From Cupriavidus necator N-1 (GTDB taxonomy: Bacteria; Pseudomonadota; Gammaproteobacteria; Burkholderiales; Burkholderiaceae), in assembly GCF_000219215.1 (NCBI RefSeq), contig NC_015723.1, positions 1,736,001-1,800,000 of the forward strand: a DNA stretch of 64,000 bases. Direction: 5' to 3'. Below the pieces are notes generated by a model. The model saw nothing but the letters and a program-made list of their open reading frames with translations. It made no database searches and was not told the origin of the DNA. A program made the position numbers and the translations under genes. This document shows positions 1-64,000 of this stretch, piece after piece. Position 1 is the stretch's first letter. The number at the start of each line of letters is the position of its first letter.

Positions 1-818
1 GCCAGTACCTGGACGCGCCCGTCGCTGCCGCGCAGCGTGCCGCCTCCCCAGAACTTGCGCCCCGCCTTGTCCCGGATCTGGAAGGCCATCAACGCGCCGC
101 CGTCATCCAGGTTGATGCCGATCCAGTCCCAGCCGACGGCCTCGTCGGCCAGCAAGGTCGACGACCATTCGTGATCCAGCCAGGCAGTGCCATGCACGGT
201 TTCCTGCTGGGTGCCCCGCTTCAAGGTGCCGCTCACCTTGAGCCCCGGCTGGCTGTAGTAATAGCTCGCCTGGGCCGCCAGAGGGCCCTTGCGGCTGAAA
301 CCCCGTTCGCCCTGTAGCAACAACCGTTGGGTTGGCTCCATTGTCAGATCGAGGGTGAAATCCCGCGCGGGAAATCTGGCTCGGTAGCGCCCCGTCGCCT
401 CTCGGCGCAGCGACCAGTTGTCGATGTAGACATCGGTATCGGCAGTGTCGGCAAGCGCCAAGCCGAAGCCGCTGCGCGCCGCGCGCTGGTCGTGCTGGAG
501 CTTGCCGGCCACGGGATCGCTCAGGGCGACATTGGCGAACAGCAGTTGCTGCGGCGCGAAGCGGCTTGGGTTGGCCTGGTCGAACTGCGGGCGCGAGCGG
601 AAGAACGTAACCTGGAAGCCGAGCGGCGCTCCTGCCGGCGTCTGCAGCCAGCCGGTGGCATACCACCATTCGGTGCGATAGTCGGGGTGTGCGCCGTGGT
701 CGCGCGGGAAAGCCAGGGTTCGGCCTGCGTCGACTGGCGGATAAGCGGGCGCTGCGCCCAGCGCCGCGCCCGCCACGCCGCAACCCGGCAACAACCGCAG
801 GAATGAGCGCCGCTTCAC
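1..818 (-). CDS. AttH/CrtC-type lipocalin-like exported protein (3' end outside window)
   Basis: The gene is open to the left edge, so about 272 residues are visible and the C-terminus is missing. A GTG start at 818 is preceded by AGGAGG at a good distance and overlaps the permease stop codon (GTGA), which implies translational coupling. The N-terminus carries a twin-arginine motif (KRRSFLRLLPG) and an Ala-rich region, so export by Tat in a folded state is likely. The motif TEWWYATGWL near residue 50 and a later WLDHEWSS are typical of the AttH / hydroxyneurosporene synthase (CrtC) lipocalin-like family. In AttEFGH-type loci such a protein accompanies an ABC exporter, exactly the context here. 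Its ligand is unknown; a carotenoid hydratase role is unlikely because no carotenoid genes are nearby. Confidence 0.8.
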   Translation of the reverse strand, partial: MKRRSFLRLLPGCGVAGAALGAAPAYPPVDAGRTLAFPRDHGAHPDYRTEWWYATGWLQTPAGAPLGFQVTFFRSRPQFDQANPSRFAPQQLLFANVALSDPVAGKLQHDQRAARSGFGLALADTADTDVYIDNWSLRREATGRYRARFPARDFTLDLTMEPTQRLLLQGERGFSRKGPLAAQASYYYSQPGLKVSGTLKRGTQQETVHGTAWLDHEWSSTLLADEAVGWDWIGINLDDGGALMAFQIRDKAGRKFWGGGTLRGSDGRVQVL

Positions 819-3340
819 CAATCCTCCTGAACCGCGCGCACGGCGCTACGCGACATCGCGTGCCGCCCGCTCGCCAGCGCAGCCAGCGAGGCCGCCGCCA
901 CCACCGCGCTCGCCACCTGGGCCAGGAATGCCCAAGGCATATGCAAACTCATGGTCCAGTGGAACGACTGCGGGTTGACAACGTGAACCAGGATCAAGGC
1001 GATGACCCATCCCAGCGCAAGACCGGCTACCACGCCAAGCAGAGCGAGTAATGCGCCCTCCAGTGCCAGCATCGCGCCGATCTGCCAACGCATGAAGCCG
1101 AGATGCCGCAGCATGCCGAATTCGCGCGCACGCGCCAGGGCCTGCGCGCTGAAGCTGGCGCCGATGCCGAACAGGCCGATCATGACCGCTATGCCCTCCA
1201 GCAGGTAGGTCACTGCAAAGCTGCGGTCGAAGATTTTCAGGGTGATGGTGCGAATCTCGCCAGGCTCGGCGAAGGTAATGTGTTCACCGCCGGCGACGCG
1301 CTGGCGCAGCCTCTCCTTGACCTGCGCCGGGCCGGTGCCCTGCTCCAGCCACAGGGCGACGTCAGTGACACGCCGCTCGTCCGTGAGCCGTCGATAGTCG
1401 TCCTGGCTGATCACCACCGTACCATGCTGGCGCGCGTAATCGCGCCACACGCCGCCCACCAGGAAGGCGACGGGCCGGCCCTGCAGCGGCAACGTGATAC
1501 GTTGCCCGGGGCGGAAGCCATAGAGGTCGACCATCGCCTCGCTGACCCATACCGCCGGCGGATCACCCGGCTGCGCCGCGACGGGCGCAGCCGTCAGCGG
1601 CAACCGTGCGCCCGGATTGCGCGGATCGATCGGCCTGGCAATGACCGTTACGGGGGGACGCTCGGGATCAAGCAGGATCTGGCTCGAACGTAGAAACTCC
1701 GCACGCGCAACGCCACGGACGCTGGCAATGGCCGCCTGGTCGTCAGGCGAGAAATACGGGCTATCGCCGCTTGACGAAGCACGCAAATAGAGGTCAGCCG
1801 GCAGGACATTGTGCAGCCAATCGTCCACCGAGATGCGGAAGCTTGACACCATGATCGCCATCGCGGCCATCAGGCTGAAGCTGGCGACAATGCCGGCCAG
1901 GGCGATGGCCGCGCGGCCCGGTGCGCCGGCGAGCTGGGTCAGGGCAAGCTGCGGCACAGCCTGTCGCCAAGAGGGCAGCAAGCCGAACACAAGATGCGCC
2001 AGCCGTGGCATCAGCAGGATAGCGCCCACCAACAGAAGCGCGATCGCCGCATAACCGAAGACCGGCAGATCCGCCACCGGCCGCAGTGGCGTCAGCCCAA
2101 GCCCGGCTGCCATCGCCGCAAGCCCGGTCCACGGCGAGCGCAGCCGCTTGAGCGGTGTCTCCTCATCGCCCGCCTTGAGCGCCTGCGCCGGCCGCGCACG
2201 GGCGGCCTCCCATGCCGGCGCGAGACTGCCGAGCACCGCCGCCGACAGCCCGAGCGCGAAGAAGATCAGCGCTGCCGGCGCGTCGAAGCGGACCTTGGGC
2301 TTTACACCTTCAAAGTAGCCACCGCCCAGATCGCCCCCCGCATACCCGAGCACCGCGGCAGCGAGGACGAAGCCAAGCGCCAGGCCGAGCATCGCGCCGA
2401 GCGCGCCTTGAGCCGCGCCTTCCGCCAGCAGCAGCCGCAGCAGGCCACCGCGTGTCACCCCCAGGGCGCGCAACAGTGCAAGCTGCGAGCGCCGCCGCAG
2501 CACCGAGACAGCCTGCATCGTGAACACCAGGAAGGCGCCTGTGAACAACGCCACCAGCGCAAGCACGTTCAGGTTCACCCGATAGGCGCGCGACAGGTTG
2601 GAAGTTCGCCGCGCGTTGTCCTGCGGCGATCCCGCCACCACCCCTGGCGGCAGCAGCGCGGCCACCGCTTGCGCAAAGCTGTCGGTGTCCACTCCCGGCC
2701 TGAGCTTGACGTCGATCCGCTGCAGCAGGCCAAGCCGGTCGAGGCGCCACTGCGCCGCACCGATATCCATCACGCCCAGGCGCATGCCCTCGCCCGCCGC
2801 CGGCAGCGTGCCGGCAATACGCAGCGTAAGCGCGGTGAGCCCGACTTGCACGGTGAGCGGATCCCCGGGCTTGAGGTCGAGCCAGCTCAGCGCCGCCGGC
2901 GAAAGGAACACGGCGTCGGGATCGAGAACCTCGAGCTTGCCCGCGCGCTCCTCGGCGGGCCGCCCGATCAGATTGGGGGTCACAGGCGCCGCCCGGAACA
3001 CATCGATGCCAAACAGCGTCAGCGCACCGGTGCGCCCCGGCACCAGCGCATTGACTTCCACCACGGGGCTGGCCGCCGCCACCTCCGGCAGGCCCGCGAT
3101 GCGCGGATAGAGCGATTCATCGAAGCCCATGCGCGGCCCGCGGATCTCCAGATCGGCATTCCCCATCAACGAGCGCACCGCCTGGGAAAACTCTGCCAGT
3201 GCAGCGTGGTTGACCAGATGCACGCCATAGCCCATTGCCACACCGATGGCCACGGCAAGGATGCCGATGATGGCGCGTCCGGGATGGGCGCCCAATTCGC
3301 CCAGAAGTAGCGCAAGGCCGAGCGAGCGCGGCGTTCGCAT
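815..3340 (-). CDS. ABC transporter permease, FtsX/MacB-like, two FtsX domains
   Basis: This 841-residue inner-membrane protein has an N-terminal membrane segment, a large periplasmic domain, a first group of membrane helices near residues 260-380, a second membrane/periplasmic unit, and a C-terminal FtsX helix bundle near 720-830 (CP..LARAREFGMLRHLGFM region). The repeat of two periplasmic-domain/FtsX units matches the long YbbP/AttF-G-like permeases rather than single-unit LolC/E. It starts 3 bp after the ATPase gene and overlaps the AttH-like gene by 4 nt, so the three form one operon. By family, it would drive a mechanotransmission or lipid/lipoprotein release process across the envelope, powered by the neighbouring ATPase. 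Its substrate cannot be read from sequence. Confidence 0.88.
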   Translation of the reverse strand: MRTPRSLGLALLLGELGAHPGRAIIGILAVAIGVAMGYGVHLVNHAALAEFSQAVRSLMGNADLEIRGPRMGFDESLYPRIAGLPEVAAASPVVEVNALVPGRTGALTLFGIDVFRAAPVTPNLIGRPAEERAGKLEVLDPDAVFLSPAALSWLDLKPGDPLTVQVGLTALTLRIAGTLPAAGEGMRLGVMDIGAAQWRLDRLGLLQRIDVKLRPGVDTDSFAQAVAALLPPGVVAGSPQDNARRTSNLSRAYRVNLNVLALVALFTGAFLVFTMQAVSVLRRRSQLALLRALGVTRGGLLRLLLAEGAAQGALGAMLGLALGFVLAAAVLGYAGGDLGGGYFEGVKPKVRFDAPAALIFFALGLSAAVLGSLAPAWEAARARPAQALKAGDEETPLKRLRSPWTGLAAMAAGLGLTPLRPVADLPVFGYAAIALLLVGAILLMPRLAHLVFGLLPSWRQAVPQLALTQLAGAPGRAAIALAGIVASFSLMAAMAIMVSSFRISVDDWLHNVLPADLYLRASSSGDSPYFSPDDQAAIASVRGVARAEFLRSSQILLDPERPPVTVIARPIDPRNPGARLPLTAAPVAAQPGDPPAVWVSEAMVDLYGFRPGQRITLPLQGRPVAFLVGGVWRDYARQHGTVVISQDDYRRLTDERRVTDVALWLEQGTGPAQVKERLRQRVAGGEHITFAEPGEIRTITLKIFDRSFAVTYLLEGIAVMIGLFGIGASFSAQALARAREFGMLRHLGFMRWQIGAMLALEGALLALLGVVAGLALGWVIALILVHVVNPQSFHWTMSLHMPWAFLAQVASAVVAAASLAALASGRHAMSRSAVRAVQEDW

Positions 3341-3343
3341 GGC

Positions 3344-4039
3344 TCAGGCTGCCGCGCTCATCGGCGGCTGGGGCCCCAGCGGCGTCAATCCGCCTGGCGT
3401 CAACTGCAAGACGCGATCCGCCGTCGCCGCAGCCAGTGCCGAGTGCGTGACGATAATCGCGGCCGTGCCGTTTGCGTTGACCAGTTCGCGCAGCAGGCTC
3501 AGCACCCGCGCAGCCGTCTCGTGATCAAGGTTGCCAGTGGGCTCATCTGCCAGCAGCAGCATCGGCCGGTGTACCAGGGCACGTGCAATCGCCACCCGCT
3601 GCAGTTCCCCGCCGGAAAGCTCGCGCGGCATACTGTCCTCGCGCCCCTCAAGCCCAACCGCGGCAAGCATCTCGGCAACGCGGGCCGACGCCTTTTCCCA
3701 CTCGAGGCCGTTCAACAGCAGAGGCAGCGCCACGTTCTGCGCCGCGCTCAAATTCGGCAGAACATGGAAGGCCTGGAACACGAACCCCAGCTTTCGCCGC
3801 CTCAGCAAGGTTGCGGCATCGTCGTCCAGCTTGCCCAGGTCCTGTCCGTCGAACTGGATGCAGCCACTGTCGGGCCGATCCAGGCCGGCGATCAGGTGGA
3901 GCAGCGTCGACTTGCCCACGCCAGATTCACCCATGACGGCGACATATTCGCCGGCGTCCAGCGCAAGACTGACTCCGCGGAGAACGGTGCGCGGTCGGGC
4001 GCCGTTGTATGTCTTGGAGACGTCTGTAAGGGTCAGCAC
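3344..4039 (-). CDS. ABC transporter ATP-binding protein, LolD/MacB-like
   Basis: This 231-residue ATPase has a Walker A (GESGVGKST, about residues 37-45), Q-loop, signature LSGGELQR, Walker [13 protein letters not shown] and H-loop VTH, all intact. The LSGGE(L)QRVAIARAL and DEPTGNLD spelling is typical of the LolD/MacB/FtsE subfamily that pairs with FtsX-type permeases. The start codon is GTG; no ATG gives the usual N-terminus ([10 protein letters not shown]). It is the first gene of a three-gene operon with the permease (3 bp gap) and the AttH-like exported protein. The complex would sit at the cytoplasmic face of the inner membrane. Substrate unknown. Confidence 0.9.
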
Positions 4040-4174
4040 AATGTTGTCAACCTCGCGTGGCGCGCCTCTCTGTCCGTCTCGGTTCCCGGGTGAAATCCAG
4101 GCTGGAAATACACCCGCTGCGCCTATGGATGGCTCGGGGAATGAACCCGGCCGCTACATCAAGCATGCTTCAGG

Positions 4175-5239
4175 TCACCGCCGGAACCACAACATCGAGA
4201 GCCCGCACGCCACCCCCAGCAGCAGGACCGCTGCTGCCGAGAACAATGCACTGATCTCGGTTTCCTTGCGCTCGAGCGCGAAGCGGGCGCTGAGCTGGCG
4301 ATACACTCGGCTCAGGTCCGCAGCCGAGCCTGCCTGGAAGTACTCGCCGTCCGTTATCGCCGCTACCGCCCGCAAGGCGGGTTCATCGAGCTGCATGTAG
4401 TAAGACAGGCCCGACTCTATCGTGGCTGCGCCCTGCGGCGTACCGAAGCCCACCGTATAGACGCGCACGCCGCGCTGGGCGGCCATGCGCGCGGCGTCCA
4501 GCGGGTCGGGGCCGGTGGTGCGGCGGCCATCGCTGAGCAGGATCACCGCACCGTGCCGATACGAGCCGGGCTGCGCCGCCGGCCGTTCCTGTTCGCGCTT
4601 GCGGACGGCGTCCGCCGCGGCGGCCTCTGCCAGCGATCTGCCGCCGGGCCCGGGTGCGAGCGACTCGCCGCTGAAAAGGATTGCTTCCAGGTCGATGCCA
4701 TCGTCGGGGAACAACACTGCCAGCGCCTGGATCAGCCCGCTGCCGGTCGCCGTGCCGTGCTGGAGCTGGAAGCGATCGATTGCATCGAGCATGTCCTGCC
4801 GGTTGTCGGTGGGGGGCAGTACCACGGTCGCCGTGGCGGCAAAAGAGACCATGCCCAGGCGCACGCTGGCCGGCAGCCCGACGATGAGATCCCGGGCAGC
4901 CTGCTTGGATGCGGCGATCCGGGTGGGTGCAACGTCGGTCGCCGCCATGCTGCGGGAGGTGTCCATGGCCAGTACCAGGGTGATGGCGTCGGACGGCAGC
5001 GTGATCGTCGCAGTAGGACGGGCGCAAGCCAGCAGGGCCACGCCCAGCGCGAGCAGGAAGAGCAGCGGCGGGATGTGACGCCGCAGTCGTTGGCCGGGAC
5101 CCAGGGCGGCGCGCGGCAGCGCAAGGCTGGCATACAACAGGGCGATTTTCTTGCGCCGCGCAAGCAGGTACAGGTAAGCGGCTGCCAGCAGGGGCAGCAC
5201 GAGCAGCAGCCAGAGCATTTGCGGCCAGAGAAACTGCAT
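4175..5239 (-). CDS. VWA domain membrane protein (BatA-like)
   Basis: The protein has 354 residues when started at the ATG at 5239, which has AAGGAG upstream; an upstream extension in frame would run into the divergent protease gene. Two N-terminal membrane helices (about 5-27 and 55-73) are followed by a von Willebrand A domain with a MIDAS motif DTSRS (D93, S95, S97), and there is a C-terminal helix near 330-350. This is the architecture of the BatA/BatB proteins that accompany MoxR ATPases and DUF58 proteins. It is read divergently from the protease-moxR-DUF58-VWA operon and is clearly a paralogue of the VWA protein at 8294-9352 (shared YF..G.A..L.RVYR tail). Such proteins are thought to bind metal and scaffold envelope complexes; the precise role here is unknown. 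Confidence 0.85.
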
Positions 5240-5314
5240 ACCCGTGCTCCTTGGCGCGTGGGTAAGACGATGGTACTGTATTTTCCACGGCGGGACGGGA
5301 CCTCGGGGGCGGCA

Positions 5315-6256
5315 ATGAAACGGGTATCGATCTACGGATGGGTCTCGGCAGCGGTCGCGCTGGTTCTCGCCGCGGTCGTGGGCTCTGCCTGGCTGTTGCA
5401 ACCGTCGCCGCGCGTCCTAAAGCAATCCGACATCGACGCGGCAGTGCTGCACACGTTGGAGACCAGGCGTCTGCCTTCGCGCACAGCCAGGGCCGCAGAG
5501 GCGGTTCGCGAGTCGGTGGTGGAAGTTCGCAGCTATGCGCCAGCGGAAAAGGCGGCGGACAAGCCGACGGAAGCGGCATCCGCCCGAAACGCCAAACGTG
5601 ATCCCCCTGCCACACGCCCCAAAACCAAATCGCACCCGCCATCCCCGCCGCCCTCTCGCGATGAACTCGCAAAAGGCGACCCATCGGGCGGCAAGGACGA
5701 GTCCGGCGGCAAGCGCAAAGTCCGCAACATCGGTTCGGGTGTGGTCGTGACCGAAAGCGGCATCATTCTCACCAGCTACCACGTCGTCGCCGACGCCCTG
5801 CGCCTGGAGGTCATATTCCACGACGGCCACACGGCCGAGGCCTCGGTGGTGCAGGCGTTCCCGGAGAAAGACCTCGCCGTGATCCGGCCCAGTTCAATCC
5901 CCGACGACCTGCCGCCGGCGACGCTCGGTTCCAGCCGGAACCTCGCGCCCGGGACCGAAGTCGTCGCGGTCGGCTTTCCGTTCGGCATCGGTCCGTCGGT
6001 GTCTGCCGGCGTGGTGTCGGGGCTCGACCGCAGGTTCGTTTCGCCGGACGGCAAGCGGGACCTGGACAAGCTCATCCAGTTCGACGCCGCCGCCAATCCG
6101 GGCAACTCGGGCGGGCCGCTGGTGAATCTGGATGGCGAGGTGGTCGGGATCGTCACCGCCATCCTCAACCCCAACCAGAGCGGCACTTTCCTCGGCATCG
6201 GCTTTGCTGTCACGATCGAAAGCGCCGGCATTGCCATCGGATCCTCTCCTTTCTAG
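5315..6256 (+). CDS. HtrA-like trypsin-type serine protease without PDZ domain
   Basis: This is a 313-residue S1C-type protease with an N-terminal signal anchor (residues 1-24), a low-complexity Pro/Lys/Ser linker (about 75-135) and a trypsin fold. The triad is visible: H156 in SYHVV, D186 in EKDLAVI and S265 in GNSGGPL. It ends about 45 residues after the active serine, so the PDZ domain of DegP/DegS is absent. I chose the ATG at 5315 because it opens directly into a signal sequence; an in-frame ATG at 5270 would add 15 residues and neither start has a strong Shine-Dalgarno. It is 15 bp ahead of moxR and likely co-transcribed. Expected location: periplasm, membrane-anchored. A role in processing envelope proteins with the VWA/MoxR module is inferred. 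Confidence 0.82.
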   Translation: MKRVSIYGWVSAAVALVLAAVVGSAWLLQPSPRVLKQSDIDAAVLHTLETRRLPSRTARAAEAVRESVVEVRSYAPAEKAADKPTEAASARNAKRDPPATRPKTKSHPPSPPPSRDELAKGDPSGGKDESGGKRKVRNIGSGVVVTESGIILTSYHVVADALRLEVIFHDGHTAEASVVQAFPEKDLAVIRPSSIPDDLPPATLGSSRNLAPGTEVVAVGFPFGIGPSVSAGVVSGLDRRFVSPDGKRDLDKLIQFDAAANPGNSGGPLVNLDGEVVGIVTAILNPNQSGTFLGIGFAVTIESAGIAIGSSPF

Positions 6257-6271
6257 ACGCGGGGGCCTTAA

Positions 6272-7262
<991 letters not shown>

Positions 7263-7285
<23 letters not shown>

Positions 7286-8297
7286 GCGCCGGAGCGGCCC
7301 GGAAGCCGCACCCGATAGCGCACCCGGTAGCGCACCCGCCGGCACGGCGCTGGCCAGCGTCGACGCAAGGCAGGCCGAGGCCTTGCTGCGCCGCCTGGAA
7401 TGGACCGTGGTGCGCCGCCTCGATGGCCTGTTGCAGGGCGACTACCGCACGCTGTTCCGCGGCTTTGGGCTGGATCTTGCCGACCTGCGCGAATACCGCC
7501 CCGGCGACGACGTACGGCACATCGACTGGAACGTGACGGCGCGGCTGCAGACACCGCATGTGCGTGAGTACCAGGAAGACCGGGAGGTCTCCGTCTGGTT
7601 CCTGCTGGACCTGAGCGGATCGGTCGGTTTCGGTTCTGGCAGCGTGAGCAAGCGCGACCTGCTGAGCGACTTCACCACCGTCATGGCGCTGCTGCTGACA
7701 CGCTACGGCAACCGGGTCGGCGCCCTGCTCTACGGCGGGGCCACAGACGCGGGCGCGTCGGTGGTGCCGGCGCGCTCGGGGCGCCGGCATCTGCTGCACC
7801 TGCTCGACCGCATGCATGCCACACCCGCCGCGTTGCCGGGCGACACCCGCTTGCGCGACCTGCTGGAGCGCGCACGGGCGGTCGCGAAACACCGATCGGT
7901 GCTGTTCGTGGTCTCCGACTTCATCAGCGCCCCGGGCTGGCAGGCATCGCTCGGAATGCTGGCCCGGCGCCATGAGGTCGTCGCCGTGCGGCTGGTCGAC
8001 CCGCTGGAGATGGCCTTGCCCGACCTGGGCCTGGTCGTGCTGCAGGATGCCGAAACCGCGGAGCAGATGTTCGTCGACACGCACGACCCGGCCTTCCGCA
8101 AACGCTTCGCCGCCGCCGCCCAGGCGCGCGAGGCCGAGTTGCGCCTGGCCTTCACCCAGGCTGGCGTGGCGTGCCTGACGCTGTCGACCTACGCCCGCCT
8201 GGACCTGGCCCTGCTGCACTTCACCCGCCGGCGCCGCCACCGTCAAGGGGCCGCTGCAGTAGCAAAGCAGGAAAACGGGCCAAAGGGGGCAGCATGA
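7263..8297 (+). CDS. DUF58 domain protein (MoxR/VWA module)
   Basis: The protein has 344 residues. The DUF58 hallmark LREYRPGDDVRHIDWNVTAR lies at about 75-94, followed by a VWA-like segment with FLLDLSGSV near 113-121. The first 30 residues are Ala/Pro/Ser-rich and encoded by a short tandem of a GCACCCG(G/A)TAGC unit. It overlaps moxR by 23 nt and the next VWA gene by 4 nt (ATGA), so all three are translationally linked. DUF58 proteins are regular partners of MoxR ATPases and VWA membrane proteins; the biochemical role is unresolved. No membrane helix is obvious, so it is probably cytoplasmic or peripheral. Confidence 0.9.
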
Positions 8298-9352
8298 CCG
8301 ATGCCATAAGCCGGCTACCCGTCTTCAGCTTCCTGTGGCCAGGCATGCTGTGGTTGCTCGCGCTCGTCCTCGTGCTGTCCGCTGGCTACGTATGGCTCGA
8401 TAGGCGCCAGCGCCACGCGACGGTGCACTATCCCACCCTGAAAACCGTCGGCGTTGCCATCAAGGGCGGCGCGACCTGGCGCCGCCACGTGTCGCCCATG
8501 CTGCTCCTGCTGGCCCTAGCCGCGCTGATCTTCGCCATCGCCCGACCCCAGGCGGTGATGCTGCTGCCCTCGCGCATCGAGACCGTCGTCGTGGTCATCG
8601 ATCTGTCCGGCAGCATGCGCGCGCAGGATATCCAGCCCAGCCGCATCCGCGCCGCCCAGCAAGCGGCCAAGGTTCTGCTCGACGCACTGCCCGCGGGCGT
8701 CAGCGTGGGAGTCGTCGCGATGGCCGGCACCGCCGCCGTGGCACAGGCGCCCAGTCGCGGCAAGGATGCCGCGGCCACGGCAATCGACCGCCTCAAGCCG
8801 CAAGGCGGCACCGCGCTGGGCAATGGCCTGCTCATCGCGCTGACGACGCTGCTGCCGCAGACGGCTGATGACGCCGAGCGCCTCATGAACGGCGACACCA
8901 CGCCGCTGCAAAAGCCGGACGCATCCCACAGTGGGGAGGCTGTGACGCCCGGCTCCTATCCCTCCGGGGCGATCGTCCTGTTTTCCGACGGTGAAAGCAA
9001 CACTGGCCCGGCCGCGACGCAGGCGGCGCAGCTTGCCGCCGCGCACGGCGTGCGCGTTTATACCGTCGGGGTTGGCACGACCGAGGGTGTGGTGCTTTCG
9101 GTCAATGGCTGGTCGGCGCGCGTCAGGCTGGATGAGAAGGTGTTGAAGGAAGTCGCCGATGCGACAGGGGCGGAGTATTTCCCGCTTGCGGATGCCGCGC
9201 AACTGAAGAGGGTGTACCGGGCGCTCAATATGCGGCTGGCGTTTGGCAAGCGCGAACAGGTTGAAATTACTGCGTTCTTTGCCGCGCTGGGGGCGTTGCT
9301 GGCCACGTGTGCGGGGCTGCTGTCGTTGTGGTGGTTCGGGCGCGTGATGTAG
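8294..9352 (+). CDS. VWA domain membrane protein (BatA/BatB-like)
   Basis: The start is the ATG at 8294, which overlaps the DUF58 stop (ATGA) and has AAAGGGGG upstream, giving 352 residues. Helices near 15-34 and 68-84 precede a VWA domain with the MIDAS motif DLSGS (D103, S105, S107) and a C-terminal helix near 325-347. It closes the protease-moxR-DUF58-VWA operon. The divergent VWA protein at 4175-5239 shares the same helix and MIDAS layout, so the two may form a pair like BatA/BatB. By family it binds a divalent cation through MIDAS and takes part in an envelope-associated complex with MoxR. Confidence 0.88.
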   Translation: MTDAISRLPVFSFLWPGMLWLLALVLVLSAGYVWLDRRQRHATVHYPTLKTVGVAIKGGATWRRHVSPMLLLLALAALIFAIARPQAVMLLPSRIETVVVVIDLSGSMRAQDIQPSRIRAAQQAAKVLLDALPAGVSVGVVAMAGTAAVAQAPSRGKDAAATAIDRLKPQGGTALGNGLLIALTTLLPQTADDAERLMNGDTTPLQKPDASHSGEAVTPGSYPSGAIVLFSDGESNTGPAATQAAQLAAAHGVRVYTVGVGTTEGVVLSVNGWSARVRLDEKVLKEVADATGAEYFPLADAAQLKRVYRALNMRLAFGKREQVEITAFFAALGALLATCAGLLSLWWFGRVM

Positions 9353-9442
9353 GCAGGGACTGGCTCTGGCAGAGGAAACCCGGGTGTCCCTTTGCCAGAA
9401 TATTGGGCCCCCGGTTTGGCGCGCGCTCCGTGGCAAGGCGCA

Positions 9443-10534
9443 TCAGAACCGGTGACGAACGCCCATCACCGCACCCACCTGATCCTTGCCAGGCTGTACG
9501 TTGAAGACGGCCGACGTGCCGCTGCCACTGTTGAAGCCGTTGACGCCTAGTGCCGAGTTATCCTTGTTTAGCGCGTAGGAGACTGACGCGTAGAGGTCGG
9601 TGCGTTTGCTGAGCGAATAATCGCTAGTAAGCACGAACTGCCACGGGTCGGATCCGGTCTGCCGGAAGTCCTGGTAGTAAGCCGCGCCAGTCAGGGAGAA
9701 AGCCGGCGTCACTTTGTAAGCCAGGCCCAGCCAGTAGAGGTTCGAGCCGGCATCAGCCGCCTGCGCGCCCGGCACGATAGCACCATCATGGGCCTTCGCC
9801 AGACGGTAGCCCGCATAAACCTTGGCATCACCCACCGCATATGTGGCAGCCACCGAAACGCGCCTCAGGACCGGCGCCTGGTTTGACGGCGTGCCGACGT
9901 GCGCATCGTCATAGGCCGCGCCCAGCGCAAAGGGGCCGGAGGCATAGTTGACGAACGCGCCGAAATTACGTCCGAATACGTTGCTGCCAGCCACTTCGCT
10001 GCCATTAGCCTGGAATGAGTAGAAAGCCAGTCCAGTCAGCTTTCCGAACTTGCCGACATACTTGATGGCATTGTCCGCGCGCGCGCCAAACTCCGGCGCA
10101 ATCGAGAGGATGCTGTAGCGGTCGGCAATCGCATTGGGATCATAGAGATTGCCGAATTCGCGCATGCCGGTCTGCTGCCGCCCCAACAGCAGTGAGCCGT
10201 GTAGGCTATCGAGCCCTACATAGGCATTGCGGCCGAACAGACGCCCGCTCTGGCCCGAATTGCCGGTATCGATGTCGAAGCCGCTTTCTAGCAGAAAGAC
10301 TGCCTTCAGCCCGCTGCCCAACTCCTCCACGCCCCGCAGCCCCCAACGCGAGCCAGACTGGTTCCCGGAAACCAGCCGCACGAGACTGTTGCCGTTGCGC
10401 CCTGCATTATTGTTGAATTCGATACCGGCGTCGGCAATACCGAACAGCGTCACGCCTGACTGGGCGTGTGCGCTTGCACAACACCCAATCATGGCGAAGA
10501 ACAAGGATATATCAACGAGACGTAGTCGTCGCAT
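9443..10534 (-). CDS. Outer-membrane porin (Burkholderiales general porin family)
   Basis: The 363-residue precursor begins at the ATG at 10534, which has an AGAGGGGGG ribosome-binding site; a longer in-frame reading to 10633 has no such signal. A signal peptide ends near SAHA-QS (residue 24) and the mature protein starts SGVTLFGIADAGIEF, typical of OmpC-like trimeric porins of Burkholderia/Cupriavidus. The chain ends in a terminal Phe (GVRHRF), the outer-membrane insertion signal recognised by BAM. Motifs such as GSRWGLRG.EELG and RNAYVGL support the call. It is transcribed divergently from the sigma-54 regulator at 10806; I found no convincing sigma-54 promoter ahead of it. It should allow passive diffusion of small solutes; specificity unknown. 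Confidence 0.92.
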   Translation of the reverse strand: MRRLRLVDISLFFAMIGCCASAHAQSGVTLFGIADAGIEFNNNAGRNGNSLVRLVSGNQSGSRWGLRGVEELGSGLKAVFLLESGFDIDTGNSGQSGRLFGRNAYVGLDSLHGSLLLGRQQTGMREFGNLYDPNAIADRYSILSIAPEFGARADNAIKYVGKFGKLTGLAFYSFQANGSEVAGSNVFGRNFGAFVNYASGPFALGAAYDDAHVGTPSNQAPVLRRVSVAATYAVGDAKVYAGYRLAKAHDGAIVPGAQAADAGSNLYWLGLAYKVTPAFSLTGAAYYQDFRQTGSDPWQFVLTSDYSLSKRTDLYASVSYALNKDNSALGVNGFNSGSGTSAVFNVQPGKDQVGAVMGVRHRF

Positions 10535-10805
10535 GGTGGTCCCCCCTCTTTCTTCTTGATTTTTGGCCAGCAATGCGCCCGCGGCAATCATCCAAACGGT
10601 GGGCCCCCAAAGGATGGTCCTGGTAAAACCCATTCGGGCTTGAAGTCACGCCAGAAACCAACTGCATATCAGCATAAAACACCCCTCAATTGCACTCCGA
10701 CAGCGGCCACCTACGATAACTCCATTGTCAGGGCTCGCCCGCCATACCGCGCCTCGACTCCCCCGCAGTCCATCACCGAACTTCCATATTGCTCCGGGGT
10801 GCGGA

Positions 10806-12146
10806 ATGCGTACTGTTCTCTATCAGGAAGATGCCGGGCAAGTCACGCACGCGCTGTGCAGGAAAGGGTTGCCTGACGGAGTGAGCCTATCCGCAAGCGG
10901 TGACGGGCTGCTCGTGGTCGTCGTGCGTGCTGCGCCCAGCCGCGTGGCGGAGGCCGCGGAGCAATGGCTGCGCGGGCGGCCGTTGCCGGATGCCTTTATC
11001 GTCGGCTGCACGGACGAGACCCGCTGTCATTGCCGCCCCGAATCCTGGTGGCCATCGTCGGTCTGCGATATCGTGACCGCTGTCGATGATGACTCACTGC
11101 TGAAAGAACTGGCGCTGCGGCTTGCCCGGCTGGCGGAGCTCGAGGAGATCGTCACGTCCGACTGGCTGCGCCGGCGCGCTGTCGGAGAATCGATTGCATG
11201 GCGCAGCACCTTGCGTGCGGTGGCGGAGGCCGGCCGGCTTGGGCGCGGCGCTTGTCTGCTGCTTGGGGAAAGTGGCGTCGGCAAGGAGTTGCTGGCCCGG
11301 CTGGTGCATGATCTCGATCCTTCGCGCAGGCGTGGTCCGTTTGTCGTGGTCGACTGCACGACGCTGAGTCCCGAATTGTCCGGCAGCGAACTGTTCGGCC
11401 ATGCCAAGGGTGCATTCACGCATGCCGTCACGGCGCGCGACGGCGCCGTGGCATTGGCGGACTGCGGAACGCTGTTTCTTGACGAGATCGGCGAACTCGA
11501 GCTGCCGCTCCAGGCGCGGCTGTTGCGCGTGATTCAGGAGCGGATGTACAAGCGCGTGGGGGAAGACACCTGGCGGCGCTCTGACTTTCGCCTCACCTGT
11601 GCGACGAATCGCGATCTCGAAGCCGAGGTGGAGGCCGGGCGCTTTCGCCGCGACCTGTATTTCCGCATCTCGCAATGGACCGTACGTGCACCGTCATTGT
11701 CGGAACGACGCGAAGATATCCCGCTGCTGGTGCGGCACTTCCTGAGCGAGCATGACGACGCGCCGCGTATTATGCCGGAGGTCATGGAACAGCTGATGTG
11801 CCGCGACTACCCCGGCAATGTGCGCGAGTTGCGCAACGTGGTATTACGCATGGCCGAGCGTCAGCGTGGCTTCGGTGTATTGAGCACAGGATCGCTCGAT
11901 CGTCCGTCCATCCCTGCCGCTGCCGATACGCTCGCGGCATGGACGCAGATGCTGGCGCTTGCGGTGGAAGGCGCGCTTGATGCAGGGCTGGGTCTAAAAC
12001 ATATCGGGCAAATTGCCGAGACCATCGCCGTGCAGGCTGCCGAACGACGCACGGGATCGACCAACCGCGCCGCCGAGCTATTGCAGGTCACGCCGCGCGC
12101 CTTGCAATTGCGACGGCAGGTGCGGCCCGACGGTGGCAGCGCGTAG
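10806..12146 (+). CDS. Sigma-54-dependent enhancer-binding transcriptional activator
   Basis: The protein has 446 residues. An N-terminal domain (1-120) that I do not recognise is followed by a sigma-54 AAA+ domain: Walker A GESGVGKE (154-161), the sigma-54 contact loop spelled GAFTHA (202-207) instead of the usual GAFTGA, Walker [10 protein letters not shown] (222-230) and a [10 protein letters not shown] block (335-344). A short Fis-type helix-turn-helix ([18 protein letters not shown]) closes the protein. No canonical receiver, GAF or PAS domain is visible at the N-terminus, although an all-beta/alpha fold is possible. It runs convergently with the six-gene operon, its stop lying 9 bp from that of the amidohydrolase. 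The operon has a sigma-54 promoter and two palindromes upstream, so this is very probably its activator. Confidence 0.92.
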
Positions 12147-12155
12147 GACCCGATC

Positions 12156-12893
12156 TCACGCAACCGATACACGTCGCAGCAATCGCAAGGCATTACCGCC
12201 CGCGATCCACGCGAACGCGTCGGCGGATGGACGCAAAGCGCGGATCTTGGCAAGTTCGAGGCCCGGGTGCAACCAGGGACCATCGGAGCCGAACAACAGC
12301 TTGTGCGGCCCCGCGCGATGCAGCGCCTCTTCAAGCAGATCGAAGCGGCGCACACCGGCGGTGTCGGCGAACAGGTTGGGATGCCGTTCGATCAGGTCAA
12401 TCACGCGGCGCTGGGCCGCCCAGTCGTCGGCGAAACTACCAAGATGCGCGAACACGAACGCGACGCTGGGGTGCGTCTGCGCCAGCAGGCTTAGCGCACC
12501 GACATCGCCACCGGGGTCGTAGAGTACCGGCAGTTGCCAACGTTGCGCAGCATCGCAAACCTGTCGATGGATGGGTGCGTCGTGGTTATGCACCTTGATG
12601 CCGCGCAGTCCCAGCCGCAGGACCGCCTCCTCGATCATCGCGTGCACACGGTCACGGTCGCGCACGGCGTGGACCATCGCGAAGCCGGTCCAGCGACCCG
12701 GATCGGCACGCACCAGCGCAGCGACGTCGCGATTCCCTTGCGCATAGTCAGACTGGAATACCGGCAGCAGAATCGAATGGCTGATACCCGCTTCGCGCGC
12801 CCGGCGTGCGTAAGCGGCCAACGGTGCCGTGGTGTCCCAGGGACCGGTCATGCCATCGCCCTGCCCGGCGTGGACGTGGAAGTCGAGGATCAT
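12156..12893 (-). CDS. Amidohydrolase-2 family TIM-barrel metal-dependent hydrolase
   Basis: This 245-residue protein has the HxH metal motif at the N-terminus (DFHVHAG, H6 and H8), an HNH near the middle (GIKVHNH), FAHLGSF and the C-terminal metal Asp in FGSDGPW. These fit the amidohydrolase-2 (ACMSD/LigI-like) family, which performs hydrolysis or non-oxidative decarboxylation. It is the last gene of the sigma-54-controlled operon and overlaps the GIY-YIG gene by 4 nt (ATGA). It is cytoplasmic, with no signal peptide. Its substrate is unknown; within this operon it might act on a product linked to the upstream PLP enzyme, but this is inference. Confidence 0.8.
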   Translation of the reverse strand: MILDFHVHAGQGDGMTGPWDTTAPLAAYARRAREAGISHSILLPVFQSDYAQGNRDVAALVRADPGRWTGFAMVHAVRDRDRVHAMIEEAVLRLGLRGIKVHNHDAPIHRQVCDAAQRWQLPVLYDPGGDVGALSLLAQTHPSVAFVFAHLGSFADDWAAQRRVIDLIERHPNLFADTAGVRRFDLLEEALHRAGPHKLLFGSDGPWLHPGLELAKIRALRPSADAFAWIAGGNALRLLRRVSVA

Positions 12894-13741
12894 GGCGCGG
12901 CGTAGGCATCGAAAGGCACTTCGAACTGCGTTCCCGCCTTGATATGCATCGTATTGGCCGTCGGCCGAAAGTCCTTTGCCAGCTCCGGGGGCATGGCGTT
13001 GCGTATGACAAGGTCTTTCTCACCGACTGTCACCAGATTGGTCAGCACCCGGTTCGCCAGCGTCGATGGCATTCCCGATCTAAGCCTTCCGTTCAATCGC
13101 AGCTTCCGATCCACCCAGCTGAGCAATGTGTGCTCGATTGCCGCCGCTACCGGGTTCTTCCGCGTAGGAGCGGTCCAGATGAATTTCGGTCCCACGCATG
13201 TAAGCGCCCGCTGGTACTGAAACCATTGTCTAAGCCGGGCTTCGAGCGCATTGGAGTGACCGATGTAGGTGGGCACCGCGCCATCACTGAATATGTAGAC
13301 CCCAGGTCCCGCAACGCCGCGAGAAGCGTCTTCCAGGGAGCTCCAGCGCCTCCACTTCAGTTCGATATCCAATGACACGGGCGGCGGTGCCAACTTCGGC
13401 CGCAGATGTGTCAATTCCTCATCGAAGGCTTCGGACAGGTGCCCCAGCGACGGCATCGGGGACAAGCTCAGTCCCACCAGCGACAGCACGCCCTGCTGCT
13501 GGCGCGCCAGTAGACACGCCTGGCAACATGCACCCTCGCCCCGGCTCTCGAATCGCGCGGTACCCAGCCGCGGCTGGGTGCTGACGCGCCGAGCACGCGC
13601 AACAATCTGGCGCAGGTCGTTGACGAGCATCTGCGGCGGCGTTCCGGGCGGATAGCGGCGCGCGTCGGCCACGAGCCGCATCAGCCGGCGCATGCGCCAC
13701 GGTGCCAGGTCAAGGATTTCGCCGTCTGCGGTCTTAAACAT
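12890..13741 (-). CDS. GIY-YIG domain protein of unknown role
   Basis: I start the gene at the ATG at 13741, which has GGAGG upstream and overlaps the preceding gene by 8 nt; a longer reading frame to 13933 lies inside that gene. The protein has 283 residues. The N-terminal half (1-120) is not recognised and carries ACCQAC at 71-76. The second half has a GIY-YIG fold: GVY (147-149), TYIG (158-161), conserved Arg169 and a candidate catalytic Glu203 in AAIEHTLL. GIY-YIG domains usually cut DNA, but in this operon of enzymes and a protease-like protein the substrate may differ. All canonical residues are present, so activity is plausible. It overlaps the amidohydrolase gene by 4 nt. Confidence 0.72.
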   Translation of the reverse strand: MFKTADGEILDLAPWRMRRLMRLVADARRYPPGTPPQMLVNDLRQIVARARRVSTQPRLGTARFESRGEGACCQACLLARQQQGVLSLVGLSLSPMPSLGHLSEAFDEELTHLRPKLAPPPVSLDIELKWRRWSSLEDASRGVAGPGVYIFSDGAVPTYIGHSNALEARLRQWFQYQRALTCVGPKFIWTAPTRKNPVAAAIEHTLLSWVDRKLRLNGRLRSGMPSTLANRVLTNLVTVGEKDLVIRNAMPPELAKDFRPTANTMHIKAGTQFEVPFDAYAAP

Positions 13742-14855
13742 GATGCCTCCCCATGGACTTGGATAGCGTTTCGTCGGACGCGGGCAGCGCAGGCGCCGTC
13801 GCTGCCATCGTCTGCACCAGTCCGTCGATATCGGACAGCCGATGATCGGCACGCACGATCGCGACCACCGCATGGCGGTTCTCGGCATCGTGCAATAACG
13901 CGGTACGAAACCCACACGCACGCAGCGAGGCATGCAGCGCCTGTGTTCGCCCCGGCGTACTCAGATGAATACGTTGCATCGGATGCAGTGGCAGCGTTGC
14001 GGACAGATCTGGCAGCACGGTACGAGCCAGCGACAGCAGGCCCGCACGCAGCCGCCGCACGAAGTAGAGCAGGCGCGTACGCAGCCAGTCTCCGGTGCGC
14101 CGATTGGCGTCTAGTGCATCGAGCGCCGCCAACAGCGCGGCCTGGTTAGCAGCGCTGCAATGCGACTGCGTGGGACCATTGCACGCAATGTCACTGACCA
14201 ACGCGGCGGGCCCGCACAGCGTGGCCAGCGGCACGCCGAATGCCTTGGCCCATGACGCCAACAGCAGGACCGGGTCCGATGGCCCCAGGCCGCCGTGCAC
14301 GGCGATGCCACCACCACCCAGCCCCCACGGCTGCTTTGGTATGGGATGCTCACCGAGGAGCCCAAGGACCTGACTATGGTCGATCACGAGCAAGCCATCG
14401 CGTGAAGCGACGGCTTCCAGATATCCCTGCGGCGCGATCGGCATGCCGTTCCGCAGTGTGGCGTCTGTGATGACTGCCGGCGGCTTGCCCGCCCTGCTAC
14501 GGCGCAATACGCGTACCAGTGCGGCAGGATCGCCATGCGCGAACCACGACAGCGATGCGCCCAAGCCACTTACGCGCTCGAGGCTCCAGCGCATGACCGG
14601 ATATAGCGCTTCGTCGGCAATCAACACGTGGCTGCGCGCGAGGCGGTCGAAGGTATCGATCGCCAGATGCAGCGTGGACGGCGCCACCGCACCGGCCTCG
14701 CAACCCTGCAACTCGGCTGCGCGCGCGGCAACGCCACGCGCCTGCGGCGATGCCGCGAGCGATGCGGGCACACCGCTCGTCAATGCGGCATAGTCGCCGA
14801 GGCGCGCGGCCGGATGCGTCATGCCAAGGTATAACGCCGAGGCAAAGTCGATCAT
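13734..14855 (-). CDS. AONS-like fold-type I PLP-dependent enzyme
   Basis: The 373-residue protein resembles the alpha-oxoamine synthase / class I-II aminotransferase group (8-amino-7-oxononanoate synthase, KBL). The Schiff-base lysine is K204 in LLLASWAKAFGVP, and the PLP-pyridine Asp is D159 in LLVIDHSQVLGLLG. Compared with the usual DEAHS signature, the conserved His is replaced by Gln (DHSQ), which departs from true AONS enzymes. Family members condense an amino acid with an acyl-CoA; the substrates here are unknown. No bio genes are nearby, so a biotin role is unlikely. It overlaps its upstream neighbour by 4 nt (ATGA) and the GIY-YIG gene by 8 nt. Confidence 0.75.
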   Translation of the reverse strand: MIDFASALYLGMTHPAARLGDYAALTSGVPASLAASPQARGVAARAAELQGCEAGAVAPSTLHLAIDTFDRLARSHVLIADEALYPVMRWSLERVSGLGASLSWFAHGDPAALVRVLRRSRAGKPPAVITDATLRNGMPIAPQGYLEAVASRDGLLVIDHSQVLGLLGEHPIPKQPWGLGGGGIAVHGGLGPSDPVLLLASWAKAFGVPLATLCGPAALVSDIACNGPTQSHCSAANQAALLAALDALDANRRTGDWLRTRLLYFVRRLRAGLLSLARTVLPDLSATLPLHPMQRIHLSTPGRTQALHASLRACGFRTALLHDAENRHAVVAIVRADHRLSDIDGLVQTMAATAPALPASDETLSKSMGRHHV

Positions 14856-17014
14856 GGCCGCGGCCCCTCACGCCACCCGCTTCCCTTGTACTCGTGCAAC
14901 CGGCGCAGCAGATGCATGCCCGGGACCTGCACGTCCACCGGCTCAGCACCCACGTCGACGCCCGTTACCGCGCGATACGAGTGGATATACGCCTGGATCT
15001 CAGGCCGGAAGAATGCGGCCCAGTTGGCAGCATTCGCGGGATCGTGGATCGAGTTCCAGTCGCTCCAGCGGATCGACGCCACGATCTGCTCGCCCATGGT
15101 GGCGAGCTGCCAGAACTGGTAGGGATTGGTGTCGCCCCAGCCCTGCAGCTTGCGCATGCTTTCCACCGAATGCATCCACGGCTCAGGGTACGCGATCATC
15201 GAGCGCCGCGGCAGGAACTCGCGGAACTCGGGCCGCGCCAGCATCCATTGCTGCATCATCATTTCCACGCGTGATGTAGTGGGCAGATCGCGGAACTGGT
15301 TGTGCGCGCCTTCCGAAAGAATCAGGTGGACTTCGCGCAGCGCGTTGAGCAGCGGGAACCCGTCCGGCACCACCGTGGTGTCGTCGGCCTGGCGGAAGAA
15401 CGGCACGCACAGATTGAGCAGCGTATGGAACGCGGCGAGGAACTTGCTGCGCGTGTCGGCCGCTTGCATGCGCGGCACCGCCTTGCCGATCAGCTGGAAC
15501 CCGTATTCGTGCAGATACTCCGCGGCGCGGCGCTCGATCGGCAGCCGGTGCTGCTCGTCCTGGACCCAGCCCCAGATCATGTTGTTGAGCGGCCGCAGCG
15601 GATCCATCTCGAGTGCGCCAAGCGGATCGTTCGGGCCCGACGCTACGTTCTGGAAGCGGCGCGAGATGGCGTTCATCGTCTGCACGAGCTGGAGCTCTTC
15701 CATCCAGTAACTCCAGATCAGTTCGACGAGGGGCGGCTGCGCGAGCTTGGCCGAGACATTGCGGTTCCAGAATTGCAGCCAGAGACATCCCTCGCCACAC
15801 ATGTCCCGCTCCTCGCCGGCGAGCGTGATTTCATCGTCGACCATGTTCTCGATCATGCCCGCGGCATCGGTACCGCCCATGGCCAACGCCACACGCTGCA
15901 GGTAGGGAATGGCCGGCGGAATGTTGTTTTCCTCGCCGAAGTACTTGAGGGCCAGTGCCTTGATATCGGGCTCGGTGAGGTTCAGCCCCAACCGTTCATT
16001 CGCGAGGTCGCGAACAGCGGGATCGGCAATCAGCAGGTCTACCATCGTCTGCAGCTCCGAGGCCGGCGGTACCACAGCGCCCCAGGTCACGACGAATGCT
16101 TCGGTCGCGACCTTGAGGGCGCGATAGGCATCAGTGTCCGTGAATGGCAGAAAGCGGCGGTGACTGAGTTCGACGGCCTTTTTGTACAGCGGTGCGTTAG
16201 TGCCGACGTCCCTGCCGACATCCCCTGATTTAGCGAACGATTTCGGGAAGAACAGGCGGTCCATCTGTTCGATGTAGTTGTCCCACCCGAGCTTCACCGA
16301 ATTGAGCTTGATCAGCATCCACAAGCCGACGTCACCGGTCAATGCGCGGGTGGTGCGCTGGAGCGTGACGGGCCTGGGATGACCGTCGTGTTCCCGCGAC
16401 ATCGGGCCGGAGCGCTCGGTGATGGGGTCGGGGAGCGGGAGATAGCGGTGCGTCTTAGGTGTTACCGCCGGCAGATTGGCTGAGGCGGCGGCTTCGGCAG
16501 GCATCGCGATCGGCGTAGCATGCAGAGCAGTGGCCGTAGCGATGATCGTCGGATCCGGTGTGGGCGCCGGCGCCACGACGGCGGGTGCCGCAACCGTCTC
16601 CGGTTGATCTGCGGCCAATGTCGCGTAGATCATCACTCCGTTGTCATGATCTAGCGTCGCGCTCAGAATCGTATACGGCATCGCGTGCGATTCAAAGTCC
16701 GATAAGGTGAACATGCTCTGGAGCTTGTGCCTGAATTCGACTATTTGCTTGTCGATGTCCGGCCCGTTTGGGCCCCTCTCAACCCCTTGCCCTTTAAGCC
16801 AAATCTTCAATTCGACACGGTACGTGGGATCGTAGTCCACGCTACTTTCCTTGGGGAAACTCAGGAAATCGGGCATGGAATCAGCGATGTACTGACAGTC
16901 TCGGACGACAACCCAGGCGTGCTTGAGCACGCTGCGGGGGTTCGGTAGCTCGTGCTTCCCTTTTCCAATCGCCGCACGCGGGCGAAGCTGGACCGGCAGA
17001 TAGATCTCGCTCAT
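14852..17014 (-). CDS. Large protein of unknown family (720 aa)
   Basis: I do not recognise this protein. The N-terminal 130 residues look like a compact domain. An Ala/Pro/Thr-rich linker (about 135-195) follows, and a long, Trp- and Met-rich, mainly helical C-terminal part (about 210-720) contains EERDMCGEGCLWLQFW, MIWGWVQDEQHRLP and YQFWQLATMGEQIVASIRWSDW. There is no signal peptide and no clear transmembrane helix, so it is probably cytoplasmic or secreted by another route. No nucleotide-binding or catalytic motif stands out. It is the third gene of the sigma-54 operon, 25 bp after the HEVGH gene, and overlaps the PLP-enzyme gene by 4 nt. Its size and central place suggest it is a core component of whatever the operon makes. 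Confidence 0.7.
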   Translation of the reverse strand: MSEIYLPVQLRPRAAIGKGKHELPNPRSVLKHAWVVVRDCQYIADSMPDFLSFPKESSVDYDPTYRVELKIWLKGQGVERGPNGPDIDKQIVEFRHKLQSMFTLSDFESHAMPYTILSATLDHDNGVMIYATLAADQPETVAAPAVVAPAPTPDPTIIATATALHATPIAMPAEAAASANLPAVTPKTHRYLPLPDPITERSGPMSREHDGHPRPVTLQRTTRALTGDVGLWMLIKLNSVKLGWDNYIEQMDRLFFPKSFAKSGDVGRDVGTNAPLYKKAVELSHRRFLPFTDTDAYRALKVATEAFVVTWGAVVPPASELQTMVDLLIADPAVRDLANERLGLNLTEPDIKALALKYFGEENNIPPAIPYLQRVALAMGGTDAAGMIENMVDDEITLAGEERDMCGEGCLWLQFWNRNVSAKLAQPPLVELIWSYWMEELQLVQTMNAISRRFQNVASGPNDPLGALEMDPLRPLNNMIWGWVQDEQHRLPIERRAAEYLHEYGFQLIGKAVPRMQAADTRSKFLAAFHTLLNLCVPFFRQADDTTVVPDGFPLLNALREVHLILSEGAHNQFRDLPTTSRVEMMMQQWMLARPEFREFLPRRSMIAYPEPWMHSVESMRKLQGWGDTNPYQFWQLATMGEQIVASIRWSDWNSIHDPANAANWAAFFRPEIQAYIHSYRAVTGVDVGAEPVDVQVPGMHLLRRLHEYKGSGWREGPRP

Positions 17015-17039
17015 CTTCGTTCTCCTTGATCATCGAGCT

Positions 17040-18398
17040 TCACGCATACGCCGCAAACGGCAACCCATGACTCTGGCGCGGCGCTGGCACCGGCCGCCGC
17101 TGGTTCAGCACTACGCTCAGTTGCGGGTCTCCCGCGCGCCACGGCAGATACCCCGCCAGTGCCCAGCGCTGCAGCAGTTCCGAAATCACGCCCAGTTCCT
17201 GACTGGCGGGCAGCAGCCCACTGAAGCGCGCCTGCCCGAGTACCGCGAACGCGAGCGTGGGGGTATCGGCCAGGTACTGCTGCGGCCTGGACCTGACCAT
17301 GTGCCAGCGTTGCAGCAGCAGGCGCGGATGGCGGTCGGGCAAACGCAAGGCTTCGCCAAGCATGCGTCCCTGCAACGACGGCGGGCGGATTGACAGCAGC
17401 GCCGACACGAAAGCGGGGATGGCCGCGCCTAGCGTCTCGAACGACTTTCGCTGGCTGGCCGACATTTGCGAGGGCGGATACAGTCGCTCCCACAGCTGCG
17501 CCAGTTCGGCCCACTGCGGATGGGGATAGAGCGCGTTGCCCATGGCGATCGACAGCTTGACGCGGATCCACGGCGCCGGGTGGGGATCGTCGAGATTGAT
17601 GCGCAGGACGAACGCGCGCGGCAGGCTCACCACGCTCATCAGCCCGCAGGTGGCCGCGATGCCAACGCGCGACACCGCCCACAGATCCGCGACAATCTCG
17701 CTGATCCAGCGCTCCCAGACCCGCCAGATCGAATGTGCCGGACCGCGCCCGAAGCTGGCCGCCGACGCGCGCCGGTAGCTGTTCACGAGATCGAGCAACG
17801 CCGCTGCCTGGTGCCCGACCTCATGAAACAGCGACGCGGCCACGCCGGTGCCGACCATGCGTTCGCGCGGCATGCGAATCACCGCGACCGGATTGGCGCC
17901 ACCGCCCGGCAGGCGCGTGCGTGCGCGCCGGATGGCACCGCCATGCCCGCGCTCCACGTAGCAGATGACCGGTGGCGGCGCCATCGACAGGCCCGGCTGC
18001 CTGAGCCCGTCCTGCGCCGCCACGTCGAGCCCCGACAGCCAGATGCCCGTGCCATGCTGGCTGCGCTGCGTCAGCACTTCCGCAAAGATCTCGAAGTGCG
18101 TCAGTGCCGCATGGAAATAGAGCTTGAGCAAGGCGTAGCGTTGCTGCGCACGGGCCACGTCGACGGGCACCGGCAGCGCGTGCCGCAGATCGCGCAGGAA
18201 CCGCGCGATGCGGATGCGCAACTGCCTGCGCGCGGCCTGCATATGACGCTCGATGGCCCCCATCGCTTCGTCGCTGACATTGGCGGCGGGCACCATCGGC
18301 ATCTGCAGCGCATAGGGTAGCTGGGCATCGAGCCGGGCGCGTATGCCCAGCACCTCCTGCTCGAGCAGGCGCAGCGCGTGTGTGCATGCGTTGGTCAC
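17040..18398 (-). CDS. Gluzincin-like HExxH protein, putative zinc metallopeptidase
   Basis: The 452-residue protein has HEVGH at 192-196 (SLFHEVGHQAAALLDL) and a downstream WISEIVADLWA whose E234 fits the third zinc ligand of gluzincins (HExxH plus ExxxD). This arrangement suggests an active zinc peptidase, although I cannot assign a MEROPS family. The N-terminal 140 residues are helical and Arg-rich. No signal peptide is present. It lies 17 bp downstream of the EFE-repeat gene and 25 bp upstream of the 720-aa gene in the sigma-54 operon. A natural guess is that it processes or binds the repeat protein encoded just before it, but nothing in the sequence proves this. Confidence 0.75.
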   Translation of the reverse strand: MTNACTHALRLLEQEVLGIRARLDAQLPYALQMPMVPAANVSDEAMGAIERHMQAARRQLRIRIARFLRDLRHALPVPVDVARAQQRYALLKLYFHAALTHFEIFAEVLTQRSQHGTGIWLSGLDVAAQDGLRQPGLSMAPPPVICYVERGHGGAIRRARTRLPGGGANPVAVIRMPRERMVGTGVAASLFHEVGHQAAALLDLVNSYRRASAASFGRGPAHSIWRVWERWISEIVADLWAVSRVGIAATCGLMSVVSLPRAFVLRINLDDPHPAPWIRVKLSIAMGNALYPHPQWAELAQLWERLYPPSQMSASQRKSFETLGAAIPAFVSALLSIRPPSLQGRMLGEALRLPDRHPRLLLQRWHMVRSRPQQYLADTPTLAFAVLGQARFSGLLPASQELGVISELLQRWALAGYLPWRAGDPQLSVVLNQRRPVPAPRQSHGLPFAAYA

Positions 18399-18415
18399 GG
18401 CGGGTCTCCGCGCGC

Positions 18416-19354
18416 TCAGTACGCCGGCCGCGGCGACGCGAGATACAGAATGATGGCGCGGCCATTGCGCGAGCGGCGCCAGGTGCCGCGGGCGGGGATC
18501 GCATGCACATGGCCCGTCGGGCGGGTGCCGCAGGTGGGGCAGGTCGCTGTCGCGCCGGCAATGCCCGTAACGCCGGGAGCGCCGGTCGCGCCGTTGACAG
18601 CGGGGACGCCGCCGAACGTCGGGGGCGCGGGCACAGTTTCCGTTGCCCCGCCGAAGATCGGCATGGGCAATTGGCGTGCGGAAGCCACACCGTTCTGCGA
18701 GATGGCACGCATCGCTGGCAGCAGGCCCGGCGCCACCTGCCGCGCACCGCGCAGGAACGCAATGCGCGCCGCGCGTGCGGGCGGCATATTGCGCGGCATC
18801 GACATGAGGTGGTTGGTCGCATGCTGGCCGATCCTGACCAGCCGGCGCGCGACTTCGAATTCGCGGTCCTCGTTACTGAGTCCCTCGAGCTCGAGCCCGA
18901 GCGCACTGCCGGCCATGCCCGCGAGCTTGCCGCCGATCAACCCACCCGCCCCTGGAACCACCAGATTGCCGAGCGCCGATCCGACGATCGGCAGTGCCGA
19001 CTTGGTAGCGGAACGCAGAATGCCGCCGAGCGCCTTGCCGGCCGCCGACCGGGCGAATCCCGTGGCCGCACGGCCTACAGACCTGACCAGGCCGCCAAGG
19101 AACTGTTCGAGCTCCTGCTCGCTGTTCACCGCCAGCAGCTCCGCGGCGAGCTCGAGCTCATGCATCTCGCCCGAGACTTCCTGCTCGAACTCGTTCTCGA
19201 ACTCATGCTCGGCCTGTTCGAACTCGTTCTCGAACTCGTTGGCGAATTCGTTCTCCTGCTCGAATTCACCCGACATTTCCGTGGCGAGTTCGTGTTCAAA
19301 CTCGTTGTAGCCAGCGCTCCAACCGCCAGGCCTCGAGCTTCCGATATCGTGCAT
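18416..19354 (-). CDS. Acidic EFE-repeat / glycine-zipper small protein, first gene of the sigma-54 operon
   Basis: The start is the ATG at 19354, preceded by a perfect AAAGGAG; a longer frame to 19432 would begin upstream of the promoter and is rejected. The 312-residue protein has four visible parts. Residues 17-68 form an acidic array of EFE/NEFE units (such as NEFENEFEQ). Residues 85-152 form a glycine-zipper, membrane-prone stretch (GKALGG, GSALG, GLIGGKLAGMAGSALG). A helical Arg/Ala-rich region (165-225) follows. The tail has a Pro/Gly/Thr-rich linker, CPTCG at 272-276 and a basic terminus (GTWRRSRNGRAIILYL). There is no classical signal peptide. I do not recognise a named family. Acidic repeats ahead of a glycine zipper suggest a leader-like or chaperoned membrane-active protein. 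Confidence 0.78.
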   Translation of the reverse strand: MHDIGSSRPGGWSAGYNEFEHELATEMSGEFEQENEFANEFENEFEQAEHEFENEFEQEVSGEMHELELAAELLAVNSEQELEQFLGGLVRSVGRAATGFARSAAGKALGGILRSATKSALPIVGSALGNLVVPGAGGLIGGKLAGMAGSALGLELEGLSNEDREFEVARRLVRIGQHATNHLMSMPRNMPPARAARIAFLRGARQVAPGLLPAMRAISQNGVASARQLPMPIFGGATETVPAPPTFGGVPAVNGATGAPGVTGIAGATATCPTCGTRPTGHVHAIPARGTWRRSRNGRAIILYLASPRPAY

Positions 19355-19408
19355 TTGCGGCTCCTTTCCGTTGAGGTAGGCGAGAGAGAACCTCGCGAAC
19401 CAGCTAAC

Positions 19409-19423
19409 GCAGGAGCCGTGCCA
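19409..19423 (-). promoter_or_regulatory. Sigma-54 (-24/-12) promoter of the EFE-repeat operon
   Basis: Read on the minus strand the site is TGGCACGGCTCCTGC. Against the consensus TGGCACGNNNNTTGC only one position differs (T to C), and the invariant GG (-24) and GC (-12) have correct spacing. Transcription would start near 19397, about 43 nt ahead of the AAAGGAG-led ATG at 19354. This rules out the longer start at 19432. Confidence 0.85.
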
Positions 19424-19489
19424 TCGCGTCACAAGACGATAGGCCGCTGATTTATTGGGGAATTTTGCCGATGGGCGGACGACAGGAGC

Positions 19490-19505
19490 GCGAAGATTGC
19501 TTCGC
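19490..19505. promoter_or_regulatory. Proximal enhancer (UAS) palindrome for the sigma-54 activator
   Basis: GCGAAG-ATTG-CTTCGC is a perfect inverted repeat, 67 bp upstream of the -24 element of the sigma-54 promoter. It shares its arms with a second palindrome whose centre is exactly 42 bp away, four helical turns. This is the usual layout for a hexamer-forming enhancer-binding protein. The regulator encoded at 10806-12146 is the obvious candidate. Confidence 0.75.
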
Positions 19506-19531
19506 TTTCAAGGGCTATCGCTAGACTGGAC

Positions 19532-19547
19532 GCGAAGCAGGCTTCGC
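19532..19547. promoter_or_regulatory. Distal enhancer (UAS) palindrome for the sigma-54 activator
   Basis: GCGAAG-CAGG-CTTCGC repeats the arms of the site at 19490-19505 with a different 4-bp spacer, also preceded by C. Only the arms are conserved, which points to protein recognition rather than duplication. The rest of 19548-19836, up to the binding-protein gene, shows no gene I can support. Confidence 0.75.
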
Positions 19548-19836
19548 CGATGGCATCCAGTACCGCGGCGAAAACAGCATGTCCTGCCGCTGCAGGCTGC
19601 ACAGCTGCGCCTGTGTCTGCCGTAGCCCAACTCGCGCAGCATCGCGGCTAGATTTCAGCGCCGCCATCTCAATGGCGTGCCCGAACCAGACGTATGGCCC
19701 CCACTCGGACCTCGGGGAAAAAAGGGCTTTCGGGGCAGGAATTTGCTTATGACAACAATGTCCTTCGCCCGCCCCTGACCAGGGGTATACCCTTGCGTCT
19801 TTGCCGCATTGCCGGCCGCTTTCCGGTTTCCCCCGC

Positions 19837-20775
19837 ATGCCTGCCTTCACCCTGCCCGCACTGTCCGCCCGACTCTTCCGCGCCCGCCGCTCGCTGGCGG
19901 CTGTCGCCCTCGCCGTCATGTCCGCTGCCGCGCTGGCGCCGGCGCTGGCCAACGCCCAGAGCCCTGTGCTCGACAAGATCCGTGAATCCGGCACCATCGT
20001 GCTCGGTTACCGCGAGTCGGCACTGCCATTCTCGTTTGCCGACGATAAGGGCCAGCCTGCCGGCTATGCGGTCGACCTGTGCCTGCGCGCGGCCGAAGCG
20101 GCGCGCCAGCAACTGGGCCTGAAAGACCTGAAAGTGCGCTGGATGCCGCTCACGCCGCAGAACCGCATTCCTGCCGTGGTCAACGGGCTGGTGGACCTGG
20201 ACTGCGCCCCCAACACCAATTCTCTCGAGCGCCAGAAGCAGGTTGCGTTCAGCGTCTCGCACTACGTGTCGACCGTGCGCATGCTGGTGCGCGCCGACTC
20301 TGGCATCCGCTCGTTCGGCGACCTGCGCGGCAAGACCGTGGTCACCAGCGCCGGGTCGACCGGCGACCGCCACGTGCGCCGCATGAAGGCCCAGTACGGC
20401 TACCACGAGGTCTACGCCAAGGACCACGGCGAATCGTTCCTGCTGCTCGAATCCGGCCGTGCGCAAGCCTTCGTCATGGACGACGTGCTGCTGGCCGGCC
20501 TGCGCGCCCGCGCCAAGGACCCGTCGCAGTACGTGATCGTAGGCCCGGCGCTGTCGGTGGAGCAGAATGCGCTGATGCTGTCCAAGGCCGATCCGGAATG
20601 GAAGCGCCTGGTCGACCAGGCGCTGGCCAACACCTTTGCCGGCCCGGAGGTCACGGCGCTGCAGAAGCGCTGGTTCCAGCAGCCCATCGGCAGCCGCGGC
20701 ATCAACCTGGCGCTGGCGCCGTCCGGCGAGGTGCGCGCGGCCTGGAAGCACCCGTCGGACGCGGTCACGGAGTAA
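19837..20775 (+). CDS. Periplasmic amino-acid ABC transporter substrate-binding protein (GltI-like, family 3)
   Basis: The 312-residue precursor starts at the ATG at 19837; a TTG start at 19801 would only lengthen the N-terminus. A signal peptide with RARR and a hydrophobic core ends near ALANA-QS (residue 40). The mature protein has family-3 binding-protein features: LDKIRESGTIVLGYRESALPFSF, the second-lobe GLVDLDCAPNTNS.ER segment and SFGDLRGKTVVTSAGSTGDR. It resembles glutamate/aspartate-binding GltI. No permease or ATPase gene follows, so it is an orphan or works with a transporter encoded elsewhere. It lies divergently from the sigma-54 operon, and their shared upstream region holds the enhancer palindromes. 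Confidence 0.88.
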   Translation: MPAFTLPALSARLFRARRSLAAVALAVMSAAALAPALANAQSPVLDKIRESGTIVLGYRESALPFSFADDKGQPAGYAVDLCLRAAEAARQQLGLKDLKVRWMPLTPQNRIPAVVNGLVDLDCAPNTNSLERQKQVAFSVSHYVSTVRMLVRADSGIRSFGDLRGKTVVTSAGSTGDRHVRRMKAQYGYHEVYAKDHGESFLLLESGRAQAFVMDDVLLAGLRARAKDPSQYVIVGPALSVEQNALMLSKADPEWKRLVDQALANTFAGPEVTALQKRWFQQPIGSRGINLALAPSGEVRAAWKHPSDAVTE

Positions 20776-20963
20776 GCCAGCAAGCGGTCCCCAACCTCAA
20801 TCGGCCTGGGGCCGCAATTCAGGGTTTCCATGAGGTCGTGGCGCCTGGGCAAGCCCCAAGTTGACAGCGATCAACGATGTTGGCGACACTGGGCCAAGCC
20901 GTCCCGTGCAAGGGACAGGCCACATACACGACCGCCCGACGGCGGCATTTTTCAGGAGAAACC

Positions 20964-21275
20964 ATGAACAAGTTCGTCGCGACCGCGATCGCACTCTGCC
21001 TTGGCGCCGCTTCGCTGGCCGTGCAGGCACAGACCGGCGGCAAGAAGCAGTTCGATCCGTATTCCCAGGGCGCCAAGTCGGGTGAGAAGTTCGACCCGTA
21101 CACCCAGGGGGCCAAGGCCGGCGACAAGTTCGACCCGTACACCCAGGGCGCGAACAAGAGCACCCGCAGCGAGCTGACCGACGCTTCCGCGCCGGCCGCC
21201 GAGCAAAAGCCGGCCAAGAAGTCCACCAAGAAGAAGAGCAAGAAGAAGGCCGCTTCGGCGCCGGCTGCCAGCTGA
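20964..21275 (+). CDS. Small exported FDPY-repeat protein
   Basis: This 103-residue protein has a clear signal peptide (MNKFVATAIALCLGAASLAVQA-QT). Three near-identical units follow: QFDPYSQGAKSGE, KFDPYTQGAKAGD and KFDPYTQGANKST (about residues 28-65). The tail is Lys-rich (KPAKKSTKKKSKKK), probably binding a polyanion such as lipopolysaccharide or nucleic acid. The ATG at 20964 has CAGGAG upstream. A strong bidirectional terminator follows. I recognise no named family. A second protein at 37219-37494 has similar DPF..GA units. Confidence 0.8.
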   Translation: MNKFVATAIALCLGAASLAVQAQTGGKKQFDPYSQGAKSGEKFDPYTQGAKAGDKFDPYTQGANKSTRSELTDASAPAAEQKPAKKSTKKKSKKKAASAPAAS

Positions 21276-21289
21276 GCCGCAAGCGCCTG

Positions 21290-21336
21290 ACGCAAAAAAA
21301 CCCGCCTTGGCGCCGCCTTGGCGGGTTTTTTTGCGT
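21290..21336. terminator. Bidirectional intrinsic terminator
   Basis: ACGCAAAAAAACCCGCC and its exact inverse flank a short loop rich in GGCG, giving a long GC stem with A-runs before and T-runs after. It lies between the convergent FDPY-repeat gene and the minus-strand gene at 21356, and should stop both. Confidence 0.9.
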
Positions 21337-21355
21337 CCTGCCCGGGCGCACCAGC

Positions 21356-22249
21356 CTATGGCGCTTGCGTGTCGCTCTCCAGCGCGGTGACATCGATGCG
21401 CTGCACCTTGTCATCCTGGCGCACTTCCGTGCGCAGCACGAAGGCGTCGGCCGGGCAGTACCAGTCGGTGACGTGCATCACGGTCGGCTCGACCTGCACG
21501 ACTTCTTCGCCAACCAGCACCGGCCCCAGCGAGGTGCGCTTCTCGTAGGTGACCGGCAGGCATTCCTTGCGTCCCAGGACGGTATTGATCGTCTGCCGCT
21601 TGCCGACGTGGCGCGAGCCGATATGGATCGACGCATGCTGCGCCCGCACGGTGCTGACCACGTCATCCGATCCCAGCGGGTAGACCTTCAGCGAGACGCT
21701 CGATTCAAAGGTCTCGCCCTCCAGCGTGGCGCCCTCGCGCAGGTCCAGGCCGGCATAGTTGAACACGCCCATGCCGCGGAAGGCCGCCTCGCCGTACATG
21801 CGCGCGTAGCGGGCGCGGGCATTGATGACGGCATGCTGGCTTTCGATGCTGGTCTGGCCGCCGGGCGAACGGCGGTCGATCACCACTTCATGCACCTGGG
21901 TGGTAATCACCGGCGGCCCCATCAGCGCCGACAGGGCAGTCTTGGAATTGATCTCCAGTTGGGCGCGGCAGCCGGTTGGACTGCGCACCACGTCGCGCAG
22001 GGTCATGCCGACCGACATTGGCATCACGCCGTCGCCTTCCATCTGCACGTGCGAGCCCGAGCGGAACCACGGGGCACTGCACAGCACGGCCGCCGCCGAT
22101 GCCTGCGCCTGGGTTGCCGCGGCCTGCGCCACGGCCGGGCCCGCGCCCGGCAGCGCCGCCGCACCCTGTGCGCCGGCGTCCTGCGCCAGGGCCATGGCCG
22201 CGCCCGCCACCAGGCCTGCCAGCCAGTCTTGCTGCGCCTTTGTCTTCAC
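21356..22249 (-). CDS. Exported protein of unknown function
   Basis: The 297-residue protein has an Ala-rich N-terminus that may serve as a signal sequence (LVAGAAMALAQDAGAQGAAA). The body looks beta-rich, with WFRSGSHVQMEGDG, VRSPTGCRAQLEINSKTA, DDVVSTVRAQHASIHIGSRHVGKRQTINT and TDWYCPADAFVLRTEVRQ. Several cysteines (near 57, 94, 235 and 269) could form disulfides in the periplasm. No domain family is recognised. It stands alone, convergent with the FDPY-repeat gene, the two separated by the terminator at 21290-21336. Confidence 0.7.
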   Translation of the reverse strand: MKTKAQQDWLAGLVAGAAMALAQDAGAQGAAALPGAGPAVAQAAATQAQASAAAVLCSAPWFRSGSHVQMEGDGVMPMSVGMTLRDVVRSPTGCRAQLEINSKTALSALMGPPVITTQVHEVVIDRRSPGGQTSIESQHAVINARARYARMYGEAAFRGMGVFNYAGLDLREGATLEGETFESSVSLKVYPLGSDDVVSTVRAQHASIHIGSRHVGKRQTINTVLGRKECLPVTYEKRTSLGPVLVGEEVVQVEPTVMHVTDWYCPADAFVLRTEVRQDDKVQRIDVTALESDTQAP

Positions 22250-22471
22250 ATGAATCCCCGTCTAGAATGTCCAGGCGCCCCCCGACCCAGCGCCCGGCTT
22301 GCCAGGCGGTCGCCTGGACACCGAAATTATCGCGTTTTGTTGCGTGTGTAACTCGGATTTTTCGCGCAGCATGGCCTGCAAGGCCAGACGCCATATCGTC
22401 AGGCCGTCAGTAATTTCCGTGCCGCCGGGTTTTCTCGATGCCGGCCCATTCCGGGCCCAGTGGGAGATTCC

Positions 22472-23038
22472 ATGCTTCAGTACTACGCGAAACTCTGGTG
22501 GGTAGTTGCCCTGCGCGGGCTGTTTGCCGTGATCTTCGGCTTTTTTGCCTTTTTTGCGCCGATCGCGACGCTGGCGGCGCTGGTCATTGTCTTCGGCGCC
22601 TATGCCGCGGCGGATGGCCTGATGGCGCTGCTGATGGCGGTCTCCGGCAAGGACCGCGAAACCAGCGACCGCTGGATCCTGGCACTGCAGGGCCTGCTTG
22701 GGCTGGGCGTGGGCGCGCTGACCTGGTTCAGCCCGGCCATCCCCGCGCTGTCGCTGCTGCTCTATATCGCCGCCTGGACGCTCGCCACCGGCGTGCTGCA
22801 GATCGTGGCGGCGATCAAGCTGCGCAAGGAGATCCCGAACGAGTGGTGGCTGATCCTGGCCGGGCTGGTCAGCATCGCCTTCGCCTTCCTGGTCCTGTGG
22901 CGGCCAGTGGCCGGGGCGCTGGCGGTACTGTGGCTGATCGGTTCCTGGGCCATCGTGTGCGGCATCCTGCTGATCGGCGTGGGCCTGCGCCTGCGTCGCG
23001 CCCGCCCGACGGCGCCTGGCGTGCAGCGTCCGGCCTGA
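22472..23038 (+). CDS. HdeD family membrane protein
   Basis: This 188-residue inner-membrane protein has six predicted helices in three pairs, with WWVVALRGLFAVIFGFFAFFAP, LILALQGLLGLGVGALTWFSP and WWLILAGLVSIAFAFLVLWRP at the start of each pair. These repeated units are typical of HdeD, a protein linked to acid resistance in E. coli. I chose the ATG at 22472 (GGGAG upstream) over a GTG 12 nt earlier. It is separated from arnT by 277 bp, so membership in the arn operon is uncertain. Nothing in that gap looks like a gene. Confidence 0.85.
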   Translation: MLQYYAKLWWVVALRGLFAVIFGFFAFFAPIATLAALVIVFGAYAAADGLMALLMAVSGKDRETSDRWILALQGLLGLGVGALTWFSPAIPALSLLLYIAAWTLATGVLQIVAAIKLRKEIPNEWWLILAGLVSIAFAFLVLWRPVAGALAVLWLIGSWAIVCGILLIGVGLRLRRARPTAPGVQRPA

Positions 23039-23315
23039 ACAGCACTTTCCTTTCCCTGGCAGCGGCAATCCCGCCGCCCCCTGCAGGCCCGTCCCCGGCA
23101 CCGCGGGGGCAACCTGCCCGCCGTGCTACCATTGCCGGCCTCGCGTGGCCGAGGCGGCAGTGGCGCGCCGGGCACATGCCAGCCTGCCGGCCGCGGGCGG
23201 CTTGCCTGCCCGGTGTCCACCAACAGGCAAGGCCATGCGTTGTGATGGCTTCCCCTCACCGCGCGCCCACGCAGGACCATCGATCATCGATCCGTCGCGC
23301 TTTTCCAGGAGATCT

Positions 23316-25055
23316 ATGCGTAGTTCATCGACCTCGCGGGCTGCCGCGCTGTCCGTTGGAGCCGCCACCGCCGGTGCGGTAGCACTGGCCAGCCTGTTTA
23401 TCCTGCTGGTCTGGTTCGGCACCCTCGACATGCGCCACCTGCTGCGCTCCGATGAAGGCCGCTACGCCGAGATTGCCCGCGAGATGTTCGCCACCGGCGA
23501 CTGGGTGACGATCCGCTACCAGGAACTCAAGTATTTCGAGAAGCCGCCCTTCCACCTATGGGTGACCACGCTGGCCTACACGCTGTTTGGCGTGGGCGAC
23601 TGGCAGGCGCGGCTGTGCGTGGCGCTGTCCGGCATGCTGGGGCTGGGCGTGTCGATGCTGGCCGCGGCACGCTGGTACGGCCGGCGCGTGGCGGTGCTGA
23701 CGGGGCTGGTGCTGGTTTCCGCGCCGATGTGGAATATCGCCGGCCACTTCAATTCGCTGGACATGACGCTGGCCGGCGCCATGGCGTGCGTGCTGGCCTT
23801 CATGCTGCTGGCGCAGCACCCGGATGCCACCCGCGCCGAACGCCGCAACTGGATGCTCGCCTGCTGGGCGGCAATGGGCGTGGCGGTGCTGGTCAAGGGG
23901 CTGGTCGGGCTGGCGCTGCCGGGGCTGGTGCTGGTGGTCTACACGCTGGTGACGCGCGACTTCGGCCTGTGGCGCCGCCTGCATCTGCCGGGCGGCATCG
24001 TCGCGATGCTGGTGGTGACGGTGCCGTGGTTCTGGCTGGTGTCGGAGCGCAATCCGGAATTCCTGCGCTTCTTCTTTATCCACGAGCATTGGCAACGCTA
24101 TACCTCGAACGTGCACCAGCGCGAAGGCGCGATCTGGTACTTCGTGCCGCTGCTGCTGGCCGGTTTCCTGCCCTGGCTGGGCCTGTTTCCGCAAATGTGG
24201 AAGGCCGTGCGCGAGCGCGCCGGGGTCGAACGCGGCACCTCGCCGCGGCCATTCCAGCCCGCCTTGCTGGCAGCGCTGTGGGCCGTGGCGATCTTTGTCT
24301 TCTTCAGCCTGTCTGGCTCCAAGCTGCCCGGCTATATCGTGCCGATTTTCCCGGCACTGGCGTTGCTGGCCGGCGTGGCACTGGACACGGTGACGGAACG
24401 CACCTGGCGCTGGCAGGTCAATACCATGATCGCGCTGGGCGTGGTCGGGCTGCTGGCGTGCCCGTTCGTCGGCATGATGGACAAGCCCGGCATGCCCAAT
24501 GTGGTCTATCGCGAATTCGCCATGTGGATCGGCATCGCCTTCGCGGTGCTGCTGGCCGGCGCACTGCTGGCGCGCCGGCTGCTGCGCACGCGCGGGGTGT
24601 TTCCCAGCGTGGTGGCCTATGCGCTGGCGATGTTCCTCTGCTCCACGGTGGCGCTGCGCGGTCACGAGGCCATGGGCCGGCCCAGTTCCGGCGTGGACCT
24701 GGTGCCCGCCATCAATGCCGTGCTGACGCCGGACATGCCGCTGTACAGCGTGGGCATGCTGGACCACACGCTGCCGTTCTACCTGCGCCGCACCACCATC
24801 ATGGTGGAGCATCCGGACGAGCTGGAATTCGGCGTCGGCCAGGAACCGCAGAAGTGGATCCCGACCATCGATGGCTTTATCGCCCGCTGGCAGGACGGCA
24901 AGCGCGCGGTAGCGATCATGTCGCCCGCGACCTACGATGCACTGGCTGCGCGCGGCGTGCCGCTGCAACGGATCGCCGGTGACCGCCGTCGGGTGGCGGT
25001 CGCCAATTTCGCACTGCCGGGCAACGGCCCGCAGACGCAACCCCCAGGACAGTAA
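23316..25055 (+). CDS. arnT: 4-amino-4-deoxy-L-arabinose lipid A transferase, glycosyltransferase family 39
   Basis: The 579-residue inner-membrane protein begins at the ATG at 23316 with CCAGGAG upstream. It has a short cytoplasmic start, about 11-13 helices, and the periplasmic catalytic loop motif RSDEGRYAEIAREM with the conserved acidic residue of GT-C enzymes, followed by YFEKPPFHLW. The C-terminal periplasmic part (about 480-579) is shorter than in enterobacterial ArnT only slightly. ArnT moves Ara4N from undecaprenyl phosphate to lipid A phosphates, lowering negative charge and giving polymyxin resistance. It is the first gene of a tight arn operon; a PmrA-type box was not seen upstream. 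Confidence 0.9.
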   Translation: MRSSSTSRAAALSVGAATAGAVALASLFILLVWFGTLDMRHLLRSDEGRYAEIAREMFATGDWVTIRYQELKYFEKPPFHLWVTTLAYTLFGVGDWQARLCVALSGMLGLGVSMLAAARWYGRRVAVLTGLVLVSAPMWNIAGHFNSLDMTLAGAMACVLAFMLLAQHPDATRAERRNWMLACWAAMGVAVLVKGLVGLALPGLVLVVYTLVTRDFGLWRRLHLPGGIVAMLVVTVPWFWLVSERNPEFLRFFFIHEHWQRYTSNVHQREGAIWYFVPLLLAGFLPWLGLFPQMWKAVRERAGVERGTSPRPFQPALLAALWAVAIFVFFSLSGSKLPGYIVPIFPALALLAGVALDTVTERTWRWQVNTMIALGVVGLLACPFVGMMDKPGMPNVVYREFAMWIGIAFAVLLAGALLARRLLRTRGVFPSVVAYALAMFLCSTVALRGHEAMGRPSSGVDLVPAINAVLTPDMPLYSVGMLDHTLPFYLRRTTIMVEHPDELEFGVGQEPQKWIPTIDGFIARWQDGKRAVAIMSPATYDALAARGVPLQRIAGDRRRVAVANFALPGNGPQTQPPGQ

Positions 25056-25082
25056 CCTGCAACCCCTGCACTACGCAGCGCC

Positions 25083-25454
25083 ATGACGCTTTCCACCTTC
25101 GCTTTCATCCTGACCGGCGTGCTGCTCAATGCGGCAGCGCAACTGTTGCTCAAGGCCGGCGTCAACGCCGTCGGCGCCATCACGATGGACCGCGGCACGC
25201 TGCTGGTGACAGCGCTGCGCGTGCTGACCCAATGGCCGGTGCTGGCCGGGCTGACGCTGTACGTGGTCAGCGTGGGCGTATGGATCGTGGGGCTGTCGCG
25301 CGTGGACGTGTCGATCGCCTACCCGATGCTGTCGCTCGGCTATGTGGTCAACGCGCTGGCCGCCTGGTGGCTGTTTGGCGAGATGATCGGCCCCTTGCGC
25401 GTGGCCGGCATCCTGCTGATACTGGCGGGCGTCTTCCTGATCGCGCGCTCATGA
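25083..25454 (+). CDS. SMR-type undecaprenyl-phosphate-Ara4N flippase subunit, ArnE-like
   Basis: This 123-residue protein has four helices of the EmrE/SMR type. The first is LTGVLLNAAAQLLLKAG and the last is LRVAGILLILAGVFLIARS, matching ArnE/ArnF proteins. In enterobacteria ArnE and ArnF form a heterodimer that flips Und-P-Ara4N to the periplasmic face. Here only one such gene is present, so it may act as a homodimer or with a partner elsewhere. It sits 27 bp after arnT and 51 bp before arnB, within the operon. Confidence 0.8.
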   Translation: MTLSTFAFILTGVLLNAAAQLLLKAGVNAVGAITMDRGTLLVTALRVLTQWPVLAGLTLYVVSVGVWIVGLSRVDVSIAYPMLSLGYVVNALAAWWLFGEMIGPLRVAGILLILAGVFLIARS

Positions 25455-25505
25455 CGCGCCTGCGCGCCGCCAGGTCCGACACCGACCGTTCTCCTTCGCC
25501 CTGCC

Positions 25506-26678
25506 ATGACCGCATCTGCCCCTGAATTCCTGCCTTTTGTCCGGCCTGACATCGACGCCGCCGCCATTGCCGAAGTCGGCAAGGTGCTGGCCTCGGGCTG
25601 GATCACCTCCGGCCCGAAGATGCAGGCCTTCGAGGCCGCGCTGTCGGACCTGTTCGGCGGACGCCCGGTGCGCACCTTCGCCAACGGCTCGGCAACGATG
25701 GAAATCGCGCTGCGCATTGCCGATATCGGGCCGGGCGATGAGGTCATCACCACGCCAATCACCTGGGTCGCCACTGCCAACGTGGTGCTGGCAGTGGGCG
25801 CGCGGCCGGTGTTCGTCGACATTGACCCGCGCACGCGCAATCTCGACCTGGATGCCGTCGAGGCCGCGATCACGCCGCGCACGCGCGCCATCATGCCGGT
25901 GTACCTGTCGGGCCTGCCGGTGGACATGGACCGCCTGTACGCCATTGCCCGCAAGCACGGGCTGCGCGTGATCGAGGATGCCGCGCAGGCAATCGACTCG
26001 CGCTGGCGCGGCCAGCGCATCGGCGCCTTTGGCGACCTGGTCAGCTTCAGCTTCCAGGCCAACAAGAACATCACCACCATCGAAGGCGGCTGCCTGGTGA
26101 TGAACACGCCCGAAGAAGCCGTGCGCGCCGAGCGCCTGCGGCTGCAGGGCGTGATCCGCACCGGCATGGATGGCATGGATGTCGAAGAGCCCGGCGGCAA
26201 GTTCAACTTGACCGACGTCAACGCCGCGGTCGGCCTGGCGCAGCTGGGCAAGCTTGACGCCATCACCGCGCGCCGAGCCGAACTGGCCGCGACGTATTTC
26301 CGCTGTGCCGCCGACAGCGGCCTGGAAGCGCTGGGCATCGAGCTGCCGCAAGCGCTGGATGCGCACGCCGCCACCACCAACTGGCACATGTTCCAGGTGG
26401 TGCTGCCGACTGAGCGCCTGCAAGGCGGCCCGGCCCAGGCGCGCCAGCAGGTCATGGAGGCCATGCGCGAGCGCGGCATCGGCACCGGCGTCCACTACCC
26501 GCCCATTCATCTTTTCACCTACTACCGCTCGCTCGGCTGGCGCGAAGGCATGCTGCCGCATGCCGAACGCATCGGGCGCGGCATCGTCACGCTGCCGCTG
26601 TTCCCCGCGATGCAAGCCACCGATGTCGAGCGGGTCTGCGCAATCCTCAGCGAAACATGCAAACGTCTCTCCAAATGA
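25506..26678 (+). CDS. arnB: UDP-4-amino-4-deoxy-L-arabinose--oxoglutarate aminotransferase
   Basis: The 390-residue protein is a DegT/DnrJ/EryC1 sugar aminotransferase. The PLP lysine is K187 in FSFQANKNITTIEGG. Also visible are SGWITSGPKM, the substrate-side FANGSATMEIALRI and VIEDAAQAIDS with the PLP Asp. ArnB transfers an amino group from glutamate to UDP-4-keto-arabinose, giving UDP-Ara4N in the cytosol. It overlaps the following arnC gene. Length and motifs agree with E. coli ArnB (about 380 residues). Confidence 0.93.
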   Translation: MTASAPEFLPFVRPDIDAAAIAEVGKVLASGWITSGPKMQAFEAALSDLFGGRPVRTFANGSATMEIALRIADIGPGDEVITTPITWVATANVVLAVGARPVFVDIDPRTRNLDLDAVEAAITPRTRAIMPVYLSGLPVDMDRLYAIARKHGLRVIEDAAQAIDSRWRGQRIGAFGDLVSFSFQANKNITTIEGGCLVMNTPEEAVRAERLRLQGVIRTGMDGMDVEEPGGKFNLTDVNAAVGLAQLGKLDAITARRAELAATYFRCAADSGLEALGIELPQALDAHAATTNWHMFQVVLPTERLQGGPAQARQQVMEAMRERGIGTGVHYPPIHLFTYYRSLGWREGMLPHAERIGRGIVTLPLFPAMQATDVERVCAILSETCKRLSK

Positions 26679-27649
26679 GCCCGGTCGAAGTCTCGGTCGT
26701 CATCCCGGTCTACAACGAAGAAGACGGGCTGCAAGCCCTGTTCGACCGCCTCTATCCGGCGCTGGATGGCCTCGGCGAGTCGTACGAGATCATCTTCATC
26801 AACGACGGCAGCGTCGACCGCTCGGCGCAGATGCTGGCGGCGCAGTTCCACAAGCGCCCGGATGTGACCCGGGTGGTGCTGTTCGCCGGCAACTTCGGCC
26901 AGCATATGGCGATCCTGGCGGGCTTCGAGCACACCCGCGGCAAGATCGTGATCACGCTGGACGCCGACCTGCAGAACCCGCCGGAAGAAATCCCGCGCCT
27001 GGTCGAAGCCATGCGCGCCGGCCACGACTACGTCGGCACCATCCGCCGCCAGCGCAACGACACCGCGTTCCGCCGCTATGCCTCGCGCGCGATGAACCGG
27101 CTGCGCGAGCGCATCACCAAGATCCGCATGACGGACCAGGGCTGCATGCTGCGCGCCTATGACCGCAATGTGATCGACACGATCAATGCCTGCCGCGAGG
27201 TCAACACCTTCATCCCCGCGCTTGCATACACCTTTGCTTCCAATCCGGTCGAGATCGAAGTCGGTCACGAACAGCGCCATGCAGGCGAATCCAAGTATTC
27301 GCTGTACCAGCTGATCCGCCTGAATTTCGACCTCGTAACCGGCTTCTCGATCGTGCCTCTGCAGTGGTTCTCGGCCATCGGCACGATCCTGTCGCTGTGT
27401 TCAGGCGTACTGGTGGTGGTGCTGCTGGTCCGGCGCTTCCTGTTCGGTTCGGAAGTCCAGGGTGTGTTCACCCTGTTCGCCATGAACTTCTTCCTGATCG
27501 GCATCCTGCTGTTCGGCGTGGGCCTGCTGGGCGAGTACGTCGGCCGCATCTACCAGGAAGTGCGCGACCGCCCGCGCTACCGCATCAAGGCAGTGCTGGA
27601 AGCGGACCCGCAGCGTGTCACGCCGGCAGCCGCAGGCGCGGAGCAATGA
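26675..27649 (+). CDS. arnC: Undecaprenyl-phosphate 4-deoxy-4-formamido-L-arabinose transferase
   Basis: With the ATG at 26675, which overlaps the arnB stop (ATGA), the protein has 324 residues, close to E. coli ArnC (322). An ATG 18 nt earlier at 26657 is also possible; neither has a clear Shine-Dalgarno. It is a GT2 enzyme with VVIPVYNEEDGL, INDGSVDRS, the DXD-type DADLQNPPEE and MTDQGCMLRAY. Two C-terminal helices (about 230-255 and 265-290) anchor it in the inner membrane. It links formylated Ara4N to undecaprenyl phosphate. The 3' end overlaps the formyltransferase gene. Confidence 0.92.
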   Translation: MSPVEVSVVIPVYNEEDGLQALFDRLYPALDGLGESYEIIFINDGSVDRSAQMLAAQFHKRPDVTRVVLFAGNFGQHMAILAGFEHTRGKIVITLDADLQNPPEEIPRLVEAMRAGHDYVGTIRRQRNDTAFRRYASRAMNRLRERITKIRMTDQGCMLRAYDRNVIDTINACREVNTFIPALAYTFASNPVEIEVGHEQRHAGESKYSLYQLIRLNFDLVTGFSIVPLQWFSAIGTILSLCSGVLVVVLLVRRFLFGSEVQGVFTLFAMNFFLIGILLFGVGLLGEYVGRIYQEVRDRPRYRIKAVLEADPQRVTPAAAGAEQ

Positions 27650-28584
27650 TGCGCGCCGTCGTCTTTGGCTACCACAATGTCGGCGACCGCTGCCTGCGCG
27701 TGCTGCATGCGCGCGGCGTGGAGGTGGCGCTGGTGATTACGCACCGCGACCGCCCCGACGAGAATATCTGGTTCCGCCGCGTGGCCGACACCGCCGCCGA
27801 GCTGGGCATCCCCTTCGTCTATGGCGAGGACCCTGCCGATCCCGCCATCGCCCAGGCTGTGCGCGACGCGCGCCCGGACGTCATCTTCTCGTTCTACTAC
27901 CGCGCCATGATCCCGGCGGGCGTGCTGGCGCTGGCCCCCGGCGGCGCCTTCAACATGCACGGCTCGTTGCTGCCCAAGTACCGCGGCCGCGTGCCGGTGA
28001 ACTGGGCGGTGCTGCGCGGCGAGACCGAGACCGGCGCCACGCTGCACGCCATGGAAGCCAAGCCTGACGCGGGCTATATCGTCGACCAGACCGCGGTGCC
28101 GATCCTGCCGGACGACACTGCCGGCGAAGTCTTCGAGAAAGTCACCGTTGCCGCCGAGCAGACGCTGTGGCGTGCCCTGCCCGCGATGATCGCCGGACAG
28201 ACGCCGCAACACCCCAACCGGCTGGCCGAGGGCAGCTACTTCTCCGGGCGCAAGCCGGAAGACGGCCGCATCGACTGGAGCCGCCCGGCCGCCGAGGTCT
28301 ACAATCTCGTGCGCGCCGTCGCACCGCCCTATCCCGGCGCGTTCACCGACCTCGCCGGGCTCCGCTTCATTGTGGCGCAGGCGCGCCGGCCGCTGACGAA
28401 GCTCGCGCTGCCCGCCGGTACGGCGCCCGGCCTGCATGTGCACGACGGCCAGATCATCGGCCTGTGCGGCGACGGCGGCCTGGTGATGGTCACCCGATTG
28501 CTGGCACAAGATGGCTCGGCACTCACGCCGCAGGCCTTCGCCAAACTTATCCATACCGAACAATCCAACAAGGAAAACCGATGA
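27646..28584 (+). CDS. UDP-Ara4N N-formyltransferase (stand-alone ArnA N-terminal domain)
   Basis: The 312-residue protein corresponds to the N-terminal half of enterobacterial ArnA. The formyltransferase triad is visible: N103 and H105 in AFNMHGSLLPKYRG and D141 in KPDAGYIVDQ. It uses 10-formyl-tetrahydrofolate to formylate UDP-Ara4N before transfer by ArnC. It overlaps arnC by 4 nt (ATGA) and the decarboxylase gene by 4 nt, so the two halves of ArnA are made as separate but coupled polypeptides. The stop codon between them is clean, and both have full-length domains, so this is not a frameshift. Confidence 0.9.
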   Translation: MMRAVVFGYHNVGDRCLRVLHARGVEVALVITHRDRPDENIWFRRVADTAAELGIPFVYGEDPADPAIAQAVRDARPDVIFSFYYRAMIPAGVLALAPGGAFNMHGSLLPKYRGRVPVNWAVLRGETETGATLHAMEAKPDAGYIVDQTAVPILPDDTAGEVFEKVTVAAEQTLWRALPAMIAGQTPQHPNRLAEGSYFSGRKPEDGRIDWSRPAAEVYNLVRAVAPPYPGAFTDLAGLRFIVAQARRPLTKLALPAGTAPGLHVHDGQIIGLCGDGGLVMVTRLLAQDGSALTPQAFAKLIHTEQSNKENR

Positions 28585-29633
28585 AAAAGGTCCTGATTCT
28601 TGGCGTCAACGGCTTCATCGGCCACCACCTGACGCGCCGCATCCTGGAAACCACGCCGTGGGAGGTCTACGGCATGGACATGTCGTCGGACCGCCTCGGC
28701 GACCTCGTCGACCATCCGCGCATGCACTTCTTCGAGGGTGACATCACCATCAACAAGGAGTGGATCGAGTACAACATCCGCAAGTGCGACGTGGTACTGC
28801 CGCTGGTGGCCATCGCCACCCCGGCCACCTACGTGCGCCAGCCGCTGCGCGTGTTCGAGCTGGACTTCGAGGCCAACCTGCCGATCGTGCGCGCCGCGGT
28901 CAAGTACGGCAAGCACCTGGTGTTCCCGTCGACCTCCGAGGTCTACGGCATGTGCAGCGACGAAGAGTTCGACCCCGAGGCCTCGCCGCTAGTCTACGGC
29001 CCGATCAACAAGCCGCGCTGGATCTACGCCTGCTCCAAGCAGCTGATGGACCGCGTGATCCACGCCTACGGCATGGAGCAAGGCCTGAACTACACCCTGT
29101 TCCGTCCGTTCAACTGGATCGGCGCCGGGCTGGATTCGATCTTCGAATCGAAGGAAGGCTCGTCGCGCGTGGTGACGCAGTTCCTCGGCCATATCGTGCG
29201 CGGCGAGCCGATCAAGCTGGTCGACGGCGGCGCCCAGCAGCGCGCCTTTGCCGATATCGCCGACGGCATCGACGCGCTGATGCGCATCATCGAGAACCCC
29301 AACGGCGTGGCCAGCGGCAAGATCTACAACATCGGCAACCCGGGCAATATCCACTCGGTGCGCGAGCTGGCCGAGATGATGCTGAAGATGGCCGCCGACT
29401 ATCCGGAATACGCCGACGAAGCGCGCAAGACGCAGATCATCGAGACCTCCTCGGGCGACTTCTATGGCAAGGGCTACCAGGACGTGCAGCACCGCGTGCC
29501 GAAGATCGACAACACCATCGAAGAACTGGGCTGGAAGCCTGGGATCAGCATGGAAGCGGCGCTGCGCCGCATCTTCGAGGCGTATCGCGGCAAGGTGGTC
29601 GAGGCCCGCACGCTGGTCGATTCGGCCAACTGA
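28581..29633 (+). CDS. UDP-glucuronate oxidative decarboxylase (stand-alone ArnA C-terminal domain)
   Basis: This 350-residue short-chain dehydrogenase has GVNGFIG (GxxGxxG) at 8-14, STSEVYG and YACSK (YxxxK), and RPFNWIGAGLDS. It corresponds to the C-terminal half of ArnA, which oxidises and decarboxylates UDP-glucuronate to UDP-4-keto-arabinose with NAD+. It begins within the stop of the formyltransferase gene (ATGA) and has AAGGAAAA upstream. The supplier of UDP-glucuronate (Ugd) is not encoded in this window. arnD follows after 13 bp. Confidence 0.92.
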   Translation: MKKVLILGVNGFIGHHLTRRILETTPWEVYGMDMSSDRLGDLVDHPRMHFFEGDITINKEWIEYNIRKCDVVLPLVAIATPATYVRQPLRVFELDFEANLPIVRAAVKYGKHLVFPSTSEVYGMCSDEEFDPEASPLVYGPINKPRWIYACSKQLMDRVIHAYGMEQGLNYTLFRPFNWIGAGLDSIFESKEGSSRVVTQFLGHIVRGEPIKLVDGGAQQRAFADIADGIDALMRIIENPNGVASGKIYNIGNPGNIHSVRELAEMMLKMAADYPEYADEARKTQIIETSSGDFYGKGYQDVQHRVPKIDNTIEELGWKPGISMEAALRRIFEAYRGKVVEARTLVDSAN

Positions 29634-29646
29634 GCGCGCAACGCAG

Positions 29647-30546
29647 ATGGCACGCATTGCCCTGAAGGTCGACGTCGACACGCTGCGCGGCACGCGCGAA
29701 GGCGTGCCGAAGCTGCTGTCGATGCTGGCGGCTGCGCAGGCGCAGGCCACCTTCCTGTTCAGCCTCGGTCCCGACCATACCGGCTGGGCGCTGCGGCGCG
29801 TATTCCGGCCCGGCTTCCTGACGAAGGTGTCGCGCACCTCGGTGGTGTCCAACTATGGCCTGCGCACGCTGATGTACGGCGTGCTGCTGCCGGGGCCGGA
29901 CATCGGCCGCAAGGGCGCCGCCGAGATGCGCGCGGCGCGCGCGGCCGGCCATGAGTGCGGCATCCACACCTGGGACCACGTCTACTGGCAGGACAACGTG
30001 CGCGAGCGCGATGCTGTCTGGACGCGCCGGCAGATGCAGCAGGCGTTCGCGCGCTACCGCGAGATCTTCGGCGAAGCACCGGCCACGCACGGCGCGGCAG
30101 GCTGGCAGATGAATGAGGATGCGTTCCGTCAGATCGATGACTGGGGCATGGCCTATGCGTCCGACGGACGCGGCACCGCGCCCTATATCCCGACCATCGA
30201 CGGCGTGCCCTGCCGGCACGTGCAGATGCCGACCACGCTGCCGACGCTGGATGAACTGATCGGCACCGACGACCTGACCGAAGATAACGTCCACACCGCG
30301 CTGCTGAAGCTGACCGAAGGCACGCGCGACCATGTCTTCACGCTGCATACCGAGCTGGAAGGCGGCAAGCTGGCGCCGGTGTTCGAGCGGCTGCTGGCGG
30401 GATGGCGTGCGCAGGGGCACGAGCTGGTGTCGATGGCGACGTGGTATCGCGGGCTGGACCGGCAGAGGCTGCCGGAGTTGCCGGTAACTTGGGGAGAGAT
30501 TCCGGGGCGCAGTGGCGAGTTGATTGTGCAGCCGCAGGTGAGCTGA
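29647..30546 (+). CDS. arnD: 4-deoxy-4-formamido-L-arabinose-phosphoundecaprenol deformylase
   Basis: The 299-residue protein is a NodB-type polysaccharide deacetylase with the motif-1 Asp in LKVDVDTLRG and the zinc histidines in CGIHTWDHVYW, plus the C-terminal VFTLHTELEGG. These match ArnD, which removes the formyl group from Und-P-Ara4FN before flipping. It is the last gene of the arn operon, which then reads T-E-B-C-A(formyl)-A(decarboxylase)-D. Downstream lies a pair of palindromic repeats that may end transcription. Confidence 0.92.
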   Translation: MARIALKVDVDTLRGTREGVPKLLSMLAAAQAQATFLFSLGPDHTGWALRRVFRPGFLTKVSRTSVVSNYGLRTLMYGVLLPGPDIGRKGAAEMRAARAAGHECGIHTWDHVYWQDNVRERDAVWTRRQMQQAFARYREIFGEAPATHGAAGWQMNEDAFRQIDDWGMAYASDGRGTAPYIPTIDGVPCRHVQMPTTLPTLDELIGTDDLTEDNVHTALLKLTEGTRDHVFTLHTELEGGKLAPVFERLLAGWRAQGHELVSMATWYRGLDRQRLPELPVTWGEIPGRSGELIVQPQVS

Positions 30547-30575
30547 CACATCGTCCCGACTACCGATTGTCCGCT

Positions 30576-30599
30576 CCCTCTCCCGCTTGCGGGAGAGGG
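30576..30599. repeat. REP-like palindrome after arnD
   Basis: Arms CCCTCTCCCGC and GCGGGAGAGGG flank TT, followed by TTGGGGTGAGGG. The same element recurs inverted at 30671-30696 and, with a mismatch, at 56801-56826. It is of the intergenic repeat type common in betaproteobacterial genomes. It could also stop transcription between arnD and the convergent ATPase gene. Confidence 0.8.
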
Positions 30600-30670
30600 T
30601 TGGGGTGAGGGCCGGGCGTATCCACGAAGTTAAAACCTGTGGTATTGCCTGCGCCTGCCCTCGCCCCCTG

Positions 30671-30696
30671 CCCCTCTCCCGCAAGCGGGAGAGGGG
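30671..30696. repeat. REP-like palindrome, inverted copy
   Basis: Arms CCCCTCTCCCGC and GCGGGAGAGGGG flank AA. It is the inverse partner of the copy at 30576-30599, including the outer GCCCTCGCCCC region, so the two form a mirror pair in the 187 bp between convergent genes. Confidence 0.8.
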
Positions 30697-30733
30697 AGCA
30701 AACCGCCAGCGGGAGGACGTCTGCCGGCAACAG

Positions 30734-33118
30734 CTAGCCGCGCCGCTCCGCCCCCACCCGCAGCCCGTTGAACACCACCAGCAGGCTCGCGCCCATATCG
30801 GCGAACACCGCCATCCACATCGTCCCCATCCCCAGCACCGTCAGCACCAGGAACACGGCCTTGATGCCGAGCGCCAGCGTGATGTTCTGCGTGAGGATGC
30901 TTGCGGTGCGGCGCGACAGGCGCACAAAGGCCGGGATCTTGCGCAGGTCATCGTCCATCAGCGCCACGTCGGCCGTCTCGATAGCGGTGTCGGTGCCGGC
31001 TGCGCCCATGGCGAAGCCGATATCGGCACGCGCCAGCGCCGGTGCGTCGTTGATGCCGTCGCCCACCATGCCGATGCGGCCGCCGCGCGCGTGGGCGGCG
31101 CCGGCAAGCGCCGCGATGCCGTCGGCCTTGTCCTGCGGCAACTGGTTGCCGCGCGCTTCATCGATGCCGACCTGCGCGGCAATGGCTTGCGCCGTGTGCG
31201 GATTGTCGCCCGACAGCATCAGTGTCCTGACGCCCAGTTCATGCAGCTCGGCAATCGCCTGCCGGCTGGTGTCGCGCACGGTATCCGCCACCGCGAACAG
31301 CGCCAGCGCCGTGGCGGCGCCGTTGCCGTCGACGCGCGCCAGCAGCACCACGGTCTTGCCCTCGCGCTCCAGCGCTTCGAGCCGCGCCTCCAGCGCCGGC
31401 GAGCAGGCGCCCATCTCATGCACCAGGCGGTGGTTGCCCAAGCAGTACGCCACGCCCTGCACCTTGCCGCGCGTGCCGCGCCCCGCCAGCGCCTCGAAGT
31501 CGTCCACCGGCAGCGTGCCGATCCCGTCGGCCGTGGCCGCCGTGGCCACCGCGCGCGAAACCGGATGGTCCGAGCGCGCCGCCAGGCTGGCAGCAATGGC
31601 GCGGGCATGCGGCGCGTCCTCGGCCAGCAGCGCGTGGTCGGTCTGCGCGGGCTTGCCGTGCGTGATCGTGCCGGTCTTGTCCAGCGCCACCCAGGCCAGG
31701 TGCCGGCCCTGCTCCAGGTACACCCCGCCTTTGACCAGGATGCCGCGGCGCGCGGCCGCGGCCAGCCCGCTGACGATGGTCACCGGCGTGGAGATCACCA
31801 GCGCGCAGGGGCAGGCGATCACCAGCAGCACCAGCGCCTTGTAGATCCAGTCGACCCAGGCACCGCCCATGGCCAGCGGCGGCACCACCGCGACCGCCAG
31901 CGCAATCGCGAACACCGTGGGCGTGTAGATGCGCGCGAACTGGTCGACAAAGCGCTGCGTGGGCGCACGGCTGCCCTGCGCGGCCTCCACCGCGTGGATG
32001 ATGCGGGCCAGCGTGGAATCGCTGGCGGGCGCCGTCACGGTGTACTCCAGCTCGCCGGACTGGTTGATCGAGCCGGCGAACAGCACATCGCCCTCGGCCT
32101 TGTCGACCGGCACGCTTTCGCCGGTGATGGGCGCCTGGTCCAGCGCCGACTGGCCGCGCACGACCTTGCCGTCAAGCGCGACGCGCTCGCCCGGCCGCAG
32201 CCGCACCAGCGCCCCCACGGCAACGCCGGCGGCGGGCACGGTGTCCCAGCTGCCATCGGCGCGACGCACCGTGGCCTGTTCCGGCGCCATCGCCATCAAG
32301 CCGCGGATCGCGTTGCGCGCCCGGTCCAGCGAGGCCGCCTCGATGCGCTCGGCCAGCGCGAACAGCACCATCACCATGGCCGCTTCCGGCCACTGGCGCA
32401 GCAGCAGTGCGCCGGTGACGGCAATGCTCATCAGGGCATTGATGTTCAGGTTGCCATTGCGCAACGCGATCCAGCCCTTGCGGTAGGTGGTCAGCCCGCC
32501 CAGCGCCACTGCCGCCAGTGCCAGCGCGGCGGGCAGCCACGGCAAGCCCAGACCCAGCCACTCCGCCGCTTCGGCACCCAAAGCGGCCACGCCGGCCAGC
32601 GCCAGCGGCCACCAGGGCTTGCTTGTCGTGGATTGCGGCAAGACTTGCTGCGCGGCCTCGGTGCTCAGCGGCACCGGCTGCATGCCCAGGCTCTCGATCG
32701 CCCTAGCCACCGGCTCCGGCGACGGCAAGGTGTGATGCACCGTCAGCACCCGCTGGATCAGGTTGAACTCCAGCGCCGCCACGCCCGCCATGCCGCCCAG
32801 CTTGCTGCGGATCAGCGTTTCCTCGGTCGGGCAGTCCATCGCGTCAATGCGCCATGCAGCGGTCTGCGCGCCGGCGGGAATGTCGACCGATGCCGCGGGC
32901 GTCAGCGCAACCGTGGCCGAGCAGCCGCCGCCACAGCAGGCGGAAGCCGCCGGTGCTTGCCGGGCCTCCGCATGGCCATGCCCATGATGATCATGGTCGT
33001 GGTGGTGATGGTGATGGTGATGGTCGTGATCATGCCCGCCATGCCGGTGGGTGGCGCCATCGTGCGCGTGGGCAGCGTGATCTTGAGGAAGTGCGTCCTC
33101 AGGTGACGTGCGAGCCAT
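30734..33118 (-). CDS. P1B-type zinc/cadmium/lead-translocating ATPase (ZntA/CadA-like)
   Basis: The 794-residue inner-membrane pump begins with a His-rich stretch (14-49), then CCGGGC (61-66) and a heavy-metal-associated domain with MDCPTEE (94-100). The transport motif is CPC in VIACPCALVIS. The phosphorylation site DKTGTITHG, TGES (PITGESVPV) and GDGINDAP are all intact. MDCPTEE and CPC point to zinc, cadmium or lead rather than copper. ATP-driven efflux to the periplasm would give metal resistance. It has a MerR-type promoter directly upstream (33152-33182), but no MerR gene is adjacent. The long His run may buffer metal. Confidence 0.93.
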   Translation of the reverse strand: MARTSPEDALPQDHAAHAHDGATHRHGGHDHDHHHHHHHHDHDHHGHGHAEARQAPAASACCGGGCSATVALTPAASVDIPAGAQTAAWRIDAMDCPTEETLIRSKLGGMAGVAALEFNLIQRVLTVHHTLPSPEPVARAIESLGMQPVPLSTEAAQQVLPQSTTSKPWWPLALAGVAALGAEAAEWLGLGLPWLPAALALAAVALGGLTTYRKGWIALRNGNLNINALMSIAVTGALLLRQWPEAAMVMVLFALAERIEAASLDRARNAIRGLMAMAPEQATVRRADGSWDTVPAAGVAVGALVRLRPGERVALDGKVVRGQSALDQAPITGESVPVDKAEGDVLFAGSINQSGELEYTVTAPASDSTLARIIHAVEAAQGSRAPTQRFVDQFARIYTPTVFAIALAVAVVPPLAMGGAWVDWIYKALVLLVIACPCALVISTPVTIVSGLAAAARRGILVKGGVYLEQGRHLAWVALDKTGTITHGKPAQTDHALLAEDAPHARAIAASLAARSDHPVSRAVATAATADGIGTLPVDDFEALAGRGTRGKVQGVAYCLGNHRLVHEMGACSPALEARLEALEREGKTVVLLARVDGNGAATALALFAVADTVRDTSRQAIAELHELGVRTLMLSGDNPHTAQAIAAQVGIDEARGNQLPQDKADGIAALAGAAHARGGRIGMVGDGINDAPALARADIGFAMGAAGTDTAIETADVALMDDDLRKIPAFVRLSRRTASILTQNITLALGIKAVFLVLTVLGMGTMWMAVFADMGASLLVVFNGLRVGAERRG

Positions 33119-33151
33119 ATCTTGTTGTTCCCGCTGGTTTAACCTGATGAC

Positions 33152-33182
33152 ATTGAAGACCCTGTAGCGACTACAGAGTCAA
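33152..33182 (-). promoter_or_regulatory. MerR-family (ZntR/CadR/PbrR-type) promoter-operator
   Basis: On the minus strand a -35 box TTGACT (33182-33177) and a -10 box TTCAAT (33157-33152) are separated by a 19-bp spacer, the long spacing that MerR regulators correct. The spacer holds the perfect dyad CTGTAG-TCG-CTACAG (33162-33176). This is the classical metal-induced promoter of zntA/cadA/pbrA genes and lies 34 bp ahead of the ATPase start. Confidence 0.88.
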
Positions 33183-33223
33183 GCGGCATGGCAGCGACCG
33201 CGGCGCCATGCCGCAGCGGCGGG

Positions 33224-33634
33224 TCAGTGCTCGCAGTTGACCATCCAGGACATGCCGAAGCGGTCCACCAGCATGCCGAAGCCTTCGGCCCAGAAGGTCT
33301 TCTGGTACGGCACCACCACCTGGCCGCCTTCGCTCAGGCCGTCGAAGATGCGCTGGCCCTCGTCCTTGCTGACCGCGCCCACCGACAGACTGAAGCCACT
33401 GAACGCCGGGCGCTCGCCGCGCCGGCCGTCGGACGCCATCACCTGGTTTTCGCCGAACTGGATATTGGCGTGCATCACCTTGTCCTTCCAGTCATCGGGA
33501 ACCTCCATGCCGGGGCTCGGCGGGGCGTCCTTGTAGCGCATCGCGAACGTGACCTGCGCGCCCAGCACCTTGCCGTAGAAGGCCACGGCCTCATCGAAAC
33601 GGCCGCCAAAATCCAGATAGGGTTGCACCTGCAT
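33224..33634 (-). CDS. VOC family protein, PhnB/3-demethylubiquinone-type
   Basis: The 136-residue cytoplasmic protein has a glyoxalase-like VOC fold: QPYLDFGGRFDEAVAFYGKVLGAQV at the N-terminus, HANIQFGENQVMASDG in the middle and FGMLVDRFGMSWMVNC at the end. This matches the PhnB-like VOC group, whose members are often of unknown function. It stands alone between the metal ATPase promoter and the histidine kinase gene, both on the same strand. The ATPase promoter points away from it, so it is not part of that unit. Confidence 0.85.
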   Translation of the reverse strand: MQVQPYLDFGGRFDEAVAFYGKVLGAQVTFAMRYKDAPPSPGMEVPDDWKDKVMHANIQFGENQVMASDGRRGERPAFSGFSLSVGAVSKDEGQRIFDGLSEGGQVVVPYQKTFWAEGFGMLVDRFGMSWMVNCEH

Positions 33635-33736
33635 GTCGCTCTCCTTGTGAATGGTCGATCGGGCTGCATGGCATTGGCTGTTCGCCCGCGCGCCATTATG
33701 CGCGCGTGCCGGCTAGGTGCAAGCGCCCGGCCGGAC

Positions 33737-35194
33737 TCAGGAAACCGCGGCGGGGACCGGGGCAGGCGGCACGGCAGTGGCCAATGCCTCGGCAGGAAAT
33801 TGCAGCGAGAACATCGTTTCGCCTTCCAGGCTGCGCACCGTCACGCTGCCGCCATGCAGCCGCATGATGGTGTCGACGATGGCCAGCCCCAGCCCGGTCG
33901 ACGCCGCCGAGTTGCGGCGCGACGGATCGGCCCGGTAGAAGCGCCCGAAGATATGCGGCAGCGTCTCGGGCGGGATCGCCGGCCCGGCATTGGTCACGCG
34001 GATGCAGGTCGTGCCGCCGCCCGGCGCCGGGGCGCGCTCCACGTCGAGCTGCACGGTGCTGCCGGCCGGCGCATGGCGCAGCGCATTGTCGAGCAGGTTG
34101 GTGACCGCGCGGCGCAGCAGCGTCTGGTCGGCCTGCACCATTGCCGTACCGTTCACCGCCAGCGCGACCTCGCGGTCGGCGGCCACGGCCTCGAAGTACT
34201 CGGCCATCTTGTCCAGTTCCTCGCGCGCGTCCAGCGTGCGGATGCCCAGCGCCACCTGCGCATGGTCGGCGCGCGCCAGGAACAGCATGTTCTCGATCAT
34301 GCGCGCCAGGCGCTCGTACTCTTCCAGGTTGGATTCGAGCAGCGCCTCATACTCGGACACGCCGCGACTCTGCGCCAGCGTGACCTGGGTCTGGCCGATT
34401 AGGTTGCTGATCGGCGTGCGGAAATCATGCGCCAGGTCCGCCGAGAATTCGGACAGCCGCGAGAAGCTGTCCTGCAGCCGCGCCAGCATGTCATTGAGGG
34501 CCGCCGCCAGCTCGCGCAACTCGGCCGGTGCGCTGCCCACGTCAAGCCGCGTGGCAAGGCGGCTGGTGGTGACCGCGGCGGCATCGGCAGCCATGCGCCG
34601 CAGCGGCCGCAGCCCGCGCCGCGCCAGCACGAAGCCCAGCCCCGCCGCCACGGCAGCGCCGCACAGCGTGGCCCACAGCACCTGGTGGCGGTATTCGCGG
34701 ATCAGCGCCACTCGATAGCCGGCATCGCGCAGCACCACGATCTCCACGGCCTTGTCGGAATCCCCCAGCTGGCCCAACGCCGCAATGCCGCGCGAGGGCA
34801 CGCCATTCTTGGGGTACCAGGTCTGCAACATGCTCTTCTCTGGCTGCGTGGTGGCGGGCAGCACGCGCAGCGCCGGCACGGATTCATTGCGCGGGTTGAG
34901 CGTGACCAGCGGCTCGCCCTGGCGTGAGCGCACCACCAGGATCAGCCCCTCATGGCCCATCGCGATATCGGCAAAGCGGTGGGTATCGGCGCGGATCTCG
35001 GCCTCGCTGCGCACCTCGCGCAGCAGGTGGCGCACCAGCAGCACTTCGCCGACCAGCTCGCTCTCGTCACGCCCCTCCAGCTGCGCCGACAGCGCCCCGG
35101 ACAGGTAGGCCGCCACGCTGGCAAGAATCACTGCCGTGGCCAGCCCGTACGCCAGCGCCAGCCGCGTGGTGAGCGAAGACGTCAGCCGCATCAT
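33737..35194 (-). CDS. Heavy-metal-type sensor histidine kinase (CusS/IrlS-like)
   Basis: The ATG at 35194 overlaps the stop of the response regulator gene (ATGA), giving 485 residues. Two membrane helices (about 13-35 and 167-190) flank a periplasmic sensor domain. HAMP, the H-box with [15 protein letters not shown], the N-box ([11 protein letters not shown]) and the G-boxes ([19 protein letters not shown]) follow. The N-terminus ([21 protein letters not shown]) and length fit the CusS/CopS/IrlS heavy-metal kinase subfamily. It would autophosphorylate and pass phosphate to its partner regulator. No copper resistance genes adjoin it, so its stimulus is unproven. Confidence 0.9.
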
Positions 35195-35880
35195 GCGTCC
35201 TGGCCCCGGTCCTCGCTGTCGTCCAGCACGTAGCCCATGCCGCGCCGCGTGTGGATCAGCTTGTGCGGGAAGGGATCGTCGACCTTGGCGCGCAGGCGCC
35301 GGATCGAGACGTCGACCACATTGGTATTGCTGTCGAAATTGACGTCCCACACCTGCGAGGCGATCAGCGAACGCGACAGCACCTCACCGCGCCGGCGCGC
35401 CAGCAGGTACAGCAGCGCAAACTCCTTGGAGGTCAGGTCGATCTTCTGGCCGGCGCGCACCACACGGCGGCGGATGGCGTCGATCTGCAGGTCGGCCACT
35501 TCGATGAACTCACTCTCGCGCAGCGGGCCGCGCCGCAGGATGGTGCGGATGCGCAGCACCAGTTCGGCAAAGGCAAAGGGCTTGACCATATAGTCGTCGG
35601 CGCCGAGCTCCAGCCCCTTGAGGCGGTCCGACAGTTCGTCGCGCGCGGTCAGGAAAAGTACCGGGGTATCGCGCTCGCGGCGCAGTTCGCGCAGCACCTG
35701 CCAGCCATCCAGGCCGGGCAGCATCACGTCCAGCACGATCAGGTCATAGGGATGCTCGCGCGCATGGGCCAGGCCGTCCGCGCCGTCGCGCGCCAGGTCC
35801 ACCACGAAGCCGGATTCGGTCAGGCCCTTGTGCAGGTAGTCACCCGCCTTGGGTTCGTCCTCGACAATCAGGATACGCAT
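35191..35880 (-). CDS. OmpR-family response regulator (CusR/CopR-like)
   Basis: The 229-residue protein has a receiver domain with the phospho-acceptor D51 ([14 protein letters not shown]), acidic EDEP near the start and a conserved K in MVKPFAF. A winged-helix DNA-binding domain (about 125-225) has [31 protein letters not shown] and [12 protein letters not shown]. The sequence spelling is that of heavy-metal regulators such as CusR. It is the first gene of a two-gene operon with the kinase. The 202 bp upstream contain ATTTCAGAAATGTCAT, a possible but unproven operator. Confidence 0.92.
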
Positions 35881-36082
35881 GGTTCGATCACTTTCCGGGC
35901 GGCACCAGCGCCGCCATGGCGTAACGCTAGCCGAGGATGACCGCCAATGGGCAAAGATTTCAGAAATGTCATCGCCATGCCAGGGAAATGCAGGCGGAAA
36001 CCCCGGTAAAATGCGCGATCACTACCGGCGTCATGCCGGTTTGCGCCACCGTTGCCCCCATCCTGCCCGCCGTCCCCTGCCG

Positions 36083-36526
36083 ATGAAACGCCTGCCGAAT
36101 TACCTGCTGCTGTCCCTCGCCATGCTTGCGCTGCCCGTCTCCGGTGCCGCGGCGGCAGTGGCCACGGTGTGCAGCGCGGGACAGGCTGCCGGGCTGTCGC
36201 TGCCGGAACGGCACGCGGCCGCAAAAATGGAGGCGGAAGCGGCACTGGACGGCACCGGCCCGGGCACTTGCCGCGGCAGCGCGGTCCAGGTGATGGCCGA
36301 GCCTTCCGGCAGCGGCCATCCGCTGCAGCTGCACGATGCCGATGCGCCGCAGGCGACCGACCAGGGCGCCACGCCGCTGGAGACGCGGCCATCGGCCGCG
36401 TCCGGCGTGCTGCGCGAACTGCCTGCGGAGGTGCTGGGGCATTGGGCGCACGCGGCGCCAATGGCCACGCCGGGTGCATTCACCGACATCCTGCCGCTGG
36501 AACGCCTGCTGCCCGCACGCTGCTGA
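36083..36526 (+). CDS. Small exported protein of unknown function
   Basis: The 147-residue protein starts at the ATG at 36083 with a signal peptide (MKRLPNYLLLSLAMLALPVSGAAAA). Two cysteines (near 31 and 61) and a C-terminal Cys may form disulfides. The mature part is Ala/Pro-rich with no recognisable domain. It is read divergently from the two-component system. The gene call rests on the signal peptide and coding-like composition, so confidence is moderate. Confidence 0.5.
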   Translation: MKRLPNYLLLSLAMLALPVSGAAAAVATVCSAGQAAGLSLPERHAAAKMEAEAALDGTGPGTCRGSAVQVMAEPSGSGHPLQLHDADAPQATDQGATPLETRPSAASGVLRELPAEVLGHWAHAAPMATPGAFTDILPLERLLPARC

Positions 36527-36625
36527 GCGCGTCATAGCGGGCACAGCGCCCGCATCGCTTCTTTTCTGTTTTGCGGAATTCCGTCGGCACCGGCAATGCG
36601 CGGCGAATTGTCGCGCCTGCGCTTT

Positions 36626-36946
36626 TTATCCGACTCGGAAGAATTCGATCGACTGCCCGGCGTTCACGGCCCGTTGCAGCCAGTCTGGATACTCGCCCTG
36701 CCCGTCCCAGCTCTGGCCGAGCGCATTGCGGTACAGCGGGCGTGCAGCGGCAGCCTGGGGGGCGGCCTGCGGGACAAGCGGGGCCACGGCTGGCGCGGCC
36801 TCAGGCGCCGGCTCATGCCCGGCGTCGATGGCAACATGATCAAAGCACCCGGCGGCGACAAGATCGTCGAACGTCAGGGCATGACGGTCCATTTGCTCGC
36901 GGATCCACGCCACCGCAGCGAGTTTGGCTGAATCAGACTCGGACAT
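36626..36946 (-). CDS. Short H-NS family nucleoid-associated protein
   Basis: The 106-residue protein ends with an H-NS C-terminal DNA-binding domain (YRNALGQSWDGQGEYPDWLQRAVNAGQSIEFFRV), including the motif equivalent to the AT-hook-like GxGxxPxWL loop. The N-terminus (AAVAWIREQMDRHALTFDDLVAAGCF) is short and lacks the long coiled coil of usual H-NS proteins, so oligomerisation may be reduced. An Ala/Pro linker joins the parts. I chose the ATG at 36946; longer frames lack support. A short palindrome (36949-36960) overlaps the ribosome-binding site. It may modulate silencing of transferred DNA. Confidence 0.8.
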   Translation of the reverse strand: MSESDSAKLAAVAWIREQMDRHALTFDDLVAAGCFDHVAIDAGHEPAPEAAPAVAPLVPQAAPQAAAARPLYRNALGQSWDGQGEYPDWLQRAVNAGQSIEFFRVG

Positions 36947-37218
36947 GACTCTCGTGAGAGGCCCGCTGCATTTCCGCGGGCAATGAAAAACCGGCGATAG
37001 AACCGCAGGCCGGTCGGATAGCCGTGATTCTACAGCCTTTGCCGGCGCTGCTGCGTTTCCCTCACGGGCACGCGGCCAATTGCCTTGCGCTTGCCGCGCA
37101 CGTGCGCTGCCGAGTGACACCAATGTCATGTGCCGGTCATGCTCGTGTGGGCACGCGCTGCCTAGACTTGCTTCACCGCCGCCCACCCCGGGCCGGCAAC
37201 CTTACGGAGAAGCGACTC

Positions 37219-37494
37219 ATGCAAGCACTCAGGCAAGTCTTTGTGGCCACCGCCCTTATCGCTGCCGTGGTCGGCACTGCGCAGGCTGCACCGCGCAACG
37301 TCGATCCGTTCAGCGACGGGGCGCACAGCGCCACCGGCCCCCGCAGCCCGTTCACCGACGGCGCCCGCAGCCTCATGGAAACCCGCAGCGCGTTCACGGA
37401 CGGCGCGAACGCCGCAACCGGTCCGCGCAGCACCTTCACCGACGGCGCGCATAACCCCAACGGCCCGCGCGACAGCTTCAGCGACGGCGCCTGA
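37219..37494 (+). CDS. Small exported protein with five FxDGA repeats
   Basis: The 91-residue protein has a signal peptide (MQALRQVFVATALIAAVVGTAQA-AP) and then five units of about 14 residues carrying F-[ST]-D-G-A, for example PFSDGAHSATGPRS, PFTDGARSLMETRS and AFTDGANAATGPRS. There is little else in the mature chain. The ATG at 37219 has GGAG upstream. It resembles the FDPY-repeat protein at 20964-21275 in layout (signal peptide plus D-P-[FY]-x-x-G-A units), although the two lack overall identity. Function unknown; probably periplasmic or surface-associated. Confidence 0.78.
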   Translation: MQALRQVFVATALIAAVVGTAQAAPRNVDPFSDGAHSATGPRSPFTDGARSLMETRSAFTDGANAATGPRSTFTDGAHNPNGPRDSFSDGA

Positions 37495-37516
37495 CGGCAC
37501 CCGGCGAGGCAGCGCT

Positions 37517-38398
37517 TCAGCGCACCTCGCCGTAGATGCGGCGCGCATCGGCGGCGTCGGCAATCGGCCGGCCCAGCGTCAGGCCGCCCTGCACCGCCTG
37601 CGCCACCAGCGCATGGTTGCCGGGTGCGCGGCTGCCGTCGCGCAGCAGCAGGTTGTTCTCGAATCCCACCCGCACATGGCCGCCAAATGCCGCGGCCGCG
37701 GTCACGCAGGCATTCTCTTCGCGGCCGAAGGCGCAGATCGCCCAAGGCAACGCGTCGCCGGACTCGTCCGCGGCCTGCAGGAATGGCAGCAGGTCGTGCG
37801 GCGACGACACCTGTCCGGCGGCATAGCGCCCCAGCACGTACAGCACCGACCATGCGCCCGGCGGCACCATGCCGCGCTCACGCATCGACTGCCAGCGCCG
37901 CACATCGGCCACGTCATACAGGATCACCTGCGTCATCACGCGCTCACGCGCCAGCCAGGCGAAGAACGTTGCCAGTTCGCTGTCCGGGATCTCCGGCACG
38001 GCCACTTCGCGCAGGCCCACCGAGACGGCTTCGGGCCGCAGCTCACGCACCATCGCCATCTGCTCCGCGGCCTTGTATACGCCCGCGGCCTCGCTCGTCA
38101 CCTGCACCAGCAACGCTTCGCCGACGGCCTGCTTCACCGCGGCCAGCGCGTCGCGGTAGGCCTGCACGTCGAGGGAGTGGCGCCCTTCGGCATCGCGCAC
38201 ATGCATGTGCATCATGGCCGCGCCGGCATCCAGGCAGGCGCGCGCTTCAGCGGCCAGTGCCGCGGCGGTCAGCGGCACCGCCGGATGGTCGCTGGCGCGC
38301 TTGTAGGCGCCGTTGGGCGCCACGGTGACGATCAGCGGCGCATCGGCCAGCGGCACGCGGGCCGCGGCGACAGGGGCTTGGGAAGGGGTCTGGGTCAT
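37517..38398 (-). CDS. BKACE family beta-keto acid cleavage enzyme (DUF849)
   Basis: This 293-residue protein belongs to the BKACE family: APLIVTVAPNGAYKRASDHPAVPLT at the N-terminus, the zinc His pair in AAMMHMHVRDAEGRHS, SVGLREVAVPE and VRVGFENNLLLRDG. BKACE enzymes use acetyl-CoA to split 3-keto acids into acetoacetate and an acyl-CoA. The gene overlaps an L-carnitine-dehydrogenase-like gene by 4 nt, so a 3-dehydrocarnitine cleavage role (CdhC-like) is the best guess. No third gene (thioesterase) of the Pseudomonas carnitine set is present. Confidence 0.85.
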   Translation of the reverse strand: MTQTPSQAPVAAARVPLADAPLIVTVAPNGAYKRASDHPAVPLTAAALAAEARACLDAGAAMMHMHVRDAEGRHSLDVQAYRDALAAVKQAVGEALLVQVTSEAAGVYKAAEQMAMVRELRPEAVSVGLREVAVPEIPDSELATFFAWLARERVMTQVILYDVADVRRWQSMRERGMVPPGAWSVLYVLGRYAAGQVSSPHDLLPFLQAADESGDALPWAICAFGREENACVTAAAAFGGHVRVGFENNLLLRDGSRAPGNHALVAQAVQGGLTLGRPIADAADARRIYGEVR

Positions 38399-39363
38399 GG
38401 CTCGATCTCGGGCAGTTCAGGCGCGATCAGCGCCAGGCCGGCGCGCAGCAGGCTGTCATAGCGTGCGCGCTCGGCGGCAATGGTTTCAGGGGTCCAGTGG
38501 TAGAAGCCTTCGCCGCGCTTCATGCCGTGGCGGCCGTCGGCGGCGCGCTCGGACAGGCAGCGCGCCGGATGGTCGTCGTTGCAGAAGGTCGGGTACATGG
38601 TGGCGCCGGCGGCCGCGTGCACGTCGATGCCCGCGTGGTCGCGCTGCAGCACCGGCCCGGCCGCCAGGAAGCGAAAGCCGAAGCCGAAGCGCACCGCCGC
38701 ATCGACATCCTCGGGCGAGGCAATGCCGCGGTCGATCAGGCTGAAGGCCTCGCGCGACAGCGCATGCTGCAGCCGGTTGGCAAGAAAGCCCGGCAGGTCC
38801 TTGCGCACCTTGACCGGCACCATCGCGCAGCGGCGCATGAAGGCGATCAGCGCATCGGCACAGGCCTCGTCGCTGTCATCGCCCATCACCACTTCCACCA
38901 GCGGCACCAGGTGCGCCGGCATGAAGAAGTGCAGGCCGAGCATGCGCGCACGCGAGTCAAGCCCCACGCCGATGGCGCTGATCGGGAAGCTGGAGCTGTT
39001 GCTGGCCAGCACCGTATCGGGCCGCGCGCGCCGCACCAGCTCGGCAAAGAGCGCCTGCTTCAGGTCCAGCCGTTCCGGGATGCATTCGATCACCAGGTCC
39101 ACGGTGGACCAGTCCACATCATCCAGCGCCGCGGCCACCGCCAGGCGCTCCGCGCCTTGTTCACGGCCGATCGCGGCCAGGTTGCCTCGCACGCGCCCGG
39201 GCAGGGCACCGGCGCGGCCGGCATCAGGCTCGACCACGGTGGTGCGGCACAGCGCGCGGGTCAGCACCACGGCAACATCGGCGCCCATGGTGCCGCCGCC
39301 CACCACCACCGCGTGCGCGGCGCCAGGGCGGCTCAGGATGACCGGAGCGGTCGGGTTCGACAT
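38395..39363 (-). CDS. 3-hydroxyacyl-CoA dehydrogenase family, probable L-carnitine dehydrogenase
   Basis: The 322-residue enzyme has an N-terminal Rossmann motif (VVGGGTMGADVA) and a C-terminal helical 3HCDH domain. LHFFMPAHLVPLVEVV, VRKDLPGFLANRLQHAL and SPEDVDAAVRFGFGFRFLAAGPVLQRD are typical of 3HCDH proteins, and the last resembles carnitine 3-dehydrogenases. It oxidises L-carnitine to 3-dehydrocarnitine with NAD+, if the assignment holds. It is upstream of and overlapping the BKACE gene, and divergent from a LysR regulator that probably controls both. A general 3-hydroxybutyryl-CoA dehydrogenase is an alternative but fits the context less well. Confidence 0.78.
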   Translation of the reverse strand: MSNPTAPVILSRPGAAHAVVVGGGTMGADVAVVLTRALCRTTVVEPDAGRAGALPGRVRGNLAAIGREQGAERLAVAAALDDVDWSTVDLVIECIPERLDLKQALFAELVRRARPDTVLASNSSSFPISAIGVGLDSRARMLGLHFFMPAHLVPLVEVVMGDDSDEACADALIAFMRRCAMVPVKVRKDLPGFLANRLQHALSREAFSLIDRGIASPEDVDAAVRFGFGFRFLAAGPVLQRDHAGIDVHAAAGATMYPTFCNDDHPARCLSERAADGRHGMKRGEGFYHWTPETIAAERARYDSLLRAGLALIAPELPEIEP

Positions 39364-39419
39364 AGGTTCTCCCAGGAATCCAGGCAGTGTAGAGAACTTG
39401 CTTTGATTGAAGAAGTCGA

Positions 39420-39445
39420 ATTTCTGGATAAAATGATCCAGAAAT
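39420..39445. promoter_or_regulatory. Perfect inverted repeat, probable LysR operator
   Basis: ATTTCTGGAT and ATCCAGAAAT are exact inverses with AAAATG between them. The site lies between the divergent dehydrogenase gene and the lysR gene, where LysR regulators usually bind and self-regulate. Confidence 0.7.
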
Positions 39446-39499
39446 CAGATCAATAGCGTGACCCGGCCGGCACCAGACACCGCCGACCCGCTACCGCCC

Positions 39500-40435
39500 A
39501 TGAAAATCAACCTGTCGATGCGCGACATCGAAACCATGCTGTTGCTTGGCCGCACGCTCAATTTCCGCCAGGCTGCCAGCCAGCTGCACCTGTCGCAATC
39601 CGCCCTGTCCACGCAGATCCTGCGCATCGAGGAATCCCTCGGCGTGCGCCTGTTCGACCGCACCACCCGCACCGTGCGCCTGACCGCGGCCGGCCACGTC
39701 TTCATGCAGCAGGCCGCGCTGCTGCAGGCGGCGTTCCGCGGCGCCATCGACGCCGTGACCGGCATTGCCAGCGCCGAGCGCGGCCAGGTGGCGGTGGCGG
39801 CGCTGCCCTCGCTGGCGGCGCGCATGCTGCCGCGCGTGCTGATGGCCTACCACCAGGCGCGCCCGGAGGTGGCACTGAAGGTGTTCGATACCCTCTCCGG
39901 CCCGGCCTTCGACCTGGTGCGCGCCGGTGACGTGGATTTCGCGCTGACCGCCGCCGACCCGCAACAGGCAGACCTGCAGTATGAGCCGCTGTTGTCGGAC
40001 CGCTTCGTGCTGCTGATCCCGTCGGCGCACCCGCTGGCGCGCAGCCCGGGGCCGCTGCGCTGGGCCGATACCGCCAGCGCGCCGCACGTGTCGATGACGC
40101 ACCCGAGCAGCGTGCGCCAGTACGCGGAATGGGCCTTCCTGCAGAACCGCATCCGCTTCCAGCCGGTGTTCGAGGCCGAGCGCCTGGCCACTATCGCGGC
40201 CATGGTCGAATGCGGCTTCGGCGTGGCCGCGCTGCCCGAGATCGCGGCCGGCACCGTGCGCCAGCCCGGCATTGTCGAGCGCCTGCTGACCGCGCCGGTG
40301 ACCGAGCGCTCGATCGGGCTGGTGACCTCGCGCAACCGCAGCCTGTCGCCGGCGGCTGCCGAACTGGCGGCGGCGGTGCGCGCGCAGCTGACGAGTCCGC
40401 CCGTGCAAGACACGGCGGACACGGAGGCCCGGTGA
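39500..40435 (+). CDS. LysR family transcriptional regulator
   Basis: The 311-residue protein has an N-terminal winged helix-turn-helix (LLGRTLNFRQAASQLHLSQSALSTQILRIEESLGVRLFDRTTR) and a periplasmic-binding-protein-like effector domain. I chose the ATG at 39500; a GTG at 39458 would add 14 residues, and neither has a strong ribosome-binding site. It is divergent from the dehydrogenase/BKACE pair, with a perfect palindrome in the shared region. It probably activates that pair in response to its substrate. Confidence 0.9.
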   Translation: MKINLSMRDIETMLLLGRTLNFRQAASQLHLSQSALSTQILRIEESLGVRLFDRTTRTVRLTAAGHVFMQQAALLQAAFRGAIDAVTGIASAERGQVAVAALPSLAARMLPRVLMAYHQARPEVALKVFDTLSGPAFDLVRAGDVDFALTAADPQQADLQYEPLLSDRFVLLIPSAHPLARSPGPLRWADTASAPHVSMTHPSSVRQYAEWAFLQNRIRFQPVFEAERLATIAAMVECGFGVAALPEIAAGTVRQPGIVERLLTAPVTERSIGLVTSRNRSLSPAAAELAAAVRAQLTSPPVQDTADTEAR

Positions 40436-40562
40436 ACTAGTGGCGATGCTGGCTGGCCATGGCGCGCAGGCAACGCTGGCCTGGTTCCAAGCCAACCTCG
40501 TGCGCCCGCCGCTGCGCGGCGTCACGGAAAGTGGGCCCGGCACGGCACCGGGCACGCAGCCC

Positions 40563-40733
40563 TCAAGAAGGGTCCTTGGTACGGGTACGCGAAACCGCCG
40601 CCATGATGCCGATGCCAAGCACGATCAGGCAGGCAATACCGATATAGACGGGCGCGAGGCCAGCCGTTTCCATGCCCCAGGCAATGCCGCCAACCAGGAC
40701 CAGCAGGCCGATAATGTATAGCGCGAATGACAT
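40563..40733 (-). CDS. Small membrane protein, two helices
   Basis: The start at 40733 has AAGGAG upstream, giving a 56-residue protein of two transmembrane helices (FALYIIGLLVLVGGIAWG and VYIGIACLIVLGIGIMAA) with a short polar tail (RTRTKDPS). No family is recognised, but the clean ribosome-binding site and hydrophobic pattern support a real gene. It is transcribed on its own between lysR and hipA. Confidence 0.7.
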   Translation of the reverse strand: MSFALYIIGLLVLVGGIAWGMETAGLAPVYIGIACLIVLGIGIMAAVSRTRTKDPS

Positions 40734-40886
40734 GAGTCGGCTCCTTGCGGTGGTGCAACCTGGCTTCAATGTAGGCAGCACGCGATGCGCAAGGGATAGG
40801 ACAAGGGCGGAAGCTGGCGTAGGCGGGTTCTTACCTTGTGGTGATGTGCGCGGCGGACAGCTCCGGCGGCAAAGGCTCCCCGGGGC

Positions 40887-42242
40887 TCACCCCTCCACCT
40901 GCGCCGGCATCTCTCCCAGCCGCTGCACCGATGTTCGCAAACCCTCCAGGATCGTGTCCGCCACCTTCTGCGGAAAACCCGCGGGCAGTGCTGCGCCGAC
41001 CTCGGCGAGCACCGCCGGGGTCCGCGCGATGATGCGCCCGATCAGCGCCTCGGCATCGGCACCCAGAAAACAGCGCGGTGCCATCGCATTGAAATGGCGG
41101 CGCTGGATATCGCGCAGACCGTAGTGCCGGCTGCGGCCGGCGACCGCCATGGCCAGCTTGGCCTTGTGCCAGGAGAACTGGTTGGCGCCCTGGCCCACCA
41201 CCGGCCAGATCGACATCACGTCGTACAGCGGCGTCATGCGGTAGCGCCCACCGGCCAGCAGGCGGATGCTGAAGTTCTTGGCGTGCCCGTCCGGTGCGGC
41301 CAGCAGCCAAAACAGCAGCTGCGCGGCCAGTAGCGTCTGCAGATCATCGGCCTGGGCCACTGAGTTGCGCAGCACCGTGGCGATCTCGATCATGCCGGGT
41401 CCGCCATCGGCCTCGTATTTCTGCAGCGGGCTGAGGCCGAACACCTGGCAGAAATCTTCCTGCAGTAGCCGCAGCAGCCAATTGCCTGACGGATGAGGCT
41501 GGCGATCGAAACGCGTGACGCTCAGCACCTTGCGGCGGCCGAACGTCAGCATCTCGCAATCGGCCACCGGCAAGCCATAGGCGGCAAGGATCTTCAGGCA
41601 CAGCCATTCGTTTTCCACCGACGTGCTCAGGTCGGCCCTGCGGTTGCCCACCAGGCCCAGTGGCAGCTTGAAAATATGTGTGGTCGGGGTGGCGCCATGC
41701 GGCCGCAGCCATTGGCCGTCATGGCGCAGCAGCGCAGTCTTCTCCTGCGCGCCGGCGATGGAGATGCGGAAGTCGTCGTCGTGCTCATGCCGCCCAAGCG
41801 CGGGCGTGGCGACGATATCCTCCAGCCAGCGCTCGATCTGCTCGTCCGATAGCGGTTCGCCTTCGATCCGGTCGATGCCCGCAGGCGCTTCATCTTCGCC
41901 CAGGATCTGCACCGCGCCCACGCAATCGCGGCCGATGGCGGCGAGCAACTCGAAGGCTTCTACCGAGCCGGTCTGGAAGCGCAGCGCCAACCGGCGCCGG
42001 ATGGCCTCGCTGTCCGGCAACAGGTTGTCGAAGTAGTTGCGCACGGCATCGCCACGCACCACACGCCGGTTGCCCAGGCCATACCCGAGCGACAGAGACA
42101 GGGGCCGCCCGGCTTCAGAGCGGATCCAATCCTCGTCGTATTCCAGTTCCATCCCGGTACCGGATGGCTGGCGCCAGGTGCCCACGCGCTGCCCGTTGGC
42201 CCAGACCGACAGCGCCGGCGTACGTGACCTGCGTGCCGCCAT
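40887..42242 (-). CDS. hipA: HipA family serine/threonine kinase toxin
   Basis: The 451-residue protein starts at the ATG at 42242, 2 bp after the hipB stop, with GAGGTGG upstream; a GTG at 42251 is an alternative. HipA features are visible: LYDN-type NYFDNLLPDSE, DFRISIAGAQEKTALL, the P-loop-like THIFKLP, VTRFDR, the catalytic APDGHAKNFS and the metal-binding PLYDVMS. HipA phosphorylates glutamyl-tRNA synthetase or related targets and induces persistence. The antitoxin HipB is encoded upstream. All key motifs are intact, so the toxin should be active. Confidence 0.92.
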   Translation of the reverse strand: MAARRSRTPALSVWANGQRVGTWRQPSGTGMELEYDEDWIRSEAGRPLSLSLGYGLGNRRVVRGDAVRNYFDNLLPDSEAIRRRLALRFQTGSVEAFELLAAIGRDCVGAVQILGEDEAPAGIDRIEGEPLSDEQIERWLEDIVATPALGRHEHDDDFRISIAGAQEKTALLRHDGQWLRPHGATPTTHIFKLPLGLVGNRRADLSTSVENEWLCLKILAAYGLPVADCEMLTFGRRKVLSVTRFDRQPHPSGNWLLRLLQEDFCQVFGLSPLQKYEADGGPGMIEIATVLRNSVAQADDLQTLLAAQLLFWLLAAPDGHAKNFSIRLLAGGRYRMTPLYDVMSIWPVVGQGANQFSWHKAKLAMAVAGRSRHYGLRDIQRRHFNAMAPRCFLGADAEALIGRIIARTPAVLAEVGAALPAGFPQKVADTILEGLRTSVQRLGEMPAQVEG

Positions 42243-42244
42243 GA

Positions 42245-42496
42245 TTACCACGCCACCTCGGACACCTCGGCGGCTCCCGTGGCCCGGTCCTGGACCACCA
42301 ACTCCAGGCCGAGCGCGCCAACCAGCGCCAGCAGCTGGTCGACGCTGATGCTGTCAGGGTTCAGTTCCATGTGCGACATCCGGCTCTGGCTGATATTCAG
42401 CCGCGCGGCAGCCTCGGTCTGGTTCAGGCCGGCCGCCTTGCGCGCTGCCTGCAGGATCTGGCCAAGCTGCCATGGAGTAGAGACAATTTGCTTCAT
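42245..42496 (-). CDS. hipB: HipB family antitoxin, XRE-type DNA-binding protein
   Basis: The 83-residue protein has an XRE helix-turn-helix (LGQILQAARKAAGLNQTEAAARLNISQSRMSHMELNPDS) and ends with a short acidic/Trp tail (AAEVSEVAW). HipB binds HipA and represses the operon by binding operator repeats. A set of symmetric GGGTAT half-sites lies upstream at 42546-42580. It is the first gene of the two-gene unit with hipA. Confidence 0.92.
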   Translation of the reverse strand: MKQIVSTPWQLGQILQAARKAAGLNQTEAAARLNISQSRMSHMELNPDSISVDQLLALVGALGLELVVQDRATGAAEVSEVAW

Positions 42497-42545
42497 CGCG
42501 TTGGATGGAATACCAATATGATAGGTACTTCTATTTTAGCGACAG

Positions 42546-42580
42546 CATGGGTATTTTTAAAATACCCATGCCATGGGTAT
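42546..42580. promoter_or_regulatory. hipBA operator: three GGGTAT half-sites
   Basis: CATGGGTATTTT (42546-42557) and AAAATACCCATG (42559-42570) are exact inverses around one T. ATACCCATG (42562-42570) also pairs with CATGGGTAT (42572-42580). So three half-sites build two overlapping palindromes about 50 bp upstream of hipB, a typical self-repression layout. The remaining 42581-42797 holds no gene I can support and should contain the promoter of the dehydrogenase gene. Confidence 0.82.
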
Positions 42581-42797
42581 TTTGATTTTAACGATGCCAT
42601 GACTATATGTGCCCGAAGCAGCATCCTGTAGCGCAACATCGTGCCAGGCTCTGTATCTGTCCCCAGCCCCGGCGCCCTCGTATACTCTGGAGCCGGAGGC
42701 GGCCTAGCCGCCCCGCCGGTGCAGGATCCCGGCGTGGCATCACGCAAACGGGGCCGCGCCTCACCGATCCCAAACATACAAGCAACGGAGCAGCAGC

Positions 42798-43676
42798 ATG
42801 CGTGTCGCATTTCTCGGACTGGGCGTCATGGGTTTCCACATGGCCGGCCACCTCGCCACCAAGGGGCACGAGGTCACCGTGTACAACCGCACCGCCGCCA
42901 AGGCGCAGGCATGGGTCGAAAAGTTCGGCGGCAAATCAGCGCCCACGCCGGCACAGGCCGTGCGCGATGCGCAGGTAGTCTGCTCCTGCGTGGGCAATGA
43001 CGACGACCTGCGCGCGGTGCTGGCCGGGCATGACGGCGCCTTCTTCAGCGCGCCCAGCGGCTGCATCTTCGTGGACCACACCACCGCCAGCGCCAACGTG
43101 GCGCGCGAACTCTACGCCGCCGCGCGCGAGCACGGCCTGCACTTTGTCGACGGCCCGGTCTCCGGCGGCGAAGTCGGCGCGGAGAAAGGCATCCTGACCA
43201 TCATGTGCGGCGGCGATGCCGACGCCTATGCGCGCGCCGAACCGGTCATTGCCGCCTACGCACGCGCCGTCACGCGCATCGGCGAATCCGGCGCCGGGCA
43301 ACTGGCCAAGATGGTCAACCAGATCAGCATCGCCGGGCTGATCCAGGGCCTGTCCGAGGCCATCGCCTTTGGCGAGCGCGCCGGGCTGGACATGCGCCTG
43401 GTGCTGGACGTCATCAGCAAGGGCGCGGCCGGCTCATGGCAGCTCGAGAACCGCGGCCCCACCATGATCGACAACAAATTCGACTTCGGCTTCGCGGTCG
43501 ACTGGATGCGCAAGGACCTGGGCCTGTGCCTGGACGAGGCGCGCCGCAACGGCGCCGGCCTGCCGGTGACGGCGCTGGTCGACCAGTTCTATGCCGACCT
43601 GCAGCAGATGGGTTGCGGCCGCGCAGACACCTCTTCGCTGATCAAGCGCCTGCGCCAGCACGCCGGGGACGCCTGA
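42798..43676 (+). CDS. 3-hydroxyisobutyrate dehydrogenase family NAD(P)-dependent oxidoreductase
   Basis: The 292-residue enzyme has the N-terminal GLGVMGFHMAGHLATKGHEV Rossmann motif, the substrate-binding FVDGPVSGGEVGAEKGILTIMCGG and the catalytic Lys in GQLAKMVNQ. These define the beta-hydroxyacid dehydrogenase family (3-HIBADH, GarR, GlxR, YihU). The exact substrate cannot be settled. It stands alone with its own upstream region beyond hipB. Confidence 0.88.
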   Translation: MRVAFLGLGVMGFHMAGHLATKGHEVTVYNRTAAKAQAWVEKFGGKSAPTPAQAVRDAQVVCSCVGNDDDLRAVLAGHDGAFFSAPSGCIFVDHTTASANVARELYAAAREHGLHFVDGPVSGGEVGAEKGILTIMCGGDADAYARAEPVIAAYARAVTRIGESGAGQLAKMVNQISIAGLIQGLSEAIAFGERAGLDMRLVLDVISKGAAGSWQLENRGPTMIDNKFDFGFAVDWMRKDLGLCLDEARRNGAGLPVTALVDQFYADLQQMGCGRADTSSLIKRLRQHAGDA

Positions 43677-43820
43677 CGCCACCCCTGCGCCACCTGCCGT
43701 CGTCCGATTCCTACAGCGCAATCGGCGTGTCTCGGAGAGGCCCCTGCCCGGCACGGGCCTAAGCTGGACACATGGGGCCGGTTGCCTGCAACTGGCCCGG
43801 CAACGATGCAGGAGACCATC

Positions 43821-43997
43821 ATGTGGAAACTCGCAAGCGCGCTCCTGGTAAGTGCCAGCATGGCGCTGGCCGGCTGTACGGCGACGGGCGCGGTGGCCGG
43901 CGGCGTGGCCGGACACGAGCTGACTCACGGCAGCACCGCCGGGACCATCGGCGGCGCCGTGGTGGGCGGCGTGATTGGTCACGAACTGGGCAAGTAA
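43821..43997 (+). CDS. Small glycine-zipper lipoprotein
   Basis: The 58-residue protein has a lipoprotein signal with lipobox LAGC (Cys about residue 19), then a glycine zipper (GAVAGGVAGHELTHGSTAGTIGGAVVGGVIGHELGK). The ATG at 43821 has GCAGGAGACC upstream. Such small OsmB/Slp-like lipoproteins are common in the outer membrane. A strong terminator follows. Confidence 0.8.
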   Translation: MWKLASALLVSASMALAGCTATGAVAGGVAGHELTHGSTAGTIGGAVVGGVIGHELGK

Positions 43998-44019
43998 GCA
44001 AACCCTGGCCCCTGAGCCC

Positions 44020-44062
44020 AACAAGCAGAAAGGCCGCTTCGTGCGGCCTTTCTGCTTGTTTT
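44020..44062. terminator. Bidirectional intrinsic terminator
   Basis: ACAAGCAGAAAGGCCGC and its inverse flank a short TTCGT-type loop and end in T-rich sequence. It separates the glycine-zipper gene from the convergent glycosyltransferase gene and should work in both directions. Confidence 0.88.
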
Positions 44063-44074
44063 GCGGGATGCCGT

Positions 44075-44929
44075 TCAGGCTTTCGGCCGGCACGACGCAC
44101 CGCCGGTCGCCCGCCGCAGCCGCTGCCACACCAGTACCGGCAGCCGCAGCACGAAGCCGGCCAGCAGCCGCAGATGCATGCCGGTCAGCAACAGGTTGTC
44201 GCGCAGATAGCGGAAATGCGATACCCCACCCTCGCGCTGGCCGAAGTAGCGCACCGGCGCATCGGCGTTGATGGGGCGCACGCCGCGCCAGCACAGGCGC
44301 ACCGCTACTTCCGGATCAAAGTCGAAGCGCCGCATCCAGCGGCTCTCGCGCATGACCGCGCGCAGCGGCGCGACCGGGTAGACGCGAAAACCGTACAGGG
44401 AATCCCCGATGCCTGCCCAGAGCGTCTCGACATCCACCCAGAAGTTGGACATGCGCCGCCAGTAGACCCGCTCGCGCGGTGCGCTGGCGTCGAACACGGG
44501 CCGGCCCAGCACCATGGCGCCGGGGTTGCGCTGCGATATCGCCATGAACTGCGGAATCAGGTGTGCAGGATGCTGCCCGTCTGAATCCATCACCAGCACA
44601 TGCGTAAAGCCAGCGGCGGCGGCCGCGTCGATGCCGTGCAGCACTGCGGTGCCCTTGCCCTGGTTGCGCGGCAGCACCAGTACGCGCAGCCCGGGATCGG
44701 TGGCCGCCTGCGCCTGCAGCCACTGGTCGCTGCCATCGGTGCTGCCGTCCACGACCACCCAGACCGGCGTCCAGGCGGCGCGCGCCGCGCGCAGCACTTC
44801 ATGCAGGCGCACGCCGGGGTTATAGCTGGGGATCAGCACCAGGTGCGTGGCGGACGGCTCGGTGCCACCCATGGGGCAGACGCTGCCGCCGGTCACCAGT
44901 GCGGGCCCGGGCATGGCTTGCTGCGGCAT
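44075..44929 (-). CDS. Glycosyltransferase family 2 protein of the polyene-type cluster
   Basis: The 284-residue protein has VLIPSYNPGVRLHEVL, VDGSTDGSDQW and DSDGQHPAH (the DXD-type metal motif), typical of GT2 enzymes such as dolichyl-phosphate or undecaprenyl sugar transferases. The C-terminal part (about 235-275) has LLLTGMHLRLLAGFVLRLPVLVW, which may associate with the membrane. It lies 57 bp downstream of the ACP gene on the same strand, facing away from the rest of the cluster. In aryl-polyene-type clusters such an enzyme could attach a sugar to the lipid head; this is inferred from position. Confidence 0.82.
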   Translation of the reverse strand: MPQQAMPGPALVTGGSVCPMGGTEPSATHLVLIPSYNPGVRLHEVLRAARAAWTPVWVVVDGSTDGSDQWLQAQAATDPGLRVLVLPRNQGKGTAVLHGIDAAAAAGFTHVLVMDSDGQHPAHLIPQFMAISQRNPGAMVLGRPVFDASAPRERVYWRRMSNFWVDVETLWAGIGDSLYGFRVYPVAPLRAVMRESRWMRRFDFDPEVAVRLCWRGVRPINADAPVRYFGQREGGVSHFRYLRDNLLLTGMHLRLLAGFVLRLPVLVWQRLRRATGGASCRPKA

Positions 44930-44986
44930 GTCGTGCTCCGGTCCTGGCTTTGGGAAAGGGCGAAAGGGTGGGTGCGGCGAGCCGGG

Positions 44987-45247
44987 CTAGCGCGTGCGGT
45001 GTTCCGCCAGGTAGGTGGCCAGGCTGCCCAGCGAGGCAAAGATGGTCTTGTTGTCGGGGTTGTCCGAACGCAGTTCGACCCCGTACTTGCGCGACACCAG
45101 CAGTGCGATCTCAAGGATATCGATGGAATCCAGCCCGAAGCCTTCGCCATAGAGCGGCGTGGTGGCATGGATGTCCTCCAGCCGCAACTCGGCAATGTCG
45201 AGTTCGTCGATGATCAGGCGGGCAAGTTCGGTTTCGAGTTCGGTCAT
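44987..45247 (-). CDS. Acyl carrier protein of the polyene-type cluster
   Basis: The 86-residue protein starts at the ATG at 45247. The phosphopantetheine site is S41 in GLDSIDILEI, and the acidic helical body (ELETELARLIIDELDIAEL) is typical of ACPs (PP-binding). It is divergent from the biosynthetic genes and precedes the glycosyltransferase. It would carry the growing chain in the ketosynthase steps. Known aryl-polyene clusters have two ACPs; only this one is visible here. Confidence 0.9.
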   Translation of the reverse strand: MTELETELARLIIDELDIAELRLEDIHATTPLYGEGFGLDSIDILEIALLVSRKYGVELRSDNPDNKTIFASLGSLATYLAEHRTR

Positions 45248-45514
45248 GTCGCTAGGTGGCTGGAATGCCGCTGCGGCATGGGTCCGGGCAAGGTTGTCCA
45301 GTCCGCACGGCAGGGCAACCGATGCTATCAAAAGGGGCAAATCCCAGCCAGTTGAGAGAAGTTTAGTAACAACAAAGGCGGCCCTTTTGGGAATCATCAT
45401 CACGTCGGGCCGGTCTTTTGGGGTATAAAGCGTTCGCTTCGCGCACCATGCAGCGTCATTTCCGGCAACGCTTTGCGCCAAGCGACTTACGCTACACACA
45501 ATATACCCTCGCAG

Positions 45515-46249
45515 ATGCCATCGAGCCAGCAATTCGACCGCCCCTCCACGCCCGCCGCGCCGGCCATGCCTTTGCGGCAGGATGCCGTGCCGCCAGGCCA
45601 GCGCCATGGCTGGATTGCCGCGGTAGCCGCCTTTGTCGCCTACGAATCCGCCCTGCACCGTGCAGCACACCAGCCGGGTGCCGAAATCGCCGCCTTGTGG
45701 CTCGGGGCGGCGCCGTTCCTGCTAATCGGCTTCCTTGCCTGCCGCCGCGCCGGGTGGCGCCTCCCTGCGCTGGCTGGCTTGCTGGCAGCCTGCGCCGCCT
45801 TGTGGATCTGGCGCTTGCCGCTGGCCACGCATTTCGGCTGGACCTATTTCCTGCAGCACGCCGGCATCAACGCCGCGCTGGGCGTGATGTTCGCGCTGAG
45901 CCTGCGCCCCGACCACACGCCACTGTGCACGCAGATCGCGACGGCAATCCATGGCCAACTGCCCCCCGCGCACCTGCGCTACACGCTGCGCGTGACCCAA
46001 GCCTGGACGCTGTTCTTTGCCGCGATGGTGGGTATATCGACGCTGCTGTTCGTGCTGGCGCCGGTGGCAACCTGGTCCAGCTTCGCCAATCTGGCCACGC
46101 CGCTGCTGATCGCGCTGATGTTCGTGGGCGAGGCCGTGTGCCGCCGCATCGCTTTCCCGGGCATGGCCCACGGCGGCCTGCTGGACGCGGTGCATGGCTA
46201 TCGCGCAGTCATGGCTGCCCGTGCGGGCCGGCCCGGTTTGCCGCGCTGA
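45515..46249 (+). CDS. COG4648-type inner-membrane protein of the polyene-type cluster
   Basis: The protein has about 244 residues from the ATG at 45515; the true start is uncertain because no ribosome-binding site is clear and an ATG at 45566 is possible. It has five to six helices (for example AALWLGAAPFLLIGFLACRRAG and AWTLFFAAMVGISTLLFVLAP). WSSFANLATPLLIALMFVGEAVCRRIAFP near the end is characteristic of the COG4648 membrane protein found in aryl-polyene clusters (ApeG-like). It starts the plus-strand operon, 49 bp before the AMP-ligase gene. Its role may be in lipid-head assembly or transport. Confidence 0.75.
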   Translation: MPSSQQFDRPSTPAAPAMPLRQDAVPPGQRHGWIAAVAAFVAYESALHRAAHQPGAEIAALWLGAAPFLLIGFLACRRAGWRLPALAGLLAACAALWIWRLPLATHFGWTYFLQHAGINAALGVMFALSLRPDHTPLCTQIATAIHGQLPPAHLRYTLRVTQAWTLFFAAMVGISTLLFVLAPVATWSSFANLATPLLIALMFVGEAVCRRIAFPGMAHGGLLDAVHGYRAVMAARAGRPGLPR

Positions 46250-46298
46250 CGCGCCGCACCCCGGCCCCTACACTGGCAACAGGCACAGGCTCCGCCCC

Positions 46299-48017
46299 AT
46301 GACCACGCTCCCCATCGTCGCGCATGCCTCGCCCGAAGACATCATCGCTTGGGCGCACGGGCGGCCTGTCAGCGTGCGCCAGTTCCTGGCCGATGCGTCC
46401 AGCCTGGCCACCGCGCTGCCGGCAGGCGGGCACGTATTCAACGCCTGCACCGACCGCTACCGCTTCGCCGTCGGCCTGTGCGCCGCGCTGCTGGCGGGCA
46501 AGGCCACCCTGCTGCCGCCGTCCCATACGCCGGAGATGGTGCGCCAGCTGGCCGACTTTGCCCCGGACGCCTTCTGCCTGCATGACCAGCCTGACGCGGC
46601 GTGCGCCATGCCGGCGTTCCACTATCACGACGGCCTGCGCGGCGCCGCCACGGAGGGGCCGACCGAGATCCCGCAGATTGCCGCGACCCAGGTCATGGCG
46701 TACGTGTTCACGTCAGGCTCGACCGGCACGCCGGTGCCGCACCGCAAGACCTGGGGCGCGATGGCCCGGTGCGCGCATGCCGCGGCACAGCGGCTAGGCC
46801 TGCTGGATGGGCGTGCCTGGACCGTGGTGGCCACGGTGCCGCCACAGCATATGTTCGGGCTGGAAGCCACGGTCATGCTGGTGCTGCAGGGCCGCGCGGC
46901 ACTGGTGGCGGCCCCGGCCTTCTATCCGGCCGACGTGCGCGATGCCCTCGCCTCGGTGCCGGCGCCGCGTGCGCTGGTCAGCTCGCCCGTGCACCTGCGC
47001 ACGCTGGTTCAGTCGGGCATGGCGATGCCGCCGGCAGACCTGGTGCTGTGCGCGACCGCCCCGCTTGGCCGCCAGCTGGCGGGCGAGACCGAGACCCTGT
47101 TCGGCGCTCCGCTGTGCGAGATCTACGGCAGCACCGAGACCGGCCAGGTCGCCACGCGCCGCACCGCGCAGACCGATGCCTGGACACTGGTGCCTGGCGT
47201 GCGGCTGGAGGCACGCCAGGGCGACGGCGGCGACACCGAGACCTGGGCCGAAGGCGGCCATATCGAACAGCCGGTGTCGCTGGGCGACGCCATCGCACCG
47301 CTGGATGCCGGCCACTTCCTGCTCCATGGCCGCAAGGCCGACATGCTGAATATCGCCGGCAAGCGCACCTCGCTGGCTTACCTGAACCACCAGCTCACGG
47401 CCATTGACGGCGTGCGCGACGGCGCGTTCTTCATGCCCGATGATGCGCACGAAGGCGACACGCATGGCCACGTGGTGCGGCTGGTGGCGGTGGCGGTGGC
47501 GCCAGGCGTCGCCCCGGCGCAGCTCCAGCAGGCGCTGCGCGCGCGCATCGACCCGGCCTTCCTGCCACGCCCGCTGCTCTTTGCCGACAGCCTGCCGCGC
47601 AATGCCTCCGGCAAGCTGCCGCGCGAAGCCCTGGCGGCGCTGGTCGCAAGGCTTGCCGCGGCACACCACGGCGAGAGCGTGGCAAGGCCCGGCTTTGTCA
47701 TCGACGCCGATCACCCGGCCATCGCCGGCCACTTTCCCGGCCATCCGATCGTGCCGGGGGTGGTGCTGCTGGACCACGCGGTGCTGGCACTCGGCGCGGC
47801 GCTGGGCCGCCGCCTTGCCGTCACCCAGGCCGGCGCCATCAAGTTCCTGAGCCCGGTGACCCCGGGCGAGCGCGTGGAGATCCTTCACCAGGCCGACGCA
47901 GCGGCCGATGGCAGCGAGAGTATCCGCTTCACGCTGCGCAGCGCCGGACGCGATGTCGCCAGCGGCACGCTGCAAGTGCGTGGCGCCGCGCCGCAAGCGG
48001 GGGCATCGGCATGCTGA
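46299..48017 (+). CDS. AMP-ligase fused to FabA/FabZ-like hotdog dehydratase (ApeH-ApeI-like)
   Basis: The 572-residue protein has an N-terminal AMP-binding enzyme (about 1-460) with YVFTSGSTGTPVPHRKTWG, EIYGSTETGQVATR and the C-terminal Lys region LPRNASGKLPREAL. The last 110 residues form a hotdog domain with HPAIAGHFPGHPIVPGVVLLDH, as in FabZ/ApeI dehydratases. Aryl-polyene clusters carry these as separate genes (ApeH, ApeI); here they are fused. The ligase would activate the aryl starter acid and load it onto ACP; the dehydratase acts in chain extension. The 3' end overlaps the acyltransferase gene by 7 nt. Confidence 0.85.
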   Translation: MTTLPIVAHASPEDIIAWAHGRPVSVRQFLADASSLATALPAGGHVFNACTDRYRFAVGLCAALLAGKATLLPPSHTPEMVRQLADFAPDAFCLHDQPDAACAMPAFHYHDGLRGAATEGPTEIPQIAATQVMAYVFTSGSTGTPVPHRKTWGAMARCAHAAAQRLGLLDGRAWTVVATVPPQHMFGLEATVMLVLQGRAALVAAPAFYPADVRDALASVPAPRALVSSPVHLRTLVQSGMAMPPADLVLCATAPLGRQLAGETETLFGAPLCEIYGSTETGQVATRRTAQTDAWTLVPGVRLEARQGDGGDTETWAEGGHIEQPVSLGDAIAPLDAGHFLLHGRKADMLNIAGKRTSLAYLNHQLTAIDGVRDGAFFMPDDAHEGDTHGHVVRLVAVAVAPGVAPAQLQQALRARIDPAFLPRPLLFADSLPRNASGKLPREALAALVARLAAAHHGESVARPGFVIDADHPAIAGHFPGHPIVPGVVLLDHAVLALGAALGRRLAVTQAGAIKFLSPVTPGERVEILHQADAAADGSESIRFTLRSAGRDVASGTLQVRGAAPQAGASAC

Positions 48018-48985
48018 GCTGGCTGTGGAAGCGGCAGCCGCCGCTGGAATCCGAATGGTCGCACCGCGAGGAGCGCGGCAGCATCACGCTGCTGCGCGTC
48101 ATGACGTGGATCTCGCTGGCACTCGGCCGCCCCGTCGGGCGCGTGGTGCTGCGGGGGATTGCGGCGTACTTCATGCTGTTCGCACCGGCGGCACGCCATG
48201 CCTCGCGCGCCTACATGGACCGCGCCCTCGGGCGCGAGGCCAACTGGGTCGATGGCTACCGGCATGTGTTCACCTTCGCCTCGACCATCCATGACCGCAT
48301 CTACCTGCTCAACGGCCGCTTCGACCTGTTCGATATCCGCCTGCACGGAGAGGCGCAACTGGAAGCCGCGATGGCGCGCGGCCGTGGCGCAATCCTGCTG
48401 GGTGCGCACCTGGGCAGCTTCGAGGTGGTGCGCGCGCTCGGGCGGCGGCACCCGGAGATGGAAGTCGCGATCACCATGTACGAGGAGAATGCGCACAAGC
48501 TCAACGACGTGCTGCAGTCGATCAACCCGGCGATGCGCCAGGACGTGATCGCGCTGGGTCGCTTCGACACCATGCTGCGGGTGCGCGACTACCTGGACCG
48601 CGGCTACATGATCGGCATGCTGGCCGACCGCACGCTGTCGCAGCGCGCCACCGACCCGGTGCAGCAGTGCAGCTTCCTCGGCACGCCCACGGGCCTTCCG
48701 ACCGGCCCGCTGCGCATGGCGGCGATGCTGCGCCGGCCGGTGTTCTTCATCACCGGCCTGTACCGCGGCGGCAACCGCTACGATGTGCACTTCGTGCCGC
48801 TGGCGGACTTCACCGACACCGCGCGCGGCCAGCGCGAGGCAGCCGTGCAGACCGCGCTGGCGGAATACGTGCGCCTGCTGGAGCAGTTCTGCCGCAGCGC
48901 CCCATACAACTGGTTCAACTTCTACGATTTCTGGCACGCCGGCCCGCCGCTGTCTGAACAGCCGCCGCCGGGCAACGAGCCATGA
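48011..48985 (+). CDS. LpxL/HtrB-like lipid acyltransferase
   Basis: The 324-residue protein has the lysophospholipid/lipid A acyltransferase signature ILLGAHLGSFEVVRALG (HxxxxE catalytic pair) and GYMIGMLADRTLSQR. It has an N-terminal membrane segment (about 38-58). In polyene-type clusters an LpxL-like enzyme is thought to acylate the lipid carrier of the polyene. It overlaps the preceding gene by 7 nt and precedes the LolA-like gene by 24 bp. Confidence 0.88.
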   Translation: MLSWLWKRQPPLESEWSHREERGSITLLRVMTWISLALGRPVGRVVLRGIAAYFMLFAPAARHASRAYMDRALGREANWVDGYRHVFTFASTIHDRIYLLNGRFDLFDIRLHGEAQLEAAMARGRGAILLGAHLGSFEVVRALGRRHPEMEVAITMYEENAHKLNDVLQSINPAMRQDVIALGRFDTMLRVRDYLDRGYMIGMLADRTLSQRATDPVQQCSFLGTPTGLPTGPLRMAAMLRRPVFFITGLYRGGNRYDVHFVPLADFTDTARGQREAAVQTALAEYVRLLEQFCRSAPYNWFNFYDFWHAGPPLSEQPPPGNEP

Positions 48986-49009
48986 CCCGCGAGCCGTGAG
49001 CAGCCCCTG

Positions 49010-49609
49010 ATGTCCCTTTCCAGACGCCCTTTCCGCTTCCTGCTGTCAATGCTGCTGGCCGGCGCCATGCTTGCGCTGGCCGCACCGTCCGGCGCCGCCA
49101 CGTTTGGCGTCGACCAGCTGATGTCCACCCTGGCGCAACGCAAGTCGGGGCGCGTGCTGTTCACCGAGACCAAGTACCTGGCGATAGTCGACAAGCCGGT
49201 GCAGTCGACCGGCGAACTGCTGTTCACGGCGCCCGACCACCTGGAGAAGCGCACACTGGAGCCCAAGGCCGAGAACATGGTGCTCGACGGCGACATGCTG
49301 ACGGTCGAGCGCGACGGCAAGCGCTACACCATGCCGCTGCAGAACTACCCCGAGCTGGCCGCCTTTATCGAAAGCATCCGCGGCACGCTGGCAGGCAACC
49401 GCCAGACGCTGGAGCGCTACTACAAGCTCGGCCTGGAAGGCCGCGCCAGCCGCTGGACGCTGACGCTGACACCGGCGGACTCGCGCATGGCCGCTGTGAT
49501 CAGCCAAGTGCGCATCGACGGCAGCCAGGATGTGCTCGACCGCGTCGAGATCCGGCAGGCCGACGGCGACCGCTCGGTGATGAAGATCCGACCTGCCGGC
49601 CGCCCATGA
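49010..49609 (+). CDS. LolA-like outer-membrane lipoprotein carrier (polyene-type cluster)
   Basis: The 199-residue protein has a signal peptide (RFLLSMLLAGAMLALAAPSGA-AT) and a LolA-like fold: QLMSTLAQRKSGRVLFTETKYLAI, LEKRTLEPKAENMVLDGDMLTVER and a beta-rich C-terminus. In aryl-polyene clusters such a protein (ApeL-like) works in the periplasm with the MMPL exporter to move the lipid to the outer membrane. It overlaps the MMPL gene by 4 nt (ATGA). Confidence 0.85.
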   Translation: MSLSRRPFRFLLSMLLAGAMLALAAPSGAATFGVDQLMSTLAQRKSGRVLFTETKYLAIVDKPVQSTGELLFTAPDHLEKRTLEPKAENMVLDGDMLTVERDGKRYTMPLQNYPELAAFIESIRGTLAGNRQTLERYYKLGLEGRASRWTLTLTPADSRMAAVISQVRIDGSQDVLDRVEIRQADGDRSVMKIRPAGRP

Positions 49610-52035
49610 GCGCAGCGCCGCCCGCAACGATGCGCCCAGCGACGCGCCGGATCGCGCTGGCACTGTGGATCTTCGCCATGCTCGCCTGCGCGGCCGTCAT
49701 CAGCCGCTCCACCTTCACGGCCGACCTCTCGGCCTTCCTGCCGCGGCTGCCCAGCGCCGAGCAGCAGTTGCTGGTGAACCAGCTGCGCGACGGACTGGTA
49801 TCGCGCCTGGTCCTGGTCGGGATCGAAGGCGGCGATGCCGATGGCCGCGCCGCGGTATCGCGTGCCATGGCGGCACAGTTGCGCGGCGACCCGCGCTTCA
49901 CGGCGATCCAGAACGGCGAGCCGGTCAACCAGGCCGCAGACCGCCAATACGTGTTTGCGCACCGCTACCTGCTCAGCCCCGCGGTCACGCCGGAGCGCTT
50001 CAGTGAACGCGGCCTGGCGCAGGCGCTGAATGAATCGTTCGAGCTGCTGGCTTCGTCCGCCGGGCTCTTCACCAAGTCGCTGCTGCCGCGCGATCCCACC
50101 GGCGAAGTGGCCGCGATGCTGGCACAGCTGGATGCCGGGCAGCGCGTGCCCATGCACGCCGGCGCCTGGGCGTCGCGCGACGGCAAGCGCGCGGTGCTGC
50201 TGGCCCAGACCGCCGCCGCGGGGTCTGACACGGATGCGCAGGCACAAGCCATCGGGGCCGTGCGCGAGGCGTTTGCCAAGGCCGCGACGGCTGGCCAGTA
50301 CCAGCTGGTGATGACCGGGCCGGGCGTGTTTTCCGTCAATGCACGCGACACCATCCGCCATGATGTGGAGCGCCTGTCGACCATCGGCGTGGCTATCATC
50401 GTCACGCTGCTGCTGCTGGTCTACCGCTCGGTGCCGCTGCTGGTGCTGGGGCTGGTGCCGGTACTGAGCGGCGCGCTGGCGGGCATTGCCGCGGTCAGCC
50501 TGGGCTTCGGCGGCTCGGTGCACGGCCTGACGCTGGGCTTCGGCACCACGCTGATCGGCGAGGCGGTCGACTATTCGATCTACCTGTTCGTACAGTCCGC
50601 GCAGTACACGCGCGACGGCCGGCGCGACGAGCGCGCCTGGCTGGGCGGCTTCTGGCCAACGGTGCGCCTGGGCGTGCTGACCTCGGTCTGCGGCTTTGCC
50701 TCGCTGCTGCTGTCGGGCTTTCCGGGGCTGGCGCAGCTGGGGCTGTATTCGATTGCCGGGCTGACGACCGCGGCGCTGGTGACGCGCTTCGTGCTGCCGC
50801 AGCTGGTGCCGGCCACGCTGCACCTGCGCGACGTGGCGCCGCTGGGCCGCCGGCTGCAGTGGCTGGCGGCGCGCGCGCACCGGGTGCGCTGGCTGGTGCT
50901 CGTGCTGGTGGTGGCAGCCGGCACGGTGCTGGCCATGCACCGCGGCACGCTGTGGGGCCGCGAGCTGCAGGCGCTGAGCCCGGTGTCGGCCAGCGACCAG
51001 GCCCTCGACACCCGCTTGCGCGAGGACCTTGGCGCACCCGACGTGCGCTACCTGGTGGTGCTGTCCGGGCCGGACCAGGAGTCCGTGCTGCAGGGCGCGG
51101 AGCGCGTGGCACGTGAACTGGACCCGCTGGTGGCGCAGAATTTCATCGGCGGCTACGAGAGCCCGGCGCGCTACCTGCCCAGCGCGGCGACCCAGCGCGA
51201 GCGCCAGGCCAGCCTGCCGCCGCCCGACGAGCTGGCGCAGCGCCTGCGCGCCGCCATCGCCACGCAGCCGGTGCGCGCGTCCCTGTTCGCGCCGTTCCTG
51301 GCGCAGGCCGAGGCGGCGCGCACCGGTGCGCTGCTGCGGCGCGAGGACTTGCGCGGCACATCGATGGCGCTGGCTGTCGACGCGTTGCTGGCGCAGCGCG
51401 ACGGGCGCTGGAGCGCCACGCTGCCGCTGCGTGCACCGGCCCACACCCCGCAAAGCACCGGCGCGGCCGACGGCGTCGACACCAGCGCAGTGCGGGCCGC
51501 GGTCGCGCGGGCCGGCGTCGCTGACACGCTGTTCGTCGACCTCAAGGGCGAATCCGACCGCCTCTACACCGGCTACCTACGCGAGGCCTTGCTGCTGTCG
51601 CTGGCCGGCCTGCTGGCGATCATCGTGCTGCTGGCCGTGGCGTTGCGCTCGGCACGGCGCGTCGTGGCCACGGTGTTGCCACTGGCCGCGGCGGCGCTGG
51701 TGGTGCTGGGCGGGCTGGCAGCGCTCGGCCAGCCGCTGACGCTGCTGCACCTGGTGGGCCTGCTGCTGCTGATGGCCGTGGGTTCCAATTACGCGCTATT
51801 CTTCAACGGCCCCGCGGCGGGCAGCCAGGTGGCGGGCGCTTCACCGCATACACTGGTGTCGCTGCTGCTGGCCAACCTGACCACGGTGGCCGCCTTCGGC
51901 CTGCTGGCGCTGTCGAGCCTGCCGCTGCTCAAGGCCTTCGGCCTGACGGTAGGTCCAGGTGCCGTGCTGGCCCTGTGGTTTTCGGCAATCCTGGCGCGCC
52001 CCGCGGCGCCGGACATAGCCGGGAGTGCAATATGA
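49606..52035 (+). CDS. MMPL/RND-type exporter of the polyene-type cluster
   Basis: The 809-residue inner-membrane protein has two RND repeats: a first helix near 16-38, a periplasmic domain, six helices (about 250-400), a second periplasmic domain (about 440-640) and six more helices. GFGTTLIGEAVDYSIYLFVQ and VGLLLLMAVGSNYALFF are the family signatures with the proton-relay Asp in the first. It resembles the ApeM-type exporters. It begins in the LolA-like stop and ends in the start of the deacetylase gene (ATGA in both cases). It should export the lipid product, driven by proton flow. Confidence 0.9.
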   Translation: MSAAPPATMRPATRRIALALWIFAMLACAAVISRSTFTADLSAFLPRLPSAEQQLLVNQLRDGLVSRLVLVGIEGGDADGRAAVSRAMAAQLRGDPRFTAIQNGEPVNQAADRQYVFAHRYLLSPAVTPERFSERGLAQALNESFELLASSAGLFTKSLLPRDPTGEVAAMLAQLDAGQRVPMHAGAWASRDGKRAVLLAQTAAAGSDTDAQAQAIGAVREAFAKAATAGQYQLVMTGPGVFSVNARDTIRHDVERLSTIGVAIIVTLLLLVYRSVPLLVLGLVPVLSGALAGIAAVSLGFGGSVHGLTLGFGTTLIGEAVDYSIYLFVQSAQYTRDGRRDERAWLGGFWPTVRLGVLTSVCGFASLLLSGFPGLAQLGLYSIAGLTTAALVTRFVLPQLVPATLHLRDVAPLGRRLQWLAARAHRVRWLVLVLVVAAGTVLAMHRGTLWGRELQALSPVSASDQALDTRLREDLGAPDVRYLVVLSGPDQESVLQGAERVARELDPLVAQNFIGGYESPARYLPSAATQRERQASLPPPDELAQRLRAAIATQPVRASLFAPFLAQAEAARTGALLRREDLRGTSMALAVDALLAQRDGRWSATLPLRAPAHTPQSTGAADGVDTSAVRAAVARAGVADTLFVDLKGESDRLYTGYLREALLLSLAGLLAIIVLLAVALRSARRVVATVLPLAAAALVVLGGLAALGQPLTLLHLVGLLLLMAVGSNYALFFNGPAAGSQVAGASPHTLVSLLLANLTTVAAFGLLALSSLPLLKAFGLTVGPGAVLALWFSAILARPAAPDIAGSAI

Positions 52036-52880
52036 ATTCGTATCCCGCACCGCGCGTTGCCTTGCGCGGCACCTCCAACAGCCGCCCCTGGCGCCCCACC
52101 CCGCTGCTTTATGGCACCGCCGCCGTGCACCTGGGTGCCGCCGGCGCGATCCTGGCGTACCCTGAAGCCATGGGCATGGCGCTGGCCGGCGTTGGCGCCG
52201 CCCATGCGGCAATGTGCGCCGCCGGCCTGTGGCCGCGCAGCCGGTGGCTTGGCCCCAACCTGCTGCGCCTGCCGCCCTCGGCCAGTGACTGTGTGGCACT
52301 GACGTTCGACGACGGCCCCAACCCGGCGTTGACGCCGCGCGTGCTCGACATGCTGGACCAGCATGGTGCGCGCGCGACCTTCTTCTGCGTCGGCGCGCGC
52401 GCCGCGGCGCATCCGGAACTGGTGCGCGAAATCGTCCGCCGCGGCCACGCCGTGGAAAACCACAGCATGTACCACCGGCTGCACTTCTCCGTCTTCGGTC
52501 CCGGACGCATACTGCGCGACATCGGTGCCGCGCAGCAGGTGCTGACCGACCTCACCGGCCAGGCGCCGCGCTTCTTCCGCGCGCCCGCGGGGCTGCGCAA
52601 TCCCTTCCTTGAGCCGGTGCTGTGCCGGCTCGGGCTTCAGCTTGCCGCCTGGACCCGGCGCGGCTTCGATACCCGTTGCGGCGACCACGCAGCACGCGTG
52701 GCGCAGCGCCTCACCGGCAAGCTCGCCGGGCGCGACATCCTGCTGCTGCACGACGGCAATCCCGGCACCGATGCCGCCGGCAATGCGCACTGCACCACGG
52801 TGCTGCCGGGCCTGCTCACCGCCATCGAACAAGCCGGCCTGCGCTGCGTCACGCTGCGCGCGGCCGTGCCGCCAGCCTGA
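52032..52880 (+). CDS. Polysaccharide deacetylase (NodB domain) membrane protein
   Basis: The 282-residue protein has two N-terminal helices (about 24-68) and a NodB domain with motif 1 TFDDGPNP, motif 2 ENHSMYH, motif 3 RAPAGLRNP and the C-terminal LLHDG. All catalytic residues appear present. Typical aryl-polyene clusters do not have such an enzyme, so it may act on the sugar added by the cluster's glycosyltransferase. It overlaps the MMPL gene by 4 nt and is 66 bp ahead of the ketosynthase gene. Confidence 0.87.
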   Translation: MNSYPAPRVALRGTSNSRPWRPTPLLYGTAAVHLGAAGAILAYPEAMGMALAGVGAAHAAMCAAGLWPRSRWLGPNLLRLPPSASDCVALTFDDGPNPALTPRVLDMLDQHGARATFFCVGARAAAHPELVREIVRRGHAVENHSMYHRLHFSVFGPGRILRDIGAAQQVLTDLTGQAPRFFRAPAGLRNPFLEPVLCRLGLQLAAWTRRGFDTRCGDHAARVAQRLTGKLAGRDILLLHDGNPGTDAAGNAHCTTVLPGLLTAIEQAGLRCVTLRAAVPPA

Positions 52881-52946
52881 GTGAGCTGCTGCTTGTTACA
52901 ATTGGCACAGCCCTCCGAGATTCCTTCCATTCGTTCCACCTAAGCC

Positions 52947-54149
52947 GTGTCCCCGCTCCTGTTCTCGCATTTCACGGCCACCAGCTGCCTGGGCGCCGGT
53001 ATAGACGCCACCCTGTCGGCACTGCGTGCGCAGCGCGGCGGCCTGGCGCCCTGCCGCTTCGGCGGCGTCGAGCTCGATACCTTCGTCGGCGAGGTACCCG
53101 GCCTGGACGCCGTGGCACTACCGCCCGCACTGGCCGAATTCGACTGCCGCAACAACCAGCTGGCGCAACTGGCGCTGGAGCAGGACGGCTTTGCCGCGCG
53201 CGTGCGCGAAGCGGCGGCGCGCTACGGCGCCCACCGGGTCGGCGTCTTCCTGGGCACCAGCACCGCGGGCGTGCTGCAGACGGAACTGGCCTATCGCCAG
53301 CGGGATCCTGCCAGCGGCGCGCTGCCGCCGGGCTTCCACTACGCCACCACCCACAACCCCTACTCGCTGCCCGCTTTCCTGCGCCAATACCTGGGGCTGG
53401 CCGGCCCGGCGGCTGCGGTATCTTCGGCCTGTTCATCCGGCGCCAAGGTGTTCAGTTCGGCACGGCGCATGCTGGAGGCCGGGCTGATCGATGTAGCCGT
53501 GGTCGGCGGCGTCGATTCGCTGTGCTACACGACCCTGTACGGCTTCAATTCGCTGGAGCTGTTGTCCGACCAGCCGTGCCGGCCCTATGACGTGGCGCGC
53601 AACGGCATCTCGATCGGCGAGGGAGCGGCATTCGGCCTGCTCGAGCGCGTGGCCGGCACCGCGCAAGCCGATGCCATCCTGCTGGCCGGCATCGGCGAAT
53701 CGAGCGATGCGCACCATATGTCGACCCCGCACCCCGACGGGCTGGGCGCGCGACTGGCGCTGGAGCAGGCACTGGCCAGCGCGGGCGTAGCGCGGGCACA
53801 GGTCGGCTACGTCAACCTGCATGGCACCGCCACGCGCAGCAACGACGCAGCGGAGGCGATGGCCATGGCCGCGGTGCTGCCCGGCACGCCTTGCAGCTCC
53901 ACCAAAGGCGCCACCGGGCATGCGCTGGGTGCCGCCGGCGCGCTCGAAGCCGTCATTTGCGCGCTGGCGCTGCGCCACGGCCTGGTGCCCGGTGGCATCA
54001 ACACCACGCAGGTGGATCCGGCGCTGGACGTGAACTACCAGCTCGCCAACCGCGAAGCACCGCTGCGCTATGCAATGACCAATGCTTTCGGCTTCGGCGG
54101 ATCCAACTGCAGCCTGCTGTTCGCCCGCGCGGACGCAGCATCCCACTGA
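52947..54149 (+). CDS. Beta-ketoacyl-ACP synthase (KAS I/II-like) of the polyene-type cluster
   Basis: The 400-residue enzyme begins with GTG. The triad is intact: C162 in SSACSSGAK, H292 in NLHGTATRSND and H325 in STKGATGHALG, with K320. FGFGGSNCSL near the end is the usual KAS signature. It would perform the decarboxylative condensation in polyene chain growth. The neighbour at 54158 resembles a chain-length factor, so the two likely pair. It is 66 bp downstream of the deacetylase gene. Confidence 0.92.
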   Translation: MSPLLFSHFTATSCLGAGIDATLSALRAQRGGLAPCRFGGVELDTFVGEVPGLDAVALPPALAEFDCRNNQLAQLALEQDGFAARVREAAARYGAHRVGVFLGTSTAGVLQTELAYRQRDPASGALPPGFHYATTHNPYSLPAFLRQYLGLAGPAAAVSSACSSGAKVFSSARRMLEAGLIDVAVVGGVDSLCYTTLYGFNSLELLSDQPCRPYDVARNGISIGEGAAFGLLERVAGTAQADAILLAGIGESSDAHHMSTPHPDGLGARLALEQALASAGVARAQVGYVNLHGTATRSNDAAEAMAMAAVLPGTPCSSTKGATGHALGAAGALEAVICALALRHGLVPGGINTTQVDPALDVNYQLANREAPLRYAMTNAFGFGGSNCSLLFARADAASH

Positions 54150-54157
54150 GCATCGCC

Positions 54158-54970
54158 ATGCCGCAGCACGTGTATATCGAAAGCATCGGCCTGCTCGGCC
54201 CCGGCCTGACCGGCTGGCAGCAGGCCACTGAAGTCCTTGCCGGCCGCGTGCCGTATGCGCACGCGCCGACCGAGCTGCCGCCACCCGCGGGCCTGCCGCC
54301 GGCAGAGCGCCGCCGCACCGGCCCGACCGTACGGCTGGCGCTGGGGGTGGGCCAACAGGCCGTTGCCGCCAGCGACTGCGAAGCCGCGCAGCTGCCGACG
54401 ATCTTTGCCTCGTCCAGCAGCGACGGCTTCAACTTCCATGCGATCTGCGAAGCGCTGGCCGAGCCTGAGCCGCTGATGTCGCCCACGCGCTTCCACAACT
54501 CCGTGCATAACGCGACCGCCGGCTACTGGTCGATCGCCGCGGGCGCGATGCGCACCTCCAATGTGCTGTGCGCCATGGATGGCAGTGGCAGCGCGGGCTT
54601 GCTCGAATGCGTGCTGCAGGCCGCCGCCGATGCCGAGCCCTGCCTGCTGATCGCCTATGACACCGGCTATCCCGCGCCGTTGCACAGCCACCGCCCGATC
54701 CCCGATCCCTTCGGCGTGGCCCTGCTGCTCACGCCGCGGCAGACCGCGCGTTCGCTCGCGCGCATCGGCGTGGCGCTGAAGCAGGCACCGGCCACGGTGA
54801 TGCCGGACGCCGCGCTGGAAGCGCTGCGCAGGTCGGCGCCGGCTGCACGCATGCTACCGTTGCTGACGGCCATCGCCCGCGGCGAGACTACCACCGTGGT
54901 GCTCGATTATCTGGACACGCTGCAGCTAGAAGCCGAGGTGGAATGCCTCGGTGGCCAGGCGAATGGCTGA
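54158..54970 (+). CDS. Ketosynthase-like chain-length factor (Ketoacyl-synt_2 type)
   Basis: The 270-residue protein has a thiolase-like fold but is shorter than KAS enzymes. Its position equivalent to the active Cys is replaced (FHNSVHNATAGYWSIAAGA), and CAMDGSGSAGLLECVL follows. This is the beta-ketoacyl synthase chain length factor family found in aryl-polyene clusters. It would form a heterodimer with the ketosynthase upstream (8 bp gap) and set chain length. It overlaps the dehydratase gene by 8 nt. Confidence 0.85.
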   Translation: MPQHVYIESIGLLGPGLTGWQQATEVLAGRVPYAHAPTELPPPAGLPPAERRRTGPTVRLALGVGQQAVAASDCEAAQLPTIFASSSSDGFNFHAICEALAEPEPLMSPTRFHNSVHNATAGYWSIAAGAMRTSNVLCAMDGSGSAGLLECVLQAAADAEPCLLIAYDTGYPAPLHSHRPIPDPFGVALLLTPRQTARSLARIGVALKQAPATVMPDAALEALRRSAPAARMLPLLTAIARGETTTVVLDYLDTLQLEAEVECLGGQANG

Positions 54971-55451
54971 GCTGCTGAAAGACCGCGACTGGATCGCGGC
55001 ACGCATTCCGCACCAGGGCACGATGTGCCTGCTCGACGGCGTGCTGGCCTGGGATGCGGCATCGGTTCGCTGCACGTCCGCCACGCATGCGCGCGCGGAC
55101 AACCCGCTGCGCGCGCAGGGCCGGCTGGCCGCGGTCAGCGGGATCGAATATGCGGCACAGGCCATGGCCGTGCACGGCGCATTGCTGGCGGAAGCGGAGC
55201 CAGGCAAGGACGCGCAGCGCCCGCGCTCGGGCTACCTGGCCAGCGTGCGCAGGCTGGTGCTGCATGTGGAGCGGCTCGACGATATCGACGCGCCGTTGCA
55301 GGTTGAGGCGCAGCGTATCAGCGGTGAAGGCAGCAGCGTGCTGTACGCCTTCACCGTCAGCGCCGCGGGCCGGGCACTGCTGTCAGGCCGCGCGGCGGTC
55401 ATCCTGGATGCCGCCGCAGCCGGTCAAAGCGCCGACCGCAGCGCCGGCTGA
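54963..55451 (+). CDS. Hotdog-fold 3-hydroxyacyl-ACP dehydratase-like protein (ApeP-like)
   Basis: The 162-residue protein has the N-terminal IPHQGTMCLLDGVLAWD, with the His of hotdog dehydratases, and a beta-rich body. It is similar to the ApeP-type dehydratase of aryl-polyene clusters. The ATG at 54963 is used here; a GTG at 54951 is also in frame. It is the last gene of the cluster and runs convergently with fahA, 6 bp apart. No ketoreductase gene follows. Confidence 0.82.
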   Translation: MAELLKDRDWIAARIPHQGTMCLLDGVLAWDAASVRCTSATHARADNPLRAQGRLAAVSGIEYAAQAMAVHGALLAEAEPGKDAQRPRSGYLASVRRLVLHVERLDDIDAPLQVEAQRISGEGSSVLYAFTVSAAGRALLSGRAAVILDAAAAGQSADRSAG

Positions 55452-55457
55452 AACACT

Positions 55458-56720
55458 TCAGCGCGCCGGCAGGATCTTGCCCGACACCGCGCCGAAGCCG
55501 ACGCGATAGCCTTCGCCCTGGCAGTAGCCGGTCATGATCACGTCGTCGCCATCCTCCAGGAAGCCGCGGCGGCTGCCGTCGGCCAGCGTCACCGGTTCGG
55601 CGCCGTTGCGGGTCATTTCCAGCAGGCTGCCGTAGGAATTCGGCGTGGTGCCGCTGATCGTGCCCGATCCCATCAGGTCGCCCACGCGCACATTGCAGCC
55701 CGACACCGTGTGGTGGGCCAGCTGCTGCGCCATGGTCCAGTACATCGCCTTGAAGTTGGTGCGGCAGATGGTGCTGGGGGCCGCGGCTCCCTGCGGCTGC
55801 AGCGCGACTTCCAACGCGATGTCATAGGCGTTCTTGTCCTGCTGCTGCAGGTATGGCAGCGGCTGCGGCGACTGCTCGGGGTTGTCGCGGCGGAACGGCT
55901 CAAGCGCTTCCATCGTCACCACCCACGGCGAGATCGAGGTGCCGAAGCCCTTGCTGTTGAACGGCCCCAGCGGCACGTATTCCCACTGCTGGATATCGCG
56001 CGCGCTCCAGTCGTTGAGCAGCACCATGCCGAACATATGCGCCGGCGCATCGGCGGTGCTGATGGGGTCGCCCAGCGCCGATTCCTTGCCGACGATAAAG
56101 CCCATCTCCAGTTCGAAATCCAGCTTGCGGCAGGCGCTGAACACCGGGCGCGCCTCGTTCGGCAGCTTGATCTGGCCGTTGGGGCGATGCAGCGGCGTGC
56201 CGCTCACCACCACCGAGCTGGCGCGGCCGTTGTAGCCGATGGGGATTTCCAGCCAGTTCGGCAGCAGCGCGTTGTCCGGGTCGCGGAACATGCGGCCGAC
56301 GTTGGTGGCGTGCTCCTTGGACGAATAGAAGTCCGTGTAGCCCGGGATCTCCACCGGCAGGTGCAGCGTTGCGGCCGCCATCGGCACCAGTGCCTTGTCG
56401 CGCAGTGCGGCGTTGTCGCGCAGCGCGGCGTCATCACCGGACAGCAGCGCGCCCAGGCGCTTGCGGGTTTCGCTCCACACCGGCTTGCCCAGGGCGATAA
56501 AGCGGTTCAGGCTGCCAGCGGCAAACGTGCCTTTGGCAGCGGCCGGCAGGAGGCCGGCTTCATCCAGCGCGGCAAGGTCCAGCACCTGGTCGCCGATGGC
56601 AACGCCGACGCGCGGGGCCTGGCCCTTGGTCGAAAACACGCCATACGGCAGGTTCTGCAGCGGGAAGTGGGACTGGCCGTCGTTGGCGGAAGCGATCCAG
56701 CTGGTCTTGGGGGCGGTCAT
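55458..56720 (-). CDS. fahA: Fumarylacetoacetase
   Basis: The 420-residue enzyme starts at the ATG at 56720 with GGAG upstream. Key blocks are YTDFYSSKEHATNVG (catalytic His and metal Asp), FELEMGFIVGK (metal Glu residues), LLNDWSARDIQQWEYVPLGPFNSKGF (metal Asp) and SCPGCT-equivalent GDLMGSGTISG. Fumarylacetoacetase hydrolyses 4-fumarylacetoacetate to fumarate and acetoacetate, the last step of tyrosine/homogentisate breakdown. It follows hmgA on the same strand, 138 bp apart, with a REP-like repeat between. Confidence 0.95.
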   Translation of the reverse strand: MTAPKTSWIASANDGQSHFPLQNLPYGVFSTKGQAPRVGVAIGDQVLDLAALDEAGLLPAAAKGTFAAGSLNRFIALGKPVWSETRKRLGALLSGDDAALRDNAALRDKALVPMAAATLHLPVEIPGYTDFYSSKEHATNVGRMFRDPDNALLPNWLEIPIGYNGRASSVVVSGTPLHRPNGQIKLPNEARPVFSACRKLDFELEMGFIVGKESALGDPISTADAPAHMFGMVLLNDWSARDIQQWEYVPLGPFNSKGFGTSISPWVVTMEALEPFRRDNPEQSPQPLPYLQQQDKNAYDIALEVALQPQGAAAPSTICRTNFKAMYWTMAQQLAHHTVSGCNVRVGDLMGSGTISGTTPNSYGSLLEMTRNGAEPVTLADGSRRGFLEDGDDVIMTGYCQGEGYRVGFGAVSGKILPAR

Positions 56721-56800
56721 TGGGATACTCCGAAAATTTGGTGGCACTTGTCGCGTGTGGTGACGCGTCATGCTTGACGAGCGCCTGCCCTCTCCCCCGG

Positions 56801-56826
56801 CTCCTCGCCCGCTTGCGGGAGAGGAG
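56801..56826. repeat. REP-like palindrome variant between fahA and hmgA
   Basis: Arms CTCCTCGCCCGC and GCGGGAGAGGAG (one mismatch) flank TT. It is a variant of the elements at 30576-30599 and 30671-30696. Confidence 0.7.
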
Positions 56827-56858
56827 AGAAAACCGGGCGGGCGGCCAGGCGCCCGGGA

Positions 56859-58178
56859 TTAGCGAGTGTTCGGGTTGAAGTGTTTCTTCAGGCCCTGCCA
56901 GCACGTGTAGTAGTCCTGCTGCAGCGAGGCCGACTGCGCGGCATACGGCGTCGGGCGGATCACGCCCGGGGTCTCGAACATGAAGGCCATGGTGTCCTCG
57001 ATGTGGTGCGGCTGCGAGGTATCGGCGGCGCTGGCCTTCTCGAAGGTTTCCGCATCCGGGCCGTGGCCGCTCATGCAGTTGTGCAGGCTGGCGCCGCCCG
57101 GGGCAAAGCCTTCGGCCTTGGCGTCGTAGACGCCGGTGACCAGGCCCATGAATTCGCTGGCGATATTGCGGTGGAACCAGGGCGGGCGGAACGAGTCCTG
57201 CATCGCCAGCCAGCGCGGCCCGAAGATGACGAAGTCGATGGTGTCCACGCCCGGCGTGGCCGACGGCGACTGCAGCACCAGGAAGATCGACGGGTCCGGG
57301 TGGTCGAAGCTGATCGAACCGATGGTATTGAAGTGGCGCAGGTCGTACTTGTACGGGGTGTAGTTGCCATGCCAGGCCACCACGTCGAGCGGCGAGTGGC
57401 CGATCCCGGCGCGCCACAGGTTGCCCTGGAACTTGGCCACCAGTTCGAAATCACCCTCACGGTCTTCATAGCTGGCAACCGGCGACAGGAAGTCGCGCGG
57501 GTTGGCCAGGCCGTTGGAGCCGATCACGCCCAGGTCGGGCAGTTGGAACAACGCGCCGTAGTTCTCGCAGATATAGCCGCGCGCCTCGCCCTCGGGCAGC
57601 TCCACGCGGAAGCGCACGCCGCGCGGGATCACCACGATCTCCTGCGGCTCCACTTCCAGCCGGCCCAGCTCGGTCACCATCAGCAGGCGGCCCTGCTGCG
57701 GCACGATCAGCATCTCGCCGTCGGCGTTGTAGAAGAAGCGGTCCTGCATCGACTGGTTGGCCAGGTACAGGTGGATGCCGCAGCCGGTCATGGCCTCGGG
57801 GCCGCCGTTGCCGGCCATAGTGACGATGCCATCGACAAAGTCGGTCGGCACCGACGGCATTGCCGGCGGGCTCCAGCGCATCTGGTTGGGCGACGGCGGC
57901 ACCTGGTCGAAACGGCTCAGGAAACGCGACTGCTCGATCTGCGTGAACGGCGTATGCATCGCGGCCGGGCGGATGCGGTACAGCCACGAGCGCCGGTTGT
58001 GCGCGCGCGGCGCGGTAAAGGCCGTGCCGGACAACTGCTCGGCGTACAGGCCGTAGGGCGCGCGCTGGGGCGAGTTCCGGCCCACGGGCAGCGCACCGGG
58101 CAGCGCCTCGGTGGCGAATTCATTGGCGAAGCCGGACATATAGCCGTGCTCGGCGAGCTGGGTGTGCGTGAGTGTCAT
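56859..58178 (-). CDS. hmgA: Homogentisate 1,2-dioxygenase
   Basis: The 439-residue enzyme starts at the ATG at 58178. The iron ligands can be located in [13 protein letters not shown] (His and Glu) and SGHGPD (His). [19 protein letters not shown] and [16 protein letters not shown] are family blocks. It opens the ring of homogentisate to maleylacetoacetate. No maleylacetoacetate isomerase gene is in the window. A repeated CGTAAT motif lies upstream (58296-58331). Confidence 0.95.
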
Positions 58179-58295
58179 GGTGTCGTCAGCGTTCCTGGGT
58201 CTCGATCCATCTGGCGCTGCGCTGGCGCCTAGCGGCCTCTTGCTGGGAGTGCCTGCCGGTTCGTATTCAGCCTGTGCGTGGTGCACGAGGCAAGA

Positions 58296-58331
58296 ATTAC
58301 GGAATACGTAATGCATTTACCATATCGTAAT
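58296..58331. promoter_or_regulatory. CGTAAT-type operator upstream of hmgA
   Basis: ATTACG-GAATA-CGTAAT (58296-58312) is a perfect inverted repeat, and a third CGTAAT occurs at 58326-58331. The A/T-rich site is 118 bp or more ahead of hmgA, in an otherwise GC-rich region, so it probably binds the homogentisate-pathway regulator. No matching regulator gene of IclR or MarR type is adjacent. Confidence 0.55.
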
Positions 58332-58685
58332 CTCCAGCATCGGACGTGTCAAACGGCGTCGCGTGCGCATGCGCCGGACGCCGCTTGCATTGCAGTTGTA
58401 GGTGGGAAACGGGAAAGCGGGAAGAAACCAGCCAGGCGCTGGGACGCGCGCTGACGCCGGCGCGGCAGCAATCGCTCACGCAGCTGAAAGGGAAAAACCG
58501 GGAAAGCGCCGAAGCAGGCAGCCGGGCCTGCGGCGTCATCCACGCCGGGCGTCGTTCGAACGGCGCTCAGGACAATAGCGACCGGCGCGGTGCGGAACGC
58601 CCCGCGCCGGTTGTCATGCGGTGGCCTGGAGGCCAGCTGCCGGTGCCGGCGCGTTGCGAACCCGGGCCGGCCAAGCAGTGGCGGG
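58332..58685. other. Intergenic region without supported gene
   Basis: Between the hmgA upstream operator and the XRE gene end I see no frame with a recognisable product or a good ribosome-binding site. A GC-rich stretch with hairpin potential is present near 58560-58620. Confidence 0.5.
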
Positions 58686-59072
58686 TCAGACCGGCTTGTG
58701 GCCCTCTCCGGTTCCGGAGCCGAAAGCGCCTCCGGAAGCCGGCGCCGCAGCCGGCGCGGCCGTGCTTCCGGCGGCCGGCTGGCCTGCCATGGAAGCTGCC
58801 GTCACGCCGCCATTGCGGCTGGCAATAAATGCGTTGACGTCTGCAGCAAGATGCTGCGGGGCCAGCACGACTTCCAGGCCCAGCGCCTCGCAGGCGGCCA
58901 GGAACGTCGACATGCGGGGATCGGCCTGACCCGACTCCGCCCGCAGGTAGGCTTCCCGGGAAATCCCCGCTTTACGGGCGACGTCCTCCTGCTTTAGCTT
59001 GCGCGCGCGACGCAACGCCCGCAGTTGCCGGAACGGTTCGCTAGCGCCTCTTGGCACGGCTGTACTGTTCAT
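58686..59072 (-). CDS. XRE family transcriptional regulator
   Basis: The 128-residue protein has an XRE helix-turn-helix (FRQLRALRRARKLKQEDVARKAGISREAYLRAESGQADPRMSTFLAACEALGLEVVL region, about 14-70). A short Ala/Gly/Ser-rich tail (about 88-128, ending GTGEGHKPV) of unknown use follows. It is single-gene and not adjacent to a toxin, so it may be an orphan regulator. The target is unknown. Confidence 0.85.
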   Translation of the reverse strand: MNSTAVPRGASEPFRQLRALRRARKLKQEDVARKAGISREAYLRAESGQADPRMSTFLAACEALGLEVVLAPQHLAADVNAFIASRNGGVTAASMAGQPAAGSTAAPAAAPASGGAFGSGTGEGHKPV

Positions 59073-59382
59073 GTCGGTCTCCAGTCACCAGTGAAAAAAA
59101 GTGCGCGGACGTGCATTCGAGTATAGAGCACGCAAAGCGTTCCGTATGTAACCGCAGAAACACTTTGTGCAGATTTCTTAGAAGTCCGCCATCCCGCCCT
59201 GACATCGGCCGACTGGCGAACGTCAAAGAGCCGGATCGTGCACAACATCGCTGAGCCGCCCAATCTCTAACGGGCCTTGGCGGTTTGCGTTGACGTCACA
59301 TGCCTATCCATATGACGTTATGGCCTCGCGGACACAAGTGCGCAAGTCGGGGCAAATACCATGCATCTGGTTTCGTTGACAA
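59073..59382. other. Intergenic region between divergent XRE and TetR genes
   Basis: No supported gene lies in these 310 bp. The part near the XRE gene is relatively AT-rich (AGTGAAAAAAAGTGCG, TATAGAGCACGC) and may hold its promoter. The end near 59383 leads into the TetR operator. Confidence 0.5.
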
Positions 59383-59398
59383 ACCGACCGGTCGTGCT
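59383..59398. promoter_or_regulatory. TetR operator, copy 1 (own promoter)
   Basis: ACCGACCGGTCGTGCT lies 13 bp before the tetR ATG. A nearly identical sequence occurs, inverted, ahead of the hydrolase gene (60091-60106). The core CGACCGGTCG is a palindrome. This suggests autoregulation. Confidence 0.72.
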
Positions 59399-59410
59399 AT
59401 TCTCCAAACC

Positions 59411-60016
59411 ATGCAAAAAGGACAACTCACCCGCAACGCCATCGTCGAACAGGCACTGGACACCGCTGCCAAGGTCGGCTTCGAACAGTTGTCGCTGGCC
59501 ACGCTGGCCGCGGACACCAATATGTCGAAGAGCGGCCTGTATGCGCACTTCAAATCCAAGGAGGTGTTGCAGCAGGCAGTGCTCGACCTGGCCGTGGAGC
59601 GCTTCGGCGAGATCGTGATCCGGCCGGCGATGCGCCAGCCGCGCGGGATGCCGCGGCTACAGGGGCTGTTTGAAGGTTACCTGGAATGGCTGGGCGGCAC
59701 GGTGACGCAGGGACGTTGCCTGTTCACGGCGCTGGGCCAGGAATACCGCGATCGGCCGGGCTCGATCCGCGACCTGGTGGTGCAGTCGCTGAAGGATTGG
59801 CACAGCACGGTTGCGCGCGTGGTGGGCGACGCCATCGATGAGGGCCATTTCGGGCCGGACACCGATCCGCGGCAATTTGCTTTCGAACTCGCGGGCATCG
59901 GCATGGCCTTCCAGCAATCCTTCAAGCTGCTTGGCCGCGAGGATGCCGAGACCATGGCGCGGCGCGCATTTGCGGCACTGGTGGCCCGTGCCGCCGAGGG
60001 CGCCCGCCGCCACTGA
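59411..60016 (+). CDS. TetR family transcriptional regulator
   Basis: The 201-residue protein has an N-terminal TetR helix-turn-helix (RNAIVEQALDTAAKVGFEQLSLATLAADTNMSKSGLYAHFKSKEVLQQAVL). The C-terminal ligand domain resembles the YfiR-like TetR_C group (LFEGYLEWLGGTVTQGRCLFTALGQEYRDRPG). The ATG at 59411 has no clear Shine-Dalgarno. The same operator sequence is found in front of this gene and of the following alpha/beta hydrolase gene, so it probably represses both. Confidence 0.9.
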   Translation: MQKGQLTRNAIVEQALDTAAKVGFEQLSLATLAADTNMSKSGLYAHFKSKEVLQQAVLDLAVERFGEIVIRPAMRQPRGMPRLQGLFEGYLEWLGGTVTQGRCLFTALGQEYRDRPGSIRDLVVQSLKDWHSTVARVVGDAIDEGHFGPDTDPRQFAFELAGIGMAFQQSFKLLGREDAETMARRAFAALVARAAEGARRH

Positions 60017-60040
60017 GCCACACATTGGCGCCGGCGCTAC

Positions 60041-60079
60041 CCCGCCGGCGGGCAGCAACCGCTCGGGCGGGCTTTTTTT
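60041..60079 (+). terminator. Possible intrinsic terminator after tetR
   Basis: CCCGCC (60041) can pair with GGCGGG near 60068-60073, followed by CTTTTTTG. It would end tetR transcription just before the hydrolase promoter. The stem has alternatives, so the call is tentative. Confidence 0.55.
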
Positions 60080-60090
60080 GTATATTAAAA

Positions 60091-60106
60091 AGCACGACTG
60101 GTCGGT
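60091..60106. promoter_or_regulatory. TetR operator, copy 2 (hydrolase promoter)
   Basis: AGCACGACTGGTCGGT is the inverse of the site at 59383-59398 with one mismatch. It sits in the A/T-rich promoter region (TATATTAAAA just upstream) of the alpha/beta hydrolase gene. Confidence 0.72.
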
Positions 60107-60187
60107 CTTAACAACAGCACGGAATGCCACCGGCGGGGCCGGTGCCGATGATGCCGTGCCATCCAGAATCCATTGGAGGTGCAGGTC

Positions 60188-61213
60188 GTGACGCAAGCAG
60201 TCTCTTCTCCTTCCCCGGTTTCCTCATCCCCCGCCGCCGCACCCTTGCCCGCGCGCGCCGGCAACGCGCCGCTGCGCACCGGCAAGTCCGGCCCGGTGGA
60301 GCGGGCCTTTCAGGGCTGGCAGCGGTTGCGCTGGCAGGCGGGCAGCGTGGTCAGGCCCGGCGCGACAGCGCGCGCGCTGGAGCACATCTGGTTCAAGCCG
60401 CCGCGCGCCGCAGCCACATCCGCAGCGCGGCACTTGCTGGACAGTGCGCGCGCCGACTGGGCGCTGGTGACGGGCCAGGGCCCGAGCCGGCGCGTGCGCG
60501 TCTATCGCTGGGGCACGTCCGGTCCCGTGGTGATGCTCGCGCACGGCTGGGGCGGCCATGCCGGCCAGTGGCATGCGGTGGTCGAAGGCCTGCTGGCAGC
60601 CGGCATGCGGGTGGTGGCCTTCGATGCGCTCTCGCACGGCGCCTCCGATGCCGGCGCGCGCGGCGCGGCGCAGACCTCGGTGCTGGAAATGTCGCGCTCG
60701 CTGCTCGCCGCAGCCTGGCACGCGGGGCAGGTACACGCCGTGGTGGCGCACTCACTCGGCGGCGCAGCCACCGCGCTGGCGCTGCGCGAAGGCCTGCCCG
60801 CCCGCGCCGCCGTGCTGGTCGGATCGCCGGCCGACATGCACGCCGCGTGTGCGTCGCTGGCCTGGCAAATGGGCTTCACCCCCGGCGTGCTGGCGCGCAT
60901 GCAGCGCCAGAGCGAGCGCTGGCTGGGACTGCCATGGTCGGCTTTCAACGTGCCCGACGTCGGCCGCACCCGGCCGGTCCCGCCAACGCTGGTGATCCAT
61001 GACCGCGACGACAAGGAAGTGCGCTGGGAAGACGGCGCCGCCATCGCCGGCTCCTGGCCCGGCGCGCAACTGGTCACGACCAGCGGCCTGGGGCATCGCC
61101 GCATCCTGCAGGATCCCGGCGTGATCCGGCGCATCGCTGATTTCATCCGGCCCGGCACAGCCCCCGCGCGCGCGGTGATCCCGTCCGCCTTGCACGGCCT
61201 GGCCGTCGACTGA
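60188..61213 (+). CDS. Alpha/beta hydrolase
   Basis: The 341-residue protein starts at the GTG at 60188 with GGAGG upstream; a TTG 15 nt earlier is possible. The catalytic Ser is in VVAHSLGGAA, the oxyanion-side motif is LAHGWGGHAGQW, the Asp lies in VIHDRDDKEV and the His in TSGLGHRRIL. There is no signal peptide. It lies directly downstream of tetR and shares its operator, so it may detoxify the compound sensed by TetR. Substrate unknown. The DUF2917 gene follows after 14 bp. Confidence 0.87.
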   Translation: MTQAVSSPSPVSSSPAAAPLPARAGNAPLRTGKSGPVERAFQGWQRLRWQAGSVVRPGATARALEHIWFKPPRAAATSAARHLLDSARADWALVTGQGPSRRVRVYRWGTSGPVVMLAHGWGGHAGQWHAVVEGLLAAGMRVVAFDALSHGASDAGARGAAQTSVLEMSRSLLAAAWHAGQVHAVVAHSLGGAATALALREGLPARAAVLVGSPADMHAACASLAWQMGFTPGVLARMQRQSERWLGLPWSAFNVPDVGRTRPVPPTLVIHDRDDKEVRWEDGAAIAGSWPGAQLVTTSGLGHRRILQDPGVIRRIADFIRPGTAPARAVIPSALHGLAVD

Positions 61214-61227
61214 ACCTGGAGACCATC

Positions 61228-61560
61228 ATGTTCCTGGTGAGCAATGACATGACCGCCACCCTGCCCGCACGCAGTTCGCTGCGGCTGGTGGCGGGCCCCG
61301 GCGAACACGTCGCCGTGCGCTGCACCGAAGGCGAGCTCTGGCTGATCCGCGACGGCGACCCGAAGGACACGGCGCTGACGGCCAGCGAATGCTTTACGTT
61401 GTCCGACAGCGGCCATATCGAGCTGTATGCCGTCACCACGGCATCGCTGCACGTAACGCGCTGCCGGCAAGGCGCCGGGCGGGCAGCGGGCGCCTGGCGG
61501 CAATGGCTGCGGCGCTTGCTGGCGCCGCATGGGCGCGGCTATACCGGTGCAGGCCGGTGA
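61228..61560 (+). CDS. DUF2917 domain protein
   Basis: The 110-residue protein matches the DUF2917 pattern: LVAGPGEHVAVRCTEGELWLIRDGDPKDTALTASECFTL. Members are small cytoplasmic proteins of unknown function, common in Burkholderiales. It follows the hydrolase gene by 14 bp and is probably co-transcribed with it. Confidence 0.82.
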   Translation: MFLVSNDMTATLPARSSLRLVAGPGEHVAVRCTEGELWLIRDGDPKDTALTASECFTLSDSGHIELYAVTTASLHVTRCRQGAGRAAGAWRQWLRRLLAPHGRGYTGAGR

Positions 61561-61695
61561 CAGGTGGAGCTGGACACCCCTCGCCCTGCCAGCCCTGGCG
61601 CGAATGCGCGGTCGTGGTGGGGTGCAATGCCTGGCGGTTAATTGCGCTTTTTGCGTTGCGCGGCGGCCGGCGCCCCGGCCACCGCTGCGCCAGGT

Positions 61696-63339
<1,644 letters not shown>

Positions 63340-63381
63340 GGCTTGTCTCCTCGTTATGCGATGCCGCGTGCGAGCGCGGCT

Positions 63382-64000
63382 TCAGGCCGGCACGGCTTCG
63401 CGCCCGGCGCGCCCGCGGGCAATGATGGTCTTCATGATCTGCGCGGTGCCGTCGCCGATCTGGAAGCCGAGCACATCGCGCAGCCGCTGCTCCATCACGC
63501 CGCGGTCATAGCCGCCGTGGCCGAAGGACAGCAGGCACTGGTGCACCACGTCGTAGGCCAGCTTGGGCGCCCACCACTTGCACATCGCGGCTTCGGCGGT
63601 GTGTGGCTGGCCATGGTCCTTCAGCCACAGCGTCTGCAGGCACAGCAGCCGGGCCGCGGTCACCTGGGTCTGGAAATCGGCCAGCGGGTGCGAGACCCCC
63701 TGGAAGGCCGAAAGCGGCTTGCCAAAGGCCTGCCGTTCCGCCACGTAGGCCCAGGTCTCGTCCAGCGCGGCCTGCGCCACCGCCAGCACCTGCAGGCCGA
63801 TCAGCGCGCGCGAGAAGTCGAAGCCCTGCATCACCTGCACGAAGCCCTGGCCTTCCTCGCCCAGCAGGTGGCTGGCCGGCACGCGCACGTTCTCGAAGAA
63901 GATCGAGCCGCGGCCGATGGCGCGCTGGCCGTGGCAGTCGAAACGGTTGCGAGTGATGCCAGGCAGGTCCATCGGCACCAGCATGGCTGAGACGCCGCGC
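63382..64000 (-). CDS. Acyl-CoA dehydrogenase (5' end outside window)
   Basis: The frame is open to the right edge, so the N-terminal part is missing; about 206 C-terminal residues are visible. RGVSAMLVPMDLPGITRNRF, FFENVRVPASHLLGEEGQGFVQVMQGFDFSRALIGLQVLAVAQAALDETWAYVAERQAFGKPLSAFQGVSHPLADFQT and the ending DGTAQIMKTIIARGRAG are typical of the C-terminal acyl-CoA dehydrogenase domains. An in-frame ATG at 63984 is internal, not the start. FAD-linked desaturation of an acyl-CoA would follow the activation by the synthetase downstream. Confidence 0.9.
   Translation of the reverse strand, partial: RGVSAMLVPMDLPGITRNRFDCHGQRAIGRGSIFFENVRVPASHLLGEEGQGFVQVMQGFDFSRALIGLQVLAVAQAALDETWAYVAERQAFGKPLSAFQGVSHPLADFQTQVTAARLLCLQTLWLKDHGQPHTAEAAMCKWWAPKLAYDVVHQCLLSFGHGGYDRGVMEQRLRDVLGFQIGDGTAQIMKTIIARGRAGREAVPA

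Follow-up and report, generated by a model that had tools for sequence, protein, structure and literature searches.

Among described bacterial systems, polymorphic toxin systems and the PVC/eCIS systems equipped with a PVC-metallopeptidase offer the closest comparisons for a gene cluster of Cupriavidus necator N-1, located in a stretch of 64,000 nucleotides that was analysed as a whole (the window). In the portions of PMC3482391 that treat them, polymorphic toxin systems combine interchangeable nuclease, peptidase and wall-hydrolase cargo with an associated zinc peptidase, and the cluster shares these features: judged from its domains, its predicted cargo is also interchangeable and of toxin type. 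PT-VENN occurs in 2 of 125 proteins encoded in a variable slot of the cluster, and PT-TG is weakly matched by 13 of 62 relatives of g3 (best E 0.0049). Unlike the polymorphic toxin systems covered in those portions of PMC3482391, the cluster encodes its cargo as separate genes in an operon slot governed by its own sigma-54 switch; neither a trafficking module nor an immunity gene was recognised with Pfam, the PT-VENN of those two proteins being the only polymorphic-toxin trafficking domain seen.

The part of PMC3482391 concerned with PVC/eCIS describes a PVC-metallopeptidase with the motif HExxHxxQ-E. What is shared is an HExxH peptidase tied to varied toxin cargo, including an OmpA-type domain, whereas g2 of the cluster is a separate protein with HExxHQ..ExxxD. 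The eCIS_core marker is absent from the host genome and was found in 1 of the 12 system-positive genomes of the genus and in 10 of the 48 others; a T6SS marker was found in 9 of 12 versus 36 of 48, and VipA/TssB is absent from the host and from two further genomes carrying the system (G001 and G005). With their markers absent, T6SS and eCIS are ruled out as obligatory partners in the host.

The PLP enzyme g4 resembles AONS/BioF in its conserved aspartate and lysine of the PLP site and in a weak bioF match (E 5.6e-7), which at 28.6 bits lies far below the cut-off of 426, so that g4 is not assigned to that family. It also differs in its own N-terminal SALYLGxxH motif and in a DxxQ site where AONS enzymes presumably have DxxH. 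K204 and D159, kept in at least 95% of 67 sequences, are taken here to be the Schiff-base lysine and the pyridine-binding aspartate, and they place g4 among the predicted fold-type-I PLP enzymes. Compared with the M48-type peptidase BepA (6ait), g2 scores a Z within the span quoted for common arrangements. An anti-phage defence system was rejected, g2–g6 having no PADLOC model match at E <= 1; the AAA+/HTH part of g7 resembles RtcR-type models, and g1 gives weak LeoA (E 2.5e-4) and LeoBC (E 9.1e-4) matches, perhaps through composition. A phage origin was likewise discarded, g2 being without a match in 50,697 phage records. No description of the cluster was found in the literature as covered by titles and abstract openings, a scope outside which most subscription papers lie.

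Operon layout and sigma-54 switch

Six closely packed genes (g1–g6, 12156-19354) lie opposite a convergent activator gene, g7. All seven were found at the positions listed in Table 1, as the earlier note had reported, and the spacing it gave holds throughout: 17 bp between g1 and g2, 25 bp between g2 and g3, and overlaps of 4 nt (g3/g4), 8 nt (g4/g5) and 4 nt (g5/g6). The stop codons of g6 and g7 are 9 bp apart. The 8-nt overlap assumes that g5 begins at MFKTADGE (13741), which its relatives keep, and not at the start of the longer listed ORF.

Table 1. Genes and regulatory elements of the cluster, in window coordinates
Feature	Position	Strand	Remark
g1, EFE-repeat/glycine-zipper protein, 312 aa (MHDIGSSRPGG...)	18416..19354	-	GGAG ribosome-binding site
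g2, 452 aa, gluzincin-type zinc peptidase motif HEVGH(192-196) + E234xxxD238	17040..18398	-	
g3, 720 aa, without a known family; C-terminal part conserved and helical, starting at ~residue 215	14852..17014	-	
g4, AONS-like predicted fold-type-I PLP enzyme, 373 aa; D159, Q162, S201, K204	13734..14855	-	
g5, GIY-YIG-domain protein, ~283 aa from MFKTADGE; slot (cargo) gene	12890..13741	-	
g6, Amidohydro_2 enzyme, 245 aa	12156..12893	-	
g7, convergent sigma-54 activator, 446 aa	10806..12146	+	
Sigma-54 promoter TGGCACG-GCTC-CTGC	19409..19423	-	-24 element 69 nt 5' of g1 start
Proximal enhancer palindrome (putative)	19490..19505		
Distal enhancer palindrome (putative)	19532..19547		

The promoter is near-consensus, as had been claimed, and agrees with TGGCACG-N4-TTGC at 10 of its 11 fixed positions. 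Sites scoring at least 0.9 precede 53 of 70 leaders (11 of 81 loci, with too little upstream sequence, were left out); the corresponding rates are 0.8% among 626 other genes and 0.5% among shuffles. In eight loci from outside the discovery set, where gene starts are uncertain, the score was at least 0.9 in three, 0.80-0.87 in three and 0.73 in one, and one had no site. The paired enhancer palindromes proved to be two exact copies of GCGAAG-N4-CTTCGC. Their number alone is not unusual, since 13% of simple shuffles reach the count of upstream dyads (arms of at least 7) seen in the window; support for them comes from the recurrence of the pair, near -195 and -152 and with a spacing of 41-44 bp, in all 14 close loci examined (the window, L024-L035 and L143, the last 88% identical to L031), with 0-2 mismatches per copy.

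The product of g7 has an N-terminal domain without family assignment, an AAA+ domain with a GAFTHA loop and a weak match to a C-terminal Fis-type HTH, and an RpoN gene is present in the host genome. The -24/-12 promoter, putative upstream enhancer sites, AAA+ activator and RpoN together predict sigma-54 dependence. From the convergent activator, the promoter and the paired enhancer we infer binding and induction, and the operon is therefore probably silent until the activator is triggered.

A conserved core scattered across phyla

Searches with g3 recovered 80 loci, assigned to five phyla as labelled in their records. All five partners (EFE protein, HExxH protein, PLP enzyme, amidohydrolase and convergent activator) are present in 51 of the 58 loci that could be judged, four in 6 and three in 1; the other 22 loci had flanks too short to be counted. 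The partner profiles were trained on the loci in which they were counted, and tblastn with the window's own proteins gave the same picture. The eight loci from outside the discovery set are L115, L116, L140, L142, L143, L145, L146 and L147; L141 and L144, being duplicates of L030 and L028, were not added to them. In these eight, the EFE protein, g2, g3 and the convergent activator recur in 8/8, g4 in 6/8 and g6 in 5/8. When the search was not seeded with g3, g2 was found in 5 and g3 in 4 of 369 class-level genomes (host included), the two genes lying next to each other in all four. Within the genus g3 occurs in 12 of 60 genomes, and it appears in 4 of 72,556 plasmid records. One copy of the cluster is carried by P. 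phymatum on pBPHY01, near position 1,553,000. Homologues were scored in numbers of at least 5444 for g2, 1650 for g3 and 1125 for the EFE family, each among about 8000 candidates.

The cluster is thus a recurrent system, scattered but tightly conserved and carrying its own switch. This bears out the earlier proposal of an undescribed sigma-54-controlled system: at least four families recur with a sigma-54 activator across phyla, the promoter is conserved, and adjacency, whose lack was to count against the proposal, is retained. The proposed six-gene set stands in part: the genes are all present, but the comparison resolves them into a fixed core and a variable slot, which holds the GIY-YIG gene. 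That g6 is the only one of the six proteins over a Pfam cut-off might suggest a chance neighbourhood of unrelated metabolic genes, a reading whose probability is close to nil; the order, promoter and enhancer conserved across phyla refute it.

For the core proteins g1–g3, neither Pfam nor NCBIfam yields a family above cut-off. The EFE region of g1 holds 13 EFE-type triplets in its first 75 residues, against a shuffled mean of 2.6, and none of 2000 shuffles reaches 13; the family lies 5' of g3 in all 66 loci having at least 4 kb upstream. The host genome has one copy of the EFE protein, and elsewhere EFE genes are often multi-copy (39 loci have three EFE-positive ORFs). The zinc motif of g2, invariant in 40 aligned relatives and also in a set of six sequences, combines HExxH with a downstream ExxxD and marks g2 as a candidate gluzincin. 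Its model (pLDDT 86.6), in which the VIA-align rows cover mainly the helical N-terminus, and the poor model of g3 (pLDDT 56.5) found no Foldseek match at E <= 0.001; the fold matches of g3 were set aside on account of its poor model. Searches of PDB sequences gave nothing below E 0.04, the best match of the g2 profile being an unrelated chain at E 0.24. The amidohydrolase g6 matches Amidohydro_2 at 76.2 bits (cut-off 26.4), with H6, H8, H150 and D204 conserved across relatives.

A peptide or small-molecule product, in line with the earlier note's reading of the repeat protein as substrate, the HExxH protein as protease and the PLP enzyme as modifier, would make the EFE protein a precursor that g2 cleaves and that the PLP enzyme and amidohydrolase alter. 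Although the HExxH..ExxxD and PLP-site residues are conserved and the several EFE copies would suit such a product, this is unlikely: EFE proteins keep a conserved domain of more than 200 residues, unlike a short core peptide, no transporter was found among the six proteins with Pfam, and the slot contents point elsewhere. Still less probable is an extracellular or surface matrix in which EFE proteins and g3 would anchor wall enzymes. It would draw on the Ig/prealbumin-like N-terminus of some g3 relatives (CarboxypepD_reg in 12, SpaA in 5 and Big_1 in 2 of 62) and on the PG-binding domains in the slot, but neither a signal peptide nor a strongly hydrophobic N-terminus is evident in g1–g3 by hydropathy.

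A variable slot of wall-active and nuclease-type genes

The slot is bounded by the PLP gene on one side and the amidohydrolase gene on the other. In 125 slot proteins (of 128, two g4 and one 76-aa ORF were left out, and the window's g5, missed by the gene caller, is not included), Pfam matches at E <= 0.05 were to GIY-YIG (28), PG_binding_1 (16), Amidase_2 (9), M20 (8), OmpA (6), VanY (5), Trypsin_2 (3), NlpC/P60 (2), PT-VENN (2), Muramidase (1) and HNH (1). These families are absent from the 25 listed of the 246 families found in 120 flanking controls, and therefore each matched at most 2 controls. The M20 peptidases would suit a recycling role no less than an attacking one. Most of the GIY-YIG matches listed with a score fall under Pfam's cut-off, as does that of g5 (E 0.023; 15.4 bits against 22.6). 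GIY, YIG and the R, E and N residues, presumably catalytic, are nonetheless conserved in 11 slot homologues, g5 agreeing by eye, and the slot family can be assigned to GIY-YIG on these residues. Despite weak scores of the window proteins, the assignments of g4 and g5 are supported because such residues are conserved across relatives.

Some slot proteins start with an EFE-like leader. The motif F-[EAR]-x-x-[PS]-F, picked after these proteins had been viewed and with relatives counted repeatedly, lies near the start of 26 of 128 slot proteins but in none of 433 controls and none of 225 g2, g3 and g6 proteins. At least four EF/FE-type pairs in 60 residues occur in 23 of 82 slot proteins lacking an EFE domain; among the 433 controls the count is 8. 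In seven outside loci the strict motif and a GIY-YIG regular expression gave no match; a relaxed motif, formed after those loci had been viewed, was found in 2 of 12 of their ORFs, 21 of 82 original slot proteins and 4 of 653 other genes. The window's cargo g5 has no EFE leader.

With its wall-active domains and M20 peptidases, the slot could also belong to a programme directed at the producer's own envelope, whereby the activator would start wall turnover, remodelling or programmed autolysis under stress, amidases, VanY, muramidase and M20 peptidases would cut and recycle peptidoglycan, and g4 and g6 would act in related salvage. By Pfam and hydropathy, nothing could be recognised as a secretion machine, signal peptide, lysis gene or immunity gene, and the lack of a recognised immunity gene and, by Pfam, of an export machine in the operon agrees with such a programme. 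It is nevertheless doubtful: the GIY-YIG, PT-VENN and HNH proteins of the slot misfit wall turnover, and spread as patchy as that of g2 across the class and g3 within the genus is unusual for housekeeping.

Possible roles of core and cargo

Because the slot holds wall-active and nuclease-type genes, a lysin or effector system becomes a likelier function than a processed peptide. The reading we favour, with about an even chance of being right, is that a system under a sigma-54 switch makes lysin- and nuclease-type cargo ready for delivery or lysis. That Pfam and hydropathy revealed no export machinery, lysis gene or immunity gene counts against it, as does the missing leader of g5. Once triggered, the activator would switch on the operon, and the fixed core (the acidic-leader EFE protein, the zincin-like protein, the 720-aa protein, the PLP enzyme, the amidohydrolase and the activator) would serve the variable slot. 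The EFE-like leader may mark proteins for the core, and the zinc peptidase may trim or mature the proteins that bear it. A carrier, pore or scaffold could be formed by the glycine-zipper EFE protein together with the 720-aa protein, while the PLP enzyme and amidohydrolase would add or take away a small modification. The cargo, in the window a single GIY-YIG protein, would target envelope or nucleic acid, either in competitors or in the producer as it lyses.

More tentatively, the cluster may possibly be a new protein-targeting and release machine that uses neither T6SS nor eCIS. In it, a portable acidic-aromatic EFE/PFE leader would bring lysins and nucleases of unrelated kinds to a carrier of their own, formed by the EFE glycine-zipper protein and the 720-aa protein; the zinc peptidase would cut off this tag, and a modification required for passage would be put in place or edited by the PLP enzyme with the amidohydrolase. 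A divergent second type (L114, L138 and L139) encodes an acidic leader-bearing protein, an HExxH protein and a protein of 370-381 aa, followed in L139 by a 1835-aa protein with a VanY domain; if such a machine exists, this type would be a sister lineage. The g3 profile does not match the 381-aa protein significantly (0.4% probability, E 0.17). Both proteins end in a TG-D-L stretch.

Despite thousands of database homologues, g2 and g3 stand outside Pfam and NCBIfam families. A conserved core with its own sigma-54 switch and a slot for wall hydrolases and nuclease domains would add a system to those of bacterial competition or controlled lysis.

Operon layout and core proteins

The six genes g1–g6 and the convergent activator gene g7 lie in a host genome of 8.48 Mb. 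Earlier note values for gene spacing, with g1–g3 separated by 17–25 bp and g3–g6 overlapping by 4–8 nt, hold in the window sequence. Among the window proteins scanned, only g6 and g7 passed the Pfam cut-off; g4 and g5 gave weak matches in family scans, and g2 and g3 had no Pfam or NCBIfam match.

Features of the cluster and its surroundings in the window
Feature	Positions	Strand	Description
g1–g6	19354 down to 12156	minus	six-gene operon
g1		minus	EFE-repeat, glycine-zipper protein, 312 aa
g2		minus	452 aa, HEVGH
g3		minus	720 aa
g4		minus	PLP enzyme, AONS-like
g5		minus	GIY-YIG
g6		minus	amidohydrolase
g7	10806–12146		sigma-54 activator, convergent to g6, stop to stop 9 bp
small protein	20964–21275		signal-peptide-like start, FDPYTQGAK-type repeats

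The HExxH and ExxxD motifs of g2, the gluzincin signature, are retained in 40/40 relatives; a Foldseek search with the g2 model gave no match at E ≤ 0.001. The N-terminus of g3 is variable and Ig/prealbumin-like in some relatives, invariant acidic (Asp, Glu) and His residues are numerous in its conserved helical part, and 13 of 62 relatives give a weak PT-TG match. Alignments of relatives revealed conserved D159 and K204 in g4, and conserved HxH, H150 and D204 in g6. Several g3 homologues are named 8-amino-7-oxononanoate synthase (AONS) in NCBI and UniRef, a match that g3 itself lacks; the name looks misplaced because the AONS-like gene is the neighboring g4. Some EFE-family (g1-type) proteins are called DUF697 family by one source, and g1 has no DUF697 match.

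Recurrence and distribution

Using g3 as the query, at least 1650 homologues were found among 7999 scored candidates. The locus set comprises the best 80 of 147 confirmed loci, with one genome scanned per species, and its record titles name Pseudomonadota, Nitrospira, Acidobacteria, Bacteroidetes and Chloroflexi. Partner profiles, built from the same loci in which partners were counted, identified the EFE family and g2 upstream in 66/66 loci with at least 4 kb upstream, g4 after g3 in 69/74, g6 in 60/64 and the convergent activator in 63/64. For 58 loci, enough sequence was available on both flanks to judge the whole set; all five partners were present in 51 of them (four in 6, three in 1), and tblastn with the window's own proteins gave the same neighborhood picture. 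Eight loci outside the discovery set, including Ensifer and Rhizobium plasmids and P. phymatum pBPHY01, all have the EFE family, g2, g3 and the convergent activator, with g4 in six and g6 in five; one, L143, is 88% identical to L031 of the window's clade.

At class level (369 genomes), g2 was found in five genomes and g3 in four, the two being adjacent in 4/4. The cluster is patchy within the genus (12/60 genomes), and the copy in one genus member, G001, shows only 48% identity versus 69% for a Pseudomonas copy, which together point to spread by horizontal transfer. A divergent g2 (HExxH) exists in three genomes (L114, L138, L139), in the order long acidic-leader protein, g2, 370–381-aa protein, followed in L139 by an 1835-aa protein with a VanY domain. 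Profile comparison found no link between the 381-aa protein of this arrangement and g3; the arrangement may represent another type of this system.

Predicted sigma-54 control

Promoter and activator sequences indicate that the cluster is, as a family, under putative sigma-54 control. A fixed consensus score (threshold ≥0.9) placed a -24/-12 site upstream of 53 of the 70 leader genes, the first of the operon, from the window and 69 loci; such sites precede 0.8% of 626 other genes of the same loci and occur in 0.5% of shuffles. Scores are weaker in the outside loci, where start sites are uncertain (3/8 reach 0.9, 6/8 reach 0.8). In the close clade of the window (Cupriavidus, Burkholderia/Caballeronia, Paraburkholderia, Pseudomonas, Silvimonas), 14/14 loci examined carry two GCGAAG-N4-CTTCGC palindromes (≤2 mismatches), spaced 41–44 bp apart; relative to the -24 element they lie ~120 and ~80 bp upstream.

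Of 65 aligned activators, 13, exactly those of the window's clade (window, L024–L035), have GAFTHA in place of GAFTGA in the loop that contacts sigma-54; three Bacteroidota loci have GAFTNA. In NorR, changes at the GAFTGA glycine alter control. Upstream of the cluster in L116, positions 4980–6395 encode a second AAA+ activator-type protein with a receiver-like start.

A variable slot and its putative cargo

Gene content between g4 and g6 differs among loci, and g5 occupies this slot in the window. A Pfam scan (E ≤ 0.05) of 125 of the 128 slot proteins revealed nuclease-type matches (GIY-YIG 28, HNH 1), PG_binding_1 (16), PG_binding_3 (12), Amidase_2 (9), VanY (5), NlpC/P60 (2) and Muramidase (1), as well as M20 (8), OmpA (6), Trypsin_2 (3) and PT-VENN (2). 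For 120 flanking control genes, the slot families are absent among the 25 listed of 246, corresponding to at most two matches each. Domains are also combined: PG-binding, a GIY-YIG-like region and an EFE domain share one chain in L044, Amidase_2 and GIY-YIG occur together in L074 and L087, and an L064 protein joins PG-binding, muramidase and amidase. The main rival reading, self-directed wall remodeling or autolysis, is considered rather unlikely. Eleven aligned g5 homologues keep the GIY and YIG positions together with R, E and N, and by eye window g5 does so too.

An EFE domain is present in 46/128 slot proteins, and several slot proteins begin with a short acidic-aromatic stretch, e.g., MRPSLVFEPEPF, MRYALAFEAEPF and MNQELSFEMIPF. 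Near the start of 26/128 slot proteins, versus 0/433 controls and 0/225 g2/g3/g6 proteins, stands F-[EAR]-x-x-[PS]-F; EF/FE pairs are enriched in slot proteins lacking the EFE domain (23/82 versus 8/433 controls). Both are post hoc findings, the pattern having been chosen from these same slot proteins. In seven loci outside the discovery set, neither the strict pattern nor a GIY-YIG regular expression had a match; a relaxed leader pattern matched 2/12 ORFs outside that set. Window g5 has no such leader, and g1 is the only EFE-rich protein in the window.

For the host, a T6SS was rejected as an obligatory partner, being neither needed nor correlated: its marker occurs in 9/12 system-positive and 36/48 other genomes of the genus, and was not found in the host genome, nor was eCIS_core. 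No description of the cluster appeared in the titles and abstract openings searched, in a library with few subscription papers. In membership tests, the cluster was assigned in full to none of the systems considered. Its cargo logic resembles that of polymorphic toxin systems. The best reading, held at about even confidence, is a sigma-54-switched system preparing lysin- and nuclease-type cargo: the core would recognize the cargo leader, g2 would trim leader-bearing proteins, the EFE protein and g3 may carry the cargo, and g4 and g6 would carry out a modification.
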